A stretch of DNA of 64,000 bases from Planctomycetota bacterium (lineage in GTDB: Bacteria > Planctomycetota > Planctomycetia > Pirellulales > Pirellulaceae): NCBI GenBank assembly GCA_016872725.1, contig VGZC01000022.1, positions 1-64,000 of the forward strand, given 5' to 3'. The notes below the pieces were generated by a model that had not been told where the DNA came from, searched no databases, and saw only the letters and a program-made list of their open reading frames with translations. Positions 1 through 64,000 of the stretch are shown here, piece after piece; positions within the stretch are counted from its first letter, which is position 1; the number at the start of each line of letters is the position of its first letter. A program made the translations under genes and the position numbers.

Positions 1-210
<210 letters not shown>

Positions 211-771
211 TCGTTCGTGCGGACAGCAGACCAGCCGCGTGGCGACTTGGTTGGCAAGTCGGACTTGTTGGCGAATCGGGCCACCGTTGGTGAGGTCGTC
301 CCGCTATCGCATCCTTCGACGCCGGCGGTCTGAGGTCTTCCGAATTGAGTCCCGAGATTCTGGCCGAAGGCCATATTCACCGTAGCCTGGGGCAACGCCC
401 CAGGAAGAAAACATCCGGCTCTTTGGCCGAAGGCCATATTCATCATGCCCTGTCGCCTGGGTAAATATGGCCTTCGGCCAAAAAATGCGGTCGAAATACC
501 ACGGCCACGGTGTCTTCATGGGGCAGCCCGTGTTTGAGCGACTCGCCAGCCACATAGGGTGTATCAAAGGTGCATCGCCAACTCGACATCGTCGCATCTA
601 CGATCACAGACCCAAATCCCGAGCGATCTGCTTCACCCGCTTCACCGCATCGGTGCGAGACATGCGGCACGTCTTCCGCAGGTACCGGAGTTTCGGCGGC
701 GTCCATCCCGATCCGCGTCGCCTGATCCGAGATCAGCCCTCTTTGCGGGCATCGGCGGACGGGAAACCGGG
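211..771. other. Gene-poor stretch of 560 bp with short repeats
   Basis: No open frame here has recognisable similarity or a convincing start. It holds the direct/inverted repeat cluster at 361-481. A 110-codon minus-strand frame (443-775) runs through it, but I recognise no domain in it; a decayed insertion-sequence remnant is conceivable but unsupported. Confidence 0.5.
361..481. repeat. Dispersed-type repeat cluster: two direct copies, one inverted copy, plus a GC hairpin
   Basis: TGGCCGAAGGCCATATTCA occurs at 361-379 and 424-442. Its complement ATATGGCCTTCGGCCAA lies at 465-481, so 423-439 and 465-481 form a 17-bp inverted pair. Between the direct copies is a perfect hairpin, CCTGGGGC-AAC-GCCCCAGG (386-404). 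The combination resembles REP-like or insertion-sequence-end elements that are scattered between genes. Confidence 0.75.
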
Positions 772-3594
772 TCAAGGAGGCGGTACGGCGAGCTCGGGAA
801 CGCCTCGATCGACTTCTTCCGCGGGTGACGACTCGGGACGCATTTCGATCGTCGCTTCGCCGTCGGGCACATCGAGCATGCGCAGCACGTCCCGCGAGTA
901 CCAGACGCCCGGCGGCAAGTCGCCGTACGGTCGGCCCGATTCGGACGCCGGCGCGAATGTCGGCTCGGGCTGGAACCCTTCATCGTGAAGGGGTAGCCAG
1001 AAACCCATGTCGTCCAATTGCATCAGTTCGGTATCGAGGAAGAGCTGGATGCGACCGAGCAGGAATCGGATATGGACGCCGGCGACCGAACTCAACGAGG
1101 CCGTATACGCCTGCTGGGCTTCGAGGAAGTCGCGGGCCGCGACGTTTTGGATATTGAGCGCGAGTTGCAGTCGGGTGCTCGTCACCCGTTCGAATGCCAG
1201 CGCGGCGCTCGCGACGGCGATCCGGTATTGTTCGCGGTTCAGGTCGAGCTGACGCAAGTCATCGCGGATCTGGAGCTTGATCGCGTCCTCGAACGCCATG
1301 ACGCCGCGCAGCGAGCGCTGGTAGTCGATCAACGCGCCGCGGTACTGGTTGCGTTGGGACTTGCGGTTGAGCGGCGAGTCGAATGTGAGCGACGCGCGCG
1401 TGCTGCTTTCGTCCCACGTGAAATCGAAGACGCGATCGACGTCGGCCCGCGTGCGGATCGACTGCGTCGCCCGGAGATTCAAGATCGACCGCAGGTCGTC
1501 CCCCGCGAGCTTGATCCGCCGCCAGGTATCGGCGAGCCGGCCTCGCTCGCTCATCAAGTCGTAGCGCAGCGCGAGGGCGGTGAGCATGGCGTCGTCCATT
1601 CCGATGTCGACGGCGGCGAGCCCGCCGGCCCGTTCGGCGAGCATCTCGCCGCTGACCTCGATCAGCCGATCGAGGATCCGCGCCGTCGCCGCGCGCCGTT
1701 CGTCCGGCGTCGGCGAGGCGGGTTCGTACAGCCCGTCCACCGTCGCCAGGAACCCGTCGACGTCGGCCAGCAGTCGACGGCCCTCGTCGACCAGATCGGG
1801 TATCCGCTCGATGCGCGACTCGGAGACCGCCTTTTCCAAATCGGCGCGGAGTTGATCGTCGCGGACGTCGAACGCCGCGAGCCGCTCGCGAGCCGCCGCC
1901 ACCGGACCAGGCCGGTCGGCCCGCTCGGTCAGCAAGGCGAGCTGTCGGCGGGCCAGGCCCCGCATCGCCTCCATCAAGTCGATCGTCCGTTGGAAAACCC
2001 GCAATGGCGGAGCGGGCGGCTGCGATAGGCGGGCTTGTTCGAGGGCGACTCGATTGTATTCGACCAATAGGCGATACTCGGTGACGCGGAGCCGGCCCAA
2101 GTCGCGGTCGAGATCCGCGGGATCCCATCGGGCATGGCCCAACCGGCCCTGCAGGCTCGCGTAATCCGCCATGCGTTCGGCGAGCCCGAGTCCGTTGTTG
2201 ATGAGCACGCCGTCGTCCGGTTCGGCCTGACCGCGTTCCGACGCCAGCGCGCGGCGCGCTCGGCGAACCCGCTCGCCCAATACGGCGCCCTCGTCGGTGA
2301 GCGTCAACCGTTCGAGTTCCTTGAGGTCCAGGTTGATTGGGGTTTCGGTCGGAAGACCGATCAGGATCTTGACGTTGTCCAGATCGTTTTCGAGCGCGTT
2401 GCACGTTCCGATCAGCCGGCTTCGGCTGCTCAGCGAGTTCTGTTCGAGCTGGTCGACCTGCACGCGGGGCAGGCGGGCCGCTTGGAACTCGGCCTCTCCC
2501 TGAAGGAACGCCCGCGTTGTGCTGAAGTAGTCTTGCGAACCGATTTCCACCGCGCGGAAACTCAGCAGAAGGTTGTAGTACTGCGATGCCAGATTGCGGA
2601 ACAGGCTCTTGCGGAAACGCGCGAAGTCGCGGGCCGCGTAGACCAGATCCCGCTCCGTTTGCGTCAAGGACTCGAACCGGACGTCGCGCTGGATCAGCGC
2701 CTGCGAGAGGTCGAGCAGGATCTCGGAGCCGACGTCGGTGGCGAATCCGCTCGCGCCGTTGAAGGTGAGGACCACATCGTTCGCGAATCGGGCGAGCAGA
2801 TTCCCGCCGGTCGCCAACATCCGATCGCCCGCGAATTGGGATGGCACGAGCAGGTCGTTGACCGTGACGCCCCCATCCCGATTGTGCCGATAGTCGGTCG
2901 TCGTCCGATGACCGGTCGACGAGAACTTGGTCGCGTAGTCGAACCGTGCGAGCGTGAGACGCAAGGCCGCGCGGTACAGGTTCTCCTTTTGGGTCTGGTA
3001 GTCGCGGTTGTTGATCCGAGCCAGTTCGACGATGTTCTCGAACGTCAGTCGCGGCGCATCGTCGCGCCGTTCCGCTCCAGCGCCCGCGCCCTGCGACCGT
3101 TCGCGTTCCGTGCGCACCGACGCGAATTCGAACATGCGGCGCAGGCACGCGCCCGGCAGGTTGTCCCAGGTCTCGGCGGGGAGCGGCGGTACGCGCGTCG
3201 CCGAATCGTCGGCGCCGCGAGCCGACGGCACCGGCGCGCCCGCGCCCCCCGCGTCCGCCGGACCCCCGCCGCCTCGCCGAGCCGAGCGGACATCTCCGTG
3301 CGAGGCGTCTTGCCCGATCACCGTCGGCGCCGACATCCCGTCGGGAATCGCGTAGGCGTAGAGTCGCGGAGCGGGAATCGGCAGCATCGGATCATCCGGA
3401 TGCGTCGGGTCATGGAACCGGGACTGCTCGTCGGGCAGGATCGAATAGTCGGTCGGCAGTTGCCACGGCGCTTCGCACGTCTTCTCGTTGAGCGTTGTGT
3501 AGGCCTCACGGTCGGCCCGCATGCGGTAATGCGATCGCGAGCACGCGGCCAGCACCGCGATCCCGCCCGCGACCATCGCCCATTTCGCCCGCAT
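772..3594 (-). CDS. TolC-family outer-membrane efflux lipoprotein, unusually long
   Basis: Predicted outer-membrane channel component of a tripartite efflux system, 940 residues, about twice the usual TolC length. The chosen ATG gives a clean lipoprotein signal: basic start, hydrophobic stretch and a Leu-Ala-Ala-Cys lipobox with Cys18. The longer open frame would run back into the permease gene upstream and has no signal peptide. Long helical segments rich in Arg, Glu, Ala and Leu, with Asn/Gln-containing 'Y-x3-L' positions, follow the two-repeat OEP pattern. The extra length includes a charged helical insert in the middle (roughly residues 400-600). It is the last gene of a minus-strand set after the membrane-fusion protein and permease, about 150 bp after the latter. 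Substrate unknown. Confidence 0.8.
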   Translation of the reverse strand: MRAKWAMVAGGIAVLAACSRSHYRMRADREAYTTLNEKTCEAPWQLPTDYSILPDEQSRFHDPTHPDDPMLPIPAPRLYAYAIPDGMSAPTVIGQDASHGDVRSARRGGGGPADAGGAGAPVPSARGADDSATRVPPLPAETWDNLPGACLRRMFEFASVRTERERSQGAGAGAERRDDAPRLTFENIVELARINNRDYQTQKENLYRAALRLTLARFDYATKFSSTGHRTTTDYRHNRDGGVTVNDLLVPSQFAGDRMLATGGNLLARFANDVVLTFNGASGFATDVGSEILLDLSQALIQRDVRFESLTQTERDLVYAARDFARFRKSLFRNLASQYYNLLLSFRAVEIGSQDYFSTTRAFLQGEAEFQAARLPRVQVDQLEQNSLSSRSRLIGTCNALENDLDNVKILIGLPTETPINLDLKELERLTLTDEGAVLGERVRRARRALASERGQAEPDDGVLINNGLGLAERMADYASLQGRLGHARWDPADLDRDLGRLRVTEYRLLVEYNRVALEQARLSQPPAPPLRVFQRTIDLMEAMRGLARRQLALLTERADRPGPVAAARERLAAFDVRDDQLRADLEKAVSESRIERIPDLVDEGRRLLADVDGFLATVDGLYEPASPTPDERRAATARILDRLIEVSGEMLAERAGGLAAVDIGMDDAMLTALALRYDLMSERGRLADTWRRIKLAGDDLRSILNLRATQSIRTRADVDRVFDFTWDESSTRASLTFDSPLNRKSQRNQYRGALIDYQRSLRGVMAFEDAIKLQIRDDLRQLDLNREQYRIAVASAALAFERVTSTRLQLALNIQNVAARDFLEAQQAYTASLSSVAGVHIRFLLGRIQLFLDTELMQLDDMGFWLPLHDEGFQPEPTFAPASESGRPYGDLPPGVWYSRDVLRMLDVPDGEATIEMRPESSPAEEVDRGVPELAVPPP

Positions 3595-3742
3595 CGCCGC
3601 TTCGCCCCAGTTCCGCCAGTGTGCCGTTTCTTGATCGCGCCGAGCCTCGACGAATGCGCATTCCGAGCGATTCGGCGCGGTACCGTCGATATTATCGATA
3701 CGCGCTGCGCGACCGCTAAAGTCAAATGCGGGACAATGCGGC

Positions 3743-5032
3743 CTACTCGTGCCGAAGGGCCTCGATGGGGTCCTTGAGCGCGGCCCGTCGGGCGGGATAG
3801 ACGCCGAAGACGACGCCGATAGCGACGGAGATTCCAAACGCGAGCGCGACGGTCCAGCCGCGGACGACCGCTTCGATCTGGGACGCCGAGCTGACGACGA
3901 GCGGGATGGCGATCCCAAGTCCGATGCCGAGCAAACCGCCGCTCGCCGCGAGCACGGTGCTTTCCACAACGAACTGCATCGTGATGTGGACGCGGCGTGC
4001 GCCGAGCGCTCGTCGGATGCCGATTTCGCGCGTGCGTTCGGTCACGGTGGCGAGCATGATGTTCATGATGCCGATGCCGCCCACGAGCAGCGAGATGCCC
4101 GCGATCGAGCCGAGCACGAGATCCCAGACCCGTTTCTCGCGCTGCGCCTGGCGGAGCAATTCGAGGGGAACCTGGATTTCAAAATCCTCCTTGGGATGGT
4201 GCGGTTCGAGCAGTTGCCGGGCCATGGCCGCGGTCTGGCTGACCTGGCTTTCGTGGCGCACGGTGAGCGTGATTTCGCTGAGCTGGGTCCGTTCGAATTC
4301 CAAGCTCCCGGTCTGGGCGATCACTTGAAGTTCGCCGAATCGGCTGCGGGCCGACGCGAGGGGGATATAGAGGTCCTCGTTGAGATCCTGCGATTCGAGC
4401 GATCCGGCGACGGCCGTTCCGCTGTCTTGGGGAGACAAGACGCCGACGACGCGGTAGGCGCCGGCCCCGAGCAGCAGAGCCCGGCCAAGCGGATCCTCGA
4501 AACCAAAGAGCCGGCGCGCGGCGCCGGCGGCGAGAACGACCACATTCGCCGTCCTATGCAGATCGGGATATTCGAGAAACCGGCCCCGGTGGACCGCGAT
4601 GTTCTTGATGTGAAGGTACTCGGGGGTTGTGCCGAGGATTCGCGCGTTGGCGAGCCGTCGCTTGCCGCACTGGGCGTTGGCGCGGATCAGCGCGATGGGC
4701 ACCGCGCGTTCCGCCGTCGGCAGCGTGCTTGTCAGGATATCGAGATCCTTGTAGCGCAAGCCGTATTCCAAGACGTGCGACGTCTGCTGTTGGGTCGTCG
4801 AACTTCCTCCGCCTTTCTTGCCCGACGTGTCGGGTTTCACGCTGCGAATGATGACGTTGGAAGCGCCAAGCCGACGGATCTGTTCGAGGGCTTCCCGCTT
4901 GGATCCCTCGCCGATCGCGAGCATGGCGATCACCGAGGCGACACCGAGGATGGTGCCGAGCATCGTGAGAAAACTGCGGAGCTTGTGCAGCAGCAGATTG
5001 CGGATACTGAGTTGGATCGTCGTGAGCCACAT
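3743..5032 (-). CDS. MacB/FtsX-type ABC transporter permease (no fused ATPase)
   Basis: Inner-membrane permease of a MacAB-TolC-like system, 429 residues. It has an N-terminal transmembrane helix (about 18-40), a large periplasmic MacB-PCD domain, and three C-terminal helices of the FtsX domain containing the typical segment with 'ERTREIGIRRALGA' near residue 335. The length fits the stand-alone permease type, where the ATP-binding subunit is a separate protein. No ATPase gene lies next to it or anywhere else in this window. It starts 21 bp after the membrane-fusion gene, so the two are probably co-transcribed. Transported substrate cannot be told from sequence. Confidence 0.88.
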   Translation of the reverse strand: MWLTTIQLSIRNLLLHKLRSFLTMLGTILGVASVIAMLAIGEGSKREALEQIRRLGASNVIIRSVKPDTSGKKGGGSSTTQQQTSHVLEYGLRYKDLDILTSTLPTAERAVPIALIRANAQCGKRRLANARILGTTPEYLHIKNIAVHRGRFLEYPDLHRTANVVVLAAGAARRLFGFEDPLGRALLLGAGAYRVVGVLSPQDSGTAVAGSLESQDLNEDLYIPLASARSRFGELQVIAQTGSLEFERTQLSEITLTVRHESQVSQTAAMARQLLEPHHPKEDFEIQVPLELLRQAQREKRVWDLVLGSIAGISLLVGGIGIMNIMLATVTERTREIGIRRALGARRVHITMQFVVESTVLAASGGLLGIGLGIAIPLVVSSASQIEAVVRGWTVALAFGISVAIGVVFGVYPARRAALKDPIEALRHE

Positions 5033-5053
5033 GGGACGCGCCGAGCGGCCGGT

Positions 5054-6802
5054 CTAGCCTTTCGCCGGGGGACGAGCCGCGGCGTCCGATTCACGCCCTC
5101 GCCGCGCTTCCGACCCGCTCGCCGAACGCGACCCGCCCGCCTTGTCGGCCTTCGCATCACCCGCGCCGCGTTCACCCGCGCCGTCCGGACTCGAATCCGA
5201 CTCGCCTTCGAGGATTGCCATCGGGTTGAGCACGACCTCGTCGCCCGCCTGGAGGCCCGAACGAATCTCAACGAACTTGTCATTCGTCCGGCCCAATTCC
5301 ACGTGTCGCTTGTCGACGCCGTTGTTCGACCGGATGTAGCACCAGGTCGAATCGTCGATTTGCATGACCGCCTGGACGGGGACCGTGAGCACATCGCAGA
5401 CTTTCGCGACATCGATTTCGACGATGGCGTTCATTCCCGGCTTGATCTGCTCGACTTCTTCTTCGATGGTCACGATCGTCTGATAGACCTTCGTATCCGA
5501 GCTCATCCAGCCGCCCTGATCGGGAAGGACGGCGACGGTTTGGACGAGGCCGCGGTGGATCCGGTCGGGAAACGCCTCGACGCGCACGCGCGCCGGGAGC
5601 CCCGAGCGGATCTCGTCGAGGACCGATTCGTGAACGGACGTCTTGACCTGCATCTTGCGCAGATCGGGCAGCGTGAGGATCGTCTGCCGCGGTCGCACGG
5701 GAGCGCCTTCGCGGATCTCGTCCGATGACCAGCGGTCCTCGGCGACGTAGGCGACCATCCCTTCGGACGGGGCCGTGATATGGCATTTCTCGACCTGTTC
5801 CCGGTAGCGCTGCAGGCGTTCCTCTTCCTTCTTCAGCGATTCGTTGGCCGCTTCCATGGCCGCCCTGGCCTGCGCGAGTTTGGCCTCGTTGTCGAGTTGC
5901 ACCTGGGCAAGGCCGCGTTCGGCCGTCCGGAGTTTGCCGTCGAGCTGCATCAACTGCATTTGCCGCTCGTACGTCTCCTTCTTGGTGAGGGTCGCCATTT
6001 GCGTCTTGAGCCGGTTCATCTTCGCCGCGTATTGGCTTTCGGCCTGCAGGTATTCGAGCCGACTTCGGTCCCGCTCGTTCTTTCCCGAGTAACCGAGCTT
6101 GAAGAGCGTTTCGATGCCGAGCTTGTCGTTTTTCTTCAGTTCGAGGTTGGCCTGGGCCGCGAGGATCTCGTTATTGACGTCGTCGATCGACCGCTTGATT
6201 TCCTCGACTTCGAGCTGATGGGTGCCGTTCTCGTCGTCCTTGAACATCTCGAGTTCGAGTTTGGCGAGTTCGACCTTCAGATTGGTTTCGGCATACAGGG
6301 TTTCGTTCTGCGTGATCTGGTTTTGATGACGGGCTTCGGCCTGGATCTGTTCCGACTTGGCTTTCTCCGTCGCGAGCACCTGGAGATCGAGCCGTTCGCG
6401 GTGAGAGGACGGGTCCAATTCGACGAGCAGATCCCCCTTGGCGACACTCGATCCGTTCGGAACGATCCAGACGATCGGCGTGCCGTTGATGCTGTCGCCG
6501 GGGATGTCGTCCACCTCGCAAAGGACCTTGGTGACGTGTTGGCTTTCCAGGCTGCCCCGCTCGGTGACGACGATCGACAGCTCGCCGGGCGAGACGTCCG
6601 CGAAGATCAAGTGGTCGACGGGCGAATCCCAGCGGGGCATCCACCACGTTCGGCTGAACCAGGCGGCGGGCGCCGCCGCGACGAGCAACGCGAGCGCCCA
6701 CACGCGGCCGTTCCCGCGTCGAGCGACGGGTGGCGCGGCGCGGTGGGCGGGCGACGGCCGAACGACTTTCTTCGGAGTGGATTCGCGAACAATCGTCGTC
6801 AT
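5054..6802 (-). CDS. HlyD/MacA-type periplasmic adaptor (membrane-fusion protein)
   Basis: Adaptor linking an inner-membrane transporter to an outer-membrane channel, 582 residues. A single transmembrane anchor (about 33-50) follows a basic Pro-rich N-terminus. A first biotinyl-lipoyl half, a very long coiled coil (about 150-355, rich in Glu/Lys/Gln), the second lipoyl half and beta-barrel domains follow. The C-terminus ends in a low-complexity Gly/Ser/Ala/Arg tail of about 50 residues. It is the first gene of the set with the permease and the TolC-like lipoprotein, all on the minus strand, which fits one efflux pump. Confidence 0.88.
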   Translation of the reverse strand: MTTIVRESTPKKVVRPSPAHRAAPPVARRGNGRVWALALLVAAAPAAWFSRTWWMPRWDSPVDHLIFADVSPGELSIVVTERGSLESQHVTKVLCEVDDIPGDSINGTPIVWIVPNGSSVAKGDLLVELDPSSHRERLDLQVLATEKAKSEQIQAEARHQNQITQNETLYAETNLKVELAKLELEMFKDDENGTHQLEVEEIKRSIDDVNNEILAAQANLELKKNDKLGIETLFKLGYSGKNERDRSRLEYLQAESQYAAKMNRLKTQMATLTKKETYERQMQLMQLDGKLRTAERGLAQVQLDNEAKLAQARAAMEAANESLKKEEERLQRYREQVEKCHITAPSEGMVAYVAEDRWSSDEIREGAPVRPRQTILTLPDLRKMQVKTSVHESVLDEIRSGLPARVRVEAFPDRIHRGLVQTVAVLPDQGGWMSSDTKVYQTIVTIEEEVEQIKPGMNAIVEIDVAKVCDVLTVPVQAVMQIDDSTWCYIRSNNGVDKRHVELGRTNDKFVEIRSGLQAGDEVVLNPMAILEGESDSSPDGAGERGAGDAKADKAGGSRSASGSEARRGRESDAAARPPAKG

Positions 6803-6949
6803 CGGACTCCTCGAATCCTACGCACGTCAGGCGGGAGCCCAGGGCCGCACACTTCCTTGCGTGTCACCACCCGGGCACGTGGCGGGCACGGTCCATTCTA
6901 GTCGAGTGGGCCACCCTTCGTCGAGCCCGAACGACGGGTACGGTGTTCC

Positions 6950-7038
6950 ACGTAGGGCGATCGTCCTCGATCGCCCGGCGCCGTCGATTGACCGGGACGG
7001 CGTCTTACGTAGGGCGATCGTCCTCGATCGCCCGGCGC
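6950..7038. repeat. Pair of identical 32-bp hairpin-forming repeats
   Basis: Two identical 32-bp copies at 6950-6981 and 7007-7038, 57 bp apart. Each holds GGGCGATCG-TCCT-CGATCGCCC (9-bp stem, 4-nt loop; 6955-6976 and 7012-7033). The second copy overlaps the 3' end of the TAXI-type gene and encodes its last residues and stop. They may act as terminators or be a mobile REP-like element. Confidence 0.85.
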
Positions 7039-8522
7039 GGTCGAACGGAAGCTCGATCGCTCGGCGCGCCTTCCGAATTCCCGAGGAAGGCCGCCTGGGG
7101 CTCGTTGACGCTTGAATCGGCGGGACGTTCGGCGATTGGGACGGAGACATGCAGGATCTTGATCTGGATGTTCAGTTTCAATCCACTGCTGCGGTGATGG
7201 ATGATCTCGAGCAGTTTGTTGTACAGCAGCGACCCGTTCTCCTGGGAATAGTATCCCGCGATGACGCTGACGAGTCCCAGCAGATCGCTGCAGATTCCAA
7301 GATACCGAAGGTTCTCCTCGCGCCGGACCGAGTCGGTCATGCCGAGCGCGTCCTTATTGCTTTGATGCATCGAGATGAGGCTGATCAACGTATCGAGTTC
7401 GTTGAACCGCTTGCGATAGGTTGCGACTTCGAGGCCGAGCAGCGTGAGCACGGCGACGCCGACGTACACGATGATCCCGAGGAACGCCTCGACACCCTGC
7501 ACGAGGTCGACCGTTTCGGCAAGTGTCGGTTCGAATCCCCGCGCCGTCAGCGGAACGGAATCGGCGTCGATCAGATGCGCGGCCGCGGCGAGGAGGCGGG
7601 GAGTCAAGTCGCGCCGCGCGACGAGATAGGTAGCGACCGAAAACGTCGATAGGGGTTCCGCCGGAATGCGCGGTGTCACGGCGACGAAGCCGGGTTCGAG
7701 CGCAACGGCGCGAAGGTAGTCGAGCGTCAGACGGCGTCCGCCGATCTCGGGTTCGATCAACCGAAAGCCCGCTTGCGCGAGTTTACGGGCCGCCTGTTCG
7801 ACCTTCGACGTACCAAGGTCCTTGACGACGAACACGCCGTCGATATCGGCTGGAATCGTGTAGGAGGGGTCGTCCGTCAACGACTTCCAATCGTGCACGA
7901 ATTCGATCGGCCGTTCAGGCGCCCAGATCGCTTCGAGCGCGACGGCGACCGTGTGGCTTCCCTGTCCCGCCACGGACGTGAGCATTCTCTTGATTTCGCG
8001 CGGATGGCCGATCGATTCGCGGACGAAGAGCAAGAGAGTCTCTTGGCTGGGGATTTCGACTCGCGGCAAGTCGGTGGGGATTTCGAGTCCGCCCTGGACG
8101 AACGCGACGTCGGCCGTGCCCGCCTCGACCATCGCGAGATTTTCGCGCGAGCCTTCGGTCCTAATTTCACGAACGCGGATCCGCCCGCCTCGCCCCGCAT
8201 GTTCGCGGAGATACGTCGCGTCCCGGCTTGGCATCGCGATGCGGAGCGTGGCGACATGAACGAAATGCCAATAGACCCACGCCGCGATCAACGCGAGTGC
8301 GACGATCAGGAATGCGAGGGGCAATCGGTGGAGCCCCCATGGGCGATGGAGGTTCCTCGCGATCCGCTTCGCGTCCCGCGCGGCCGCCGCCACGCCGCTC
8401 GCGGCGCGCCCCAACCCGTTGTGCGTCGGAAGTTCGCGTTGGACGCGTACCGCGATCGCCTCGGCCGCCTCGATGATCGGGTCGATCTCGAGCCGGAGCA
8501 CGGTCCGTTTCGCTGAGCTCAT
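7005..8522 (-). CDS. Membrane-anchored TAXI-family solute-binding-like protein
   Basis: Predicted 505-residue membrane protein. The chosen ATG lies at the first methionine giving a reasonable family length; the frame is open further upstream without recognisable sequence. Layout: about 65 polar residues, TM helix 67-87, a TAXI/NMT1-like periplasmic binding domain (about 90-335) with the 'VEAGTADVAFVQGG' ligand-loop pattern, a second TM helix 347-367, and a polar cytoplasmic tail of roughly 110 residues. TAXI proteins normally deliver substrates to TRAP transporters, but no TRAP membrane subunits are nearby, so a sensory or regulatory role is equally possible. The last ten or so residues come from an intergenic repeat, so the natural C-terminus may have been extended. 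Confidence 0.72.
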   Translation of the reverse strand: MSSAKRTVLRLEIDPIIEAAEAIAVRVQRELPTHNGLGRAASGVAAAARDAKRIARNLHRPWGLHRLPLAFLIVALALIAAWVYWHFVHVATLRIAMPSRDATYLREHAGRGGRIRVREIRTEGSRENLAMVEAGTADVAFVQGGLEIPTDLPRVEIPSQETLLLFVRESIGHPREIKRMLTSVAGQGSHTVAVALEAIWAPERPIEFVHDWKSLTDDPSYTIPADIDGVFVVKDLGTSKVEQAARKLAQAGFRLIEPEIGGRRLTLDYLRAVALEPGFVAVTPRIPAEPLSTFSVATYLVARRDLTPRLLAAAAHLIDADSVPLTARGFEPTLAETVDLVQGVEAFLGIIVYVGVAVLTLLGLEVATYRKRFNELDTLISLISMHQSNKDALGMTDSVRREENLRYLGICSDLLGLVSVIAGYYSQENGSLLYNKLLEIIHHRSSGLKLNIQIKILHVSVPIAERPADSSVNEPQAAFLGNSEGAPSDRASVRPRRAIEDDRPT

Positions 8523-8953
8523 TCCACGCCCGTTTCGAAAAGGATGAAGTACAGACTCCGGTCCGCGCCTTCGACGATGCAACGCGCGATTGACGCGGGA
8601 ATCGATCACGAATAGCACGTCGAATCGGTCGAAACAAGCGGCCAATTTGACAGGCTTTTTCGTCATCGTCCGTTCGTGAATGGCCAATCGGCCAGACTTG
8701 GGGACGGTGCACAATGATGCCGCGAACGGCTGAAAAGACGCCCTGCGACTTGACAAGCCGTTCGGATTGGGCTCATCGTCGCTCGGTTTCCCGCCGCGCG
8801 CCGTCCGGCACGCGAGTTGCATTTCGTTCATGGCACAGGCGCGGCGCCGGCAACCCGCGGAATGCCGCGAGCCAAGGTGCATCAACGGAGTGACGGGAAA
8901 GCGTCAGGTAACGAAATCGTGGTTTTCGTGAAAACGAGAAGGAGATGTGCGAC
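8523..8953. other. Divergent intergenic region, 430 bp, no gene seen
   Basis: Separates the minus-strand TAXI-type gene from the Hsp20 pair. TTGACA hexamers occur at 8647 and 8750 but neither has a good -10 at the right distance. A perfect dyad GTTTTC-GT-GAAAAC (8922-8935) sits just before the hsp20 ribosome binding site. Confidence 0.5.
8922..8935. promoter_or_regulatory. Dyad GTTTTCGTGAAAAC upstream of hsp20, possible operator
   Basis: A perfect 6-2-6 palindrome lies 5 bp before the AAGGAG ribosome binding site of the first Hsp20 gene. It does not match the CIRCE element of HrcA. It could be a repressor site or a small RNA hairpin sensing temperature near the ribosome binding site. Confidence 0.25.
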
Positions 8954-9403
8954 ATGTTGGCGAAACGATGGCAACCGTTCGCGGAGATGACGCGGGAGAT
9001 CGATCGGCTGCAGGCCGAAATGGGAGCTCTTTTCCATGGCCAGGGCGCCGCGACGACTCGGCCGCGCGGCCGGGGTTCCTTTCCGGCCCTCAACGTATGG
9101 GACGACGAGAACGCCCTGTTCGTCGAAGGCGAACTGCCCGGTTTGGAGTTGGCCGACATCGAGATCCATGTCACGCGCGACAATCAGCTCAGCATCCGGG
9201 GAACCCGCAAGGCGCCGGACGTGGAGGAAGGCGCCTGGTATCGGCGGGAACGCGGGTTCGGCGAGTTCGCTCGGGTCGTGAGCCTCCCGTACGACGTGGA
9301 TCCCGATGCGGTCTCCGCCGAATTGAAGCTGGGTATCCTTCAAATCGTCCTCCCCAAGCGAGCCGAAATCCGGCCTCGCCGCATCGAGGTGAAGGCGGGC
9401 TGA
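8954..9403 (+). CDS. Hsp20 family small heat-shock protein (first of two)
   Basis: ATP-independent holdase chaperone, 149 residues. The alpha-crystallin domain spans about residues 45-140 and ends with the conserved 'L-x-x-GILQIVLPK' strand. The start at 8954 was preferred to the ATG nine bases upstream, because AAGGAG (8939-8944) would touch the earlier ATG but sits 9 bp before this one. Followed after 111 bp by a second Hsp20 gene whose C-terminus is nearly identical (R/K-PRRIEVKAG), indicating a tandem duplication or concerted pair. Confidence 0.93.
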   Translation: MLAKRWQPFAEMTREIDRLQAEMGALFHGQGAATTRPRGRGSFPALNVWDDENALFVEGELPGLELADIEIHVTRDNQLSIRGTRKAPDVEEGAWYRRERGFGEFARVVSLPYDVDPDAVSAELKLGILQIVLPKRAEIRPRRIEVKAG

Positions 9404-9514
9404 AGGCAAGGCATGACGGATGACGGTTGAGGAACGGTGAGGAACGCATTCAACGATCGTGATGGGAAGACGGCAAAGAACGTCGAGATTCCGGAAAAGA
9501 AACGGAGGATGACC

Positions 9515-9937
9515 ATGATCAGCCAATCGGAAACAGGCAATCGGACCCGGTCGGCGAAACGAAGTGGCGAAATCGACGAATCCGGGAAGGCCGCGCGGTC
9601 GTCGACACCGACGATGTACGCGCCTCGGTTCGACATCGCGGAAACGTCGAGCGAGTTCACGATGTTCGGCGATCTGCCGGGTGTCGCGCCCGATCAACTG
9701 GAGATTCACGTGGATCAACGTGAACTGACCATCGTGGGCAAGGTCGCCCCGCGGGAGCACTCGGAGCGGTTTCTCTACAGCGAGTACGGCATCGGCGACT
9801 TCCGCCGTTCGTTCACGCTGGACGAGATCATCGACGGGCAAGCGATCAAGGCCGAACTGGCCAACGGTGTGTTGGTCCTCCATCTGCCGAAAATCCCGGA
9901 GGTGAAGCCGAGGCGCATCGAAGTGAAGGCGGGCTGA
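9515..9937 (+). CDS. Hsp20 family small heat-shock protein (second of two)
   Basis: 140-residue small heat-shock protein with a Ser/Arg-rich flexible N-terminus (about 1-35), an alpha-crystallin domain (about 36-130) with 'L-A-NGVLVLHLPK', and the shared 'KPRRIEVKAG' end. CGGAGG (9503-9508) is adjacent to an ATG at 9509 but 6 bp before the one at 9515, which is therefore preferred. The open frame extends further upstream to 9437 without family similarity. Probably co-transcribed with the preceding Hsp20 gene. Confidence 0.92.
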   Translation: MISQSETGNRTRSAKRSGEIDESGKAARSSTPTMYAPRFDIAETSSEFTMFGDLPGVAPDQLEIHVDQRELTIVGKVAPREHSERFLYSEYGIGDFRRSFTLDEIIDGQAIKAELANGVLVLHLPKIPEVKPRRIEVKAG

Positions 9938-10055
9938 TGCGGAAGGAGGACGGAGGAAGGAGTAAGGTCCCCGTCTTTCAAAGGGACGGCGCGCGTGCTA
10001 CACCTGATGGCCGGTCAGGAGGTGGATTGGAACCCGGAGGAAGAGGGTATCGGCC

Positions 10056-13000
10056 ATGGTCAGGAGGATGCTCCCGATCGGACGGCTGAGCGCGTTGGTC
10101 GTCGTGGGGGCCATGGTGGGAGGGGCGGTCGCCGTCGGGCAACCGGTGCCGGCCCCGACTTCGCAAGGAGTCGGGGCGCCGCGTCCGGTGGCGATCGACG
10201 AGGTTGACAAGCGGCTCGCCGAACTGGAAGCGGCGCCGATCGAGGAATCGGTCAGGGCGAAGGCGCGGGAGTTTTACCAACAAGCGCGGAGCGAGCTTGA
10301 GCAGGACGCGGCGGCACGCGGTCAATTGGCCGGGTACCGCGAGCGCGCGGCGAGCGCGGCCGCGCGGCTGGCTCGACAGCATCAGTTCGAGATTCGCGGC
10401 GACATGGGCGAATTTCCCGTGATGCCGCCCGACCACGCCGAACTGGACGTGTTCGCCGCCGCGCTTTCGGAACACGAAGGCGAGCTCAAACGGGTCGAGG
10501 ACCTGGTGAAGCGGGCGGAGACCGAGTCGCCTCGACGGGCGAGTCGGCGACTGGAGATTCCCAGGCAGGTCGCGGCGTTTCGCGAGCGGCTTGTGGAAGT
10601 TGAATCGCGGCTCGGGGAGCCGCCGGACCCGGCGGAACCCGCTCCGGCCGCGTCCGCCCGCCAGATGCTGCTCGCCGCGCGCCGGCAATCCCACGCGTCT
10701 CAAATCGAATCGCTTCTTGCCGAGCTTGACGCGTACGACGCGGAGAAGGACCTTCCCAACCGCGAGCGCGCGCGATACCGCGCGCGGATGACGCGGATCG
10801 CGCAATCCGTCGAGCGACTCCGCACGACGCTCGACGCGCGCCGGAACGACGAGGTCGAGGCGCGCTATGAGGAAGCGCGCGAGCGCGCGGCGAAGGCGCT
10901 TCCCGCGAACGCCGACCAGGCGCGGACCAACTTGAAGCTCGCCGGTCAGACGCGCCAAACGGCGCGCGACATCGCGGCCGCGGGCAACGCGATCACGGCC
11001 CTCCATCGCGAGGCCTCCGATTGGAGCGGCCGGATCGAGCGATCGAAGCGGCGGGTCGAGAAGGGCGCCTCGGCCAGCTCGGTGGCCGCCCTGAGGCAGG
11101 ATCGGATCAACGCGGCCGCGCGGGTCGAACGCCTCGATCGGGAAATCCGGGACCGCGACGGAACGATCCGTGCCCTGCAGGACGACATGCTCGAAACGCA
11201 GGATTTGACCGATGAATACGCGGAAATCGACGCGATCGTCGCGAAGATCGCGCGGGAACGGGCGTTTGCCTTGTCGCCCGAGGAGGAACCGGCGTTGCGC
11301 AAGGACCTTCGGGAATTGCTCGTCGCCCACCGACAACTGCTCGACGACAGCGCGACCCGCGCCGACCAGCACTTCGAAAACCTGCTCGAACTCAACGACG
11401 CCAGCGACGACCTCCGGCGCGAACTGAGGTCGTACCTCGCGTTCATCGATGCGCGAATCCTGTGGATGCGCAGCGCCGACGCCGTATCGTACGCGACCCT
11501 GCGCGAGGCCGCGGCGGCGATCGCTCCCGCCGATTTCGAACGGTGGCTCGACGCGGTTCGGCGAGTGGGCCTTTCGTTGAGGGACGAGGCGATGGACCAT
11601 CCCTTGCTCGCCGCGGCCTTCCTGCTCGTCCTTCTCGCCGCCCTGCGCTACCAGCGCCCTCTTCGGGCGATCCTCGTGCATCTGGGCGATGTCGCGGCGA
11701 AGGGGAACTGCGTGCGATTCCTGCCCAGTCTCGAAGCGGTCGTCGTCACGCTGCTCCTTGCCTTGCCGTGGGCACTCGTGACGGCGTTCCTCGGATGGCG
11801 TCTCGCCTGGAATGGACATGCGGCCGGATCGGGACTCTTGCTGACGGCGACCGTCTTTCTTCCGATCGAACTCTTCCGACAGGCGTGCCGGAGCAAGGGT
11901 CTTTGCGAGTCTCATTATGGCTGGTCGGACCGGATCCTCGCGCCCCTTCGAACGCGCCTTCGATGGTACGTGCTCGTGGCCACGCCGTTCATTCTGATCT
12001 CCGCGTCGTTCCATTCGGTCGACGATTCGGAGTACGACGACTCGGTGGGGCGCATCGCCTTCCTGGCGTGGATGGCCCTCACGACCTGGGCGGCGCGCGG
12101 CGTGATCCGACCGCGCGGCGGCGTATTCCACGACTACCTGACATTTCACGCGGCGGGCTGGGCCGATCGGCTGGCCGTGATTTGGTATCCGGCCGCGTGC
12201 GGAATCCCCCTCGCGCTCGGCGTCGTCGCGGGAATCGGCTTTTATCATTCGGCATGGGACCTGGCGATTCGCCTTTTCCGTACGATCGCGATCGTCATGC
12301 TCGCGATCACGGCGGGTGGTCTGTTGCATCGACTCCTGCTGGTCAGTCGGCGAAGGCTCGCCATGCTGCGGGCCCGTGAATGGCGACTGCGCGTCCAAGC
12401 CGCGGCGGGTATCGAGGAGAAAGCGCGGACTCCCCAGGAACCGCGCGTCGACCTGGCGGCGATCAACCAACAGACGCGGCGTCTGATCCAAAGCCTCGTG
12501 TGGCTCGCCGCGCTCTCCGCCGTGTGGATGATCTGGAGGGACGTCATGCCGGCCCTCGCGATCTTCACCGAGGTCGAACTGTACCGTACCGAGGGAGTGG
12601 TGGCCGGCGTCATGCAAGGCGTGAAGCTGAAGCACGTCGGTTTCGCGCTTGTCGTATTGATCATGACATCGGTCGCGGCCCGCAACATCCCCGGACTTCT
12701 CGAAATCGTCCTGCTTCAGAAACTGCCGCTGGATTCGGCCGTTCGCTACGCGATCACGACGATCAGTCGTTACGTACTCGTCTTGACCGGGCTGATCATG
12801 GCGAGCTCCGCCTTGGGAATCTCATGGCGGCGCGTCCAATGGCTCGTCGCCGCGCTCGGCGTCGGTCTCGGGTTCGGTCTCCAGGAAATCTTCGCGAACC
12901 TCGTCTCGGGTGTGATTCTGCTCTTTGAACGGCCGATCCGGGTGGGCGACGTCGTGACGCTCGGCGATGTCACGGGCACGGTGACCCGCATCCGCATCCG

Positions 13001-13433
13001 CGCCACGACCGTCCGCGATTGGGACGGCAAGGAACTCATCGTTCCCAACAAGGAACTCATTACGGGCCGCCTCTTGAACTGGACGTTGTCGGACACGACG
13101 AATCGCATCCTGGTTTCGGTCGGTGTCGCCTACGGTTCGGACGTGGCCCGCGCGTGCGAACTGATCCTGGAGGCGGTAGCCGAGTATCCGGCGATCCTCG
13201 CCGATCCCGCGCCCACGGTCACATTCGAGTCGTTTGGCGAGAGTTGCCTGACGCTGAACCTGCGAGCCTTCCTTCCGCAATTGGAGCAGCGTTTGCCCTG
13301 CGTCCATTTCCTCCATTCGGCGATCGACCGGAAATTCCGCGCCAACCGGATCGATATCGCCTTTCCCCAATTGGATGTGCACATCAAGGATGCCGCTCGA
13401 TTGGACCTCGGCCGCATGTCGATCGCACGGTGA
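10056..13433 (+). CDS. Large MscS/MscK-type mechanosensitive channel
   Basis: Inner-membrane tension-gated channel protecting against hypo-osmotic shock, 1125 residues, the length of the MscK/KefA and YbdG-like giants. It has a signal peptide (about 1-27), a periplasmic coiled-coil region (about 40-500, Arg/Glu/Ala-rich), some ten hydrophobic helices between about 510 and 930, and the C-terminal MscS module. The pore helix and beta domain show 'GLGFGLQEIFANLVSG', 'ERPIRVGD' and 'IVPNKELITG', the family signature. The ATG at 10056 has a GAGG upstream and directly begins a signal peptide; an ATG at 10068 lies right against an AGGAGG and is less likely. Stands alone on the plus strand. Confidence 0.92.
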   Translation: MVRRMLPIGRLSALVVVGAMVGGAVAVGQPVPAPTSQGVGAPRPVAIDEVDKRLAELEAAPIEESVRAKAREFYQQARSELEQDAAARGQLAGYRERAASAAARLARQHQFEIRGDMGEFPVMPPDHAELDVFAAALSEHEGELKRVEDLVKRAETESPRRASRRLEIPRQVAAFRERLVEVESRLGEPPDPAEPAPAASARQMLLAARRQSHASQIESLLAELDAYDAEKDLPNRERARYRARMTRIAQSVERLRTTLDARRNDEVEARYEEARERAAKALPANADQARTNLKLAGQTRQTARDIAAAGNAITALHREASDWSGRIERSKRRVEKGASASSVAALRQDRINAAARVERLDREIRDRDGTIRALQDDMLETQDLTDEYAEIDAIVAKIARERAFALSPEEEPALRKDLRELLVAHRQLLDDSATRADQHFENLLELNDASDDLRRELRSYLAFIDARILWMRSADAVSYATLREAAAAIAPADFERWLDAVRRVGLSLRDEAMDHPLLAAAFLLVLLAALRYQRPLRAILVHLGDVAAKGNCVRFLPSLEAVVVTLLLALPWALVTAFLGWRLAWNGHAAGSGLLLTATVFLPIELFRQACRSKGLCESHYGWSDRILAPLRTRLRWYVLVATPFILISASFHSVDDSEYDDSVGRIAFLAWMALTTWAARGVIRPRGGVFHDYLTFHAAGWADRLAVIWYPAACGIPLALGVVAGIGFYHSAWDLAIRLFRTIAIVMLAITAGGLLHRLLLVSRRRLAMLRAREWRLRVQAAAGIEEKARTPQEPRVDLAAINQQTRRLIQSLVWLAALSAVWMIWRDVMPALAIFTEVELYRTEGVVAGVMQGVKLKHVGFALVVLIMTSVAARNIPGLLEIVLLQKLPLDSAVRYAITTISRYVLVLTGLIMASSALGISWRRVQWLVAALGVGLGFGLQEIFANLVSGVILLFERPIRVGDVVTLGDVTGTVTRIRIRATTVRDWDGKELIVPNKELITGRLLNWTLSDTTNRILVSVGVAYGSDVARACELILEAVAEYPAILADPAPTVTFESFGESCLTLNLRAFLPQLEQRLPCVHFLHSAIDRKFRANRIDIAFPQLDVHIKDAARLDLGRMSIAR

Positions 13434-13587
13434 TTGCTCGCGAGAAACGGGTCGATCGGCCCTTTCCGGGTCGGTGTCCCGAAGGGGTTCCGCCGCTCCG
13501 TGTCGGCCGCGCGGCCGATCGGCGGCTCTTGACGGCGACTCTTGACAATGGGGAGCCCGGTGGAGTCTAGTCAATGGGCTTTGGCCG

Positions 13588-14718
13588 ATGGCGAGGCGCA
13601 TGGTGAGCGGAACCGATCCGAATCCTCGAAATCCCGAGAACACGGCGTTGCCCCGTGAAGGGCCCCGCACGACGCTGTCGCCCCGCGAAACGGTGGTCCT
13701 GTTTCCGACGTACGGCCATTTTTCGGACGGCGATGGGACGTGGCGCATTCCCGTTTCGGGCGCGGTATTCGAGCCGGGTGTGGTGACCGTGCGGCGGCGC
13801 ATCCTGCTGAGGCTTTTGCGGCGCGTGATGAACGTTCCGCCCGAGGCGCTGGAGAGTTCGATTTTCCGCGAGCGGATCGGCGCGTTCATCGCCGCGGCGG
13901 AACGGGGCCGTTCGATCGCCCTGCAGTCCGGCTCGATCGCGTTCCCCCTCCGGCGCAAGACGCGCCGCGACGGACGGTTTTCGGGAGTGCTCCGGCTGGC
14001 GGCCGGCGATCTGGACCGTCTCGTGCGGCACGGTCAGATCGCCGACGGATGGCTCAACTTCGACGTCGCCCTTCCCGACGGCGATCAGCGCGCGTTCGGC
14101 GGCCGCGCGGCCCTGTTGCCCGCGCGGGGCGCGAGCGTGATTTCGGATATCGACGATACGATCAAGCACTCGGCGGTCTGGTCCCGCCGGGCACTGCTCG
14201 CCAATACGTTCCTCCGCGAGTTCGAATACGTCGCGGGCATGGCGGAACGCTATCAGGTCTGGGCCGCGGGCGGGGCCGCGTTCCATTATGTTTCGTCGAG
14301 TCCCTGGCAACTATACGGCCCGCTCGCCGACCTCCAGCGCTGTGCCGGGTTCCCCGAAGGTTCGTTCCACTTGCGTGCGTTCCGGCTGCGGGACCAGATG
14401 CTGCGCGGCGTTCCCCTCCTGCGGCGCCACGGGAAACTGGCCGCGATCCGGCGCGTCCTCAGGGCGTTTCCCGAACGGCGATTCGTGTTGATCGGCGATT
14501 CGGGCGAGCGCGATCCGGAACTCTATGGCGCCGTCGCGAGGCGCTATCCCCGGCAGGTCGCCTCGATCCACATTCGGCTCGTCCACGGCCGGCCGTGGAG
14601 CGATGAGCGTGGGGCGCGAGCCTTCCGGCGGATCGACAGGGATCGCTGGTCGGTGTTCGAGGACGCGGCCGAGCTTCCCGACAGGCTGACGGCGGCGGGC
14701 GGTTCCCCCCTTGCGTAA
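13588..14718 (+). CDS. App1-like phosphatidate phosphatase domain protein (DUF2183)
   Basis: 376-residue soluble protein with the HAD-like catalytic domain of yeast App1. The DxDxT motif is visible as D187-I-D189-D190-T, and a later acidic motif 'GDSGERDPELYG' lies near residue 305. Family members dephosphorylate phosphatidic acid; the bacterial substrate is not established. The N-terminal half (about 30-170) is a beta-rich domain seen in this family. An alternative ATG at 13600 has a weak GAGG in front. It lies 78 bp before rpsD and may share its transcript, without an obvious functional link. Confidence 0.8.
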   Translation: MARRMVSGTDPNPRNPENTALPREGPRTTLSPRETVVLFPTYGHFSDGDGTWRIPVSGAVFEPGVVTVRRRILLRLLRRVMNVPPEALESSIFRERIGAFIAAAERGRSIALQSGSIAFPLRRKTRRDGRFSGVLRLAAGDLDRLVRHGQIADGWLNFDVALPDGDQRAFGGRAALLPARGASVISDIDDTIKHSAVWSRRALLANTFLREFEYVAGMAERYQVWAAGGAAFHYVSSSPWQLYGPLADLQRCAGFPEGSFHLRAFRLRDQMLRGVPLLRRHGKLAAIRRVLRAFPERRFVLIGDSGERDPELYGAVARRYPRQVASIHIRLVHGRPWSDERGARAFRRIDRDRWSVFEDAAELPDRLTAAGGSPLA

Positions 14719-14796
14719 ACGGCCCAAATCCGCGACGATCAGGCGTTTACGCATCTGGACTGTCAGGCACGGGAGAGGCCAAGGAGATTTGTCCCC

Positions 14797-15408
14797 ATGG
14801 GTCGGTACACGGGACCGAAGGCACGCGTCAATCGACGGCTGGCGACTCAAGTCTACGAGGCGGCGGGAACGCGCCGCGCGCACCAGCGCCGCGAGCAGCC
14901 GCCCGGCATGCATACCCGCGTGCCCCGCACGTCCGAATTCGGCACGGCGCTTCAGGAGAAGCAGAAACTCAAACACTACTACGGCGTCGGCGAACGCCAG
15001 CTCCGGCGATACTTCGAGCTCGCTTCCAAGAAGGCCGGCAACACGGGCGAGTCGCTGCTCATCTTTTGTGAATGCCGGCTCGACAACGTCGTCCGGCGCG
15101 CCGGATACACGCGGACACGCCCCCAGGCGCGGCAGGGAATCGTCCACGGCCATTTCCAAGTCAACGGCATCAAGGTGACAAGCCCGTCGTACCTGTTGCG
15201 CCCCGGTGATGTGATCACCGTGCGGCCACGCGAGAACCTGCTGACCTACTACCGGGATCTGGGCGCCCAGGAATCCGGCCAGCCGCTCGATTGGGTCAGC
15301 TTCGACGGCGAGACGCTCCGCGCGACGATGCTCGGCGTTCCAGGCCCGTCCGACATCAGTTGCCCCGTGGGACAAGTGAACCTGGTGACCGAGTTCCTTT
15401 CGCGATAG
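14797..15408 (+). CDS. rpsD: 30S ribosomal protein S4
   Basis: Primary 16S rRNA-binding protein, 203 residues, the usual length. The N-terminus 'GRYTGPKARVNRRL' and the S4 RNA-binding domain (about 95-160, with 'ECRLDNVVRRAGYTRTRPQARQ') are typical. The N-terminal zinc-binding cysteines of the C+ form are absent, so this is the zinc-independent type. AAGGAG lies about 10 bp before the ATG. Not located beside rpsK/rpsM/rpoA as in many bacteria; instead it precedes the pyruvate dehydrogenase genes by 22 bp. Confidence 0.97.
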   Translation: MGRYTGPKARVNRRLATQVYEAAGTRRAHQRREQPPGMHTRVPRTSEFGTALQEKQKLKHYYGVGERQLRRYFELASKKAGNTGESLLIFCECRLDNVVRRAGYTRTRPQARQGIVHGHFQVNGIKVTSPSYLLRPGDVITVRPRENLLTYYRDLGAQESGQPLDWVSFDGETLRATMLGVPGPSDISCPVGQVNLVTEFLSR

Positions 15409-15430
15409 GCGGCTCGCACAGGGACCTCGT

Positions 15431-16887
15431 ATGCACTCGCAACTCGTCGTGCTCGGAGGCGGTCCGGGCGGGTACGCGTCTGCGTTCCTCGCGGCGGACG
15501 CCGGGCTCGGCGTGACGATCGTCGAGTCGCGGGGTCGGCTTGGCGGCACGTGCCTGTTGCACGGTTGCATCCCGTCGAAGGCCCTGTTGCACGTCGCGCG
15601 TGTTCTCGCCGAAGTCGACGAACTGCGCGCCGATTGGGGCATCGAAATCGGTCGGCCCGCGGTGCGCGTCGAATCGCTGCGCGGCCGCAAGGAAAAGGTG
15701 ATCGCCGCGCTGTCGACCGGCCTGCAACAGCTCGCCAAGCGTCGGCGCGTCCAGGTCGTCCGCGCCCGCGGCATTCTCGACGGCAACAACGCGCTCGCGC
15801 TCGAGGGCGACGACCCGTCGATTCCCGCGGATCGACGCGTCTCCTTCGATCATCTCATCCTCGCGACCGGGTCCGTTCCCGTCATGCCCGCCCTGTTCCG
15901 AATCGACTCGCCCCGCGTCATGGATTCGTCGGGCGCACTCGACCTTCAAGACATTCCCGCACGGCTCCTCGTGATCGGCGGCGGCTACATCGGACTGGAA
16001 CTCGGAACGGTCTACGCTCGGTTGGGCTCGCAGGTCAGCGTCGCGGAACTCACCGAAGGACTGCTCCCCGGCGCCGACCGCGACCTGGTGAAACCGCTGC
16101 GCCGCCGACTCGATGTCCTCTTTGATAAGCGGATCCGCCTGAACACGCGCGTCGGATCGCTCGCGGTCGACGGCGAGGAAGTCGTCGCGACGTTCGAGGG
16201 TCCCGGGCATTACGGAGCCGAACGGTTCGATCGCGTGCTCGTCGCCGTCGGGCGGGCTCCCAACAGCCGGGGAATCGGTTTGGAAACCACGTCGATCGAA
16301 ACGACCGATCGCGGGTTCGTCGTATGCGACCGTTCGATGCGGACGGCGGAGCCCAATATTTTGGCGATCGGAGACGTCGCGGGCGAACCGATGCTCGCCC
16401 ACAAGGCCACGCATCAGGCGAAGGCGGCCGTCGAGACGATCCTCGGCCGAAACGCCGCGTTCGAGAAACGGGCCATCCCCGCCGTCGTCTTCACCGATCC
16501 CGAACTCGCCTGGGCGGGTCTGACCGAGGATCAAGCGAAACGTGAGGGTGTCGCGTACGAGACGGCCGTGTATCCGTGGGGGGCGAGCGGGCGGGCTCAG
16601 GCGATCGGCCGCACCGAAGGGCTCACCAAATGGCTCGTCGACCCCGCCACCCGTCGATTGCTCGGTTGCGGCATGGTCGGCGCCGGCGCGGGCGAGCTGA
16701 TCGGCGAATCGGCCTTAGCCATTGAAATGGGCTGCGAGGTCCACGATCTGACCGAAACGGTCCATCCGCATCCGACGCTGAGCGAGACGGTCATGAATGC
16801 GGGCGAAGTCTATTTGGGATCGGCCATCGAGATCCACAAGCCTCGACGCGAATCGGCCGCCAATTCGAATGCGGAGACCGGTCACTG

Positions 16888-16888
<1 letters not shown>
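15431..16888 (+). CDS. lpdA: Dihydrolipoyl dehydrogenase (E3)
   Basis: FAD flavoprotein that reoxidises dihydrolipoyl groups of the pyruvate dehydrogenase complex with NAD+, 485 residues. Visible features: N-terminal FAD Rossmann motif 'GGGPGGYASA', the redox-active disulfide C41-LLHG-C46, the NAD-binding 'GGGYIGLELG' near residue 180, and the C-terminal active-site pair in 'HPTLSE' (His447, Glu452). First gene of an E3-E1-E2 operon; its TGA overlaps the E1 ATG by one base (TGATG), implying translational coupling. Confidence 0.95.
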
Positions 16889-19623
<2,735 letters not shown>

Positions 19624-19650
19624 ACGAAATCGAATTCTGTGAGTCTCCGC

Positions 19651-21039
19651 ATGGCGATGGAAATCCGATTGCCGCAGCTCGGCGATGGAATCGAGTCGGC
19701 CGACATCCTTGAAGTGCTGGTGAAGGAGGGCGATGCCGTCTCGGAGGATCAAGGCGTCGTCGAGATCGAAACCGACAAGGCGACCGTTCAGGTTCCGGCC
19801 GGTCGTGCGGGGACGGTAGCCAAGGTCCACGTCACCCCGGGCCAGTCGATCCGCATCGGCACCTTGCTCGTAACGATGGAATCGCCCGCATCGGTCGCTC
19901 CATCGGCCACGATTCCCGCGCCCTCGGCCGACTGTCCGGCCGCGGCGCGCGTCGAGGCGGCGGTACGGAAGCCGTCTCCCGCGTCATCGAACGCCCCCGC
20001 GCCGCTCCATCGTCCGGCCGAACCGCCTTCATCGGCGGGACCAACGCCTTCCTCGCCTCCGCCGAAGGCCGCGCGGCATGAAACGCCGGTTGCCCAGGCG
20101 ACCGGGAATCCGCTTCCTGGGCCACAACCGCCCGCCGCGGCCGCCGATACTCGACCGATCGTGCCCGCGGGGCCGGCCGTACGGCGGTTCGCTCGGGAAC
20201 TGGGCGTGGACTTGCGACGCGTGACGGGAACAGGAGCGGGAGGAAGGATCACGCGCGACGATCTGCTGGCGGTCGTCCGAAGCGATACGCGGGCCGCCTC
20301 GAAGAGTGCGGCGCCTGGTTCCACGCGTGACGCGTGGGGCGTCGTTCGCATCGAGCGCCTCTCGAAGGTCCGGCGCACGATCGCGGAGAAGATGCGTGCT
20401 TCGTGGAGCCAAGTCGCTCGCGTCACGAATTTCGACGATGCCGACGTCACCGAGCTCGAACAGATCCGCCAGGCCAGCAAGGGCGATTACGCGAAGATCG
20501 GAATCAAGCTCACCACGCTCCCGTTCGCGCTCAAGGCGGTCGCCATGGCGCTCAAGGCCCATCCCACGATCAACGCATCGATCGACATCGAAAACGATCA
20601 ACTCATCCTGAAGGAGTACGTGCACCTGGGCATCGCGGTCGACACGGACCGCGGGTTGATCGTACCCGTGCTTCGCGACGCCGACGCGCTTTCGATTTCG
20701 GAAATCGCGAGGGGGGTCGGCGCCTTGTCCGAACGGGTCCGGGGCGGGGAGTTCTCGGTCGAGGACCTGAGGGGCGGGACATTCACGGTCAGCAACCTCG
20801 GGGCCGTCGGCGGAACCTATTCCACGCCGATCGTCAATGTCCCGGAAGTCGCCATCCTGCTCCTGGGCAAATCGCGCCAAATGCCCGTGGTCCGCCATGA
20901 CGCGATCGTACGGCGATTGATGATGCCGCTGAGCCTCTCGTACGACCATCGGTTGGTGGACGGCGCGGCGGCCGCGCGGTTCCTGAACGACGTGATCGGT
21001 TACCTCGAAAACCCGAGCCGCCTGCTGCTCGTTCCCTGA
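19651..21039 (+). CDS. aceF: Dihydrolipoyllysine acetyltransferase (E2)
   Basis: Core of the pyruvate dehydrogenase complex, 462 residues. One lipoyl domain (about 1-76; modified Lys43 in 'DKA'), a long Ala/Pro linker (about 80-175), a peripheral-subunit-binding domain (about 178-212, 'RRFARELGVDLRRVTGTG'), and the catalytic domain with His433 in 'YDHRLVDG'. Homodimeric-E1 partners often carry two or three lipoyl domains; this one has a single one. The frame allows a GTG at 19639 and an ATG at 19657; 19651 gives a normal lipoyl-domain start. Ends 34 bp from the convergent CPBP protease gene. Confidence 0.95.
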   Translation: MAMEIRLPQLGDGIESADILEVLVKEGDAVSEDQGVVEIETDKATVQVPAGRAGTVAKVHVTPGQSIRIGTLLVTMESPASVAPSATIPAPSADCPAAARVEAAVRKPSPASSNAPAPLHRPAEPPSSAGPTPSSPPPKAARHETPVAQATGNPLPGPQPPAAAADTRPIVPAGPAVRRFARELGVDLRRVTGTGAGGRITRDDLLAVVRSDTRAASKSAAPGSTRDAWGVVRIERLSKVRRTIAEKMRASWSQVARVTNFDDADVTELEQIRQASKGDYAKIGIKLTTLPFALKAVAMALKAHPTINASIDIENDQLILKEYVHLGIAVDTDRGLIVPVLRDADALSISEIARGVGALSERVRGGEFSVEDLRGGTFTVSNLGAVGGTYSTPIVNVPEVAILLLGKSRQMPVVRHDAIVRRLMMPLSLSYDHRLVDGAAAARFLNDVIGYLENPSRLLLVP

Positions 21040-21065
21040 GCCATGGGTGGCCGACGGGCCTCGCG

Positions 21066-21088
21066 GCGGGTTCTCACGGGGAACCCGC
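21066..21088. terminator. GC hairpin between convergent aceF and CPBP genes
   Basis: GCGGGTTC (21066-21073) and GAACCCGC (21081-21088) form a perfect 8-bp stem with a 7-nt loop, 27 bp after the aceF stop and overlapping the CPBP stop. No T-run follows on either strand, so intrinsic termination is uncertain. Confidence 0.3.
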
Positions 21089-21811
21089 GAGGACGGCGCG
21101 CACGACGTGGTATCCCGTTCCGAAAACCGCGGCGTCGACGATCGCATGGCTGATCCAGGAGGGAACGAGCAATCCCTCACGTTCGAAAAGCCACGCCCAG
21201 AACGCGCCGCCGACGGCGACTCCCCCCGAGAAGACGTACGTCAGCGGCGATGACCAGCCGAAATACTGGGCGAGCAGAATGACGTGGTGCGCCATGAATC
21301 CGACGCTCGAAACGACGATCGCCGCCGGAAGGCTCCACCGGACTCGACACGCCCGGAAGACGAACCAACGCCAGTAGTACTCTTCCAGGAGCGAATGGGC
21401 CAGCGAGTAGAAAACGCCGAGCGCCGCGAATCGCGCGGGGGTCGCCAGCCCTAGGCCTTCGACCTTGAGCCGGATCTTCTCGGCCGGAACGTCGAACGCG
21501 CCGGACGGTTCGAGCACGAACGCGTAGAGGATGCCGATCGCCGCGCCGACAGCGATTCCAAATGCGACGCCGATCGCGATCGGCATCGGTCTCCATCGCG
21601 GTCGGCCGATCCGCTCCCCGAGGACGCCGAGGCACCAGACGGCGGGCAAGCCGAACTGGATCGTCTTTCCGACCGTGAATGCCGTTTGTTGCAGGGCGGC
21701 CGGGGCCTCCCGGAGCAAGACGAAATAAACCCACGTCACAAGCGATGGGAAGGCGAGTGCCGTGACGAGGAGCCGGGCGGGAAACGGCCGTGCGCGCTGC
21801 GGTGCGGTCAT
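21074..21811 (-). CDS. CPBP-family intramembrane metalloprotease
   Basis: Membrane protein of 245 residues with about six hydrophobic helices. The Abi/CPBP motifs are present: E143-E144-x3-R148 ('EEYYWRWF'), F172-x2-H175/H176, and H222-x3-D226. These residues coordinate the catalytic metal in the Rce1/CPBP family, which cleaves prenylated or other membrane substrates, and in some bacteria gives bacteriocin immunity. The substrate here is unknown. The open frame runs much further upstream, across the divergent gene, but the ATG at 21811 directly begins the hydrophobic protein and is the only plausible start. Confidence 0.82.
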   Translation of the reverse strand: MTAPQRARPFPARLLVTALAFPSLVTWVYFVLLREAPAALQQTAFTVGKTIQFGLPAVWCLGVLGERIGRPRWRPMPIAIGVAFGIAVGAAIGILYAFVLEPSGAFDVPAEKIRLKVEGLGLATPARFAALGVFYSLAHSLLEEYYWRWFVFRACRVRWSLPAAIVVSSVGFMAHHVILLAQYFGWSSPLTYVFSGGVAVGGAFWAWLFEREGLLVPSWISHAIVDAAVFGTGYHVVRAVLAGSP

Positions 21812-21846
21812 GTCGACATGGTAGTGCGGCGCGTTCCGAATGCAAC

Positions 21847-21852
21847 TATAAT
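21847..21852 (+). promoter_or_regulatory. Candidate -10 element TATAAT for the amidohydrolase gene
   Basis: A consensus TATAAT lies 54 bp before the GTG start of the D-aminoacylase-type gene, in a short divergent intergenic region. The -35 position (17 bp upstream) holds only GTGCGG, so the promoter would be weak or activator-dependent. Confidence 0.35.
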
Positions 21853-21905
21853 CCGCCGGTCCGCGAAGAGCCGCGGTCCATCGAGGGAATTCCAAGGAGC
21901 CGATC

Positions 21906-23471
21906 GTGATCGACTTGCTGCTCCGGAACGCCACGGTCATCGACGGAACGGGCTCGGACGGATTCCCGGCGGATGTCGCCGTCGAAGGCGGGCGCATCGC
22001 CCGTGTCGGCCGTATCGAGGGTGTCGAGGCGACACGCACGATCGAAGCGGCGGGGCGGATCATCACGCCGGGGTTCATCGATGTCCACACGCACAGCGAC
22101 GGTCCGCTTCTGCGGCAGGCGAATTTCGCCGCCAAGACGAGCCAGGGGTTCACGACCGAACTGCTGATGCTCGACGGAATCGCCTATGCGCCGGTCTCCG
22201 CCGAGAACTGGCGCGAGTGGTTCGTCTACCTGCGCGCGCTCGACGGATTGCGGCTCGACGATTACCGCGGATGGACGACGATCGAAGACTACATGCGGTG
22301 CGTCGACGGCGCGACGGCCCAGAACGCGCTGCCGCTGGTCGCCTACGGTAACGTGCGCGCGCTCGTCCTCGGCTTCGGCCCCGGGCCGATCGACGATTAC
22401 CAGTCGATGCTGGTTTCGGGCGAAGTCGCTCGAGGCATGCGCGCGGGCGCCGCCGGCCTATCGACCGGACTCGACTACCTCGCCCAGTGGCACGCGACGA
22501 CGGACGAATTGGTCGACGCGTGCCGAGCGATCGCGCCGTTTTCGGGAATCTACGTGACGCACGTCCGGTACAAGCGGGGCCTGCGCCGAGCGCTCGACGA
22601 GGCGGTCGACATCGCGCGGCGCGCGGATGTGCCGCTCCACCTTTCCCACCTCAAGGCGGTCGGCGACATGTCGGCCGACGACCTGTTTGAGTTCCTCGGG
22701 AAGTGCGAGCGCGAGGTCGACGTCAGTTTCGACCTCTATCCATACCAGAGCGGCTCGACCATGCTGCACTTCATGCTTCCCTACGAAGTTTGGTGCGACG
22801 GTCCGCTCGCGACCCTCCCCAAACTCGCCGATCCCCAAGTCCGGCGACGGGTGGCCGAGGGCCTTCAGCGGCACCGGGTGCAACTGGATCGGATCCGCAT
22901 CGCATGGGTGACGACGGCGGACAACAAGATCCATCAAGGCCGAACCGTCGCTCAGTATGTTGCCGATACGGGCCGGTCGCCGGCCGACGCTTTGTGCGAT
23001 CTGCTCATCGAGGAACGGCTCGCCGTGCTTGCGGTCTTCGTCGAGGGAGACGATGAAGCGGCCTTTCCGCTCCTGGAGCACGATCGGTTCATGCTCGGTT
23101 CCGACGGCATTTTTTTCGCCGAGAGCGCGGCGCATCCGCGCGTGTGCGGATCGGCGACGCGACTCCTCCAGCGGGCCGTCCAAGGGCGGACGCGCCGATC
23201 GCTCGGCGGGATCATCCACCGTATGACGCAATTCCCCGCCGAACGGTTCGGATTGACGGAGCGGGGCGTAGTGCGGGCCGGGTATTGGGCCGATCTGGTC
23301 GTGTGGAATCCCGAACAAGTCGCCGATCGGGCCACGTACGAGAATCCGAATCGGATGAGCGCGGGGATCGACTTCGTGTTGGTGAACGGGACTCCGGTCG
23401 TGGACAACGGAGCGGTGATCGAATTCCAGAACGGAGGCGCGCCCGGCCGACGCCTTTGGTTCCGCGCCTAG
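21906..23471 (+). CDS. N-acyl-D-amino-acid deacylase family amidohydrolase
   Basis: Zinc amidohydrolase of 521 residues (D-aminoacylase/dihydroorotase-like subfamily), likely hydrolysing N-acyl-D-amino acids or related cyclic imides. Metal ligands are recognisable as H61-T-H63 in 'DVHTHSDG', a His pair in 'HLSHLKAVG' near residue 245, and D400 in 'MLGSDGIFF'. The C-terminus has the composite beta-sandwich strand typical of amidohydrolases ('GVVRAGYWADLVVWNPE'). Start is GTG with AAGGAG 8 bp upstream. The stop TAG shares a CTAG with the stop of the convergent lipoprotein gene. Confidence 0.88.
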   Translation: MIDLLLRNATVIDGTGSDGFPADVAVEGGRIARVGRIEGVEATRTIEAAGRIITPGFIDVHTHSDGPLLRQANFAAKTSQGFTTELLMLDGIAYAPVSAENWREWFVYLRALDGLRLDDYRGWTTIEDYMRCVDGATAQNALPLVAYGNVRALVLGFGPGPIDDYQSMLVSGEVARGMRAGAAGLSTGLDYLAQWHATTDELVDACRAIAPFSGIYVTHVRYKRGLRRALDEAVDIARRADVPLHLSHLKAVGDMSADDLFEFLGKCEREVDVSFDLYPYQSGSTMLHFMLPYEVWCDGPLATLPKLADPQVRRRVAEGLQRHRVQLDRIRIAWVTTADNKIHQGRTVAQYVADTGRSPADALCDLLIEERLAVLAVFVEGDDEAAFPLLEHDRFMLGSDGIFFAESAAHPRVCGSATRLLQRAVQGRTRRSLGGIIHRMTQFPAERFGLTERGVVRAGYWADLVVWNPEQVADRATYENPNRMSAGIDFVLVNGTPVVDNGAVIEFQNGGAPGRRLWFRA

Positions 23472-23782
23472 TGATCGGCTCCCGCGCCGGCGCTTTCTCC
23501 GCCGTCGAACGTCATGTCGACGTCGTCGGCAGGGGGCTCGGCGTCCATCCCGGCCGGTGCGCCTTCGCCATCGATCGGCGACGCGTCGATCGGTCCCGCC
23601 TCGATGAAGGTCGCGTCACCCTCGTCGAACCGCGATCCCGCTCGGCCGAACGTCGGATGCGATCGTTGGGTGGCGCCGCCCCAGTACGAATAGGCGTCGT
23701 CGTCGCCGGGCGGGCAGATCGCGCAGCCGGATGCGGCAAGCGTCAGGACGATGGTCCACGGTAGGCAGCGAACGTTGCGCAT
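23468..23782 (-). CDS. Small planctomycete-type lipoprotein
   Basis: 104-residue predicted lipoprotein: signal peptide 1-19 and lipobox Ala-Ala-Ser-Gly-Cys20, then 'CAICPPGDDDAYSYWGG' and 'FGRAGSRFDEGD'. The Cys-x2-Cys start, Trp/Phe-Gly-Gly and Gly-Arg-x-Gly-Ser elements are the pattern I associate with a family of short lipoproteins in planctomycetes; its function is unknown. The C-terminal half is acidic and disordered (Asp/Gly/Ala-rich). The stop overlaps the stop of the convergent amidohydrolase gene. Confidence 0.75.
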   Translation of the reverse strand: MRNVRCLPWTIVLTLAASGCAICPPGDDDAYSYWGGATQRSHPTFGRAGSRFDEGDATFIEAGPIDASPIDGEGAPAGMDAEPPADDVDMTFDGGESAGAGADH

Positions 23783-24013
23783 GCGCCGAATCCTTTTCGC
23801 GCTTCCTTGGAGCGGGGAGCGTGGGCTCCCGCCGCCGGCGCGCGGGTATCGCGAGACGCCCTGAATCCAGGAATGCCATTACATTCGGCTCTTTTCGGGC
23901 GGCGACTTTAGGAGGACTTTTCCGGATGCGCGGATCGTGCGGGCTCTTGCTTCGCGGGTCGGCGGCGCAGTACGGTACCAACGCGGAACCCCAACCCACG
24001 AAAGGCGGCCCGC

Positions 24014-25618
24014 ATGCAAGCCGGTATTCAAGCCGCGGCTCCGGTATCGACCATCGAAAGCGCGCCTCGCGACGTGCTCGGCATTCTAAGCCGGTTGGGG
24101 CCCGGCCTGATCATCGCGGGTTCGATCGTCGGATCGGGCGAACTGATCGCGACGACGAAAACGGGCGCGGCCGCCGGCTTTTCGCTCCTTTGGCTCATCC
24201 TGCTCGGATGCGTCATCAAGGTGTTCGTTCAGGTCGAATTCGGCCGGTATTCCGTCGTGACGGGCATGACGACGATGGACGGACTCAATCAAGTCCCCGG
24301 ACCGCGGCTGGGGCGCGGCAATTGGCTCGTCTGGTTTTGGTTCATCATGTTTCTCGGAAGCATGGGCCAGCTCGGAGGCATTGTGGGAAGCGTGGGCCAG
24401 GCGATGGCGATCAGCATTCCGCTGACCGCCGCGGGGCGCGAGTTCAATGCGCACCTCGACGCCGTCACCGAATCGCAGGTCGCCCGCGCCGAACTGCGGA
24501 GGCTGCGCGACCTCGATGCGAACGCGGACGGGAACTGGGACGACGGCTCGGACCGCCGGCGGATTCTCGGCGACGCGATCGAACGGCATGAGCGGTACGT
24601 CAAGTCGCATGCGACTCCGCCCAAACCGTACGACGCCTATCTGTGGGCCGTGCTGATTACGGGCTTCACGAGCGTCCTGCTCGTGCTCGGCCGCTATAAC
24701 CTCATCCAAAACGCATCGACGGCCATGGTGGCCGGGTTCACGTTGGTGACCGTCATCACGGTCGGCATGCTGCAATCGGACGCGGCATGGGCCGTGACGT
24801 GGAGCGAGATGGCGCACGGAATGAGCTTCCGTCTGCCGGCCGCGGTCGCCGGAGGATCCGATGGTTTTTCCGCGATCGGCATGGCGCTCGCCGCGTTCGG
24901 GATCATCGGAGTCGGTGCGAGCGAACTGGTCGCCTATCCGTACTGGTGCCTCGAAAAGGGCTACGCGCGATTCACCGGACCGAGGAACGACTCGGCGGAA
25001 TGGGCCGACCGCGCGCGGGGTTGGATGCGCGTCATGCGATGGGACACGTGGTGTTCGATGGTCATCTACACGTTCGCGACGCTCGCATTCTATCTGTTGG
25101 GCGCCGCCATACTGGGTCGGACGGGCCTGAACCCTTCCAAGGACGACCTGATCCGAACGCTCGCCGTCATGTACGAACCGGTATTCGGGAAATACGCGGC
25201 CGTGCTCTTCCTGTTCGGCGCGCTTGCCGTGCTCTATTCAACGTTCTTCGTTGCGAATGCCGGCCTGGCGCGTGTGCTGTCCGATGCGCTGCGCGTCCTG
25301 GGTTTCGTGCCGGATTCGCACGCGGACCACCTTCGAAGGGTCCGATGGCTGAGCGGATCATTGCCGGTGGTCTGCCTCGTCATGTACATCGCCGTCCGGC
25401 AGCCCGCGTTGCTTGTGCTGATCAGCGGCGTCCTTCAGGCCGTCATGCTTCCGATGCTCTCGGCCGCCGCGTTGTTCTTCCGATATCGGCGCATCGATCC
25501 GCGCATCGCGCCGAGCCGTTTGTGGGACGTGCTCCTCTGGTTGTCGGCGATCGGCATGACGATCACCGGCGGTTGGGCCTTTGTTGAATCGGTGCAATCG
25601 GCCCTTGGGTCGCGCTAG
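24014..25618 (+). CDS. Nramp-related membrane transporter lacking canonical metal motifs
   Basis: 534-residue polytopic membrane protein with about 11-12 helices, matching the Nramp (SLC11-like) fold in length and spacing. The first helix reads 'GPGLIIAGSIVGSGELIA' (29-46): the Asp and Asn of the Nramp DPGN metal site are replaced by Gly and Glu. The later Met-Pro-His helix motif is replaced by 'GVGASELVAYPYW'. A hydrophilic insert (about 141-207) contains D168-A-N170-A-D172-G-N174-W-D176, an EF-hand-like loop. It therefore probably belongs to an Nramp-like branch with a different or unknown substrate. Preceded by a 230-bp divergent intergenic region. Confidence 0.8.
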   Translation: MQAGIQAAAPVSTIESAPRDVLGILSRLGPGLIIAGSIVGSGELIATTKTGAAAGFSLLWLILLGCVIKVFVQVEFGRYSVVTGMTTMDGLNQVPGPRLGRGNWLVWFWFIMFLGSMGQLGGIVGSVGQAMAISIPLTAAGREFNAHLDAVTESQVARAELRRLRDLDANADGNWDDGSDRRRILGDAIERHERYVKSHATPPKPYDAYLWAVLITGFTSVLLVLGRYNLIQNASTAMVAGFTLVTVITVGMLQSDAAWAVTWSEMAHGMSFRLPAAVAGGSDGFSAIGMALAAFGIIGVGASELVAYPYWCLEKGYARFTGPRNDSAEWADRARGWMRVMRWDTWCSMVIYTFATLAFYLLGAAILGRTGLNPSKDDLIRTLAVMYEPVFGKYAAVLFLFGALAVLYSTFFVANAGLARVLSDALRVLGFVPDSHADHLRRVRWLSGSLPVVCLVMYIAVRQPALLVLISGVLQAVMLPMLSAAALFFRYRRIDPRIAPSRLWDVLLWLSAIGMTITGGWAFVESVQSALGSR

Positions 25619-25653
25619 GCGCCCGCGTGGGAGGGCGGGAGTCCGCGCCCGAA

Positions 25654-26451
25654 CTACCCGGCGCGCGATCGAAGGCCAGGCGGCGGTACGGCGCGCGGGA
25701 GTTCGCGGATCTGGTCAATCACCGGGATCCCCGGAGGGGCCTGGGGGACATCGACTCCGAGGCACCGCATGCCGGCCGCGACGGCCCCTTGAAGGCGGGC
25801 GGGCCGGGAACTCACGAAGAGGATCGATGAGGGACTGACACCCAGTCGCACCAACGCCGCTTGCCAGACGTTGTCCGTCGCCGATCGAGCCAGGTCGCGT
25901 GACGCGAGGATTTCCTGAAAACAGTCGTCGATCCCCATCCGGCGAACTTGATCCCGTACCGTCGAGCCGTCATAGGCGCAGCACGCGAAGAGGCTCATTT
26001 TCCATCCCTGAGCGGACACGCGCAGGAGGGCCGTGCGAACGCCCGGAAACGCGCGGGGGGACGCGTCGAGCACGCGGCGTCGGGAAACGGCCGCCGCGCA
26101 AAGCTCCGCGACGTGGCACGGCGCGAGTCCCGCGCCGCGAAGGAACTCCCGAACGGCTTCCTCAAACGAAACGTGTCCGCAATGGACGCGGTCCGCGAAC
26201 TCGGCGTTCCAAGTCGATGTGAACCGATCGAACGACGCATCCCGTCCGAGCGGATCCCGCAAGAGCCGATAGAGCCAACGGATCCAGACCGTGTCATCGT
26301 GAATGACGCCCCCGTAGTCGACAAGCATCGAGGTGGGCGACGCGCCGGAACCGGAACCGGGATCGAGGGCCGCTCCGGGGAACCCATCGTCCGATTGGGG
26401 ATTGCCGATCGGTCGTGGATCAGCCGGAACGTGCGTCGGCGGGATCGTCAC
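25654..26451 (-). CDS. Degenerate HAD-superfamily hydrolase
   Basis: 265 residues. The HAD nucleophile motif survives as D45-YGGVI, like the DLGGVL group, and the helical cap and Rossmann core are recognisable. Motif IV, normally Asp-Asp before a 'RPxNVxxA' turn, reads 'FVSSRPARLQGA', so both magnesium-ligand aspartates are Ser. Motif II ('LFACCAY') and the Lys of motif III are also lost. The protein may be non-catalytic or act on a different substrate. The start is a GTG with GAGG 8 bp upstream; an ATG at 26328 would remove a Pro/Gly-rich leader of about 40 residues and begin just before motif I. Confidence 0.65.
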   Translation of the reverse strand: MTIPPTHVPADPRPIGNPQSDDGFPGAALDPGSGSGASPTSMLVDYGGVIHDDTVWIRWLYRLLRDPLGRDASFDRFTSTWNAEFADRVHCGHVSFEEAVREFLRGAGLAPCHVAELCAAAVSRRRVLDASPRAFPGVRTALLRVSAQGWKMSLFACCAYDGSTVRDQVRRMGIDDCFQEILASRDLARSATDNVWQAALVRLGVSPSSILFVSSRPARLQGAVAAGMRCLGVDVPQAPPGIPVIDQIRELPRAVPPPGLRSRAG

Positions 26452-26765
26452 AACCGGTGCCTCGCGTGGGAGATTCCAGAATGCCGTCGATGGCTCGATG
26501 CCCCGTTCATCACGAAGCGCCGAGCGGGCGGGAGTCTAGTCGGGGGATCCGACCGCCGTCAATGGAGACCGGGCGGGATGGAGAAACGGGGAAGAGCCGG
26601 ACTCGCGCGCGATCCGAACGACGATCATGATTCGAGATCTCGGATGAAATGGGCCTCGAGGCCCCGCATTGCGTCCAGGCCCGAGATGTTCCATATTGCG
26701 GACCGCGCGGCGAACCCTGCCCGCCGCGATCGGTTTGTCCTTGCCTTGCACCGGAAACCGCCTCG
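26452..26765. other. Divergent intergenic region, 314 bp, nothing recognised
   Basis: Lies between the minus-strand HAD gene and plus-strand mqnD. The mqnD frame is open upstream to 26649 but that part has no family similarity. I see no clear promoter, repeat or RNA gene. Confidence 0.45.
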
Positions 26766-27629
26766 ATGCCCGACGCCCGACAACGCATCCGCGTGGGTCA
26801 CAGCCCGGATCCCGATGACGCGTTCATGTTCCATGCGCTCGCGTGCGACAAGATCGCGACCGGCCGGTATCGTTTCGAGCACGAATTGGTCGACATTGAA
26901 ACGCTCAACCGACGCGCCTTCCAGGGTGAACTGGAATTGACCGCGCTGAGTCTCCACGCCTACGCATACCTGACGGACAAATACCTGCTCTGTTCGTGCG
27001 GCGCCAGCATGGGCGATGGGTACGGTCCGATGGTTGTGACGCGCGAGCCGACGACGGTCGACCGACTCCGCGACCAGCCGATCGCCGTTCCGGGCACGTT
27101 GACGACCGCGTTCCTTGCACTGTCCCTGTGTATCGGCAAGGATTTCCGGCACGTGGTCGTTCCGTTCGATCGGATTCTCGACGCCGTGCGCGACGGATCG
27201 TATCAAGGCCAACCGGTCGGCTCGGGGTTGGTGATCCATGAGGGGCAACTGACCTACGCGCGGCAGCGGTTGCATCTCGTGGTCGACCTGGGAGTTTGGT
27301 GGCTGGGCCGGACCGGCTTGCCGCTGCCGCTCGGCGCGAACGGCATCCGGAAAGACCTCGGCGAGCCGGCGATCGGCGACGTCAACCGGTTATTGCGCGA
27401 GAGCATCGATTTTGGACTCGCCCACCGTCCCGAGGCGCTCGCTTACGCGGCCCGTTTTGGGCGCGATTTGGACGATGCGCGAACCGACACGTTCGTCGGA
27501 ATGTACGTCAACGAGTGGACGCGGGCTTTTGGGGCGAGGGGCCGCGAGGCGGTCGGCGAGCTCCTTCGGCTGGGCTTTGAGGCGGGCATCCTGCCCAAGC
27601 GGGTCTCGGCCGAATTCGTAGGCGAGTGA
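26766..27629 (+). CDS. mqnD: 1,4-dihydroxy-6-naphthoate synthase, futalosine menaquinone pathway
   Basis: 287 residues, the expected size of MqnD. It converts cyclic dehypoxanthinyl futalosine to 1,4-dihydroxy-6-naphthoate. Periplasmic-binding-protein fold with the N-terminal 'GHSPDPDDAFMFHAL' motif, 'PGTLTTAFL', 'GLVIHEGQLTYARQRL' and 'DLGVWWLGRTGLPLPLG', which match the MqnD pattern rather than MqnA. Start chosen at the methionine before 'PDARQRIRVGHS'. No other mqn gene is in the window, so the rest of the pathway must be elsewhere. Its presence implies menaquinone as a respiratory quinone. Confidence 0.9.
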   Translation: MPDARQRIRVGHSPDPDDAFMFHALACDKIATGRYRFEHELVDIETLNRRAFQGELELTALSLHAYAYLTDKYLLCSCGASMGDGYGPMVVTREPTTVDRLRDQPIAVPGTLTTAFLALSLCIGKDFRHVVVPFDRILDAVRDGSYQGQPVGSGLVIHEGQLTYARQRLHLVVDLGVWWLGRTGLPLPLGANGIRKDLGEPAIGDVNRLLRESIDFGLAHRPEALAYAARFGRDLDDARTDTFVGMYVNEWTRAFGARGREAVGELLRLGFEAGILPKRVSAEFVGE

Positions 27630-27881
27630 TCGACGGAGGCCGCCGGCCCGCGGCGAACGGTCGGGTTGGGGCCGGACGGCCCGCGAACAATCGAACGTCC
27701 CGTCGAGAACCGGACCCGCGGCACTCGCCGGACCGCGTCGGATTTTCTAGAATCGGCGAAAGCAATCGCGGCGCGCGGCGGGGCAACGGACCCGGCCGTC
27801 GGCATTCCGGGATTCGAGTCGCCGCTATCCGTTGGACTTCAAGCCTTTTTTTCCTCGGGCGGAAGGGACTGTTGCAGAGCC

Positions 27882-30593
27882 ATGAGCGATCGATCAACCG
27901 TGGATCCGTTCGGTGCGCGGGACCGATTCGAGACGGGCGCGGGAGCCGCCGCCATCTATCGACTCCAACGCCTCGAAGACCAAGGGCTCGGCGCGGTTGG
28001 CCGACTGCCTTATTCGATTCGCGTGCTTCTCGAGTCGGTCCTTCGGAACTGCGACGGTTTCGCGGTGACGGAAACCGACGTGCGGAATCTGGCGGGTTGG
28101 TCCGCCGCGTCTCCGGCGCCCGACGAGCTGCCGTTCAAGCTCGCGAGGGTCGTCCTCCAGGACTTCACGGGTGTTCCGGCCATCGTGGATCTCGCGGCCA
28201 TGCGGTCGGCCATGCAGCGCCTCGGCGGCGATCCGAAGAAGATCAACCCGCTGATCCCGGTCGACCTCGTCATCGATCACTCGGTACAAGTCGACTTTTT
28301 TGGATCGACCGACGCGCTCGAACGCAACGTCGCGCTCGAGTTCGAACGGAATCGGGAACGGTATGAGTTCCTGCGATGGGGCCGTCGCGCGTTCGACAAC
28401 CTGCGCGTCGTCCCGCCCAATGTGGGCATCGTGCACCAGGTCAATCTGGAATACCTCGCGAAGGTCGTCTTCCTCGGGCGCGATGCGATCGGCCCGGTCG
28501 CCTATCCCGATACGCTCGTCGGTACGGACAGCCATACCACGATGATCAATGGACTGGGCGTCGTCGGATGGGGCGTGGGGGGCATCGAGGCCGAAGCCGT
28601 CATGCTCGGCCAGCCCCTCTACATGCTGATGCCCGAAGTCATCGGTTTCGAATTGACGGGCGCACTGCCGAGCGGCGCGACGGCGACCGATCTGGTCCTG
28701 ACCGTGACGCAGATCCTTCGGAAGGAAGGCGTCGTCGGGAAATTCGTCGAGTTTTTTGGATCGGGTGTATCGGCCATGTCGCTCGCCGATCGCGCGACGA
28801 TCGCCAACATGGCGCCCGAATACGGAGCGACGATCGGGTATTTTCCGATCGACGCCGAGACGCTGCGGTTCCTGCGCCGCACCGGTCGTTCGAAGGCCGA
28901 TCTGGAACTCGTCGAACGGTATGCGAAGGAGCAGGCGCTCTTCCACACGGACGCGGCGCCGGTGCCCGTGTACACGCGCACGGTCCGTCTCGATCTGGCG
29001 ACGGTGGAACCGTCGCTTGCCGGCCCCAAACGGCCTCAGGACCGCGTTCCGCTCGCGAACATGCGATCGGCGTTCCGCGAGGCCTTGCGCGCGCCGGTGA
29101 CGGCGCGGGGATTCGGGATGGCCGAGGATCGGCTCGGCGCGACGGCCGACGTGAAAGGGCCAAACGGGCCGACGCGGCTCGGACACGGCGCCGTCATCAT
29201 CGCCGCGATCACGAGCTGCACGAATACGAGCAACCCGTCGGTCATGATGGCGGCGGGGTTGTTGGCGAGGAACGCGGTTGCCGTCGGACTGCGGGTTCCT
29301 CCCCACGTGAAGACCAGCCTGGCGCCGGGTTCCCGAGTCGTCACGGACTACCTGGATCGCGCGGGAGTCACGGGCGCGCTGGAGCGAATGGGATTCCACA
29401 CGGTCGGCTATGGATGCACGACGTGCATCGGGAACAGCGGTCCGATCCCCGATCCCGTCGCGAGCGCCGTGCGCGAGGGCGATCTGGTCGCGGCGGCCGT
29501 CTTGAGCGGCAACCGGAATTTCGAAGGGCGCGTGAACCCGCTGGCCAAGGCGAATTTTCTGGCGAGCCCGCCGCTCGTCGTCGCCTACGCCATCGCGGGA
29601 ACCGTGGATACGGACCTGGCGACCGAGCCGCTCGGCCGCGACCCCAGCGGGCGCGACGTTTTCCTGCGCGATATTTGGCCCTCGGCCTCCGATGTCCGGG
29701 ACGCCGTGGACCGATGCGTCCTTCCGGAGATGTTCGCGTCCCGATACGGCGAAGCACTCGACGGAACCGAGGAATGGAAGCGCATTCACGTCGCCGAGGG
29801 CGCACTCTACGCGTGGGACGCGACAAGCACCTACATCCAGGAACCTCCGTTCCTGGAGAACCTGGCGCGCGGGACGCGACCGACACCACCGCTCAAGAAC
29901 GCCCGCGCACTCGCCGTGCTCGGCGATTCGGTTACGACCGACCACATCTCGCCGGCGGGTTCGATCGGAAAGGACACTCCGGCGGGGCGCTACCTGATCG
30001 AGCACGGCGTCGCGCCGGCCGACTTCAACAGCTATGGGGCGCGGCGCGGAAACGACCGAGTCATGGTCCGAGGCACATTCGCCAACATCCGGATCCGTAA
30101 TCACCTCGTGCCGGGCGTCGAGGGCGGTGTCACGCGCCACCTTCCTTCGGATGCGAGGATGTCGATCTACGACGCGGCCATGCGGTACCAAGAGGAAGGC
30201 GTGCCGCTGATTGTGCTCGCCGGCGCCGAATACGGCACGGGCAGCAGCCGCGACTGGGCCGCGAAAGGAACCCACCTCTTGGGCGTGCGCGCCGTGCTGG
30301 CGTCGAGCTTCGAACGCATCCATCGCAGCAATCTTGTCGGCATGGGAATCCTGCCGCTCGAATTCGAATCCGGTGCCACGTGGCAATCGCTGGGATTGAA
30401 CGGCGAGGAGACGTACGACGTCGCCGGCATCGACGATTCCCTGCGGCCCCGGAACACCGTGATGGTCAACGCGCGAAGGGCGGACGGGGAGAGCATCCGT
30501 TTTCCGGCCCGGGTGCGGATCGATACGCCGGTCGAGCTCGACTACTACCGAAACGGCGGCATCCTGCAAACGGTCCTGCGCAATCTCCTGTAG
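27882..30593 (+). CDS. acnA: Aconitate hydratase A
   Basis: TCA-cycle [4Fe-4S] enzyme isomerising citrate and isocitrate, 903 residues, the normal AcnA/IRP length. Cluster cysteines are visible at C446 ('[10 protein letters not shown]'), C512 and C515 ('[12 protein letters not shown]'). The swivel domain contains '[10 protein letters not shown]' and '[16 protein letters not shown]'. The ATG at 27882 gives the standard N-terminus; the frame is open 216 bp further upstream without similarity. Single-gene unit as far as visible. Confidence 0.96.
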
Positions 30594-31087
30594 GCGAATA
30601 CTCCGAGGGCAGTGTCCTTCCCGCGCGGACCGCGACTTTGGCCCGATGCGGGGAGCGGGCCGCAAGACGTTTCATCATGGGGACTTAGACAGCGTCGCCG
30701 CGCGTTCGCCTCGCGCGGCGCGCGGAAGTTTCTATTGCCGCGTCCCGAATCGCGAATTACCCTTAACCGTAGGGACAGAGCGCGGAGCGGACGCGGCGAC
30801 ACGGACGTGCGGGCCTGAGTGCGCGTCCGAACGGCGACTCGTCCTCCCCTCATACCCTGCCTTCACGGTCTTTTTCAAGTTCCCGCCGCCCGCCGTGAGC
30901 CGGTCGAGCTTGCGTCTTTCCGCGTCCCACGCGCGGACGTGCCAGCGAATACGAGGACGCGCATCGAGTCGGGGCCGATCGCGCCATGGCCGGACGGCGG
31001 CCATCCGATGGAATGCATGGCCGTTCGCGCGGGCCGCCCGGCGCGCCCCGGCGGCCCGGTCGCGGGCACACGAGGAGGAACAAGACG
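30594..31087. other. Intergenic region of 494 bp before prkA, no gene recognised
   Basis: No convincing ORF or structured RNA. A weak promoter-like pair TTGCCG-N17-TACCCT occurs around 30736-30764. The length suggests a regulated leader for the prkA cluster, but I cannot name a site. Confidence 0.4.
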
Positions 31088-33130
<2,043 letters not shown>

Positions 33131-33153
33131 ACGCGGGGGCGGGGGAATCCACC

Positions 33154-34260
33154 ATGGTCGACAAGATCCACCGGGATCAAGGCCGATTTCGCGATATTGT
33201 GCGGGGCAAGATCCGCGACAACCTGAGAAAGTACCTATCGAACGGCGATCTGATCGGCCGCAAGGGCAAGCAGCTCGTCAGCATCCCGCTCCCCCAGCTC
33301 GACATCCCCCATTTCCGCTACGGAGACAACGGGCGCGGGGGCGTCGGCCAGGGCGACGGGGAGATCGGTCGGCCGATCGCGCGCGGCGAAGGCGAATCGG
33401 GGCCGGGGCCCGCCGGCGCCGAACCGGGCGAACACCTGCTCGAAGTCGATATCACGCTCGACGAACTCGCCGCCCTGCTCGGCGAATCGCTCGGCCTCCC
33501 CCAGATCGAACCGAAGGGAAAGAACCGGCTCGAACGCCAAAAGACGAAGTACTCGACCGTGCGGCGCGTCGGCCCCGAATCGCTCCGGCACTTCAAGAGG
33601 ACCTACGTCGCCGCGCTGCGCCGGCAGCTCGTCGACGGCACCTACCAACCCGACGCTCCATGCGTCCTTCCGATCCGCGACGACCGGAGGTATCGGTCAT
33701 GGCGCTCGACGCCCGAGCCCGACGCGAACGCGCTCATCATCTACATGATGGATGTCTCCGGCTCGATGGGCGACGAACAGAAAGCGGTCGTGCGCACGTG
33801 CGCATTCTGGATCGACACGTGGCTTCGCTCGAAGTACCGGGGCGTCGAACGGCGGTTCATCATCCACGACGCGGCCGCGAAGGTCGTCGATGAGACGACC
33901 TTCTTCCAGACCCGAGAGAGTGGAGGCACGCGCATCAGTTCGGCGTACCACGTCGCCGCCGGACTGCTCGACGGACCATTCCCCCACGAGGATTGGAACA
34001 TCTATTGCTTCCAATTCTCCGATGGGGACAACTGGGGCGAGGACAGCAAAGAGGCGCTCCGCCTGCTCGACCAAAGCCTGTTGCCCCGATGCAACCTGTT
34101 CTGTTACGGCCAGGTGGAGAGCCCGTACGGGAGCGGCGAGTTCCTCCGCGCGCTCGACGCCCGGTTCCCCGCGGGCGCCGACAACCTCGTCACGACCGAG
34201 ATCGAGGGGAAGGAAGGGATCTGCGACGCGATCCGGGAGTTCCTGGGAACGGGTCGCTGA
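33154..34260 (+). CDS. yeaH: YeaH/YhbH family protein (DUF444) with von Willebrand A domain
   Basis: 368 residues. The N-terminal part contains the family element '[18 protein letters not shown]'-like stretch (about 45-65) and a Gly-rich segment; the C-terminal half is a VWA domain whose metal-ion-dependent adhesion motif is D200-V-S-G-S-M205. Works with PrkA in an undefined signalling step in enteric bacteria. Second gene of the cluster, 23 bp after prkA. Confidence 0.93.
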
Positions 34261-34288
34261 GGCATTTCGAGGAATAAGGACGATGTCC

Positions 34289-35797
34289 ATGATCGCGCCG
34301 ACGTGCCGAGACCTTCCGAAGGAACTGGTTGAAATCCAGTCGACCATGCAACATTGGGCCCGGCATTACGGACTCGACTTCTTCCCGACCCTCTTCGAAC
34401 TCGTTGATTCCGAACAGCTGAGCGCGATCGCCGCGTACGGCGGCTTTCCGACGCGCTATCCCCATTGGCGGTTCGGCATGGAATTCGAGCGGCTCGCGAA
34501 GGGGTATGCGTACGGCCTGCAGAAGATCTACGAGCTGGTCATCAACAACGATCCTTGCTACGCCTATCTGCTCGACAGCAACTCGCTCGCCGACCATAAG
34601 CTCGTGATGGCCCACGTCTACGGCCACTGCGATTTTTTCAAGAACAACGAGTGGTTCCGGCGGACAAACCGGCACATGATCGACGAGATGGCCAACCACG
34701 GGAATCGGATCCGCCGGTACATGGATCGGTTCGGCGTGGAGACGGTCGAGTCGTACATCGACGCGTGCCTGAGCATCGAGGACCTGATCGACCTCCACGC
34801 TCCGTTCGTGGGCCGGACGACCGATCGGCCGGACCGGTACGCGTTCCCCGAAGCGACGGCGCCCGACGAACCGCCTCGACGCGCGGCCCGCTTTCCGGCG
34901 AAGGAGTACATGGAACCGTTCATCAATCCGCTCGATCGGACCGAATCCGCGGTTCGGAAGCCGGAGGTCGAGGACGGAAGGCCGCGCGTCCCTGAGGAAC
35001 CGCACCGCGACGTCCTCGGGTTCGTTCTCGAACACGCTCCGCTCAAACCGTGGCAGGTCGACGTGATGTCGATGGTGCGCGATGAAGCGTATTATTTCGC
35101 GCCGCAGGGTCAGACGAAGATCATGAACGAGGGATGGGCGACCTACTGGCATTCGACGATCATGACCAGGCATGGGCTCGATGCCCGGGACGTCGTCTGC
35201 TATGCCGACCACTGCAGCGGAGCGCTCGCGAGTTCCCCCGCTCGGCTCAATCCGTACAAGCTGGGCGTCGAACTGTTTCGCGACATCGAGGATCGATGGG
35301 ACCACGGCCGTTTTGGACCGGACTACGACGCGTGCGACGACCTGCGCGAGCGGCGTCATTGGAACACGCGCGCCGGACTCGGCCGCCAAAAGATCTTCGA
35401 GGTCCGCCGTATCCACAACGACCTGACGTTCATCGACGAATTCCTGACGCTCGAATTCTGCGAGCGCCACCGTCTTTTTTCCTTCGGATTCAACCCGTCG
35501 TCCGGCATGTACGAGATCGAGAGCCGGCGGTTCGACGAGATCAAGCGGCGACTGCTGTTCAATCTCACCAATCTCGGCCGCCCGATCATCTACGTGAAGG
35601 ACGGCAATTTCCGGAACCGCGGCGAACTCTATTTGGAGCATCGTTACGGAGGAGCGGAATTGCACCAGGGGTACGCCGAGGACACGCTTCGCAACCTGCA
35701 TCGCCTTTGGTCCCGCCCGGTTCATATCGAGACGATCCGGCAGGACAAGAAATGGGTGGTTTCGTTCGACGGCCAGAAGCTGGAGTCGAGCAATTAG
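34289..35797 (+). CDS. spoVR: SpoVR family protein
   Basis: 502 residues, normal SpoVR/YcgB length. Conserved blocks are '[21 protein letters not shown]', '[12 protein letters not shown]' (metal-binding-like His pair), and '[13 protein letters not shown]'. The SpoVR family is needed for spore cortex formation in Bacillus, but is widespread in non-spore-formers with PrkA and YeaH. TAAGGA at 34275-34280 fits the ATG at 34289 (8 bp) better than the one at 34283 (2 bp). The longer open frame through yeaH is a shadow. Confidence 0.94.
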
Positions 35798-35895
35798 GCA
35801 CCGGGAGTCCGACGACCGGAGTTTGACGTGCCTCTTCGCATTCGGGGAGAGAGCGGTCGATTCGAAAACTCTCCACACACCGGAGTCCGACGCTC

Positions 35896-36381
35896 ATGAC
35901 GGCCGCATCGACGCTTGACGGGGAACTGCGCGCCATGGCGCTCCGCGCGCCGCCTTCGGGAACGATCCGTGTGCCGTGGGGCAGAGGTTCGGTCGAATGC
36001 GACGTGGCCGCGGCCGACGCGATCGGCTGCTCGGTCGATCGCGTGCGAATCGCGTTCCTCGATCCGCGCGGTGTCGACGCGGCCGGAATCCGGAGCGTGG
36101 CCGATACGCTTTGCCGCAAGCTGAAATACCTGATGGAGCCGCTCGAAGTCCTGGAAGTCGAGACCGATCCCCCAACCGTGCAGGCGCGATCCCGGCCTCC
36201 GTCGAGCGGAACGGGCGGCGCATCCTATTACGAATTGCGGTTGGCGCGGGATTCGATCGTGCTCGTGCGGTTCCAGGCCGCGCGCGGCGCGCCGCGCATC
36301 CCCTGCGCCATGCAATTGACCCGCGAGGTTCTTGTCCGTCTCGTCGACGACCTCGTGGCCGCCGCCGAACAACTCGCCTGA
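35896..36381 (+). CDS. Unknown protein downstream of spoVR
   Basis: 161 residues, no domain I recognise, no signal peptide or transmembrane helix. An N-terminal half with alternating hydrophobic positions and a Ser/Pro/Gly linker (about 100-112) is followed by a C-terminal 'YYELRLARDSIVLVRF' strand and a helix rich in Leu/Val. It follows spoVR by 98 bp on the same strand, so it may be a fourth member of the PrkA cluster. GGAG lies about 11 bp before the ATG. It ends 25 bp from the convergent methyltransferase gene. Confidence 0.65.
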   Translation: MTAASTLDGELRAMALRAPPSGTIRVPWGRGSVECDVAAADAIGCSVDRVRIAFLDPRGVDAAGIRSVADTLCRKLKYLMEPLEVLEVETDPPTVQARSRPPSSGTGGASYYELRLARDSIVLVRFQAARGAPRIPCAMQLTREVLVRLVDDLVAAAEQLA

Positions 36382-36406
36382 TGGCCGCCCATGCGATGGC
36401 CGCCGA

Positions 36407-37072
36407 TCAGGGCAGGTGGACGAACACGCACCAGATCTTGACGCCGATGAGACCGCACGCGGCGCCCAGGGCCGCTTGGTATTCGCGGTTGTGACGCCAT
36501 TGACGCCAGGACACGGCGCCCAGGGACGTGGGAAGGCGCGTGGGAAAGAACATGGGCGTGCGGCGGCGATACGACTCCCAAGCGTCACCGTGCCGTTCCC
36601 TCAACCGGCGTTCCTCGCGGAACATGGTCGGCAGGTACAGGACCCAAAACAGGCCGAACACCACGGCGATCGATACGCCGTCGTGGAGGGCGCACCCGAA
36701 TCCGATGAGCAGGAAGAGGGTGCCCAGATACAACGGATGGCGGCAGATCCGGTACGGTCCCGTCACGGAAAGCACGTTTTCCTTATGCAACAGCGAGGCC
36801 GCCCAGGAACGGATTGCGATGCCGCCAAGGATCAGGACAATCCCGGCCAGGCTGATCGGGTTCGCCGGATTCCAGGGGTCGGCCAACGGATTTCGCAAGA
36901 ACACGATGCGGACCACCAACAAGACGCCGATGAACCGCGTCACCGACAGCCGGTGCCAGGCAATCCATTGGAGCCCGGTGAGCCGTTCTTGGGCCGGATG
37001 GGGCCCGGCACTCGGCGACCCCTGCATCGCGGAGTTGCCCGGACGAGACACTGGGTCGTGCACAATGGCCAT
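36407..37072 (-). CDS. Isoprenylcysteine carboxyl methyltransferase (ICMT/PEMT-like) family protein
   Basis: 221-residue integral membrane protein with about five helices. The C-terminal signature 'SVTGPYRICRHPLYLG' followed by 'EERRLRERHGDAWESYRRRTP' is the SAM-binding pattern of the ICMT/phospholipid-methyltransferase fold. Bacterial members methylate lipids or unknown small molecules; the substrate is not predictable. ATG preceded by GGAG at 8 bp. Divergent from hemQ. Confidence 0.8.
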   Translation of the reverse strand: MAIVHDPVSRPGNSAMQGSPSAGPHPAQERLTGLQWIAWHRLSVTRFIGVLLVVRIVFLRNPLADPWNPANPISLAGIVLILGGIAIRSWAASLLHKENVLSVTGPYRICRHPLYLGTLFLLIGFGCALHDGVSIAVVFGLFWVLYLPTMFREERRLRERHGDAWESYRRRTPMFFPTRLPTSLGAVSWRQWRHNREYQAALGAACGLIGVKIWCVFVHLP

Positions 37073-37380
37073 TGACGTTCTCCGCTTGTCGCGAATCGCC
37101 GTGTTCCAAGTGGGTCCACACGCGGGCGCGTCGACGAATCGGGGGCGGAGTATGACGATCCTCGATCTTCCTGGCCACAGCAGTTTCTTGGAACCGCGGG
37201 GACGAGCCCGGTGGTTGTCAACCCTCGACCAAGCCTCTCTTGGACCCAGGCAAGCCGGACGCCTACCTCATGGCTGGACTCGTCAGTTTGGCGGTTGCGT
37301 CCTATATTGCGCGTAGGTTTCGAATCGGTCCGGCGCCGCGGCGCCGGCGCCCCCTCGCGCGGCCATGGGCCGAACCAACC
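37073..37380. other. Divergent intergenic region, 308 bp, before hemQ
   Basis: A TATATT hexamer at 37303-37308 lies 72 bp before the hemQ ATG and could be its -10, but the -35 position is poor. The hemQ frame is open back to 37240 without family similarity. Nothing else recognised. Confidence 0.4.
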
Positions 37381-38235
37381 ATGCAGGAACACCACGCATC
37401 GTCCGCCGTGCCTTCCGAGACGAGCCTCACGCCGATCGAAGGCTGGCACTGCTCGCATTTCTACTATCGATTCGACCGCCGGATCCTCGCCCAGCTCGAT
37501 CACGAGTCGATCAGCGCGGGCAAGCGCCAGTTCCTGGCGATCCTCGATCCGAATGGTCCCGATGCCGCCGCGCGCATGCAGGTGGGCGTGGTGAGCGGCC
37601 ACAAGGCCGACTTCGGCCTCATGGCTCTGGACGCCGATCCCCTTCGCGTCCAAGGCGTCCATCAACGGCTGCTCGCATGCGAACTCGGCCCCGCGCTGAT
37701 GCCGACCTATTCGTTCGTGTCGATGACCGAAGTATCCGAATACGTTCCCACGGTGGAGGTCTACGGGGAACGGCTGCGCGCGGGCGGCGAATCGGCGGAC
37801 AGTCCGGCCTACGCCGCGAAGGTGCGGACGTTCGCCGAGCGTGAACCTCGCATGCGCCGTCAACGGCTGACGCCCGACTTGCCCGGATGGCCGGCCACCT
37901 GCTTCTATCCGATGAACAAGAAACGGGCGGTCGGCGAGAACTGGTTCCTGCTTCCGTTCGCCGACCGCAATCGCCTGATGGCCGACCACGCCCGCAGCGG
38001 CATGGATTTCGCCGACCGCGTGACGCAGCTCATTACGGTCGGCGTCGGGCTCGATGACTGGGAATGGGGAGTGACCCTTTGGGCCCGCAATCCTCAGTTC
38101 CTGCGCGAGATCGTCTATCGCATGCGGTTCGACGAGGCCAGTGCGCGGTACGGGGAATTCGGCCCGTTCCATGCCGGCTTCGTACTGTCCGCCGATGCCG
38201 TGCTCCGCCATTGCCGGGTCGGCCGCGAGGGGTGA
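37381..38235 (+). CDS. hemQ: Coproheme decarboxylase (chlorite-dismutase family)
   Basis: 284 residues. Catalyses oxidative decarboxylation of coproheme to heme b, the last step of the coproporphyrin-dependent pathway. The spacing of key residues is convincing: Tyr176, Lys180 (+4), proximal His203 (+27) and Gln216 (+40), the same intervals as Tyr145/Lys149/His172/Gln185 in Bacillus-type HemQ. The C-terminal block 'GLDDWEWGVTLWARNP' and 'MRFDEASARYGEFGPF' is diagnostic. Start at the methionine giving normal family length. Chlorite dismutase proper is less likely, since its distal Arg region is not matched. Convergent with the YdjY gene, 8 bp apart. Confidence 0.9.
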   Translation: MQEHHASSAVPSETSLTPIEGWHCSHFYYRFDRRILAQLDHESISAGKRQFLAILDPNGPDAAARMQVGVVSGHKADFGLMALDADPLRVQGVHQRLLACELGPALMPTYSFVSMTEVSEYVPTVEVYGERLRAGGESADSPAYAAKVRTFAEREPRMRRQRLTPDLPGWPATCFYPMNKKRAVGENWFLLPFADRNRLMADHARSGMDFADRVTQLITVGVGLDDWEWGVTLWARNPQFLREIVYRMRFDEASARYGEFGPFHAGFVLSADAVLRHCRVGREG

Positions 38236-38243
38236 CGGGGCGA

Positions 38244-39206
38244 TCAGCGCGGTCTTGGATCGGGCGTTGACTTGGATCCCGTGCGTGGGACGAGTACGAG
38301 CCGGACGGGCGTCTTCGGTTCGGGGATCCGTTCCGTGAACGCCTCGAACAGCCATTCGCCTTCGGCCTGCGAGCTCTCGATCGTCAGGTCCATCGTCGCG
38401 GTCGGGAAATTCGAAACGCAGATGAAATCGCCCGCATCGGCCTGATAGAGCGATTGGCCGGTCCGCGGGTCCTTCCAAAACGAGCTTCCCGAAAAGACCC
38501 AGGGGTGGCTGAGCGATTCCTTGGTTCGCGTGTTGCGGACCCAATCGCGGGCCCGAGCGCGCCGCGGTTTGCCGTCGGCATCCTTCCAGAGGACCCAAAC
38601 GTCGATCTCCGTGCCGCTGGCCGGTTCGTATTTCGGCGTGAAGACGGCCGGTTTTCCGGGTTTCGCGCCGACGGCGACGAGCGCCGCATGGGCCTCGAAC
38701 GCCCGCGCTTCGACGGCCACGACCGATTCGTGTTCCTTGGTCCCCGTGAGGCACGCGAACATCTCGAGCGTTCCGCGTTTCAGACAAACGCGACCGTCCA
38801 TCACCACCCACTTGCGTTTCCGATCGATCCAAATGGCGTTCTTCTTCGAGAGTCGGACCATTCCCGCCGTATCGATTTCATCAGGCACGTCGACCGACGC
38901 GCCCGCCTCCGCGCCTGCGGGAGGTTCCGACGCGCCCGCCCGGCTCCCTTCCGGCTCGACGGCCCACAACGAAGGCGGGAGATTCCGCGAGCCGGGCGAA
39001 TCCAACACACCGGGGAGGCACAGGAGGAGGCTCAGGACAGCCAACAGACTCGGGGAACCCGAACTGCGCCGCTCGGCGAGAACCCTCGATGGGCGTCGAC
39101 CGACGATCGCGGCGATGCGCGGCGTTCGCCGCGACGCATGTCGGTTCCTCGCACGGATCCGCCTCGAACGGCACTCGGCCTGTTCTCGCGTCGTCATGGT
39201 CGCCAT
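38244..39206 (-). CDS. YdjY-domain protein with N-terminal hydrophobic segment
   Basis: 320 residues. A basic Arg-rich N-terminus (1-50) precedes a hydrophobic segment (about 52-68), probably a signal or anchor sequence, then a Pro/Gly/Ala-rich linker and the YdjY domain (about 115-300: 'IWIDRKRKWVVMDGRVCLKRG', 'SGTEIDVWVLWKDADG', 'GDFICVSNFPTATMDL'). The domain is of unknown function, with an extracytoplasmic location likely. GGCGAGG sits 7 bp before the chosen ATG; another ATG is at 39233. The long basic leader is unusual, and an internal start near the hydrophobic segment cannot be excluded. A good promoter lies at 39387-39415. Confidence 0.78.
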   Translation of the reverse strand: MATMTTREQAECRSRRIRARNRHASRRTPRIAAIVGRRPSRVLAERRSSGSPSLLAVLSLLLCLPGVLDSPGSRNLPPSLWAVEPEGSRAGASEPPAGAEAGASVDVPDEIDTAGMVRLSKKNAIWIDRKRKWVVMDGRVCLKRGTLEMFACLTGTKEHESVVAVEARAFEAHAALVAVGAKPGKPAVFTPKYEPASGTEIDVWVLWKDADGKPRRARARDWVRNTRTKESLSHPWVFSGSSFWKDPRTGQSLYQADAGDFICVSNFPTATMDLTIESSQAEGEWLFEAFTERIPEPKTPVRLVLVPRTGSKSTPDPRPR

Positions 39207-39386
39207 CGATTCGCCTCGCCTTGTTGACCGCATGGACCTCGTTCGAAAACCACGCCGGCCGGGATTCGCGAGGCCGATCGCCTGTTATGATGATGCGTTC
39301 CCGAGCAACGGAAACCGCGGGAATTCCGCGTTCGCTCGGCCACGTCGGCGATGGTCGTCGCGGGCCGCCGCCCGTACTTCCGTCGC

Positions 39387-39415
39387 ATTATACGCGTTCG
39401 AGCCCTTCTCCCCAA
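39387..39415 (-). promoter_or_regulatory. Sigma70-type promoter for the YdjY-domain gene
   Basis: On the minus strand TTGGGG (39415-39410) and TATAAT (39392-39387) are separated by exactly 17 bp. Transcription would begin near 39380, leaving a leader of about 170 nt before the YdjY gene. Confidence 0.5.
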
Positions 39416-39432
39416 CGAAGATCGCCGATCCC

Positions 39433-41352
39433 ATGTCGACCACCACGCCGCCGCGCCGCAACAAGAAGCGTTCCAAGACAAAACCGGAGGTTCCTCCCGG
39501 TATCCCGTCGGACGAGGCCATCGCGGCGCATGCGCTCGATTCGGGAAACGGATCGCCGGCCCACGCACCCGATTCCGATTGGGATCGGTGGACCGACTAC
39601 TTGTCGCGGCGCCAGGTTTTCCGACCTTGGCCCGACGCCGATCCGCGCGGCGACCGACGCCCCATCTGGTTTTGGGGCCTCCCCGACGACGACACGGTCG
39701 CCGAGCTCGGACGATTGTGTTCGGCGCTCGAACGGATCGCGGGCGCGGGCCTCGGTCAACGATGCGAGCAAAGAAGGCGGAACGAACGAGGCGCGTCGCT
39801 CGCCGATCCGCACGGGTCACCGGAAACGGACAACGATGTCTCGGATCGATTCAACCGATTCCTGGATCGTTCGAACGCGGAGCCTCGCGCCGCCTCGCTT
39901 CGCATCGAGGCCCTGGTCTGGGCATCGGCGTCTCCGTCGCTCGCGAAGCGGCTCGGCGCGGAACGCTGGCACGCGCTCATGGCGGCGCTGAACCGGCTGG
40001 GCGCCGAGGACTGGAACGTGTCGGCGGTTCGCGATCCGTGGCCGTACTTTCTCGCGTGCGAGTTGCGATTGCTCGTCGCCATGCTCTATCCCGAGATCGC
40101 GGCGTACGCCGCGGAGTGGTCGGCTGCGCGGGACGCGCTGTCGCACGGCGTATGCGAATGGACCGACGGAAAGGGCTGGCCCGTCGCGTCGTACGTGAAG
40201 TGGCTGCGGCCCGTCCTCGCATGTTGGGCCCGGTGCCGGTCGCTCGCCGACGCGCGCGGCGAGCCGTGCTTCCACCGCGAAGCCCGGCGGCAATTCGGCC
40301 TGAGCGTGCGCCAGGCAATGGCCCTGTCACGCCCCGACGGCACGCCCGTGTTCGGCGACGGTCGCTCGTGGTCGCTCGATCGGCCCTTCCTCCAGACACT
40401 CCTCCACGCGACGCGCGACAGGACGGCTCAATGCCTGGTTGACACGGCGTTCACCGACAAACCGTCCGGTCGCGGACGACGGTCCGCCGAACGCTTGCCG
40501 AGAGCATCGCGCGTTTCCGAATGGTCACGGCTCGCCGTGCTGCGGACCGATTGGTCGCCCCGCGCCGCGCGGCTCACGGTCGCCTTCGATAGCCATCGCA
40601 TCCTCGGCGAGTTCCAGGTCGGGGAATTCCGGTTATGGTCGGGTGATTGCAGTCCGGAGGTCCGCATCGATGGAGCATGCGTGAATCCATCCACGGAATA
40701 CGAAGTCGTCTGCTCGTTCCACGACAAGGACGTCGAGTACGTCGAACTGCAATGCCGGTTCGGGAACGAATGGAAACTGCAGCGGCAGATGATGCTCGCG
40801 CTGCGCGACGAGTTCCTCTTGATCGCCGACGCGCTGATCGGACCGCGCCGCGCGGCGGTCGAACATGCGTTCACGCTGCCCGCGCCGACGCGCGTCGACG
40901 CGAGGCTTGCCGACGCGTCCCGCGAAGGCGCGTGGATGGTCGACGGGAAGCGACGAGCCTGGGCCCTCCCGATCGGTCTGCCCGAATGGCGGGCCGAACC
41001 ATCGACGGGCGAACTGATCGTCCACGACGGCGGACTCACGCTCTCGAGCCGATCCGAGGGTCGAGCCGTGTTCTGCCCGCTGTTCATCGACTTCTCCAAG
41101 CACCGCCGCGACCTCGCTCGGACGTGGCGCCGACTCACCGTTGCCGAGGATCGAACGCGGCTCCCGCCCGACCGGGCGGCCGGTTTTCGGGTGCGGATCG
41201 GGAAGGAACAGTGGCTGATCTACCGATCGCTCGACAAGCAAGCCTGCCGATCGGTGCTCGGCCAACACCTCTTGCCCGAATTCGTCGTCGGCCGCTTCCC
41301 CGGTTCGGGCCAATTGGATGTCCTGATTCAAATCGAAGCCGCCGATGGATGA
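39433..41352 (+). CDS. Large unknown protein with heparinase II/III-like C-terminal region
   Basis: 639 residues, no signal peptide. The N-terminus is basic and Pro-rich (1-30). A helical region (about 60-330) is followed by a beta-rich part beginning 'EWSRLAVLRTDWS' (about 360), which resembles the heparinase II/III beta-sandwich, with 'WLIYRSLDKQACRSVLGQHLLPEFVVGRF' near the end. I associate this arrangement with a planctomycete family of unknown role; polysaccharide lyase activity is not shown and the catalytic Tyr/His are not identifiable. The frame is open upstream to 38521 but that part is antisense to the YdjY gene. Overlaps yggS by 8 bp. Confidence 0.7.
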   Translation: MSTTTPPRRNKKRSKTKPEVPPGIPSDEAIAAHALDSGNGSPAHAPDSDWDRWTDYLSRRQVFRPWPDADPRGDRRPIWFWGLPDDDTVAELGRLCSALERIAGAGLGQRCEQRRRNERGASLADPHGSPETDNDVSDRFNRFLDRSNAEPRAASLRIEALVWASASPSLAKRLGAERWHALMAALNRLGAEDWNVSAVRDPWPYFLACELRLLVAMLYPEIAAYAAEWSAARDALSHGVCEWTDGKGWPVASYVKWLRPVLACWARCRSLADARGEPCFHREARRQFGLSVRQAMALSRPDGTPVFGDGRSWSLDRPFLQTLLHATRDRTAQCLVDTAFTDKPSGRGRRSAERLPRASRVSEWSRLAVLRTDWSPRAARLTVAFDSHRILGEFQVGEFRLWSGDCSPEVRIDGACVNPSTEYEVVCSFHDKDVEYVELQCRFGNEWKLQRQMMLALRDEFLLIADALIGPRRAAVEHAFTLPAPTRVDARLADASREGAWMVDGKRRAWALPIGLPEWRAEPSTGELIVHDGGLTLSSRSEGRAVFCPLFIDFSKHRRDLARTWRRLTVAEDRTRLPPDRAAGFRVRIGKEQWLIYRSLDKQACRSVLGQHLLPEFVVGRFPGSGQLDVLIQIEAADG

Positions 41353-42055
41353 TCTTATCCGCCGATTGGAAGGGAACCTGGGGCGCGTCCGCGCTCGTAT
41401 CGATAACGCCGCGGGCCGCGCGGGCCGCGACCCGTCGCGCGTTCGGCTCGTCGCGATCACCAAGTACGTGGATCCGCGCGGAGCCCGCGCGCTGGTCGCC
41501 GCCGGTTGCCGAGTGCTCGGCGAAAACCGCCCCCAGTCGCTGTGGGAAAAGGCGGACTCGCTGAACGATCTGCCGGTTGAATGGCACCTCGTCGGCCCTT
41601 TGCAGCGCAACAAGGTGCGGCGCACGCTTCCCCTCACGGCGTGCGTCCATTCGGTCGACAGCGTTCGGTTGCTCGAGGAAATCAACGCGTGCGCCGAATC
41701 GCTCGGCAAGGTCCAGGACGTCTTGTTGGAAGTCAATGTTTCGGGCGATTCGGCCAAACACGGTTTTCATCCGCGGGCATTGGCCGGAATCGTTGGGGAA
41801 CTTACCCGATTCCCCCGGCTTGCCGCGCGCGGCCTGATGACGATGGCGTCGCTGAACCACCCGGGCGACGCGGCCCGAGTCGATTTCCGCGCGCTCCGCG
41901 ACCTGAGGGATTTTCTCAATCGGAAACCACCTCCCACCGGACCGCTCGTCGAACTCTCGATGGGCATGAGCGACGATTTTGAGACGGCCGTCGAGGAAGG
42001 CGCGACGATGGTTCGAATCGGTTCGGCTCTGTTCGAAGGACTTTCCGGTGGATGA
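41345..42055 (+). CDS. yggS: PLP homeostasis protein (YggS/PROSC family)
   Basis: 236 residues, single-domain alanine-racemase-like TIM barrel that binds pyridoxal phosphate and buffers its pool; no enzyme activity is known. The PLP lysine is K40 in 'VAITKYV'; 'GENRPQSLWEK', 'WHLVGPLQRNKVR' and 'LSMGMSDDFETAVEEGATMVRIGSALF' are family signatures. Overlaps the previous gene by 8 bp and yggU by 8 bp, indicating a tightly coupled operon. Confidence 0.95.
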   Translation: MDDLIRRLEGNLGRVRARIDNAAGRAGRDPSRVRLVAITKYVDPRGARALVAAGCRVLGENRPQSLWEKADSLNDLPVEWHLVGPLQRNKVRRTLPLTACVHSVDSVRLLEEINACAESLGKVQDVLLEVNVSGDSAKHGFHPRALAGIVGELTRFPRLAARGLMTMASLNHPGDAARVDFRALRDLRDFLNRKPPPTGPLVELSMGMSDDFETAVEEGATMVRIGSALFEGLSGG

Positions 42056-42347
42056 ACGGGCAAGCGGGGCGGAAGGCGCGGCGCTCCCCGTGCGAGCGGC
42101 GGCCGGCGCCCGATCGAACCAGATCCTCGGCTGGCACGCCGGCGAACTCAAGGTCGCCGTGACGCAGATCGCGGAACGGGGCAAGGCCAATCAGGCCATC
42201 ATCGAACTGCTCGCCCGGCGGTTGAAACTGCGCCGATCGCAGATCGTCCTTCGCAGCGGGCCGACCGCCTCGCGCAAGGTCTTCCTGGTCCGCGACATCA
42301 CGTCCGACGATCTCAACGCGCGGATCCAAGCCGCGCTCGACGCATGA
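42048..42347 (+). CDS. yggU: DUF167/YggU family protein
   Basis: 99-residue small protein of the conserved YggU family, often beside yggS and yggT. Recognised by 'VRAAAGARSNQILGWHAGELKVAVTQIAERGKANQAIIELLARRL'. Starts at GTG with AAGGA seven bases upstream and overlaps the end of yggS. The longer open frame starting at 41979 lies inside yggS. Function unknown. Confidence 0.9.
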   Translation: MDERASGAEGAALPVRAAAGARSNQILGWHAGELKVAVTQIAERGKANQAIIELLARRLKLRRSQIVLRSGPTASRKVFLVRDITSDDLNARIQAALDA

Positions 42348-42586
42348 TCCGGGCCGGGAACACCGGCGAACCGCGCAGCGGGCGCAAGGCCGGGGACCTG
42401 CGAAGGCCGAACCGGTTATTCGGAAAAAGCTGGCTGCCCGCGATCGGTCCAGTCGAACAGCAGTATACCGAACGACGGCGCGGCACAGAGAAGGCTGGGG
42501 TCGGATCGCGCCCGACGCCCTCCCGTCCGAGCGGCACGCGATGCGCGGGCCCCGCCGGTCGTTCGGGTGCCTGGGAGGGAGACTCC

Positions 42587-43147
42587 GTGATTGGGAAGCT
42601 TGGCACCTTGATCGTCTCCGCGGTCGTTGCCTTCTCGATCGGCGGCACGGCCTCCGTCGGTTGCGGGCAGACGAGCCCGAGCGACCAAGACGCATCGCCG
42701 CCGCCCCAGGCGGGACCCATGCTGCGTTCCCTGAAGGACGTGGATCGGCGGATCCAACCACCCGGCGAGGAGTTGCCGCCCGACCAATCGGCCGAGATCC
42801 TGGGTGAGTGGAGCGCGCGGGAAGGGCAGGTCGTGATTCCCTATTACTGGGAAGCGCCGGAGATCTGGCACAACCCGCTCTATTTCGACGACGTGCTGCT
42901 GGAACGATATGGCCAGACCGCGCCGCCCCGATTGCAGCCGTACGTCTCCGGCGCGCACTTCTTCCTCCAGTTTCCCATTCTGCCCTACAAGGCGACGATC
43001 GACCGGCCGTTCGATTGCAAGACGAATCTCGGATACTACCGGCCGGGGAGCCCGGCGCCTTGCGTGGGACGACGCATGCCCCTCCAGGCCGATGCGGCAT
43101 TGGTTGAAACGGGCGTATGGATCGCCCTCCTCTTTGTCTTGCCGTAG
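42587..43147 (+). CDS. Exported protein of unknown function, planctomycete-type
   Basis: 186 residues starting at GTG, with GGGAGGGA just upstream. Signal peptide 1-25 with a possible lipobox Ala-Ser-Val-Gly-Cys26. The mature region contains 'YYWEAPEIWHNPLYFDDVLLERYG', 'PILPYKATID' and 'NLGYYRPGSPAPC', and ends in a hydrophobic 'ETGVWIALLFVLP'. I associate this pattern with a conserved planctomycete envelope protein, role unknown. The TolC-like gene follows on the same strand, so an outer-envelope function is plausible. Confidence 0.75.
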   Translation: MIGKLGTLIVSAVVAFSIGGTASVGCGQTSPSDQDASPPPQAGPMLRSLKDVDRRIQPPGEELPPDQSAEILGEWSAREGQVVIPYYWEAPEIWHNPLYFDDVLLERYGQTAPPRLQPYVSGAHFFLQFPILPYKATIDRPFDCKTNLGYYRPGSPAPCVGRRMPLQADAALVETGVWIALLFVLP

Positions 43148-43249
43148 GACAGGACCCTCCATCGAAAGGACTCGGTGGGGATCGAACGCGGCGGTATCGA
43201 AGAACGCGAATGGTCCGAACGGACCCGAATGATGGCGAGGTCGAGGGAC

Positions 43250-45217
43250 ATGGAAGCGAGGCAGGGACGCGATCGCTCCGAGAACATCCGTCGTTGGACG
43301 GCGGGTTGGATCGCTTGTGGGTGGTTCGTGGCGGCCGGCGCCGTCCTGGGCTGCCGTTTGCGATCGGATTGTCGGTTCGGCGATTCGTGGCACGACTATC
43401 GAACGCTCGCAACGGAAACCGAGTACCCCGAGGTGACGCGCGAGCCCGACGAGTCGATTCGCGCGACGGCGAGCCCCCACACGCTGCGCAACGTGGACGA
43501 CGCGGCGACGTGGGACCTGTCGCTCGACGAGGCGATCCAGATCGCGCTCGGCAACAGCCGGGTGATGCGGGACCTGGGCGGCCGCGTCGTCAGCGCGCCG
43601 GGCGCCTCGCGAACGATCTTCGATCCGGCCATTCAGGAAACGAGCCCCCTGTCGGGAACCGAGGCGGCGCTCAGCGCTTTCGATGCGCAGCTCAACTCGC
43701 GGTTGTTCCTCAACCACAACGAACGAACGTTCAACAACTTCTTCTTCGGCGGCGGCGCCGCCAGTTTCAAGCAGAATGCGGCGAACTTCGAGACCGAGGT
43801 ATCCAAGCAGTCGGCGGAAGGCACGGCGTTCGCGCTGCGCAACATCACGACCTATGACCGAAACACGTCACCGGTCAACCGGTTTCCGAGCGCGTTTGAA
43901 ACGATGTTCGAGTCCGAGTTCCGGCATCCTCTGTTGCAGGGAGCCGGCACCGAGTTCAACCGGATCGCGGGCCCCGGGGCGCGCGCGGGCGTCTACAACG
44001 GCGTCTTACTCGCCCGCATCAACACCGATGTGGCGATCGCCGACTTCGAGATCGGCGTCCGCGACCTGGTTCGCGACGTCGAACAGACCTATTGGGAGCT
44101 CTGTCTCGCGTACCGGGTCCTCGACGCGCAGCGGAGCAATCGGGACGCGGCGCTCCGGATCTGGCGCGTCCTCAAGACCCAGTTGGAGCTTGGAGCCACG
44201 GCGCGCTACGACGAATCGCTTGCCCGCGAGCAATACTACTCGGCGGAAGCCGCCGTCGAAGACGCCTTGGACGGCGGTTCCGCGACGGGGCTTGGCGTCT
44301 ATGGCGTGGAGCGGCGGCTTCGACGATTGCTGGGCCTGCCCGTCGCCGACGGCAAGGTGATTCGGCCGGTCGACGAGCCGAAACTGACCGAGTTCCGATT
44401 CGAATGGCGTGATTCGCTCGCCCAGTCCTTCTGGCGCCGCCCCGAGCTGCGGCGGCAACAATGGCAGATCAAACGGCGGGAACTTGAATTGGTCGCCGCG
44501 CGGAATTTCCGGCTCGGACGACTCGACCTCGTCGGACTCTACCGATGGCGCGGTTTTGGAGACGACCTGTTCGGGAACCCGAATGTGACGAACGGCAGCG
44601 CGATGGCCGACCTGTTCTCGGGCGATTTGCAGGATTGGCAAATGGGCGTCCAATACTCCAATCCGATCGGCAATCGGCTCGGCAATACGGCCGTGCGGAA
44701 CGCCGAACTGCTGCTCGCCCGGGAGCGGGCCCTGTATCGCGATCAGGAGCTCCTCGTCTCGCACGAGCTGGCCGATGCCTTCGCCGGCCTGGACCGGGCC
44801 TACGTCGTCACCAAGTCGAACTACAACCGGCGGATCGCGTCGTACGAACAGGTGCAGGTGAAACAGATCCGGTACGACGGCGGCGCGGAAAAACTCGACT
44901 TCCTGCTCGACGCCATACGCCGCGCGACGATCGCCGATATCGCCTACTACCGCGCGCTGACCGATTACAACCTGGCCTTGCTGCAGATCGACGTGGCTCG
45001 AGGGACCGTCCTGGTCCAGCGCGGCGTCGAACTCGCCGAAGGCCCCTGGTCGACCGACGCGCACGAGGCGGCCGCCAAAGAGTCGCGTCGTTTCGGACCG
45101 TTCCGCATGAGCGAATGCGTCGTCGAGCCGTGTCCGGTCAGCGCGGGTACGATCGAGGACATTCCGCCGGGCTCCGCCGTCGAACCCGGGGCTCCTACGC
45201 CGGCGGCCGATCCCTGA
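43250..45217 (+). CDS. TolC-family outer-membrane efflux lipoprotein (second copy)
   Basis: 655 residues. From the chosen ATG a compact signal peptide ends in Ala-Val-Leu-Gly-Cys35, and GAGG lies 9 bp upstream. GTG 43175 and ATG 43232 are in-frame alternatives. The body shows the OEP pattern: '[22 protein letters not shown]' (about 85-105), long helices with '[18 protein letters not shown]', strands near '[25 protein letters not shown]', and a final helix pair. The C-terminal 70 residues are polar and Pro-rich. Unlike the TolC-like gene at 0.8 kb, no adaptor or permease is adjacent, so the partner pump is unknown. Confidence 0.88.
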
Positions 45218-45326
45218 TACAATGGGCCTCGTGCCCGCCCGCATCAACCGCGCACGGTCCGTGGCGGGCGCTCGTTCGGCCGAGCCGAGCGTCCGCACCG
45301 CACCCCTGGCGCAGGAGTTTGGTCGC

Positions 45327-45812
45327 ATGGTCGATATCGTCCCGATGACGCGCGACGCCTACAATCGGAAGAAGGCGGAAGTCGATCGACTCGAGCGCGA
45401 AGAGATGCCCAAGATCGCGGAGAAGATCGCGCAGGCGCGCGCCGAGGGCGACCTCAAGGAAAACGCCGAATACCATGCGCAGCGCGAAGCCCAGGGTCTC
45501 CTCCAGGCCAAGATCAATCAGATCAAGACCGAGCTGGCGCGGGCCCGCATCGTCGATATGGCCAACGTGCCCCGCGACGAGGTCGCGTTCGGTGCGACGG
45601 TCGTCGTCCGCGACCTCGACTATGGCGACGAAGAGGAATTCACGCTCGTCGGAGCGGGCGACGAGGATTACGATTCCGGTCGGTACCTGATCACGAGCCC
45701 CATCGGACAGGGATTGCTCGGCAAGAAACAGGGCGACCGGGTCGACATCCCCGTCCCCAAGGGCGTGCTGAAATACGAGATCCTCGCGATCCGTTACGAA
45801 TCGGGAAGATAG
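45327..45812 (+). CDS. greA: Transcription elongation factor GreA
   Basis: 161 residues, standard length. Enters the RNA polymerase secondary channel and stimulates cleavage of backtracked transcripts. The N-terminal coiled coil with the '[18 protein letters not shown]' tip (acidic Asp/Glu pair) and the C-terminal FKBP-like domain ('[13 protein letters not shown]') are clear. CAGGAG about 10 bp upstream supports this ATG; a longer frame from 45222 has no similarity. Ends with a 19-bp convergent overlap with the zinc-ribbon gene. Confidence 0.95.
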
Positions 45813-46498
45813 AGCAGGCAGCCGCAATTGCGGCAGGCGGCGAGCCGCGCGAGACGCAATTCGGCGACCATCTGGGATGTCAGCGATTGATTGCACCCGC
45901 CGCAAAAGCCGCCGTCGGCGGGGGCGAGCGCGTCCTCGCCTCGAACCTTGCTCAGCCGCAAGTACTCGGGGCGAATGTCGTCGGGCAGGCGCGATTCGGC
46001 CTCATGGAGCTGGTCCGTGACGCGGGCCAGCTCGCTTTCAAGGCCGGCCTGTTCCTGGGCGATCCGTTTGCGGTTCTTCTCCAAATCCTCGCGGGTAAGT
46101 TGGAGTTGGCGGTCGGCCTGGCCCACCTTGCGTTGGAACGTGTCGATCGCTTCGAGCCCTTCGAGGATCTCGTCTTCGAGCACGAGGTTGGCCTGGCGGT
46201 CCGCCGCGATTTGCTCCTTGAGCGTCTGGTATTCGCGATTGGTGGCGCAGGCGTTCAGCTTTCCGTTCAGGTCGGCGATCCGCGCTTCGCGCTGGCGCAG
46301 TTGGAGTTGTTTCTGATCGACGGCCACCCGCGCGCGGGTGTGCGATTCCTTGGCCGCCTTCAGCCCTTCGTCACATGCCTTGACGTTCGCCTCGCCCGCG
46401 TGCACGGCTTTCGGCCCCTGGGCCAGCCGCTCACGCAGGTCGGTGAGCTGCTTGTGGATCCGGTGCAGATCCCGCAACACTTCCCCCAAACCGGTCAT
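45794..46498 (-). CDS. Coiled-coil protein with C4 zinc ribbon (CdsZ/YbgI-type DUF164)
   Basis: 234 residues: a long coiled coil (about 5-175, rich in Leu/Glu/Gln/Arg) followed by a zinc ribbon with two Cys-x2-Cys pairs, 'CGGC' and 'CRNC', 20 or so residues apart. The family is widespread but poorly understood; some members are linked to RNA metabolism or secretion. GGAGGGAAG lies about 9 bp before the ATG. It follows rpoD by 267 bp on the same strand, so it may be the last gene of the dnaG-rpoD unit. Confidence 0.85.
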
Positions 46499-46765
46499 GG
46501 ACTGGCTTCCCTCCGCGGACGCTCCGATCGATCGGACTCGGCGCACCCAGCCGTATCACCGCCGTGCGACGCGGCGAAAAGCGACCGCCGCGCACTTCCG
46601 AATGCCCATCTTCGCCCCTGGGAGGGTCGCTGTCGAGTACGCCTTGGCGCGCCCTCGCCGATTCCCGAGTCGGGCGGCCGCCGCTTCGCGCGCCGCGAAC
46701 GACTCCAAGAACAAGGAACGAGGCGTCGAGACGGCGCGCCCCGACGCCTCGTTCGTGTCCGACGT

Positions 46766-48415
46766 TCAACCGGCCACGCCGCGGAGGAATCCTTCGAGCA
46801 CCCGGCTTCGAACGGGGTTTTGCAGTTTCTTGACCGCTTTCGCCTCGATCTGCCGGACACGCTCGCGCGTCACCTTGAAGATGCGTCCGACCTCCTCGAG
46901 CGTGTAGGTGTATCCGTCGCCGAGCCCATACCGGAGGCGGATGATCTCGCGCTCGCGGTACGTCAGCGTCTTCAACAGACCCTCGATCTTCTCGCGGAGG
47001 ATTTCGTTGCCCGCGTTCCGCACCGGGTTGTCGCTCTTCGAATCCTCAATGAACTCGCCAAACGCGCAGTCCTCGCCCTCGCCGATCGGCCGGTCGAGGC
47101 TCACGGGATGGCGGCCGATATCCATGACCCGGCGGACCTCGTCGACATCCATTTCGGCGAGCCTCGCGATCTCGTCCATCGACGGCTCGCGCTTGAGCTC
47201 CTGCAGGAGGCGCTTCTGGAGGTTGCGCAGCCGCGACAGCACGTCGATCATGTGGACCGGGATGCGGATCGTGCGAGCCTGATCGGCGATGGCGCGCGTG
47301 ATCGCCTGCCGGATCCACCAGGTCGCGTACGTCGAGAACTTGAAGCCCCGGCGATACTCGTATTTGTCGACCGCGCGCATGAGGCCCGTATTGCCTTCCT
47401 GGATGAGGTCGAGGAAGCTCAGTCCGCGGTTGCGGTACTTCTTGGCGATCGAAACGACGAGTCGCAGGTTGCCGCTCGAGAGCTGCCGTTTGACGATCTC
47501 GTAGTCCTGGAACTGCTTCCGAATGGTCTCGCATCGGCGAGCGAGGCTGCGCGGGCTTTCCTGCGTCTTGAGGAACAAGCCGGACAACGCGCGGCGCAGT
47601 TCGGTCCTTTCCTGTCCCGCCGTCCGATCGTCGCGGATCGCGTCCAGCCGCGCGAGAACCTCGCGTTTCCGTTCGAGAAACTCGACCAATTGCCTCATCA
47701 GCGGTTGCACGCGGCGCGTGCGCAGACTGAGTTCCTCGACGAGATGCAGGCACTTGCGGCGGCACCGCACGAACGCGCGCCGCGCCGCGATCCGCTCGCC
47801 GCGCGGCGTCGACTTGCGGACCAGCGTCTCGAAACGACGGCGGTTCTCGTCGAGCAGCCTTTGCAGGGTCGCCAGGTTGTGCGGCATGCGGGCGAGGATC
47901 TGCTCCTTCGTCAACCGCTCGGTCAGCGATACCTTGATCGTCCGGTCGAACGGAAGATCGCCCGCATGCACCTTGCTCAGCGTCTCGACGGTCGCCCGCA
48001 TCGCGAAGTCGCAGGCGAGCACCGAGCGGCGGAACCGCTTCCGGGTGATCTCGACCTTCTTCGCCAATGCGATCTCCTCGGCCCGCGACAACAAGGGAAG
48101 CTCGGCCATCTGGCTCAGATACATGCGGATCGGATCGTCGCTCGGCTTCGGCGGCTCGACCGGAAGTCCGGTCGCGTCCGCCTTGTCGCCTTCCGCATTC
48201 GGCTCGCGGCTCGCCACGCCCGGAAAGGGCAGAATGGGCGAACGGTCGAGCAGTTCGATGCCGGACTCGTCGAGCGCGGCGAGGAGGTTGTCGAGCTTCT
48301 CCGGGCTCACATCCTCGTCGGGCAGATACGCGTTCACCTCGTCGTACGTCAGGAACCCTTGGGCACGGCCTTTCCGGATCAACGAACGAAGGTCCTTCTC
48401 CGCATGATGATTCAC
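46766..48415 (-). CDS. rpoD: RNA polymerase primary sigma factor RpoD
   Basis: 549 residues, housekeeping sigma70. Region 1.1 ('[22 protein letters not shown]'), region 1.2 ('[22 protein letters not shown]'), a non-conserved charged insert (about 130-265), region 2 ('[30 protein letters not shown]' and '[15 protein letters not shown]'), region 3 and region 4.2 ('[27 protein letters not shown]') are all present. The start is a GTG with AAGGAG six bases upstream; the longer frame to 48604 is non-homologous. Located after dnaG, as in macromolecular-synthesis operons, but rpsU is missing. Confidence 0.97.
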
Positions 48416-48623
48416 CGTAAACTCCTTGCGCCTCGTGCGCCGTGTCAAAACCAAACCGCGCCCCCACGCTCCCCCCAGCGGGATTTCAATCCGGCGTGAG
48501 CCGCGGCCGTCGACGAACGTCCCCTCCTTGGGCGCGGTGATACCAGGCCATCGGCGAGTCCGATCGATTACCTCCTCGATTCCATGTCCATGCGCGCCGT
48601 CCATCCACGCACCGCGCGCGTCG

Positions 48624-48683
48624 CTTCCGTCTTCCGTCTTCCGTACTCCGTCTTCCGTACTCCGTCTTCCGTACTCCGTCTTC
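48624..48683. repeat. Microsatellite-like 14-bp/7-bp tandem repeat
   Basis: Two CTTCCGT units (48624-48637) run into three exact copies of GTCTTCCGTACTCC (48636-48649, 48650-48663, 48664-48677) and a partial fourth. It sits in the 294-bp gap between dnaG and rpoD. Similar CTTCCGT/CTCCGT tracts are often mis-annotated as Arg/Ser-rich proteins; I see no real gene in it. Confidence 0.85.
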
Positions 48684-48709
48684 GGGACGGCGTCCTCGTG
48701 ATTTCCGAC

Positions 48710-50599
48710 TCACGGGCATTTGGTCTGGCGATGGATGGCGAGCAGGGCTTCGAGCTTATCGACCTGATCGTCGCCTTCCTCGGCCGTGCGTTGCAGGTCG
48801 GCCAAAATGCCTTCGCCCTCGCGCCGGGCGACGATCCGATCGTAAGCGCGGACCAGCAATGTCAGCCGTTCGCGGGTCGAATGTTCGGTCCTTGCCGCCT
48901 TGCGCCGCGCCGTCTCGTCGACGTCGACGAGCACATTCTTGAGGTCGGCGTCCTCGATGTCGGTCATGATCTGCGCGAACGTCAGGGACTCCGTCGCGTG
49001 CCAGCGTTCCGCGCACGCTTCGTAGATGCGTCTCGCTTCCTGGGAGGCGACGAGTTCGGAGGGCAGCGTATCGACAAGTTGTCCGATCAGGGCGGGATCG
49101 AGCACCAGGATTTCGAGCAACTCGCGGTCGCGGTCGGGCAGGCCGCGCGCGGAGAGGGCGAGGTCGGCGGAATCGCCCGGCGAGGCGGAAGGCCCCGGCC
49201 CGCGATCCAAACCCCGCGCGGATCGCTCGGCGGCCGGCGAGCCGGCCGGTGTGGCTCGGCTCCCGCGAATCGCATCGCACCGGGTCGTCAGCGCCGATTC
49301 GGAAACGCCGAATCGACGACCCAGCCTCGCGACGATCTGTTGATGCCTCAGCCGCACGGGCGACGCCGGATCGTCGATCGGTTGGAGGGCGAGTGTCGCG
49401 AGGATCTCTTCGAGGGCCACATTGGCCCGGTGCGTGTCGCGCGCGAGATCCAGTCCTTCGGTTTCGACGCGGATCTTGTGTTCGATCGCGTCCGGCGCCT
49501 CGTCGCACCGCGTACGGAACGCATCGGCGCCGCGATCCCGCAGGAAGTCGCACGGGTCCAATTCGTCCGGCAGCGTGAGGATGCGCAGATCGAGGTTCGC
49601 GGCGAGGAAGAGTTTGAGCACGTCGTTCGCGCGCCGCCGCCCCGCCGCGTCCCCGTCCAGCACGAGCGTGACGCGATCGACATACCGTTTCAGGACGCGC
49701 AGGTGCCGTTCCCCCAGCGCCGTTCCCAGCACGGCCGCGACCTCCGCGACGCCGTGCTGAACGGCGGCGATCACGTCGGTGTAGCCCTCCATGATCATGA
49801 TGTGCCGCGACTTGGCGATCGCGTCGCGCGCCAGGTCGAGTCCGTAGAGCTGTTCGCTTTTTGAAAACAGGGGCGTTTCCGGCGAGTTGATATACTTCGC
49901 GGCGTTCGCATCGTCGTCGCCCGGAAGCACGCGCCCTCCAAACGCGATCGTACGCCCCTGCGGATCGCGAATCGGAAAGATGACCCGGTTCCGGAACCGG
50001 TCGTAGAACGTCCGGGTGCGCTCGCTGACGGCGACGAGCCCCACCGCCTGCAGCACGTCGCGGGCGATCCCGTCCCGGCTCGCCTGCTCGAGGATCCATT
50101 GCCAGGTCGGCGGCGAGTAACCGATGCGGAACCGGCGGATATTCGGATCGCTGATCGAACGCGACGCGACGTAGCGTCGAGCCGTTTCCGCTTCGGGCGC
50201 GTTCAGGAGGAACTCATGGAAACGGGCCTCGGCCCACGCCGCCGCGCGCAACAACGTCCGTTTGTCCCCTGGCCCCTCCGCCGGTGCTGGACCTCCACCC
50301 CGACTCGGCAACTCGATGCCCGCGCGATCGGCGAGCCATTGGAGTGCGTCGCGGAAGTCGATCCCTTCCCGGCGCATGACGAAACTGAAAACATCCCCGC
50401 CGATATCGCAAACCCAGCACTTCCAGGACTGGCGTTCCCGGTTCAGACGAAGGCTCGGCCGCGAGTCGTTGTGCCAAGGACAGAGCGCCACGAAGTCGCG
50501 GCCCTGACTGCGCAGGTCGAGATACCCGCCGACCAGGTCCACGATATCCGTGGCCTGCCGAACGCGTTCCTTGGCGTCGTGATACGCTCCGAAGGACAC
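48710..50599 (-). CDS. dnaG: DNA primase
   Basis: 629 residues. Synthesises RNA primers for DNA replication. The N-terminal CHC2 zinc finger has Cys40-x2-His43 and Cys61-x2-Cys64; the toprim core shows 'IMIMEGYTDVIAAVQHG' and 'TLVLDGDAAGRRRA'; the C-terminal part (about 470-629) would contact DnaB helicase. Starts at GTG with AGGAG about seven bases upstream; the frame is open nearly 900 bp further without similarity. Upstream of rpoD on the same strand, with a strong promoter at 50745-50773. Confidence 0.96.
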   Translation of the reverse strand: MSFGAYHDAKERVRQATDIVDLVGGYLDLRSQGRDFVALCPWHNDSRPSLRLNRERQSWKCWVCDIGGDVFSFVMRREGIDFRDALQWLADRAGIELPSRGGGPAPAEGPGDKRTLLRAAAWAEARFHEFLLNAPEAETARRYVASRSISDPNIRRFRIGYSPPTWQWILEQASRDGIARDVLQAVGLVAVSERTRTFYDRFRNRVIFPIRDPQGRTIAFGGRVLPGDDDANAAKYINSPETPLFSKSEQLYGLDLARDAIAKSRHIMIMEGYTDVIAAVQHGVAEVAAVLGTALGERHLRVLKRYVDRVTLVLDGDAAGRRRANDVLKLFLAANLDLRILTLPDELDPCDFLRDRGADAFRTRCDEAPDAIEHKIRVETEGLDLARDTHRANVALEEILATLALQPIDDPASPVRLRHQQIVARLGRRFGVSESALTTRCDAIRGSRATPAGSPAAERSARGLDRGPGPSASPGDSADLALSARGLPDRDRELLEILVLDPALIGQLVDTLPSELVASQEARRIYEACAERWHATESLTFAQIMTDIEDADLKNVLVDVDETARRKAARTEHSTRERLTLLVRAYDRIVARREGEGILADLQRTAEEGDDQVDKLEALLAIHRQTKCP

Positions 50600-51005
50600 C
50601 GGCGACTCCTGTGGCAAGAGGCCTGCGGGATGGCAAGACCACGGCCGGAGTGTCACTTCCGTGCAACATGTCCCCTGTGCGTCAGATCGCAAGCCGCCGG
50701 TTCTGGGAAACCAGCAGAGCGCGCCTTCCTTAGCACGTGGCCGAATTGTAACCGCCTCCCGCCAACCGGTCAATCTCGTCTCCGACTCGCCTGAGCGAGG
50801 CCCGAGGCCATTCCGGCTGATGTCCGTCGACGATCGAGTCGCCCGGTACGCGGAACGGGCGCCGTTCGCCTCCGCGGCGGCGAGGGCTTCGATCGCGCGG
50901 CGACGCGCGACGCAATCGGCTCGGCGCGACGCGACGTCCCTTGACGAACGGCGCCGGGCCTCCTCCAATGGTCGAAACTCCACAGTCGCGGCGGAGCCCG
51001 TTGTC
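50600..51005. other. Divergent regulatory region, 406 bp, between dnaG and the isochorismatase-type gene
   Basis: Contains the dnaG promoter (50745-50773) and a 5' leader of about 140 nt. The isochorismatase frame is open leftward to 50661, but that stretch is Arg/Ser/Ala-rich with no similarity. No other feature seen. Confidence 0.5.
50745..50773 (-). promoter_or_regulatory. Sigma70-type promoter of dnaG-rpoD
   Basis: Minus strand: TTGACC (50773-50768), 17-bp spacer, TACAAT (50750-50745). Nearly consensus. Predicted start near 50738, about 140 nt before the dnaG GTG. Confidence 0.6.
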
Positions 51006-51632
51006 ATGAAGGAACCGGCGAGCGATCGAACGATGGCGGGCCTCGCGTCGCGCAGTCCCGAACTCGCGTCGCGCCGCGACAGCGGTCTGCTCGTCGTCGA
51101 CATGCAGCAAAAACTGCTCCCCGCCATCCCGCACGCCGATCGCCTCGTTTGGAACATCGGCCGCCTGCTCGACGGCGCCGCGGCGCTCGACGTTCCCGCG
51201 CACGGGACCGAACAGTATCCTGCCGGACTCGGCCCGACGGTTCCCCTTCTCGCGGCCCGCCTTCCGAGCCTTTCGGAAAAGCGGCGGTTCAGTTGCTGCG
51301 GCTGCGACGCGATGCCTTCCGATTGGCCCGCGCGAGGCATCCACCGGATGATCGTGGCGGGCATCGAGGCCCATGTCTGCGTGCTGCAGACGGTCGCCGA
51401 CCTGTTGGCCGAAGGGTATCGCGTGTACGTCGTGGCCGACGCGATCGCGTCCCGTTCGCCGCGCGACGCCGAGATCGCCCTGCGGCGCATGGACGCCTAC
51501 GGCGCATCGCTCGTCACGACCGAGATGATCCTGTTCGAATGGTGCGAGACGGCGGCCGCCCCCGAGTTCAAAACGATCAGCCGGCTCGTGCGGGAGCCGG
51601 GGCCCGAACCCAGCCAGGGAGCCTCCGCGTGA
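51006..51632 (+). CDS. Isochorismatase-family cysteine hydrolase
   Basis: 208 residues. The catalytic triad of the family is intact: Asp32 ('VVDMQQKLL'), Lys92 ('SEKRRF') and Cys125 ('[11 protein letters not shown]'). It is closest in pattern to the YcaC/hydrolase group rather than to true isochorismate or nicotinamide enzymes, so the substrate is unknown. GGAG nine bases before the ATG supports the start. The stop overlaps the aminotransferase GTG by four bases, so the two are coupled. Confidence 0.85.
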
Positions 51633-52804
51633 CCGAACTTCCGCCCCTCGTGAACCCGCCCGTGCGCACGTTGATGGGGCCGGGGCCGAGCGATATCCAT
51701 CCCCGCGTGCTTGCCGCGCTCGCCCGCCCCACCGTCGGCCATCTCGATCCCTACTATCTGCAATTGATGGACGGCTTGCAGGGCATGCTGCGGTCCGTCT
51801 TCCACACCCGGAACCGCATGACGTTCGCCGTGAGCGCGACCGGATCGGCCGGAATGGAAGCGGCGGTCGTGAATCTGGTCGAGCCGGGCGACGCGATGGT
51901 GGTCTGCGTGAACGGCGTGTTCGGCGAACGTATGGCCGATGTCGCCGCGCGAGCCGGCGCCGCCGTGACGCGGATCGACAAGCCCTGGGGCGACGTGTTC
52001 GAACCCGACGACCTGAAGCCGGTCCTCGAACGCACGCGCCCGAAAGTGGTCGGTATCGTCATGGCCGAGACATCGACCGGCGCCTGGCAGCCGATCGAGG
52101 AGATCGCTCGGCTCACCCGCGCCCATGACGGGCTCCTGGTCGTGGACACGGTCACGGCACTCGGCGGCATCCCGGTCGACGTCGATGGTTGGGGAATCGA
52201 TGTGGCGTACGCCGGTTCCCAAAAATGCCTTGGTTGTCCGCCGGGCCTCGCGCCGATCACGTTCAACGAACGAGCCCTGCAAGCCGTGAATGCGCGGAAG
52301 AAGAAGGTCCAAAGCTGGTACCTCGACGTCTCGCTGCTCGCCAGCTACTGGGGACAGGAACGCGTGTACCACCATACGGGCCCGATCAACATGTCGTACG
52401 CGCTCCACGAATCGCTCCGCATCGTGCATGAGGAAGGCCTCGACGCGTGCCACGCCCGGCACATGCGGCACCATCGAGCGCTCAAGGCCGGGCTCGCCGC
52501 GATCGGAATCGGCTACGCCGCGCGCGAGGGCCACCAGCTTCCGATGCTCAATGCCGTCCGCGTGCCCGACGGTGTGGACGACGCGCGCGTGCGCCGCGGA
52601 CTGCTCGAACGGTTCGGCATCGAAATCGGCGGAGGGCTCGGCGCGTTCAAAGGCAAGGTATGGCGCGTCGGACTCATGGGCTACACGGCCCGAGCCGCCA
52701 ACGTGCTGCTGTTCCTCGGAGCCCTCGAACAGCTCCTGCGCGAACAGGCCTATGCGTTCGCTCCCGGGTCGAGCATCGCGGCGGCCAACGATGCCTACCT
52801 CTGA
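51629..52804 (+). CDS. Class V aminotransferase, alanine-glyoxylate/serine-glyoxylate type
   Basis: 391 residues, PLP-dependent. N-terminal '[27 protein letters not shown]' and the PLP lysine K199 in '[16 protein letters not shown]' are signatures of the alanine-glyoxylate aminotransferase family, as is '[22 protein letters not shown]' near the end. It probably transfers amino groups between alanine or serine and glyoxylate, or acts on phosphonates such as 2-aminoethylphosphonate. GTG start coupled to the preceding hydrolase gene. Confidence 0.9.
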
Positions 52805-52913
52805 GCCGGTCCCGACCGCGCGGTTCCCCCGCCCCCCCTTCGCCGACGCGCGCGGGCCAACCGCGCCTCGCCCCGCTCCCCGCCGCGCGGACACGCGTTC
52901 CCCGCCGCATGGC

Positions 52914-52942
52914 TTGCGTCGCTAGCACGGGCTCGCTAGCAT
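52914..52942 (+). promoter_or_regulatory. Candidate promoter of csrA
   Basis: TTGCGT (52914-52919), 17-bp spacer, TAGCAT (52937-52942). The spacer and -10 contain two GCTAGC palindromes (52921 and 52935), which may be a regulator site. The csrA ATG is 71 bp downstream. Confidence 0.4.
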
Positions 52943-53012
52943 GATCCGAGCGAAGCGTGCGGCGCGCCCGGGCGGGTGCGCCGCGAGCCGCCGGGCGCAC
53001 AGGAAGTTGTCT

Positions 53013-53351
53013 ATGCTGGTGCTGACGCGGAAGGAAGGCGAGCGGATTCAGATTGGGGACCGGATCACGGTCACGGTCGTTCGAATCGGTCCCCACAGCG
53101 TGCGGATCGGCGTCGAGGCGCCGTTGGAAACCGTCGTCATGCGCAAGGAATTGCTCGCGACCGACCCGCCCGAACGGCGACCGGCGTCCGAGCCCCGCCC
53201 CGGTGAGACGCGACCGGAGCCCGCACGACCGAGTACCAATGGTCGCTCGGCCGTTTCGCCGCGGTCCGAGGCATTTCCTTCGCGACCCGATCCCCATCGA
53301 TCGTCCGACGACGATCCGGACGATCGATCTTGGGACGACGGCGTCGCCTGA
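53013..53351 (+). CDS. csrA: Carbon storage regulator CsrA with long disordered tail
   Basis: 112 residues. The first 47 are the CsrA fold ('MLVLTRKEGERIQIGD', 'RIGPHSVRIGVEAP' and the Val/Arg binding strand), which binds GGA motifs in mRNA leaders to control translation. The remaining 65 residues are Pro/Arg/Asp/Ser-rich and probably disordered; most CsrA proteins end around residue 60-75. AGGAAG lies before the ATG. Convergent with the FtsQ-like gene 54 bp away. Confidence 0.92.
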   Translation: MLVLTRKEGERIQIGDRITVTVVRIGPHSVRIGVEAPLETVVMRKELLATDPPERRPASEPRPGETRPEPARPSTNGRSAVSPRSEAFPSRPDPHRSSDDDPDDRSWDDGVA

Positions 53352-53405
53352 CGCGACCGGTTCGCGTTTCGCTGCCGGCCGCGGGGAAACGGGCCGCGGG
53401 GAGGC

Positions 53406-54380
53406 CTACCGAGTCGGATTGGGTTCGGTGCCGGGCATGGGAGGCGCGTTCGCGGTCCGCAATCCCGTCGAGTTCCGCACGTCGAGCACGAGCGGTTCCT
53501 TGCCCGATGGGTCGAACGGCCCGTTTTGCCGGACGAACTCGGCGATCCACTCGACCTTACGCACCGAATCGGGTTCGCCTTGCGGTTCGCTGCCCGGCGC
53601 ATGGCCCCACAGGACGCGCGACGCGCCGCGGGTCCGCAGTTCATAGGCCGGCATGCCGCCGGACGACGACGGCTCGACGGCGACGATCCGGTAGAGATTC
53701 CATGGAGCCCACGCTTTTTCGAGGACCGCGGCGATGCGCGCCGCGCCGACGATCCGTTCGTCGTTCCATACCGTTCCGAGAGGCCCCGACGGCATCGAAT
53801 AATCGGTTGTGATCTTGGGAAAGCGGTCGAGCAGTCCGCTGTCCCGGTGGAATCGGTCCTCCGGCAGGACGACGCCGTCCGCATCGACCGGTTCGTACGA
53901 CAGGATCTTGTTGAAAATGACCTCGACGAGCGCGACGGGACGTCGGTATTCGAGTTCCACTTCGACGGCGGCCGGCGCCCGCTTGCGAACGCGGATCACG
54001 CGCCGCACCCACGTATGAAGTTCGAAGGCGCGCGCGATCTTCACCGCCGCCTGCTCGTCCAGGACGTTGACCTCGAGCAGACCGCCGTCCCGGATCGCCT
54101 CATGCTTGACGCGCGTCGAGGGATCGATCCAGTCGGGTTGTTCGGTGACGATCAGCGATTCCTCGGTCAACCGATGCTCGGGGCGTTCGGCAATCCAATG
54201 TCCCCATTGTTTCCAGGCCGCGATCGAGCCGACGGCGACGGCGAGCACGAGTCCCGCGATCCAAAGCCACCCGGCTCCAAACACGCCGCGCGCGAATCCG
54301 GGGAACCGGGACAAGGCCCTCGCAAAGCCGCGACCGGAGTTCGAGCCTCCGGTCGATCGTCCTCGTTTTGCGGCGCTCAT
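53406..54380 (-). CDS. ftsQ: FtsQ-like divisome membrane protein
   Basis: 324 residues. A basic Ser/Gly/Arg cytoplasmic N-terminus (1-35), one transmembrane helix (about 38-56), and a periplasmic part. The latter contains a POTRA/FtsQ-like region in which 'HTWVRRVIRVRKRAPAAVEVELEYRRPVALVEV' (about 135-165) matches FtsQ/DivIB logic. Starts five bases after the murB stop on the same strand, the classic murB-ftsQ order of dcw clusters. Identification is by this context and topology; sequence similarity of FtsQ proteins is low. Most planctomycetes lack ftsZ, so its division role there is unclear. Confidence 0.68.
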   Translation of the reverse strand: MSAAKRGRSTGGSNSGRGFARALSRFPGFARGVFGAGWLWIAGLVLAVAVGSIAAWKQWGHWIAERPEHRLTEESLIVTEQPDWIDPSTRVKHEAIRDGGLLEVNVLDEQAAVKIARAFELHTWVRRVIRVRKRAPAAVEVELEYRRPVALVEVIFNKILSYEPVDADGVVLPEDRFHRDSGLLDRFPKITTDYSMPSGPLGTVWNDERIVGAARIAAVLEKAWAPWNLYRIVAVEPSSSGGMPAYELRTRGASRVLWGHAPGSEPQGEPDSVRKVEWIAEFVRQNGPFDPSGKEPLVLDVRNSTGLRTANAPPMPGTEPNPTR

Positions 54381-54385
54381 CGCGG

Positions 54386-55288
54386 CTACCAGACTTCGAG
54401 CGTGGTTTCGAGTTCGATGCCGAGCCGATCGAAGACCGTCTTGCGCAGGATGTCGACCAGTTTCAGGACGTCGCTCGCCGACGCGCCCGGATGGGCGATC
54501 AGGAAATTCGGATCGCGATCGGAGACTTCGGCGTTGCCGACCCGCGTTCCTTTCAATCCGGCCTGTTCGATGAGCGACGCGGCGGACGCCCAGCTCGGGT
54601 TGGCGAAAACCGCCGCCGCGCACTGGCTCGCAAGGGGCTGCGCGGCCTTCCGCATGATCCACAATTGTTGCATCCGTTGGGTCAACAACGCGGGCTCGCC
54701 TCGATCGAGAATGAACTCGGCGCGGAGGATGACGAGGTCGTCGAGATTGCTTGCGCGGTACGAGAACTGGAGTCCGTCGCGGGCATACGTCTTGGTTTCG
54801 CCACGGCGCGTCAACGTCACGACGCCGGCCGTCCATTGACCGATGTCGGTTCCCTGGGCATTCGTATTCGATTTGAGTGCGCCCCCGATCGTTCCGGGGA
54901 TTCCGACGAACGATTCGAGGCCGGCGAGTCCTTCACGTACGGCCGTGGAAACGACATGTCCGAGCCGAGCGCCTCCGCCCGCCGTCACGGTGCGGTCGTT
55001 CACCGTTATTTCGGTGAACGCCGGAGCCGTCACGGAGATGACCAGATCCGGAACGCCCTCGTCGCGCACCAGCAGATTCGATCCTCCCCCGAGGATGCGA
55101 ACCGGTACGCCGTTCGCATCGCACCGGCGCAGCAGTTCCCGCAATTCGTCGGCCGTCGTCGGTTCGGCGAAGTACTCGGCGGGACCTCCCAGCCTGAGCC
55201 AGGTATGCGGCGCGAGGGGTTCGTTGGCTCGAACCACATGTTCCAGTCCCTGAAAGATCCGCATGGCGTCATCCATCCCCGGCTCCAT
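54386..55288 (-). CDS. murB: UDP-N-acetylenolpyruvoylglucosamine reductase, with altered active-site residues
   Basis: 300 residues. FAD enzyme reducing UDP-GlcNAc-enolpyruvate to UDP-MurNAc in peptidoglycan synthesis. FAD-binding 'ILGGGSNLLVRD' (65-76) and 'GIPGTIGGAL' (129-138), 'FSYRAS' (Tyr177, Arg178) and the type II C-terminal pattern are present. The catalytic Ser/Cys motif, normally Ser-Ala-Gly-Ser/Cys before Val-Phe-x-Asn-Pro, reads C223-A-A-A226-V-F. The C-terminal Leu-Glu-x-Glu-Val reads 'LETTLEV', so the second catalytic Glu is also uncertain. Either a divergent active site or reduced activity. An in-frame ATG at 55276 is an alternative start. Followed directly by ftsQ. Confidence 0.9.
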   Translation of the reverse strand: MEPGMDDAMRIFQGLEHVVRANEPLAPHTWLRLGGPAEYFAEPTTADELRELLRRCDANGVPVRILGGGSNLLVRDEGVPDLVISVTAPAFTEITVNDRTVTAGGGARLGHVVSTAVREGLAGLESFVGIPGTIGGALKSNTNAQGTDIGQWTAGVVTLTRRGETKTYARDGLQFSYRASNLDDLVILRAEFILDRGEPALLTQRMQQLWIMRKAAQPLASQCAAAVFANPSWASAASLIEQAGLKGTRVGNAEVSDRDPNFLIAHPGASASDVLKLVDILRKTVFDRLGIELETTLEVW

Positions 55289-55417
55289 CGCATGTCATCC
55301 GCGCGATAATATGCCGTTCGTTCGGGAGTGTCAATTGTGTTCACCGGGCCGTGCCGACGCGGTCGACTCCGCGATCGACGCGAACAAGGCCCGTCTTGGG
55401 GATTGGGAGGCGGTCGG

Positions 55418-56653
55418 GTGCGGGCGGAAATCCTCTCCATCGGCGATGAGCTGATCACCGGGCAGCGGCTCGACACGAACAGCGCGTGGCTCAGCGCCCG
55501 GCTGCTCGAACTGGGCATCCGCGCGGCGTTCCATACCACGGTCGGCGACGACCTCGACTCGAATGTCGATGCGTTTCGGCTCGCCATGGAACGCGCCGAC
55601 GTCGTTGTCGCCACCGGAGGGCTCGGCCCGACCGCCGATGATCTCACGCGCGACGCGCTCGCGGCCGCGTGCGACACGGAATTGGACGTCGATCGCGAAT
55701 CGCTCGACCGGATTACGGCCCTATTCGCGCGGCGAGGGCGGCCGATGCCCGAGCGCAACCGCGTTCAGGCGCTCGTTCCCCGAGGCGCCCGCCCCATCCC
55801 CAATCCCAACGGAACGGCGCCCGGAATCGAGTTGTCGCGCGATCGGGCGGGTCGAACTCCCGTTTGGTTGTTCGCGCTGCCGGGCGTGCCGGCCGAGATG
55901 ATCGAGATGTGGCACGCTTCGGTCGCGCCGCGCCTTCAAAGCGAGTTCCCGCGCCCGCGCGTCTGGAAACACCATGTCGTCAAGTGCTTTGGCGCGGGCG
56001 AGAGCGAACTGGAGGCGAGGCTGCCCGATCTGATCCGACGCGGTCGGAGGCCCGAGGTGGGGATCACGGTGAGCCAGGCGACCATTTCCCTGCGGATCCA
56101 GGCGGAAGGAACCGACGAAGGCGAATGCGACGCGTTGATCGCCGAGACCCGCGCCGCGATCGATGCCTGTTTGGGAACGCTGGTCTTCGGAACCGGGGAC
56201 GACGAATTGCAGCACGCCGTCGCGTGCCTCCTTCAGGAACGGAGGTATTCGCTCGCCGTCCATGAGTCGGGGACGCAAGGTCGCATCGCCTCATGGTTCG
56301 CGGAAGCCGGCGCCCCGTCCGTGTGGCGCGGCGCGATCGTCGAACCCGACTCGCCGGGCGAAGCAGACCCGGGTCGACCGGATGCGGAATCCGAACGGGT
56401 CATCGAGCGGGCCCGTCGCTGCCGCGATGCGTTCGGCGCGGATATCGGGCTTGCCGTCGGGCCATGGCCCGCGAACCGTTCATCGAGCGATGGGGCGCGC
56501 ATCGTGTTCGCGGTCGCCGCGCGCGACGGCGCATTCTCTCAAACCGCCTCCGTCGCCGGACATCCCGATCTCGTGCGCACGCGCGCCGCGAAGCAGGCGC
56601 TGAACGGCCTCCGGTTGTGGCTCCTGCGCGAAACCACGTCCACACGCGGATAA
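55418..56653 (+). CDS. cinA: CinA-like protein: MoCF domain with degenerate PncC-like C-terminus
   Basis: 411 residues. The N-terminal half (1-170) is the molybdopterin-binding/ADP-ribose pyrophosphatase domain ('AEILSIGDELITGQRLDTNSAWLSARL' and 'VVVATGGLGPTADDLTRDALA'). The C-terminal half should be a nicotinamide-mononucleotide deamidase (PncC) domain, but its catalytic 'ESCTGG' reads 'ESGTQG', and the Gly-Ala-Val-Ser and Ala-Gly-Pro-Gly-Gly elements are missing, so the deamidase is probably inactive. GTG start with GGAGG seven bases upstream; the frame is open to 55328 without similarity. Divergent from murB. Confidence 0.85.
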   Translation: MRAEILSIGDELITGQRLDTNSAWLSARLLELGIRAAFHTTVGDDLDSNVDAFRLAMERADVVVATGGLGPTADDLTRDALAAACDTELDVDRESLDRITALFARRGRPMPERNRVQALVPRGARPIPNPNGTAPGIELSRDRAGRTPVWLFALPGVPAEMIEMWHASVAPRLQSEFPRPRVWKHHVVKCFGAGESELEARLPDLIRRGRRPEVGITVSQATISLRIQAEGTDEGECDALIAETRAAIDACLGTLVFGTGDDELQHAVACLLQERRYSLAVHESGTQGRIASWFAEAGAPSVWRGAIVEPDSPGEADPGRPDAESERVIERARRCRDAFGADIGLAVGPWPANRSSSDGARIVFAVAARDGAFSQTASVAGHPDLVRTRAAKQALNGLRLWLLRETTSTRG

Positions 56654-56706
56654 CCGGCCAACGCCCGGCGCCAAGGACACGATACCGCGGAATCCCTCGG
56701 GCGACC

Positions 56707-58629
56707 TCAGCGGGACGGCGACCAGCCCGAAGCCGAGTCGCTCGGCGCGCTGGAGTCGGTAGGGGATCGAGGCGTTGGAGGAGCGGCGACCTTGAGGTAC
56801 GCGTCGATCCATGCCTTTCCGCGGTCCGCTTCCTCGATGTTCCCCGCGGACCGATGGATGTTGACGATCCAATTGCGGACGGGAACGGCTGTCGGATCGC
56901 GTTGCAGGGCCTCTTGCGCCGATGCGATGGCCTCGGGGACGCGGTCAAGCACTTGTAGAGCGCGGGCCCGCATGAAATGAGGCTCGGGAAGATCGGGGTT
57001 CGCCGCGATCATTCGATCGGCGTATTCCAGAAACGCGCGCGGGTCCCCGTTCGCCGCCGACAGGAGGGCCAGCGCGCGCAGGCTCGGTCCCCGGTCGGGT
57101 TGCAACGCGACGGCCCGCTGCCAACACGCGATCCCCCGCTCGGTGTCCTGAACCACCATGTAACAGGCCGCCAACGGATCGAGGACGGCGATGTCGTCGC
57201 CCGTGGCCGCCGCGCCGACCGGGTCCAGTTCCCGGATCGCGAACCGCGCCAACTCGATGCTCCCCGTGGCGACCGCCTCGGTGGCCATGGCCACTCCCCG
57301 TGCTCGCCGCAGATCCGTTTCGCTCACCGATCCCCCGTCGATTCCGAATACGGCGAACCGTTCCCGCAGCGAGACCGGCGGAAGCGGTTTCGACGGTCGA
57401 TTTCGAAAATCGCGGAAGATCCGATGGTCGCTGATCGCCGTGTGGGGAATGAAGCTCGAGATCTCGGAGGGCATATGGCACGCGACGCACGAGCCGGACG
57501 CGGGAGGCGCCTGTCGCGTCTCCTCGGCGACGCTGCAACCTCGATCGGCGTGGCATTGGAGGCATCGTTCGCGGTAGTAGACCGCGCGCTGTTCGGCGGA
57601 AGGCCGTTCGTGCGGATTGTGGCAACTGATGCATCCCAGCCGGCCGTCGCTCTCCCGGAAACAGCGGCTCATCATCATCTGCAGGACGATCGACTGGTCG
57701 CCCTCGGGCGTATCCGGACGCGTGGAGCCCCGGTCGTAGACGATCAGCCGGTTCTCGTCGAGCCGCTGGCCGGGGCGGAAATCGTAGAGGTCTCGACCGA
57801 GCAGGGGAAGGGTCACTTTGGCTTTCAAATGGCACTGCCAGCAGACGGCGCCGCGGCGTTCGGGCGCGAGGTCGCCGATCTTCACCATCGGGTCGTCGGG
57901 GATCCCCTTCAAACGACGCGCGACATGCTCGCCGCCCGGGCCGTGGCACCGTTCACAGCCCACAAAAAGTTCGAGAAACGGCGGATCGACGAACTGGCCC
58001 GTATTCGCGCCCCACGATTCCATGCGGCCCGCGTGGCAGTACAGCCAGCCTTCGAGCAGTTGGTATTGGAATCGGCTATGGGTCCACGGCTTGTATCCGG
58101 GCGAAAGGCCCCATGACTGCGACTGCGTGTACCACGAGATGGGCGATTGATAGAGTCGGCCCTCGCGGTTGATCACATATCCGCGCCCCCGTACGCCCGA
58201 CCCGATGGCGAACATGACGCGCGCGGAATCATCGTACAACACCCCACCCCGCTCGTCGCGCACCCGTTCGTGATGCACGACCTTTCCGTCAACCTGTTCC
58301 ATGAAATAGTCTCGCCCGTCCGCCGTTTCGAACCGCGTGTCGGCGAAGTTCTCGATCGGCGTCGCGTTCTCGATTCGGCACATCGACCGACCCATTCCGT
58401 GCGTCGTCGTGTACGTATCGTATTGCCGCGGGTGGCAATCGCGGCAGGCCTGGCTGCCGAGGTAGTCGCCGTCCGGACGAGCGATCCGTTCCCGGCGCGC
58501 GACCGGCGCGCTGCGAACGGGCGGCTCCCCGTTGTTCGGGCGCTTCAGGGAATGCCAGACGCCCGCCCCGACCAGCGCCGCCGCAACGATCGCCAACGTC
58601 CAATTCAATCCGCGCACGGGATGCTCCAT
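56707..58629 (-). CDS. Six-heme c-type cytochrome with C-terminal TPR repeats
   Basis: 640 residues. A short N-terminus and a transmembrane anchor (about 10-27) place the rest outside the cytoplasm. Six Cys-x2-Cys-His motifs are visible (CRDCH at about residue 62, then CERCH, CWQCH, CISCH, CLQCH, CVACH), so six covalent c-type hemes are expected. TPR-like helices occupy about 470-610, followed by a Ser/Pro-rich tail. Arrangement resembles a cytochrome c family with TPR repeats frequent in planctomycetes, probably an electron-transfer or redox scaffold protein; the partner is unknown. Convergent with cinA, 53 bp apart. Confidence 0.9.
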   Translation of the reverse strand: MEHPVRGLNWTLAIVAAALVGAGVWHSLKRPNNGEPPVRSAPVARRERIARPDGDYLGSQACRDCHPRQYDTYTTTHGMGRSMCRIENATPIENFADTRFETADGRDYFMEQVDGKVVHHERVRDERGGVLYDDSARVMFAIGSGVRGRGYVINREGRLYQSPISWYTQSQSWGLSPGYKPWTHSRFQYQLLEGWLYCHAGRMESWGANTGQFVDPPFLELFVGCERCHGPGGEHVARRLKGIPDDPMVKIGDLAPERRGAVCWQCHLKAKVTLPLLGRDLYDFRPGQRLDENRLIVYDRGSTRPDTPEGDQSIVLQMMMSRCFRESDGRLGCISCHNPHERPSAEQRAVYYRERCLQCHADRGCSVAEETRQAPPASGSCVACHMPSEISSFIPHTAISDHRIFRDFRNRPSKPLPPVSLRERFAVFGIDGGSVSETDLRRARGVAMATEAVATGSIELARFAIRELDPVGAAATGDDIAVLDPLAACYMVVQDTERGIACWQRAVALQPDRGPSLRALALLSAANGDPRAFLEYADRMIAANPDLPEPHFMRARALQVLDRVPEAIASAQEALQRDPTAVPVRNWIVNIHRSAGNIEEADRGKAWIDAYLKVAAPPTPRSPTDSSAPSDSASGWSPSR

Positions 58630-58964
58630 TCCAAGGGTACTCGGTATTTTGCCGTAAGATCGTCTCCATGACGATAGACGCGCGCGGAGGATTCCCGGGC
58701 CCGCGGGTCGATTCGAGTCTGGGTCGGGTACGCGTACGCGCTCGGCGGCGCGGACGGCGCCTGTGAACGGCCGGACCTGTTCGCTTCTCGGGCCATTGGC
58801 CTCGCGGAATTCGATCGGTCGTTCGTGAATCGAGTTGACGGGCGCGGGGGGATCCCGCTAGAGTGATGAAGTCCCGGAAGAGCACGACCGAAACGGCCCG
58901 TGGATTGTGGTCCGGTCATCGCACTTGCCATCCGCGGGCCGCGTTTGCGGGAGGAGGACTAGCA
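58630..58964. other. Divergent intergenic region, 335 bp
   Basis: Separates the cytochrome gene from the small helical protein gene. Holds a promoter candidate at 58835-58864 for the latter. No other feature recognised. Confidence 0.5.
58835..58864 (+). promoter_or_regulatory. Candidate promoter for the small helical protein gene
   Basis: TTGACG (58835-58840), 18-bp spacer, TAGAGT (58859-58864). The predicted start is about 94 bp before the ATG at 58965. Confidence 0.45.
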
Positions 58965-59381
58965 ATGACGGTTCGTGAGTCCGACACGAGCGGACTGGCG
59001 TCGGGGTGTTATCAGGAATTGCGGACGCAGCTCGATCGCCTTGGCAACTGTGTTGCGACGACGCGAAGCGATCCCGAAGAGATTTTGTTCGCGCTTCGCA
59101 AACTGCAGCGCGCGATGATCGTCCGATTCGCGCGGGAGCTCGCCTGGCATCAGTCGCGTGTCGGTCAATGTCCGTGGCTGGAGCCGGATGTCCGGAAGCT
59201 TGAATCCCGCCACGATCGGCTCATGGCCGAAGTCGCGTCGATCCAGGCAAGCAGCGATCGCCATCCGCTCCATGTCTGCACGCGGGTCGCGGACCTCGCC
59301 GAGCGACTCATGGAGCATGAGACGGCCGAACGGCGGCTTTACGACGCGTTGGCGAGCGCCGAAACGGTCAACGCCCTCTGA
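58965..59381 (+). CDS. Small helical protein of unknown function, possibly hemerythrin-like
   Basis: 138 residues, all-helical prediction with no signal or membrane segment. Contains His/Glu groups reminiscent of hemerythrin helices ('LESRHDRLMAEV', 'RLMEHETAERRLYDAL'), which could bind a di-iron centre, but the full set of ligands is not certain. GAGGAGG lies about 8 bp before the ATG; an upstream frame to 58863 has no extra similarity. It stands alone, followed by a minisatellite and the convergent HtrA gene. Confidence 0.6.
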   Translation: MTVRESDTSGLASGCYQELRTQLDRLGNCVATTRSDPEEILFALRKLQRAMIVRFARELAWHQSRVGQCPWLEPDVRKLESRHDRLMAEVASIQASSDRHPLHVCTRVADLAERLMEHETAERRLYDALASAETVNAL

Positions 59382-59396
59382 ACCGTCGAGACCCGC

Positions 59397-59522
59397 GCCG
59401 GACGGTGTTGTCGCCGGACGGTGTTGTCGCCGGACGGTGTTGTCGCCGGACGGTGTTGTCGCCGGACGGTGTTGTCGCCGGACGGTGTTGTCGCCGGACG
59501 GTGTTGTCGCCGGACGGTGTTG
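59397..59522. repeat. 16-bp minisatellite, seven full copies plus one partial
   Basis: GCCGGACGGTGTTGTC repeats perfectly from 59397 to 59508, with an eighth copy truncated after 14 bases. Lies between convergent genes (15 bp after the helical protein, about 56 bp from the HtrA gene). Three units are needed to keep frame, so it is not a normal coding repeat. Confidence 0.95.
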
Positions 59523-59554
59523 GGGGTGACTTGGGCGTCGGGACGGGGTTGGCG

Positions 59555-59569
59555 GGGCCCGCCGGGCCC
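59555..59569. terminator. GC hairpin after the HtrA gene
   Basis: GGGCCC (59555-59560) and GGGCCC (59564-59569) can pair with a 3-nt loop, ten bases after the HtrA stop on the minus strand. No T-run, so termination is only a guess. Confidence 0.25.
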
Positions 59570-59578
59570 GAGCGCGCG

Positions 59579-60976
59579 TCATTCGATCGACGGTCGATCG
59601 CCGACAACGATGGCGAGCTCGATTTCGTCACCGTCGCGCAGCAACCGCAACGTCGCGCCGGTGCCGATCTGAGTTCCGGCGACGAGCCGGCTGAGTGTCG
59701 ATGGATTGGTGATTTCCTCGCCGTTCCATCCGACGATGACGTCACCGGCTCGAACGCCCGCGTCGCGAGCGGGCGAGTTGCCGTCGATTTCAACGACATG
59801 GGTGACGAGCACGCCGTGCGGGTGGGCCATCCGGAGGCGGTCGGCCAGCGCATCGGACACATCGTCCATCTGAACGCCGAGCCAACCTCGGGCGACTCGG
59901 CCGTCGCGCACGAGTCGTTCGAAGACGTCGCGGGCGACATGGCTGGGTACCGCGAAGCTGACACCTTGATACGCTTCGCCGACGATGGCCGTATTGATTC
60001 CGATGACGCGGCCTTGTTCGTCGACGAGCGGACCTCCACTGTTTCCCGGATTGACGGCGGCGTCGGTTTGGAGGAAATCCTGATAGGGAGTTCCCGCGAT
60101 GCCGCCGCGGTGCTTGGCGCTCAGGATGCCGAGCGTGACCGTGCGTTGTAGGCCGAACGGGCTTCCGGCGGCCCAGACGAGCGAGCCGACGTCGATACGG
60201 TGGCTATCACCCCAGGATGCCGCCGTCAATCGATCGGCGTCGACCTTGAGCACGGCGAGGTCGGAGGGTCCGTCGTAGCCGACGAGCTGCGCGCCGACGC
60301 GCCGGCCGTCACTGAGCCCCACTCGAATTTCGCTCGCGCCGCGCACGACATGGTAGTTCGTCAGAATGAAGCCCGACGCATCGACGATGACGCCGGACCC
60401 TTGTCCGGACCGATCGTGTTCGGGATGCCCAAAAAAGACGGACGGTTCGGTCGCCACTTCCGCCGTCGCCGTTTCCACGTTGATATGCACGACGCTCGGA
60501 CCGATCCGTTTGCTGACGCGCTGACCGGCGTTGGAGATCTCGGCGGTCGGATCGGAAACGAGCGCGGCGCCGGCGGCCTCGTATTCCGCCCGTTCGCGCC
60601 CCCGCGTGATCGCGTATTGGATCTCCTCGGCGAACCACGGCACAAAATACCGCACGCCGACCATCAGCAATACGACGGCCGCCATCCAGAGGAACCGGGG
60701 AAGCGGTTCGGAGGATTGCGCGCGAGCCGGCCCGATGTGTGTCGCCGCCGGAGCGCCGACACGCGTCGCGGCGACGCGGTCGGTATCGAGCGGACCGTCG
60801 ATCGGAACGGGTACCGCCGCCTGATGATCGGCGGGCGGTGGAGGAACCGGGGATCCCGTGGGTGCGCGCATGATCGGATGCTTCACCGGAGAAAAGAACC
60901 GATGTCCCGAACGATCCTCGGCAACGGATGCGCGGCGGGACGGGCCCGCCGAACGAACCTCGCGATCCTCCTTCAT
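59579..60976 (-). CDS. Membrane-anchored HtrA/DegP-type serine protease
   Basis: 465 residues. Cytoplasmic Pro/Ala-rich extension (1-94), transmembrane helix 95-115, trypsin-like protease domain with His209 ('LTNYHVV'), Asp239 ('SDLAVLKV') and Ser313 ('[10 protein letters not shown]'), then one PDZ domain (about 370-455). It degrades or senses misfolded proteins outside the cytoplasm. The membrane anchor and single PDZ resemble DegS or HhoA/HtrA-type proteases. AAGGGCG is seven bases before the chosen [11 protein letters not shown] at about 60871 is an alternative that a promoter at 60990-61018 would favour. Divergent from hslV. Confidence 0.92.
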
Positions 60977-61299
60977 CGGAACGCCCTTCTTTATACCGGG
61001 ACGGGTACCATTCGTCAAAGAACTCGGCCGGAAGACGCGAGCCGAGCGGGTGGATCGTTCGGGTTTCGGGCGGCCTGGCAGGGCTGATACGTTCTATGGT
61101 AATCGCCGCGGGAAACGCGGCAAATCGGCCGGGCGCGGCCGGAACAACCGGCGTCCTCGTCCCATTTCACCGGGGCCTGGGATTGAGCCCACAACGAACG
61201 GCGACGGCCCGGGGAGATAGGCGGCCGACTTCGCCGCGCTACCCCACTCGCCGCTCTTCGCGAAATCGAAGACAATGCGCCGCGTCGAAGGGAGGTGCC
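60977..61299. other. Divergent region between the HtrA gene and hslVU, 323 bp
   Basis: Holds the HtrA promoter (60990-61018). No clear hslV promoter could be picked. No gene or repeat recognised. Confidence 0.45.
60990..61018 (-). promoter_or_regulatory. Near-consensus sigma70 promoter of the HtrA gene
   Basis: Minus strand: TTGACG (61018-61013), 17-bp spacer, TATAAA (60995-60990). The -10 lies only 13 bp before the ATG at 60976, so transcripts would be almost leaderless or translation starts further in. Confidence 0.55.
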
Positions 61300-61845
61300 A
61301 TGGAACCATTCCACGGAACGACCATCCTGTCGGTTCGGCGCGGCGGTCGCGTCGCGATGGGGGGGGACGGGCAGGTCACGCTCGGTTCGGCCATCATGAA
61401 GGCCGACGCGGTCAAGATCCGAAGGCTGGCCGGCGGCGAGGTCCTTTGCGGATTCGCGGGAGCGAGCGCGGATGCGTTCGCACTGCTCGAGCGGTTCGAG
61501 GCGAAACTGAAGGATTACCCGGCGAACGTGCCCCGAGCGGCGACGGAGCTCGCCAAGGAGTGGCGGACGGACCGCGCTCTGCGGCGTCTCGAGGCCTTGC
61601 TCGCCGTCGCCGACGCGCGGTGTTCGCTGCTGGTCAGCGGTACCGGGGACGTGATCCAGCCGTCCGATGGGGTCATCGGAATCGGGTCGGGAGGCCACTA
61701 CGCGGTCGCCGCCGCGCGCGGTCTGCTCGCCCACTCGTCACTCGCCGCCGCCGAATTGGTGCGCGCTTCGCTTGAAATCGCGGCCGGCATCGATATCTAC
61801 ACGAATATGCAGATCATGGTGGAGGAACTCGTTTGTCCGCATTGA
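61300..61845 (+). CDS. hslV: ATP-dependent protease HslV, peptidase subunit
   Basis: 181 residues, standard size. N-terminal threonine peptidase: the propeptide MEPFHG is removed to expose Thr7 ('[23 protein letters not shown]'). Forms a dodecamer that works with the HslU ATPase to degrade misfolded proteins. GGGAGG lies just before the ATG. Overlaps hslU by 13 bp, so the two are translationally coupled. Confidence 0.96.
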
Positions 61846-63209
61846 AACGCCGCGAATCGGAAGCCGAGGAATCCTCGATCGATTTTACGTGGACGCCGAC
61901 CCGGATCGTCGCCGAACTGGACCGGCATATCGTCGGGCAGCACGACGCCAAACGGGCGGTCGCGATCGCCGTCCGAAACCGATGGCGCCGCCAACAGCTC
62001 CCCGAGCCGATGCGGCTCGAAGTCACGCCCAAGAACATCCTCATGATCGGACCCACGGGAGTCGGGAAAACCGAGATCGCGCGCCGCCTCGCGCGGATGA
62101 CCGGCGCTCCGTTTCTGAAAGTCGAGGCATCCAAATACACCGAGGTCGGCTACTACGGGCGCGACGTCGAGAGCATGATCCGCGACCTTGTGGAGAACGC
62201 GGTCAATCTGGTCCGCCAACGCGAACGCGCATCGGTCGAGACCGAAGCGCGCGAACGGGCGGAGACCCGACTCTTGGACCTGCTCGGCCCACCCCCCCCG
62301 ATCGACGATGATGAGGAGACCGACTCGCGCGCGGGGCGCGAGCGCGCCCGCGAGAAGATGCGGGCGATGCTCGCCGCCGGCGAATTGGAGGATCGGCGCG
62401 TCGAACTCGCCATCGAACAAAAAGCGACGCCGCTCATGGTCGGCGGGGTCGGCGTCGAACAGATGGACGTCGATCTCCAAGGCATGCTCGAAAAAATCCT
62501 GCCCCGCAACACCGTGCGGCGGGAATTGACGGTCCGCGAAGCCCGCGACTTCCTCTTCAATCAGGAATGCGACGCGCTCCTCGACCCCGCCAAGATCCAT
62601 GGCCAGGCCGTGGCGCTCACCGAGAATTCCGGAATCGTGTTCATCGACGAGATCGACAAGGTCGTCGCGAGCGAGTCGCGCGGCGCCGACGTTTCACGCC
62701 AGGGCGTGCAGCGCGACCTGCTGCCGATCGTCGAGGGAACCGCGGTCAACACGCGCTATGGGCATGTCCGCACCGACTACATCCTCTTCATCGCGGCGGG
62801 CGCGTTCCATCGGAATCGCCCAAGCGATCTCATGCCCGAACTCCAAGGACGGTTCCCGATCCGCGTCGAACTCAAAGACCTCGATCAGGATGATTTCGTC
62901 CGCATCCTCCGGGAACCCAGCAGCTCCTTGACTCGCCAATACGCCGCGCTGATCGGCACCGAGAATGTCCAGATCGAGTTCGCTTCCGACGGCATCGAAT
63001 CGATCGCGGCGTTCGCCTTCCGCGTCAATCAGACCACGCAGAACATCGGTGCCCGACGGCTCGCGACCATCCTCGAACGGCTTCTCGACGAGATCAGTTT
63101 TCAAGCGCCCGAACGGAAGGGCCAGACATATCTGATCGACGCCGATTATGTCCAACGGCGTCTCCAGACGTTCGTCGACGACCAGGACCTGAGCCGATTC
63201 ATCTTGTGA
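61833..63209 (+). CDS. hslU: HslU AAA+ ATPase, unfoldase of the HslVU protease
   Basis: 458 residues. Walker A is G73-PTGVGK-T80, Walker B lies in '[11 protein letters not shown]' (about 266-276), and the intermediate domain (about 110-245) and '[11 protein letters not shown]' sensor region are typical. It starts with a TTG codon with GGAGG seven bases upstream, inside the hslV 3' end. Ends nine bases from the convergent tsaE gene. Confidence 0.95.
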
Positions 63210-63218
63210 ATCGAGTGT

Positions 63219-63779
63219 TCAGGACGTCGAGCCTGGGGACGCATCGCTCGATGCGTTGCCCGTCGGGCGGTGGGCCGAGGATTCCGGTTGGCTTCGAAGG
63301 CGTTCCGCCAACCCAAGGACGACGCCGCGCGACACCCGATCGTGGGCTCGGACCGTGAACCGGCGACGGTCATCCGCGCCGAGGATTTCGATCCGAATCT
63401 CGAGAAGGGGCGGAACGAGGAAGTGTGCGAACCGGTCCGCCCATTCGATCAGCGTCCAACCCGAACTCGACGTCCATTCCTCGACGCCCAGTTCATGCCA
63501 CGCGTCGTCGTCGGAGACCCGGTAGGCATCGAGATGATGGATGGGTACTCGGCCCAGGTAGTGCCGGCAGAGCACGAACGTCGGGCTCGCGACCGACCGG
63601 GGCGGAACCCCCGACGACTCGGCAAGTGCCCGGACGAACCGCGTCTTTCCCGAGCCCAGGGGACCGATCAGCGCCACGGTGATGCGCGGAGGCAAGCGAC
63701 CGGCGATGCGTCGAGCCAGGTCCTCGGTTCCGACCTCGCCCACGACCGTCTCGATGTATTCGACGCTGGCCAACGTCAA
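63219..63779 (-). CDS. tsaE: tRNA threonylcarbamoyladenosine biosynthesis ATPase TsaE
   Basis: 186 residues. ATPase working with TsaB/TsaD on t6A modification at position 37 of ANN-decoding tRNAs. Walker A is G39-PLGSGK-T46 and 'SPTFVLCRHYL', 'LDAYRV' and 'LIEWADRF' are family motifs. TsaE ends around residue 150-160 in many bacteria; here about 30 Ser/Arg-rich residues follow. The best start is a TTG overlapping the thiL stop (TTGA), so translational coupling is likely; longer frames to 63842 lie inside thiL. Confidence 0.88.
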   Translation of the reverse strand: MTLASVEYIETVVGEVGTEDLARRIAGRLPPRITVALIGPLGSGKTRFVRALAESSGVPPRSVASPTFVLCRHYLGRVPIHHLDAYRVSDDDAWHELGVEEWTSSSGWTLIEWADRFAHFLVPPLLEIRIEILGADDRRRFTVRAHDRVSRGVVLGLAERLRSQPESSAHRPTGNASSDASPGSTS

Positions 63780-64000
63780 GTTCCATGCCGATAGCCGACG
63801 GGTTCGAGCGGGCGGCGCGTGCCGTCGGGATCTTCGAGCCACAGGCCGGGTTCCGGGACAAAACGGCCGACGACGACAAGCGGCGTTTCCGGTGTCGCTT
63901 CCGCGACCAGCCTCGCGACTTCGCTCGGCGGAACGGCGAACAGCAATTCAAAATCCTCTCCGTCGCCCAAGGCGTGCCACAACGGATCGCGCCCGCTGAT
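63776..64000 (-). CDS. thiL: Thiamine-monophosphate kinase ThiL, C-terminal part
   Basis: The final 74 residues of ThiL, which phosphorylates thiamine monophosphate to the diphosphate cofactor; the gene continues beyond the window. Recognised by 'SGRDPLWHALGDGEDFELLFAVPP', whose Asp/Glu set binds magnesium and phosphate, and a C-terminal 'VVVGRFVPEPG' strand. It immediately precedes tsaE with overlapping stop and start. Confidence 0.85.
   Translation of the reverse strand: MSGRDPLWHALGDGEDFELLFAVPPSEVARLVAEATPETPLVVVGRFVPEPGLWLEDPDGTRRPLEPVGYRHGT

Follow-up and report, generated by a model that had tools for sequence, protein, structure and literature searches.

Does a MurB homologue with other residues in place of the proton donor and the catalytic Glu still reduce a peptidoglycan precursor and, if not, for what is it kept? 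This question was raised by a gene in the window, the 64,000-nucleotide stretch of planctomycete DNA analysed here (positions 1 to 64,000 of contig VGZC01000022.1; Table 1); the genome to which the window belongs is referred to as G000. The gene product was full-length with an open frame, contained QPLASQCAAAVFANP, and ended in GIELETTLEVW. It exceeded the Pfam cut-offs of PF02873 and PF01565 and both NCBIfam equivalog cut-offs: NF010480 (273 bits versus 259) and TIGR00179 (175.2 versus 144.5). The AF2 model (mean pLDDT of 94.6) gave TM-scores of 0.92-0.93 to 4pyt, 1hsk, and 3tx1; the 18 best Foldseek matches were MurB entries, and the nearest solved relatives by sequence were also MurB structures (4pyt, 3tx1, 9dtk, and 1hsk). 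Among the 80 top-ranking loci (of 578 confirmed), the named ones nearest to the window MurB included Pirellulaceae, Stieleria, Rubripirellula, and Mariniblastus, which suggested Pirellulaceae as the family of G000. A second, normal MurB was not found elsewhere in the G000 genome search: MurB is present as a single copy, with one MurB_C match genome-wide.

Table 1. Features of the murB-ftsQ locus (positions are those of the window).
Feature	Position	Strand	Remarks
MurB homologue, 300 aa	54386..55288	(-)	FAD-binding domain (FAD_binding_4) and MurB C-terminal domain (MurB_C)
FAD-binding loop, Gly-Gly-Gly-Ser-Asn (67-71)	55076..55090	(-)	Kept
Arg178 codon	54755..54757	(-)	E. coli Arg159; kept
Cys223 codon	54620..54622	(-)	Candidate substitute donor of the preliminary description
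Ala226 codon	54611..54613	(-)	Proton-donor position (E. coli Ser229; type IIb Cys)
Asn230 codon	54599..54601	(-)	E. coli Asn233; kept
Thr296 codon	54401..54403	(-)	E. coli Glu325 position
FtsQ homologue, 324 aa	53406..54380	(-)	Starts 5 nt past the murB stop; long N-terminal helix followed by an FtsQ-like fold

In the alignment with 4pyt, CAAAVFANP of the window MurB was placed opposite CAGSIFRNP, and when E. coli MurB was aligned with 61 MurB rows representing 60 genomes, Ser229 and Glu325 corresponded to Ala226 and Thr296, respectively. A preliminary description of this DNA had claimed that the donor Ser was replaced by Ala226, and possibly also the catalytic Glu; both replacements were confirmed. 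Therefore, the Ser/Cys donor at position 229 (E. coli numbering) and the Glu at 325, both expected of a MurB enzyme, were each absent. On the other hand, the final Glu motif, which had been regarded as shifted, was in register: Leu293-Glu294-Thr295-Thr296 aligned gap-free with E. coli LEPE325, and Glu298, two residues beyond Thr296, was rejected as the catalytic Glu. Lys214 (E. coli K217) was kept, besides Arg178 and Asn230. The proton donor has been described as Ser in type IIa MurB and Cys in type IIb (PMC3689657). The window MurB shares the fold, the two MurB Pfam domains, and the FAD loops with the type IIb enzyme of Thermus caldophilus (2gqt; PMC3689657), and has a gap in the column of type I Tyr190, as does type IIb; MurA-positive relatives from Pirellulales also have Cys at the donor position. 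It differs from type IIb in having Ala for Cys and Thr for the catalytic Glu, and in a genome in which MurA and the later pathway genes were undetected.

In G000 (95.8% complete), searches for MurA, penicillin-binding (PBP) transpeptidases, SEDS proteins, and MurG yielded nothing noteworthy, and the best MraY-like match was weak (46.9 bits). Exactly one EPSP-synthase-type protein was found by PF00275 (E 4.6e-114); since it scored just 31 bits with TIGR01072, this protein was taken as AroA, and no hidden divergent MurA was detected. A MurE-like ligase (Mur_ligase_M and Mur_ligase_C) was encoded near murB but outside the window (C22:69503-70888; L143:5503-6888), unaccompanied in G000 by other Mur ligases. 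Since MurA, PBP, SEDS, and MurG were undetected, there would be no known precursor for the window MurB to reduce.

A first set of 60 genomes (G000 and 59 relatives), 37 of which (including G000) belong to one family, was analysed in the same manner, with MurA status decided by TIGR01072. MurB was found in all 60 genomes, and MurA over the cut-off in seven; an eighth, G046, carried MurA fragments under the cut-off and was counted as positive. SEDS exceeded the cut-off in exactly these 8 genomes, PBP transpeptidases in the 8 and in G035 (9% contaminated), and MraY in 7 of the 8. By PF00275, two enzymes were found in 7 of the 8 MurA genomes (both G046 matches were pieces of MurA), and most MurA-negative genomes had one; the exceptions were G005 and G034, with none, and G002, with three AroA-like enzymes. 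MurG passed in 3 of the 60 genomes; four more of the 8 MurA genomes had sub-threshold matches (193-247 bits) and G047 had none. Contrary to a clean pattern, MurG also matched at 225-227 bits, below the threshold, in MurA-negative G041 and G042, with weaker matches (100-168 bits) in G038, G059, and G024. Separately, a Mur-ligase gene adjoined a MurG-like glycosyltransferase in three genomes without MurA, PBP, and SEDS (G041:C1:1022711-1025200, G042:C1:5090637-5093215, and G059:C1:4573852-4576384).

In a sample of the order (297 genomes with completeness of at least 90%), MurB was present in 291 genomes and MurA over the cut-off in 29; for the family subset (148 of the 297), the corresponding numbers were 147 and 0. 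At 95.8% completeness, the absence of one gene might reflect a gap, but gaps are an unlikely reason for the same genes to be missing from 37 genomes of the family. The loss of murA, C, D, F, G, J, and ftsW has been reported for Pirellulales, Isosphaerales, and Gemmatales, and the same report names murB, mraW, and ftsK as the three dcw genes that the whole PVC superphylum retains (PMC12283558). According to another report, murB is non-essential in Planctopirus limnophila, though very conserved in Planctomycetia; this species still has the peptidoglycan pathway (PMC10632474).

Active-site residues were compared with MurA status in 21 MurA-positive rows, 86 MurA-negative rows (85 genomes), and 15 outgroup rows, the last compared by residues with MurA status unassigned. 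The genomes included a second batch taken from the best 80 of the 578 confirmed loci (50 checked for MurA; 46 used after removal of repeats). The excluded rows were E. coli, 12 loci outside the test set and unselected as outgroup, and seven repeat genomes (L064, L065, L066, L075, L081, and L093, identical; L092, 97% identical). Cys229, Asn233, and Glu325 were found in 21/21 MurA-positive rows, and Ser or Cys229 with the Asn and Glu in 15/15 outgroup rows. Among the MurA-negative rows, 75 of 86 lacked Ser/Cys229, Glu325, or both, and 11 kept the two. Position 229 was occupied in these 86 rows by 15 different residues (C25, R12, M12, Y8, L7, A5, Q5, I2, F2, T2, V2, P1, S1, W1, and H1), position 325 by E21, Q19, N13, A11, D5, S4, G4, H4, T2, L2, and V1, and position 233 by D53, N28, E3, S1, and H1. 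It had been proposed that sharing of CAAA by close relatives would support a clade-specific active site; since none of the aligned relatives has CAAA and position 229 is hypervariable, this column looks like erosion instead. Erosion was not uniform, because the 11 MurA-negative rows above, as well as L168 and L169, were intact, and Arg159 was kept in 77 of the 86 rows. L168 and L169 came from seven further MurA-negative genomes (L164-L170; outside the main counts), the other five of which were eroded.

The association between residues and MurA gave a p value of 1.3e-14 when relatedness was ignored; a phylogeny-aware test was not significant, with 3 independent pairs on supported branches and a median p of 0.5. 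On a MurB tree constructed by a quick method, MurA status had to change 9 times, with at least 3 of these changes on supported branches. Two cases among the MurA-negative loci may be recorded here. L136 was counted as MurA-negative, had intact residues and a ddl-like gene after murB, and its MurA was probably lost to an assembly gap. G058 (L008 and L031; MurA-negative, 6% contamination) contained two MurBs with 78% identity, both with Cys229 and Glu325.

A MurA-like gene that fell short of the family cut-off was found next to a MurB in three genomes from the family of G000: G275 (L163), G302 (L161), and G309 (L162), with 3% contamination each. This MurB was additional to another MurB_C match in each genome, and contained Ser229, Glu325, and Asp at 233. 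These pairs served as a natural control: every examined MurB with MurA beside it or in the genome had the catalytic Ser/Cys and Glu. Furthermore, N233D by itself does not indicate an inactive enzyme because Asp233 occurs in these three proteins. As a replacement acid it was rejected: the window MurB keeps Asn, and Asp is also found together with Ser229 and Glu325 in the MurA-adjacent MurBs. The G302 pair was located among polysaccharide genes (Wzy, glycosyltransferase, and flippase), and a muramic-acid-like exopolysaccharide sugar in peptidoglycan-less bacteria is a possible role for the three pairs.

The N-terminal helix of the FtsQ homologue encoded next to murB was taken as a membrane anchor. 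All 8 Foldseek matches of its AF2 model (residues 6-324) below E 0.001 were from FtsQ or FtsQ-FtsB(-FtsL) entries, with modest TM-scores of 0.31-0.48; there was no Pfam match at E 0.05, thus neither POTRA_1 nor FtsQ_DivIB_C. The homologues of L063 and L118 matched POTRA_1 at E 0.03 (under the cut-off), and those of the outgroup loci L120, L121, L123, and L133 passed. In two MurA-positive clusters (G053 and G049), FtsQ homologues follow ddl, that is, in the dcw position. Where 1000 nt or more of downstream sequence was available, ftsQ was located within 450 nt of murB in 65 of 83 MurA-negative and 3 of 20 MurA-positive rows; in 9 more MurA-positive rows, the distance was 853-2104 nt, with ddl in the gap in G053 and G049. 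Universal linkage was rejected: 17 of the 83 MurA-negative rows had no ftsQ in the downstream stretch examined. In a long-stretch reading of 11 MurA-negative loci (80 kb of the window contig and 20 kb of the others; E. coli dcw and window-locus proteins as queries), murB and ftsQ were detected, together with a MurE-like gene in three (the window locus, G048, and G021), and further dcw genes were detected in none of the 11.

To compare columns, sites conserved in at least 90% of the 21 positives and at least 70% of 26 outgroup rows were selected, giving 62 near-universal MurB sites; position 229 is outside this set (Cys in positives, Ser or Cys in outgroups). The window MurB was non-canonical at 9 of these 62 sites. 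In MurA-negative rows, erosion was strongest at six of the sites, corresponding to E. coli G266, A227, E325, N233, G228, and Q288. In Pseudomonas MurB, the NADP+ contacts include Glu335, Asn243, and Lys227, and Gln288 contacts the substrate diphosphate (PMC3689657); the first three were taken to be equivalent to E. coli 325, 233, and 217, respectively, by a constant offset of 10.

These results suggested that the window MurB is most likely a pseudo-reductase, i.e., an FAD-fold protein kept for another function, to which we assign a probability of roughly 0.65. Judging from its residues, the protein would be devoid of reductase activity. It probably descended from a type IIb (Cys-donor) MurB in a lineage that would have lost the peptidoglycan pathway, and hence the substrate of MurB, with subsequent loss of the residues for the reductase half-reaction. 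The MurB fold would have remained, FAD is very probably still bound, and selection would retain the protein for a second function independent of Ser/Cys229 and Glu325. This function may be protein-protein or regulatory, and is possibly tied to the FtsQ membrane protein often encoded adjacently. A more specific proposal is tentative: in Pirellulales devoid of peptidoglycan, a catalytically dead MurB flavoprotein might work with this FtsQ in the machinery of the envelope or of budding without FtsZ, perhaps as a subunit that senses flavins or nucleotides, its second job having been gained before the loss of the pathway and making it unlosable. Retention of the fold with loss of the catalytic motif is a general feature of pseudoenzymes (PMC10211241).

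Alternatively, the protein may have been repurposed as an oxidoreductase that still depends on FAD but converts another small molecule in the former substrate cleft. The FAD-loop sites (Gly67, Gly69, Ser70, Asn71, Pro131, Gly132, Gly135, Gly136, and Asn141) were conserved in 88-100% of MurA-negative rows while substrate-site residues changed, and lower-scoring Foldseek matches of the window MurB included flavoenzymes with other substrates: D-lactate dehydrogenase and oligosaccharide oxidase. An 11-row subclade with Stieleria and Rubripirellula had uniform Asp233 and Asn325, which look settled rather than random and would fit a new role for the cleft; this subclade and the two further intact MurA-negative genomes slightly reduced our confidence in the pseudo-reductase. 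However, over all MurA-negative rows, the active-site columns were hypervariable with no single new consensus, and a new catalytic role is considered unlikely.

It is quite improbable that murB is a dying relic, decaying after the loss of the pathway with its deletion pending. Such decay would be consistent with the erosion of the active site, the 11 MurA-negative loci with little other dcw detected, and the 6 of 297 genomes without MurB, none of which has MurA over the cut-off. However, no internal stop was found in the MurB_C matches of the 60 genomes of the first set, MurB is retained by the other 291 genomes, and the FAD loops are conserved as described above. Moreover, dN/dS values (Nei-Gojobori) for close MurA-negative pairs with measurable dS, taken from relatives rather than from the window species, were 0.04-0.11, showing purifying selection in these relatives. 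Eroded pairs were equally constrained: 0.05 for L034/L077 (Met229 and Ala325) and 0.07 for L107/L118 (Met229 and Asn325); the pair L007/L008 retains the catalytic residues. In this set, L104/L106 was saturated and L107/L122 nearly so, and the genome of L092 had no MurA check of its own.

An active MurB that still makes UDP-MurNAc with a substitute donor (Cys223, water, or another side chain) is very improbable, even though R178, K214, N230, and the fold are kept. Rhodopirellula baltica, which we take to belong to the same family as the window genome, bears on this point. MurNAc and DAP have been reported for R. baltica, and all species analysed were said to carry the essential genes (PMC4432640), which opposes a simple reading of "no muramic acid" and would favour an active enzyme. 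Speculatively, polysaccharide-linked MurA-MurB pairs could be one source of MurNAc in this species. Against an active window MurB, the pathway genes were undetected in G000, whose single EPSP-type enzyme is AroA-like, and Glu325 is gone while the 15 residues at 229 offer no common replacement. Ser229 of E. coli MurB has reportedly been demonstrated to be the general acid by work on the S229A mutant. This mutant (PDB 1uxy), which was among the Foldseek matches, resembles the window MurB as a folded MurB with Ala at the donor position; however, the change in the window is natural, the Glu is lost as well, and the genome is without the pathway. The 223 column is variable; Cys occurred there in 8 aligned sequences, and since two of them (L067 and L072) have normal Cys229 and Glu325, Cys223 is unlinked to the loss of the donor. 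Of the preliminary description, the residue replacements thus stood, whereas neither of its explanations, takeover by Cys223 or a different proton relay in peptidoglycan precursor synthesis, found support. A sequencing or assembly error at 54609-54630, which had also been raised, has a negligible probability: nothing was found in its favour, the reading frame is uninterrupted, and numerous relatives are altered in the same columns, each differently.

The orphan murB of Pirellulales, Isosphaerales, and Gemmatales has already been published, with active-site residues unmentioned in the relevant passages of these reports (PMC12283558 and PMC10632474). A literature search of titles and abstracts yielded no named pseudoenzyme MurB and no account of the loss of its catalytic site. 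Therefore, the survival of murB beyond its pathway is published, and the erosion of the active site and its link to the absence of MurA are the addition made here. The finding also goes beyond the preliminary description: a MurB that looks deficient as a reductase is conserved and under selection in bacteria in which the pathway was undetected. It is reported that murB is among the few cell-wall genes that planctomycetes retain after the loss of the others (PMC12283558), and its detection might be taken to indicate that some wall synthesis persists. If the retained MurB lacks the catalytic residues, it carries no information about a wall, and a confident annotation, over the equivalog cut-offs for UDP-N-acetylmuramate dehydrogenase, would hide a conserved protein. 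The window MurB also provides a concrete entry to the growth and division of these bacteria without FtsZ and peptidoglycan synthesis.

Two minor observations were made. Trp210 and Trp300 were both invariant in the 86 MurA-negative and 21 MurA-positive rows; among 17 non-planctomycete rows, Trp300 was found in 4 and Trp210 in none. These residues may represent a possible lineage-specific contact surface predating the loss of the pathway. Elsewhere in the window, a perfect 16-bp tandem repeat (59396-59522; 7.9 copies of the unit CGCCGGACGGTGTTGT) was located between an ORF (58863-59381) and a gene for a trypsin-like/PDZ protease.
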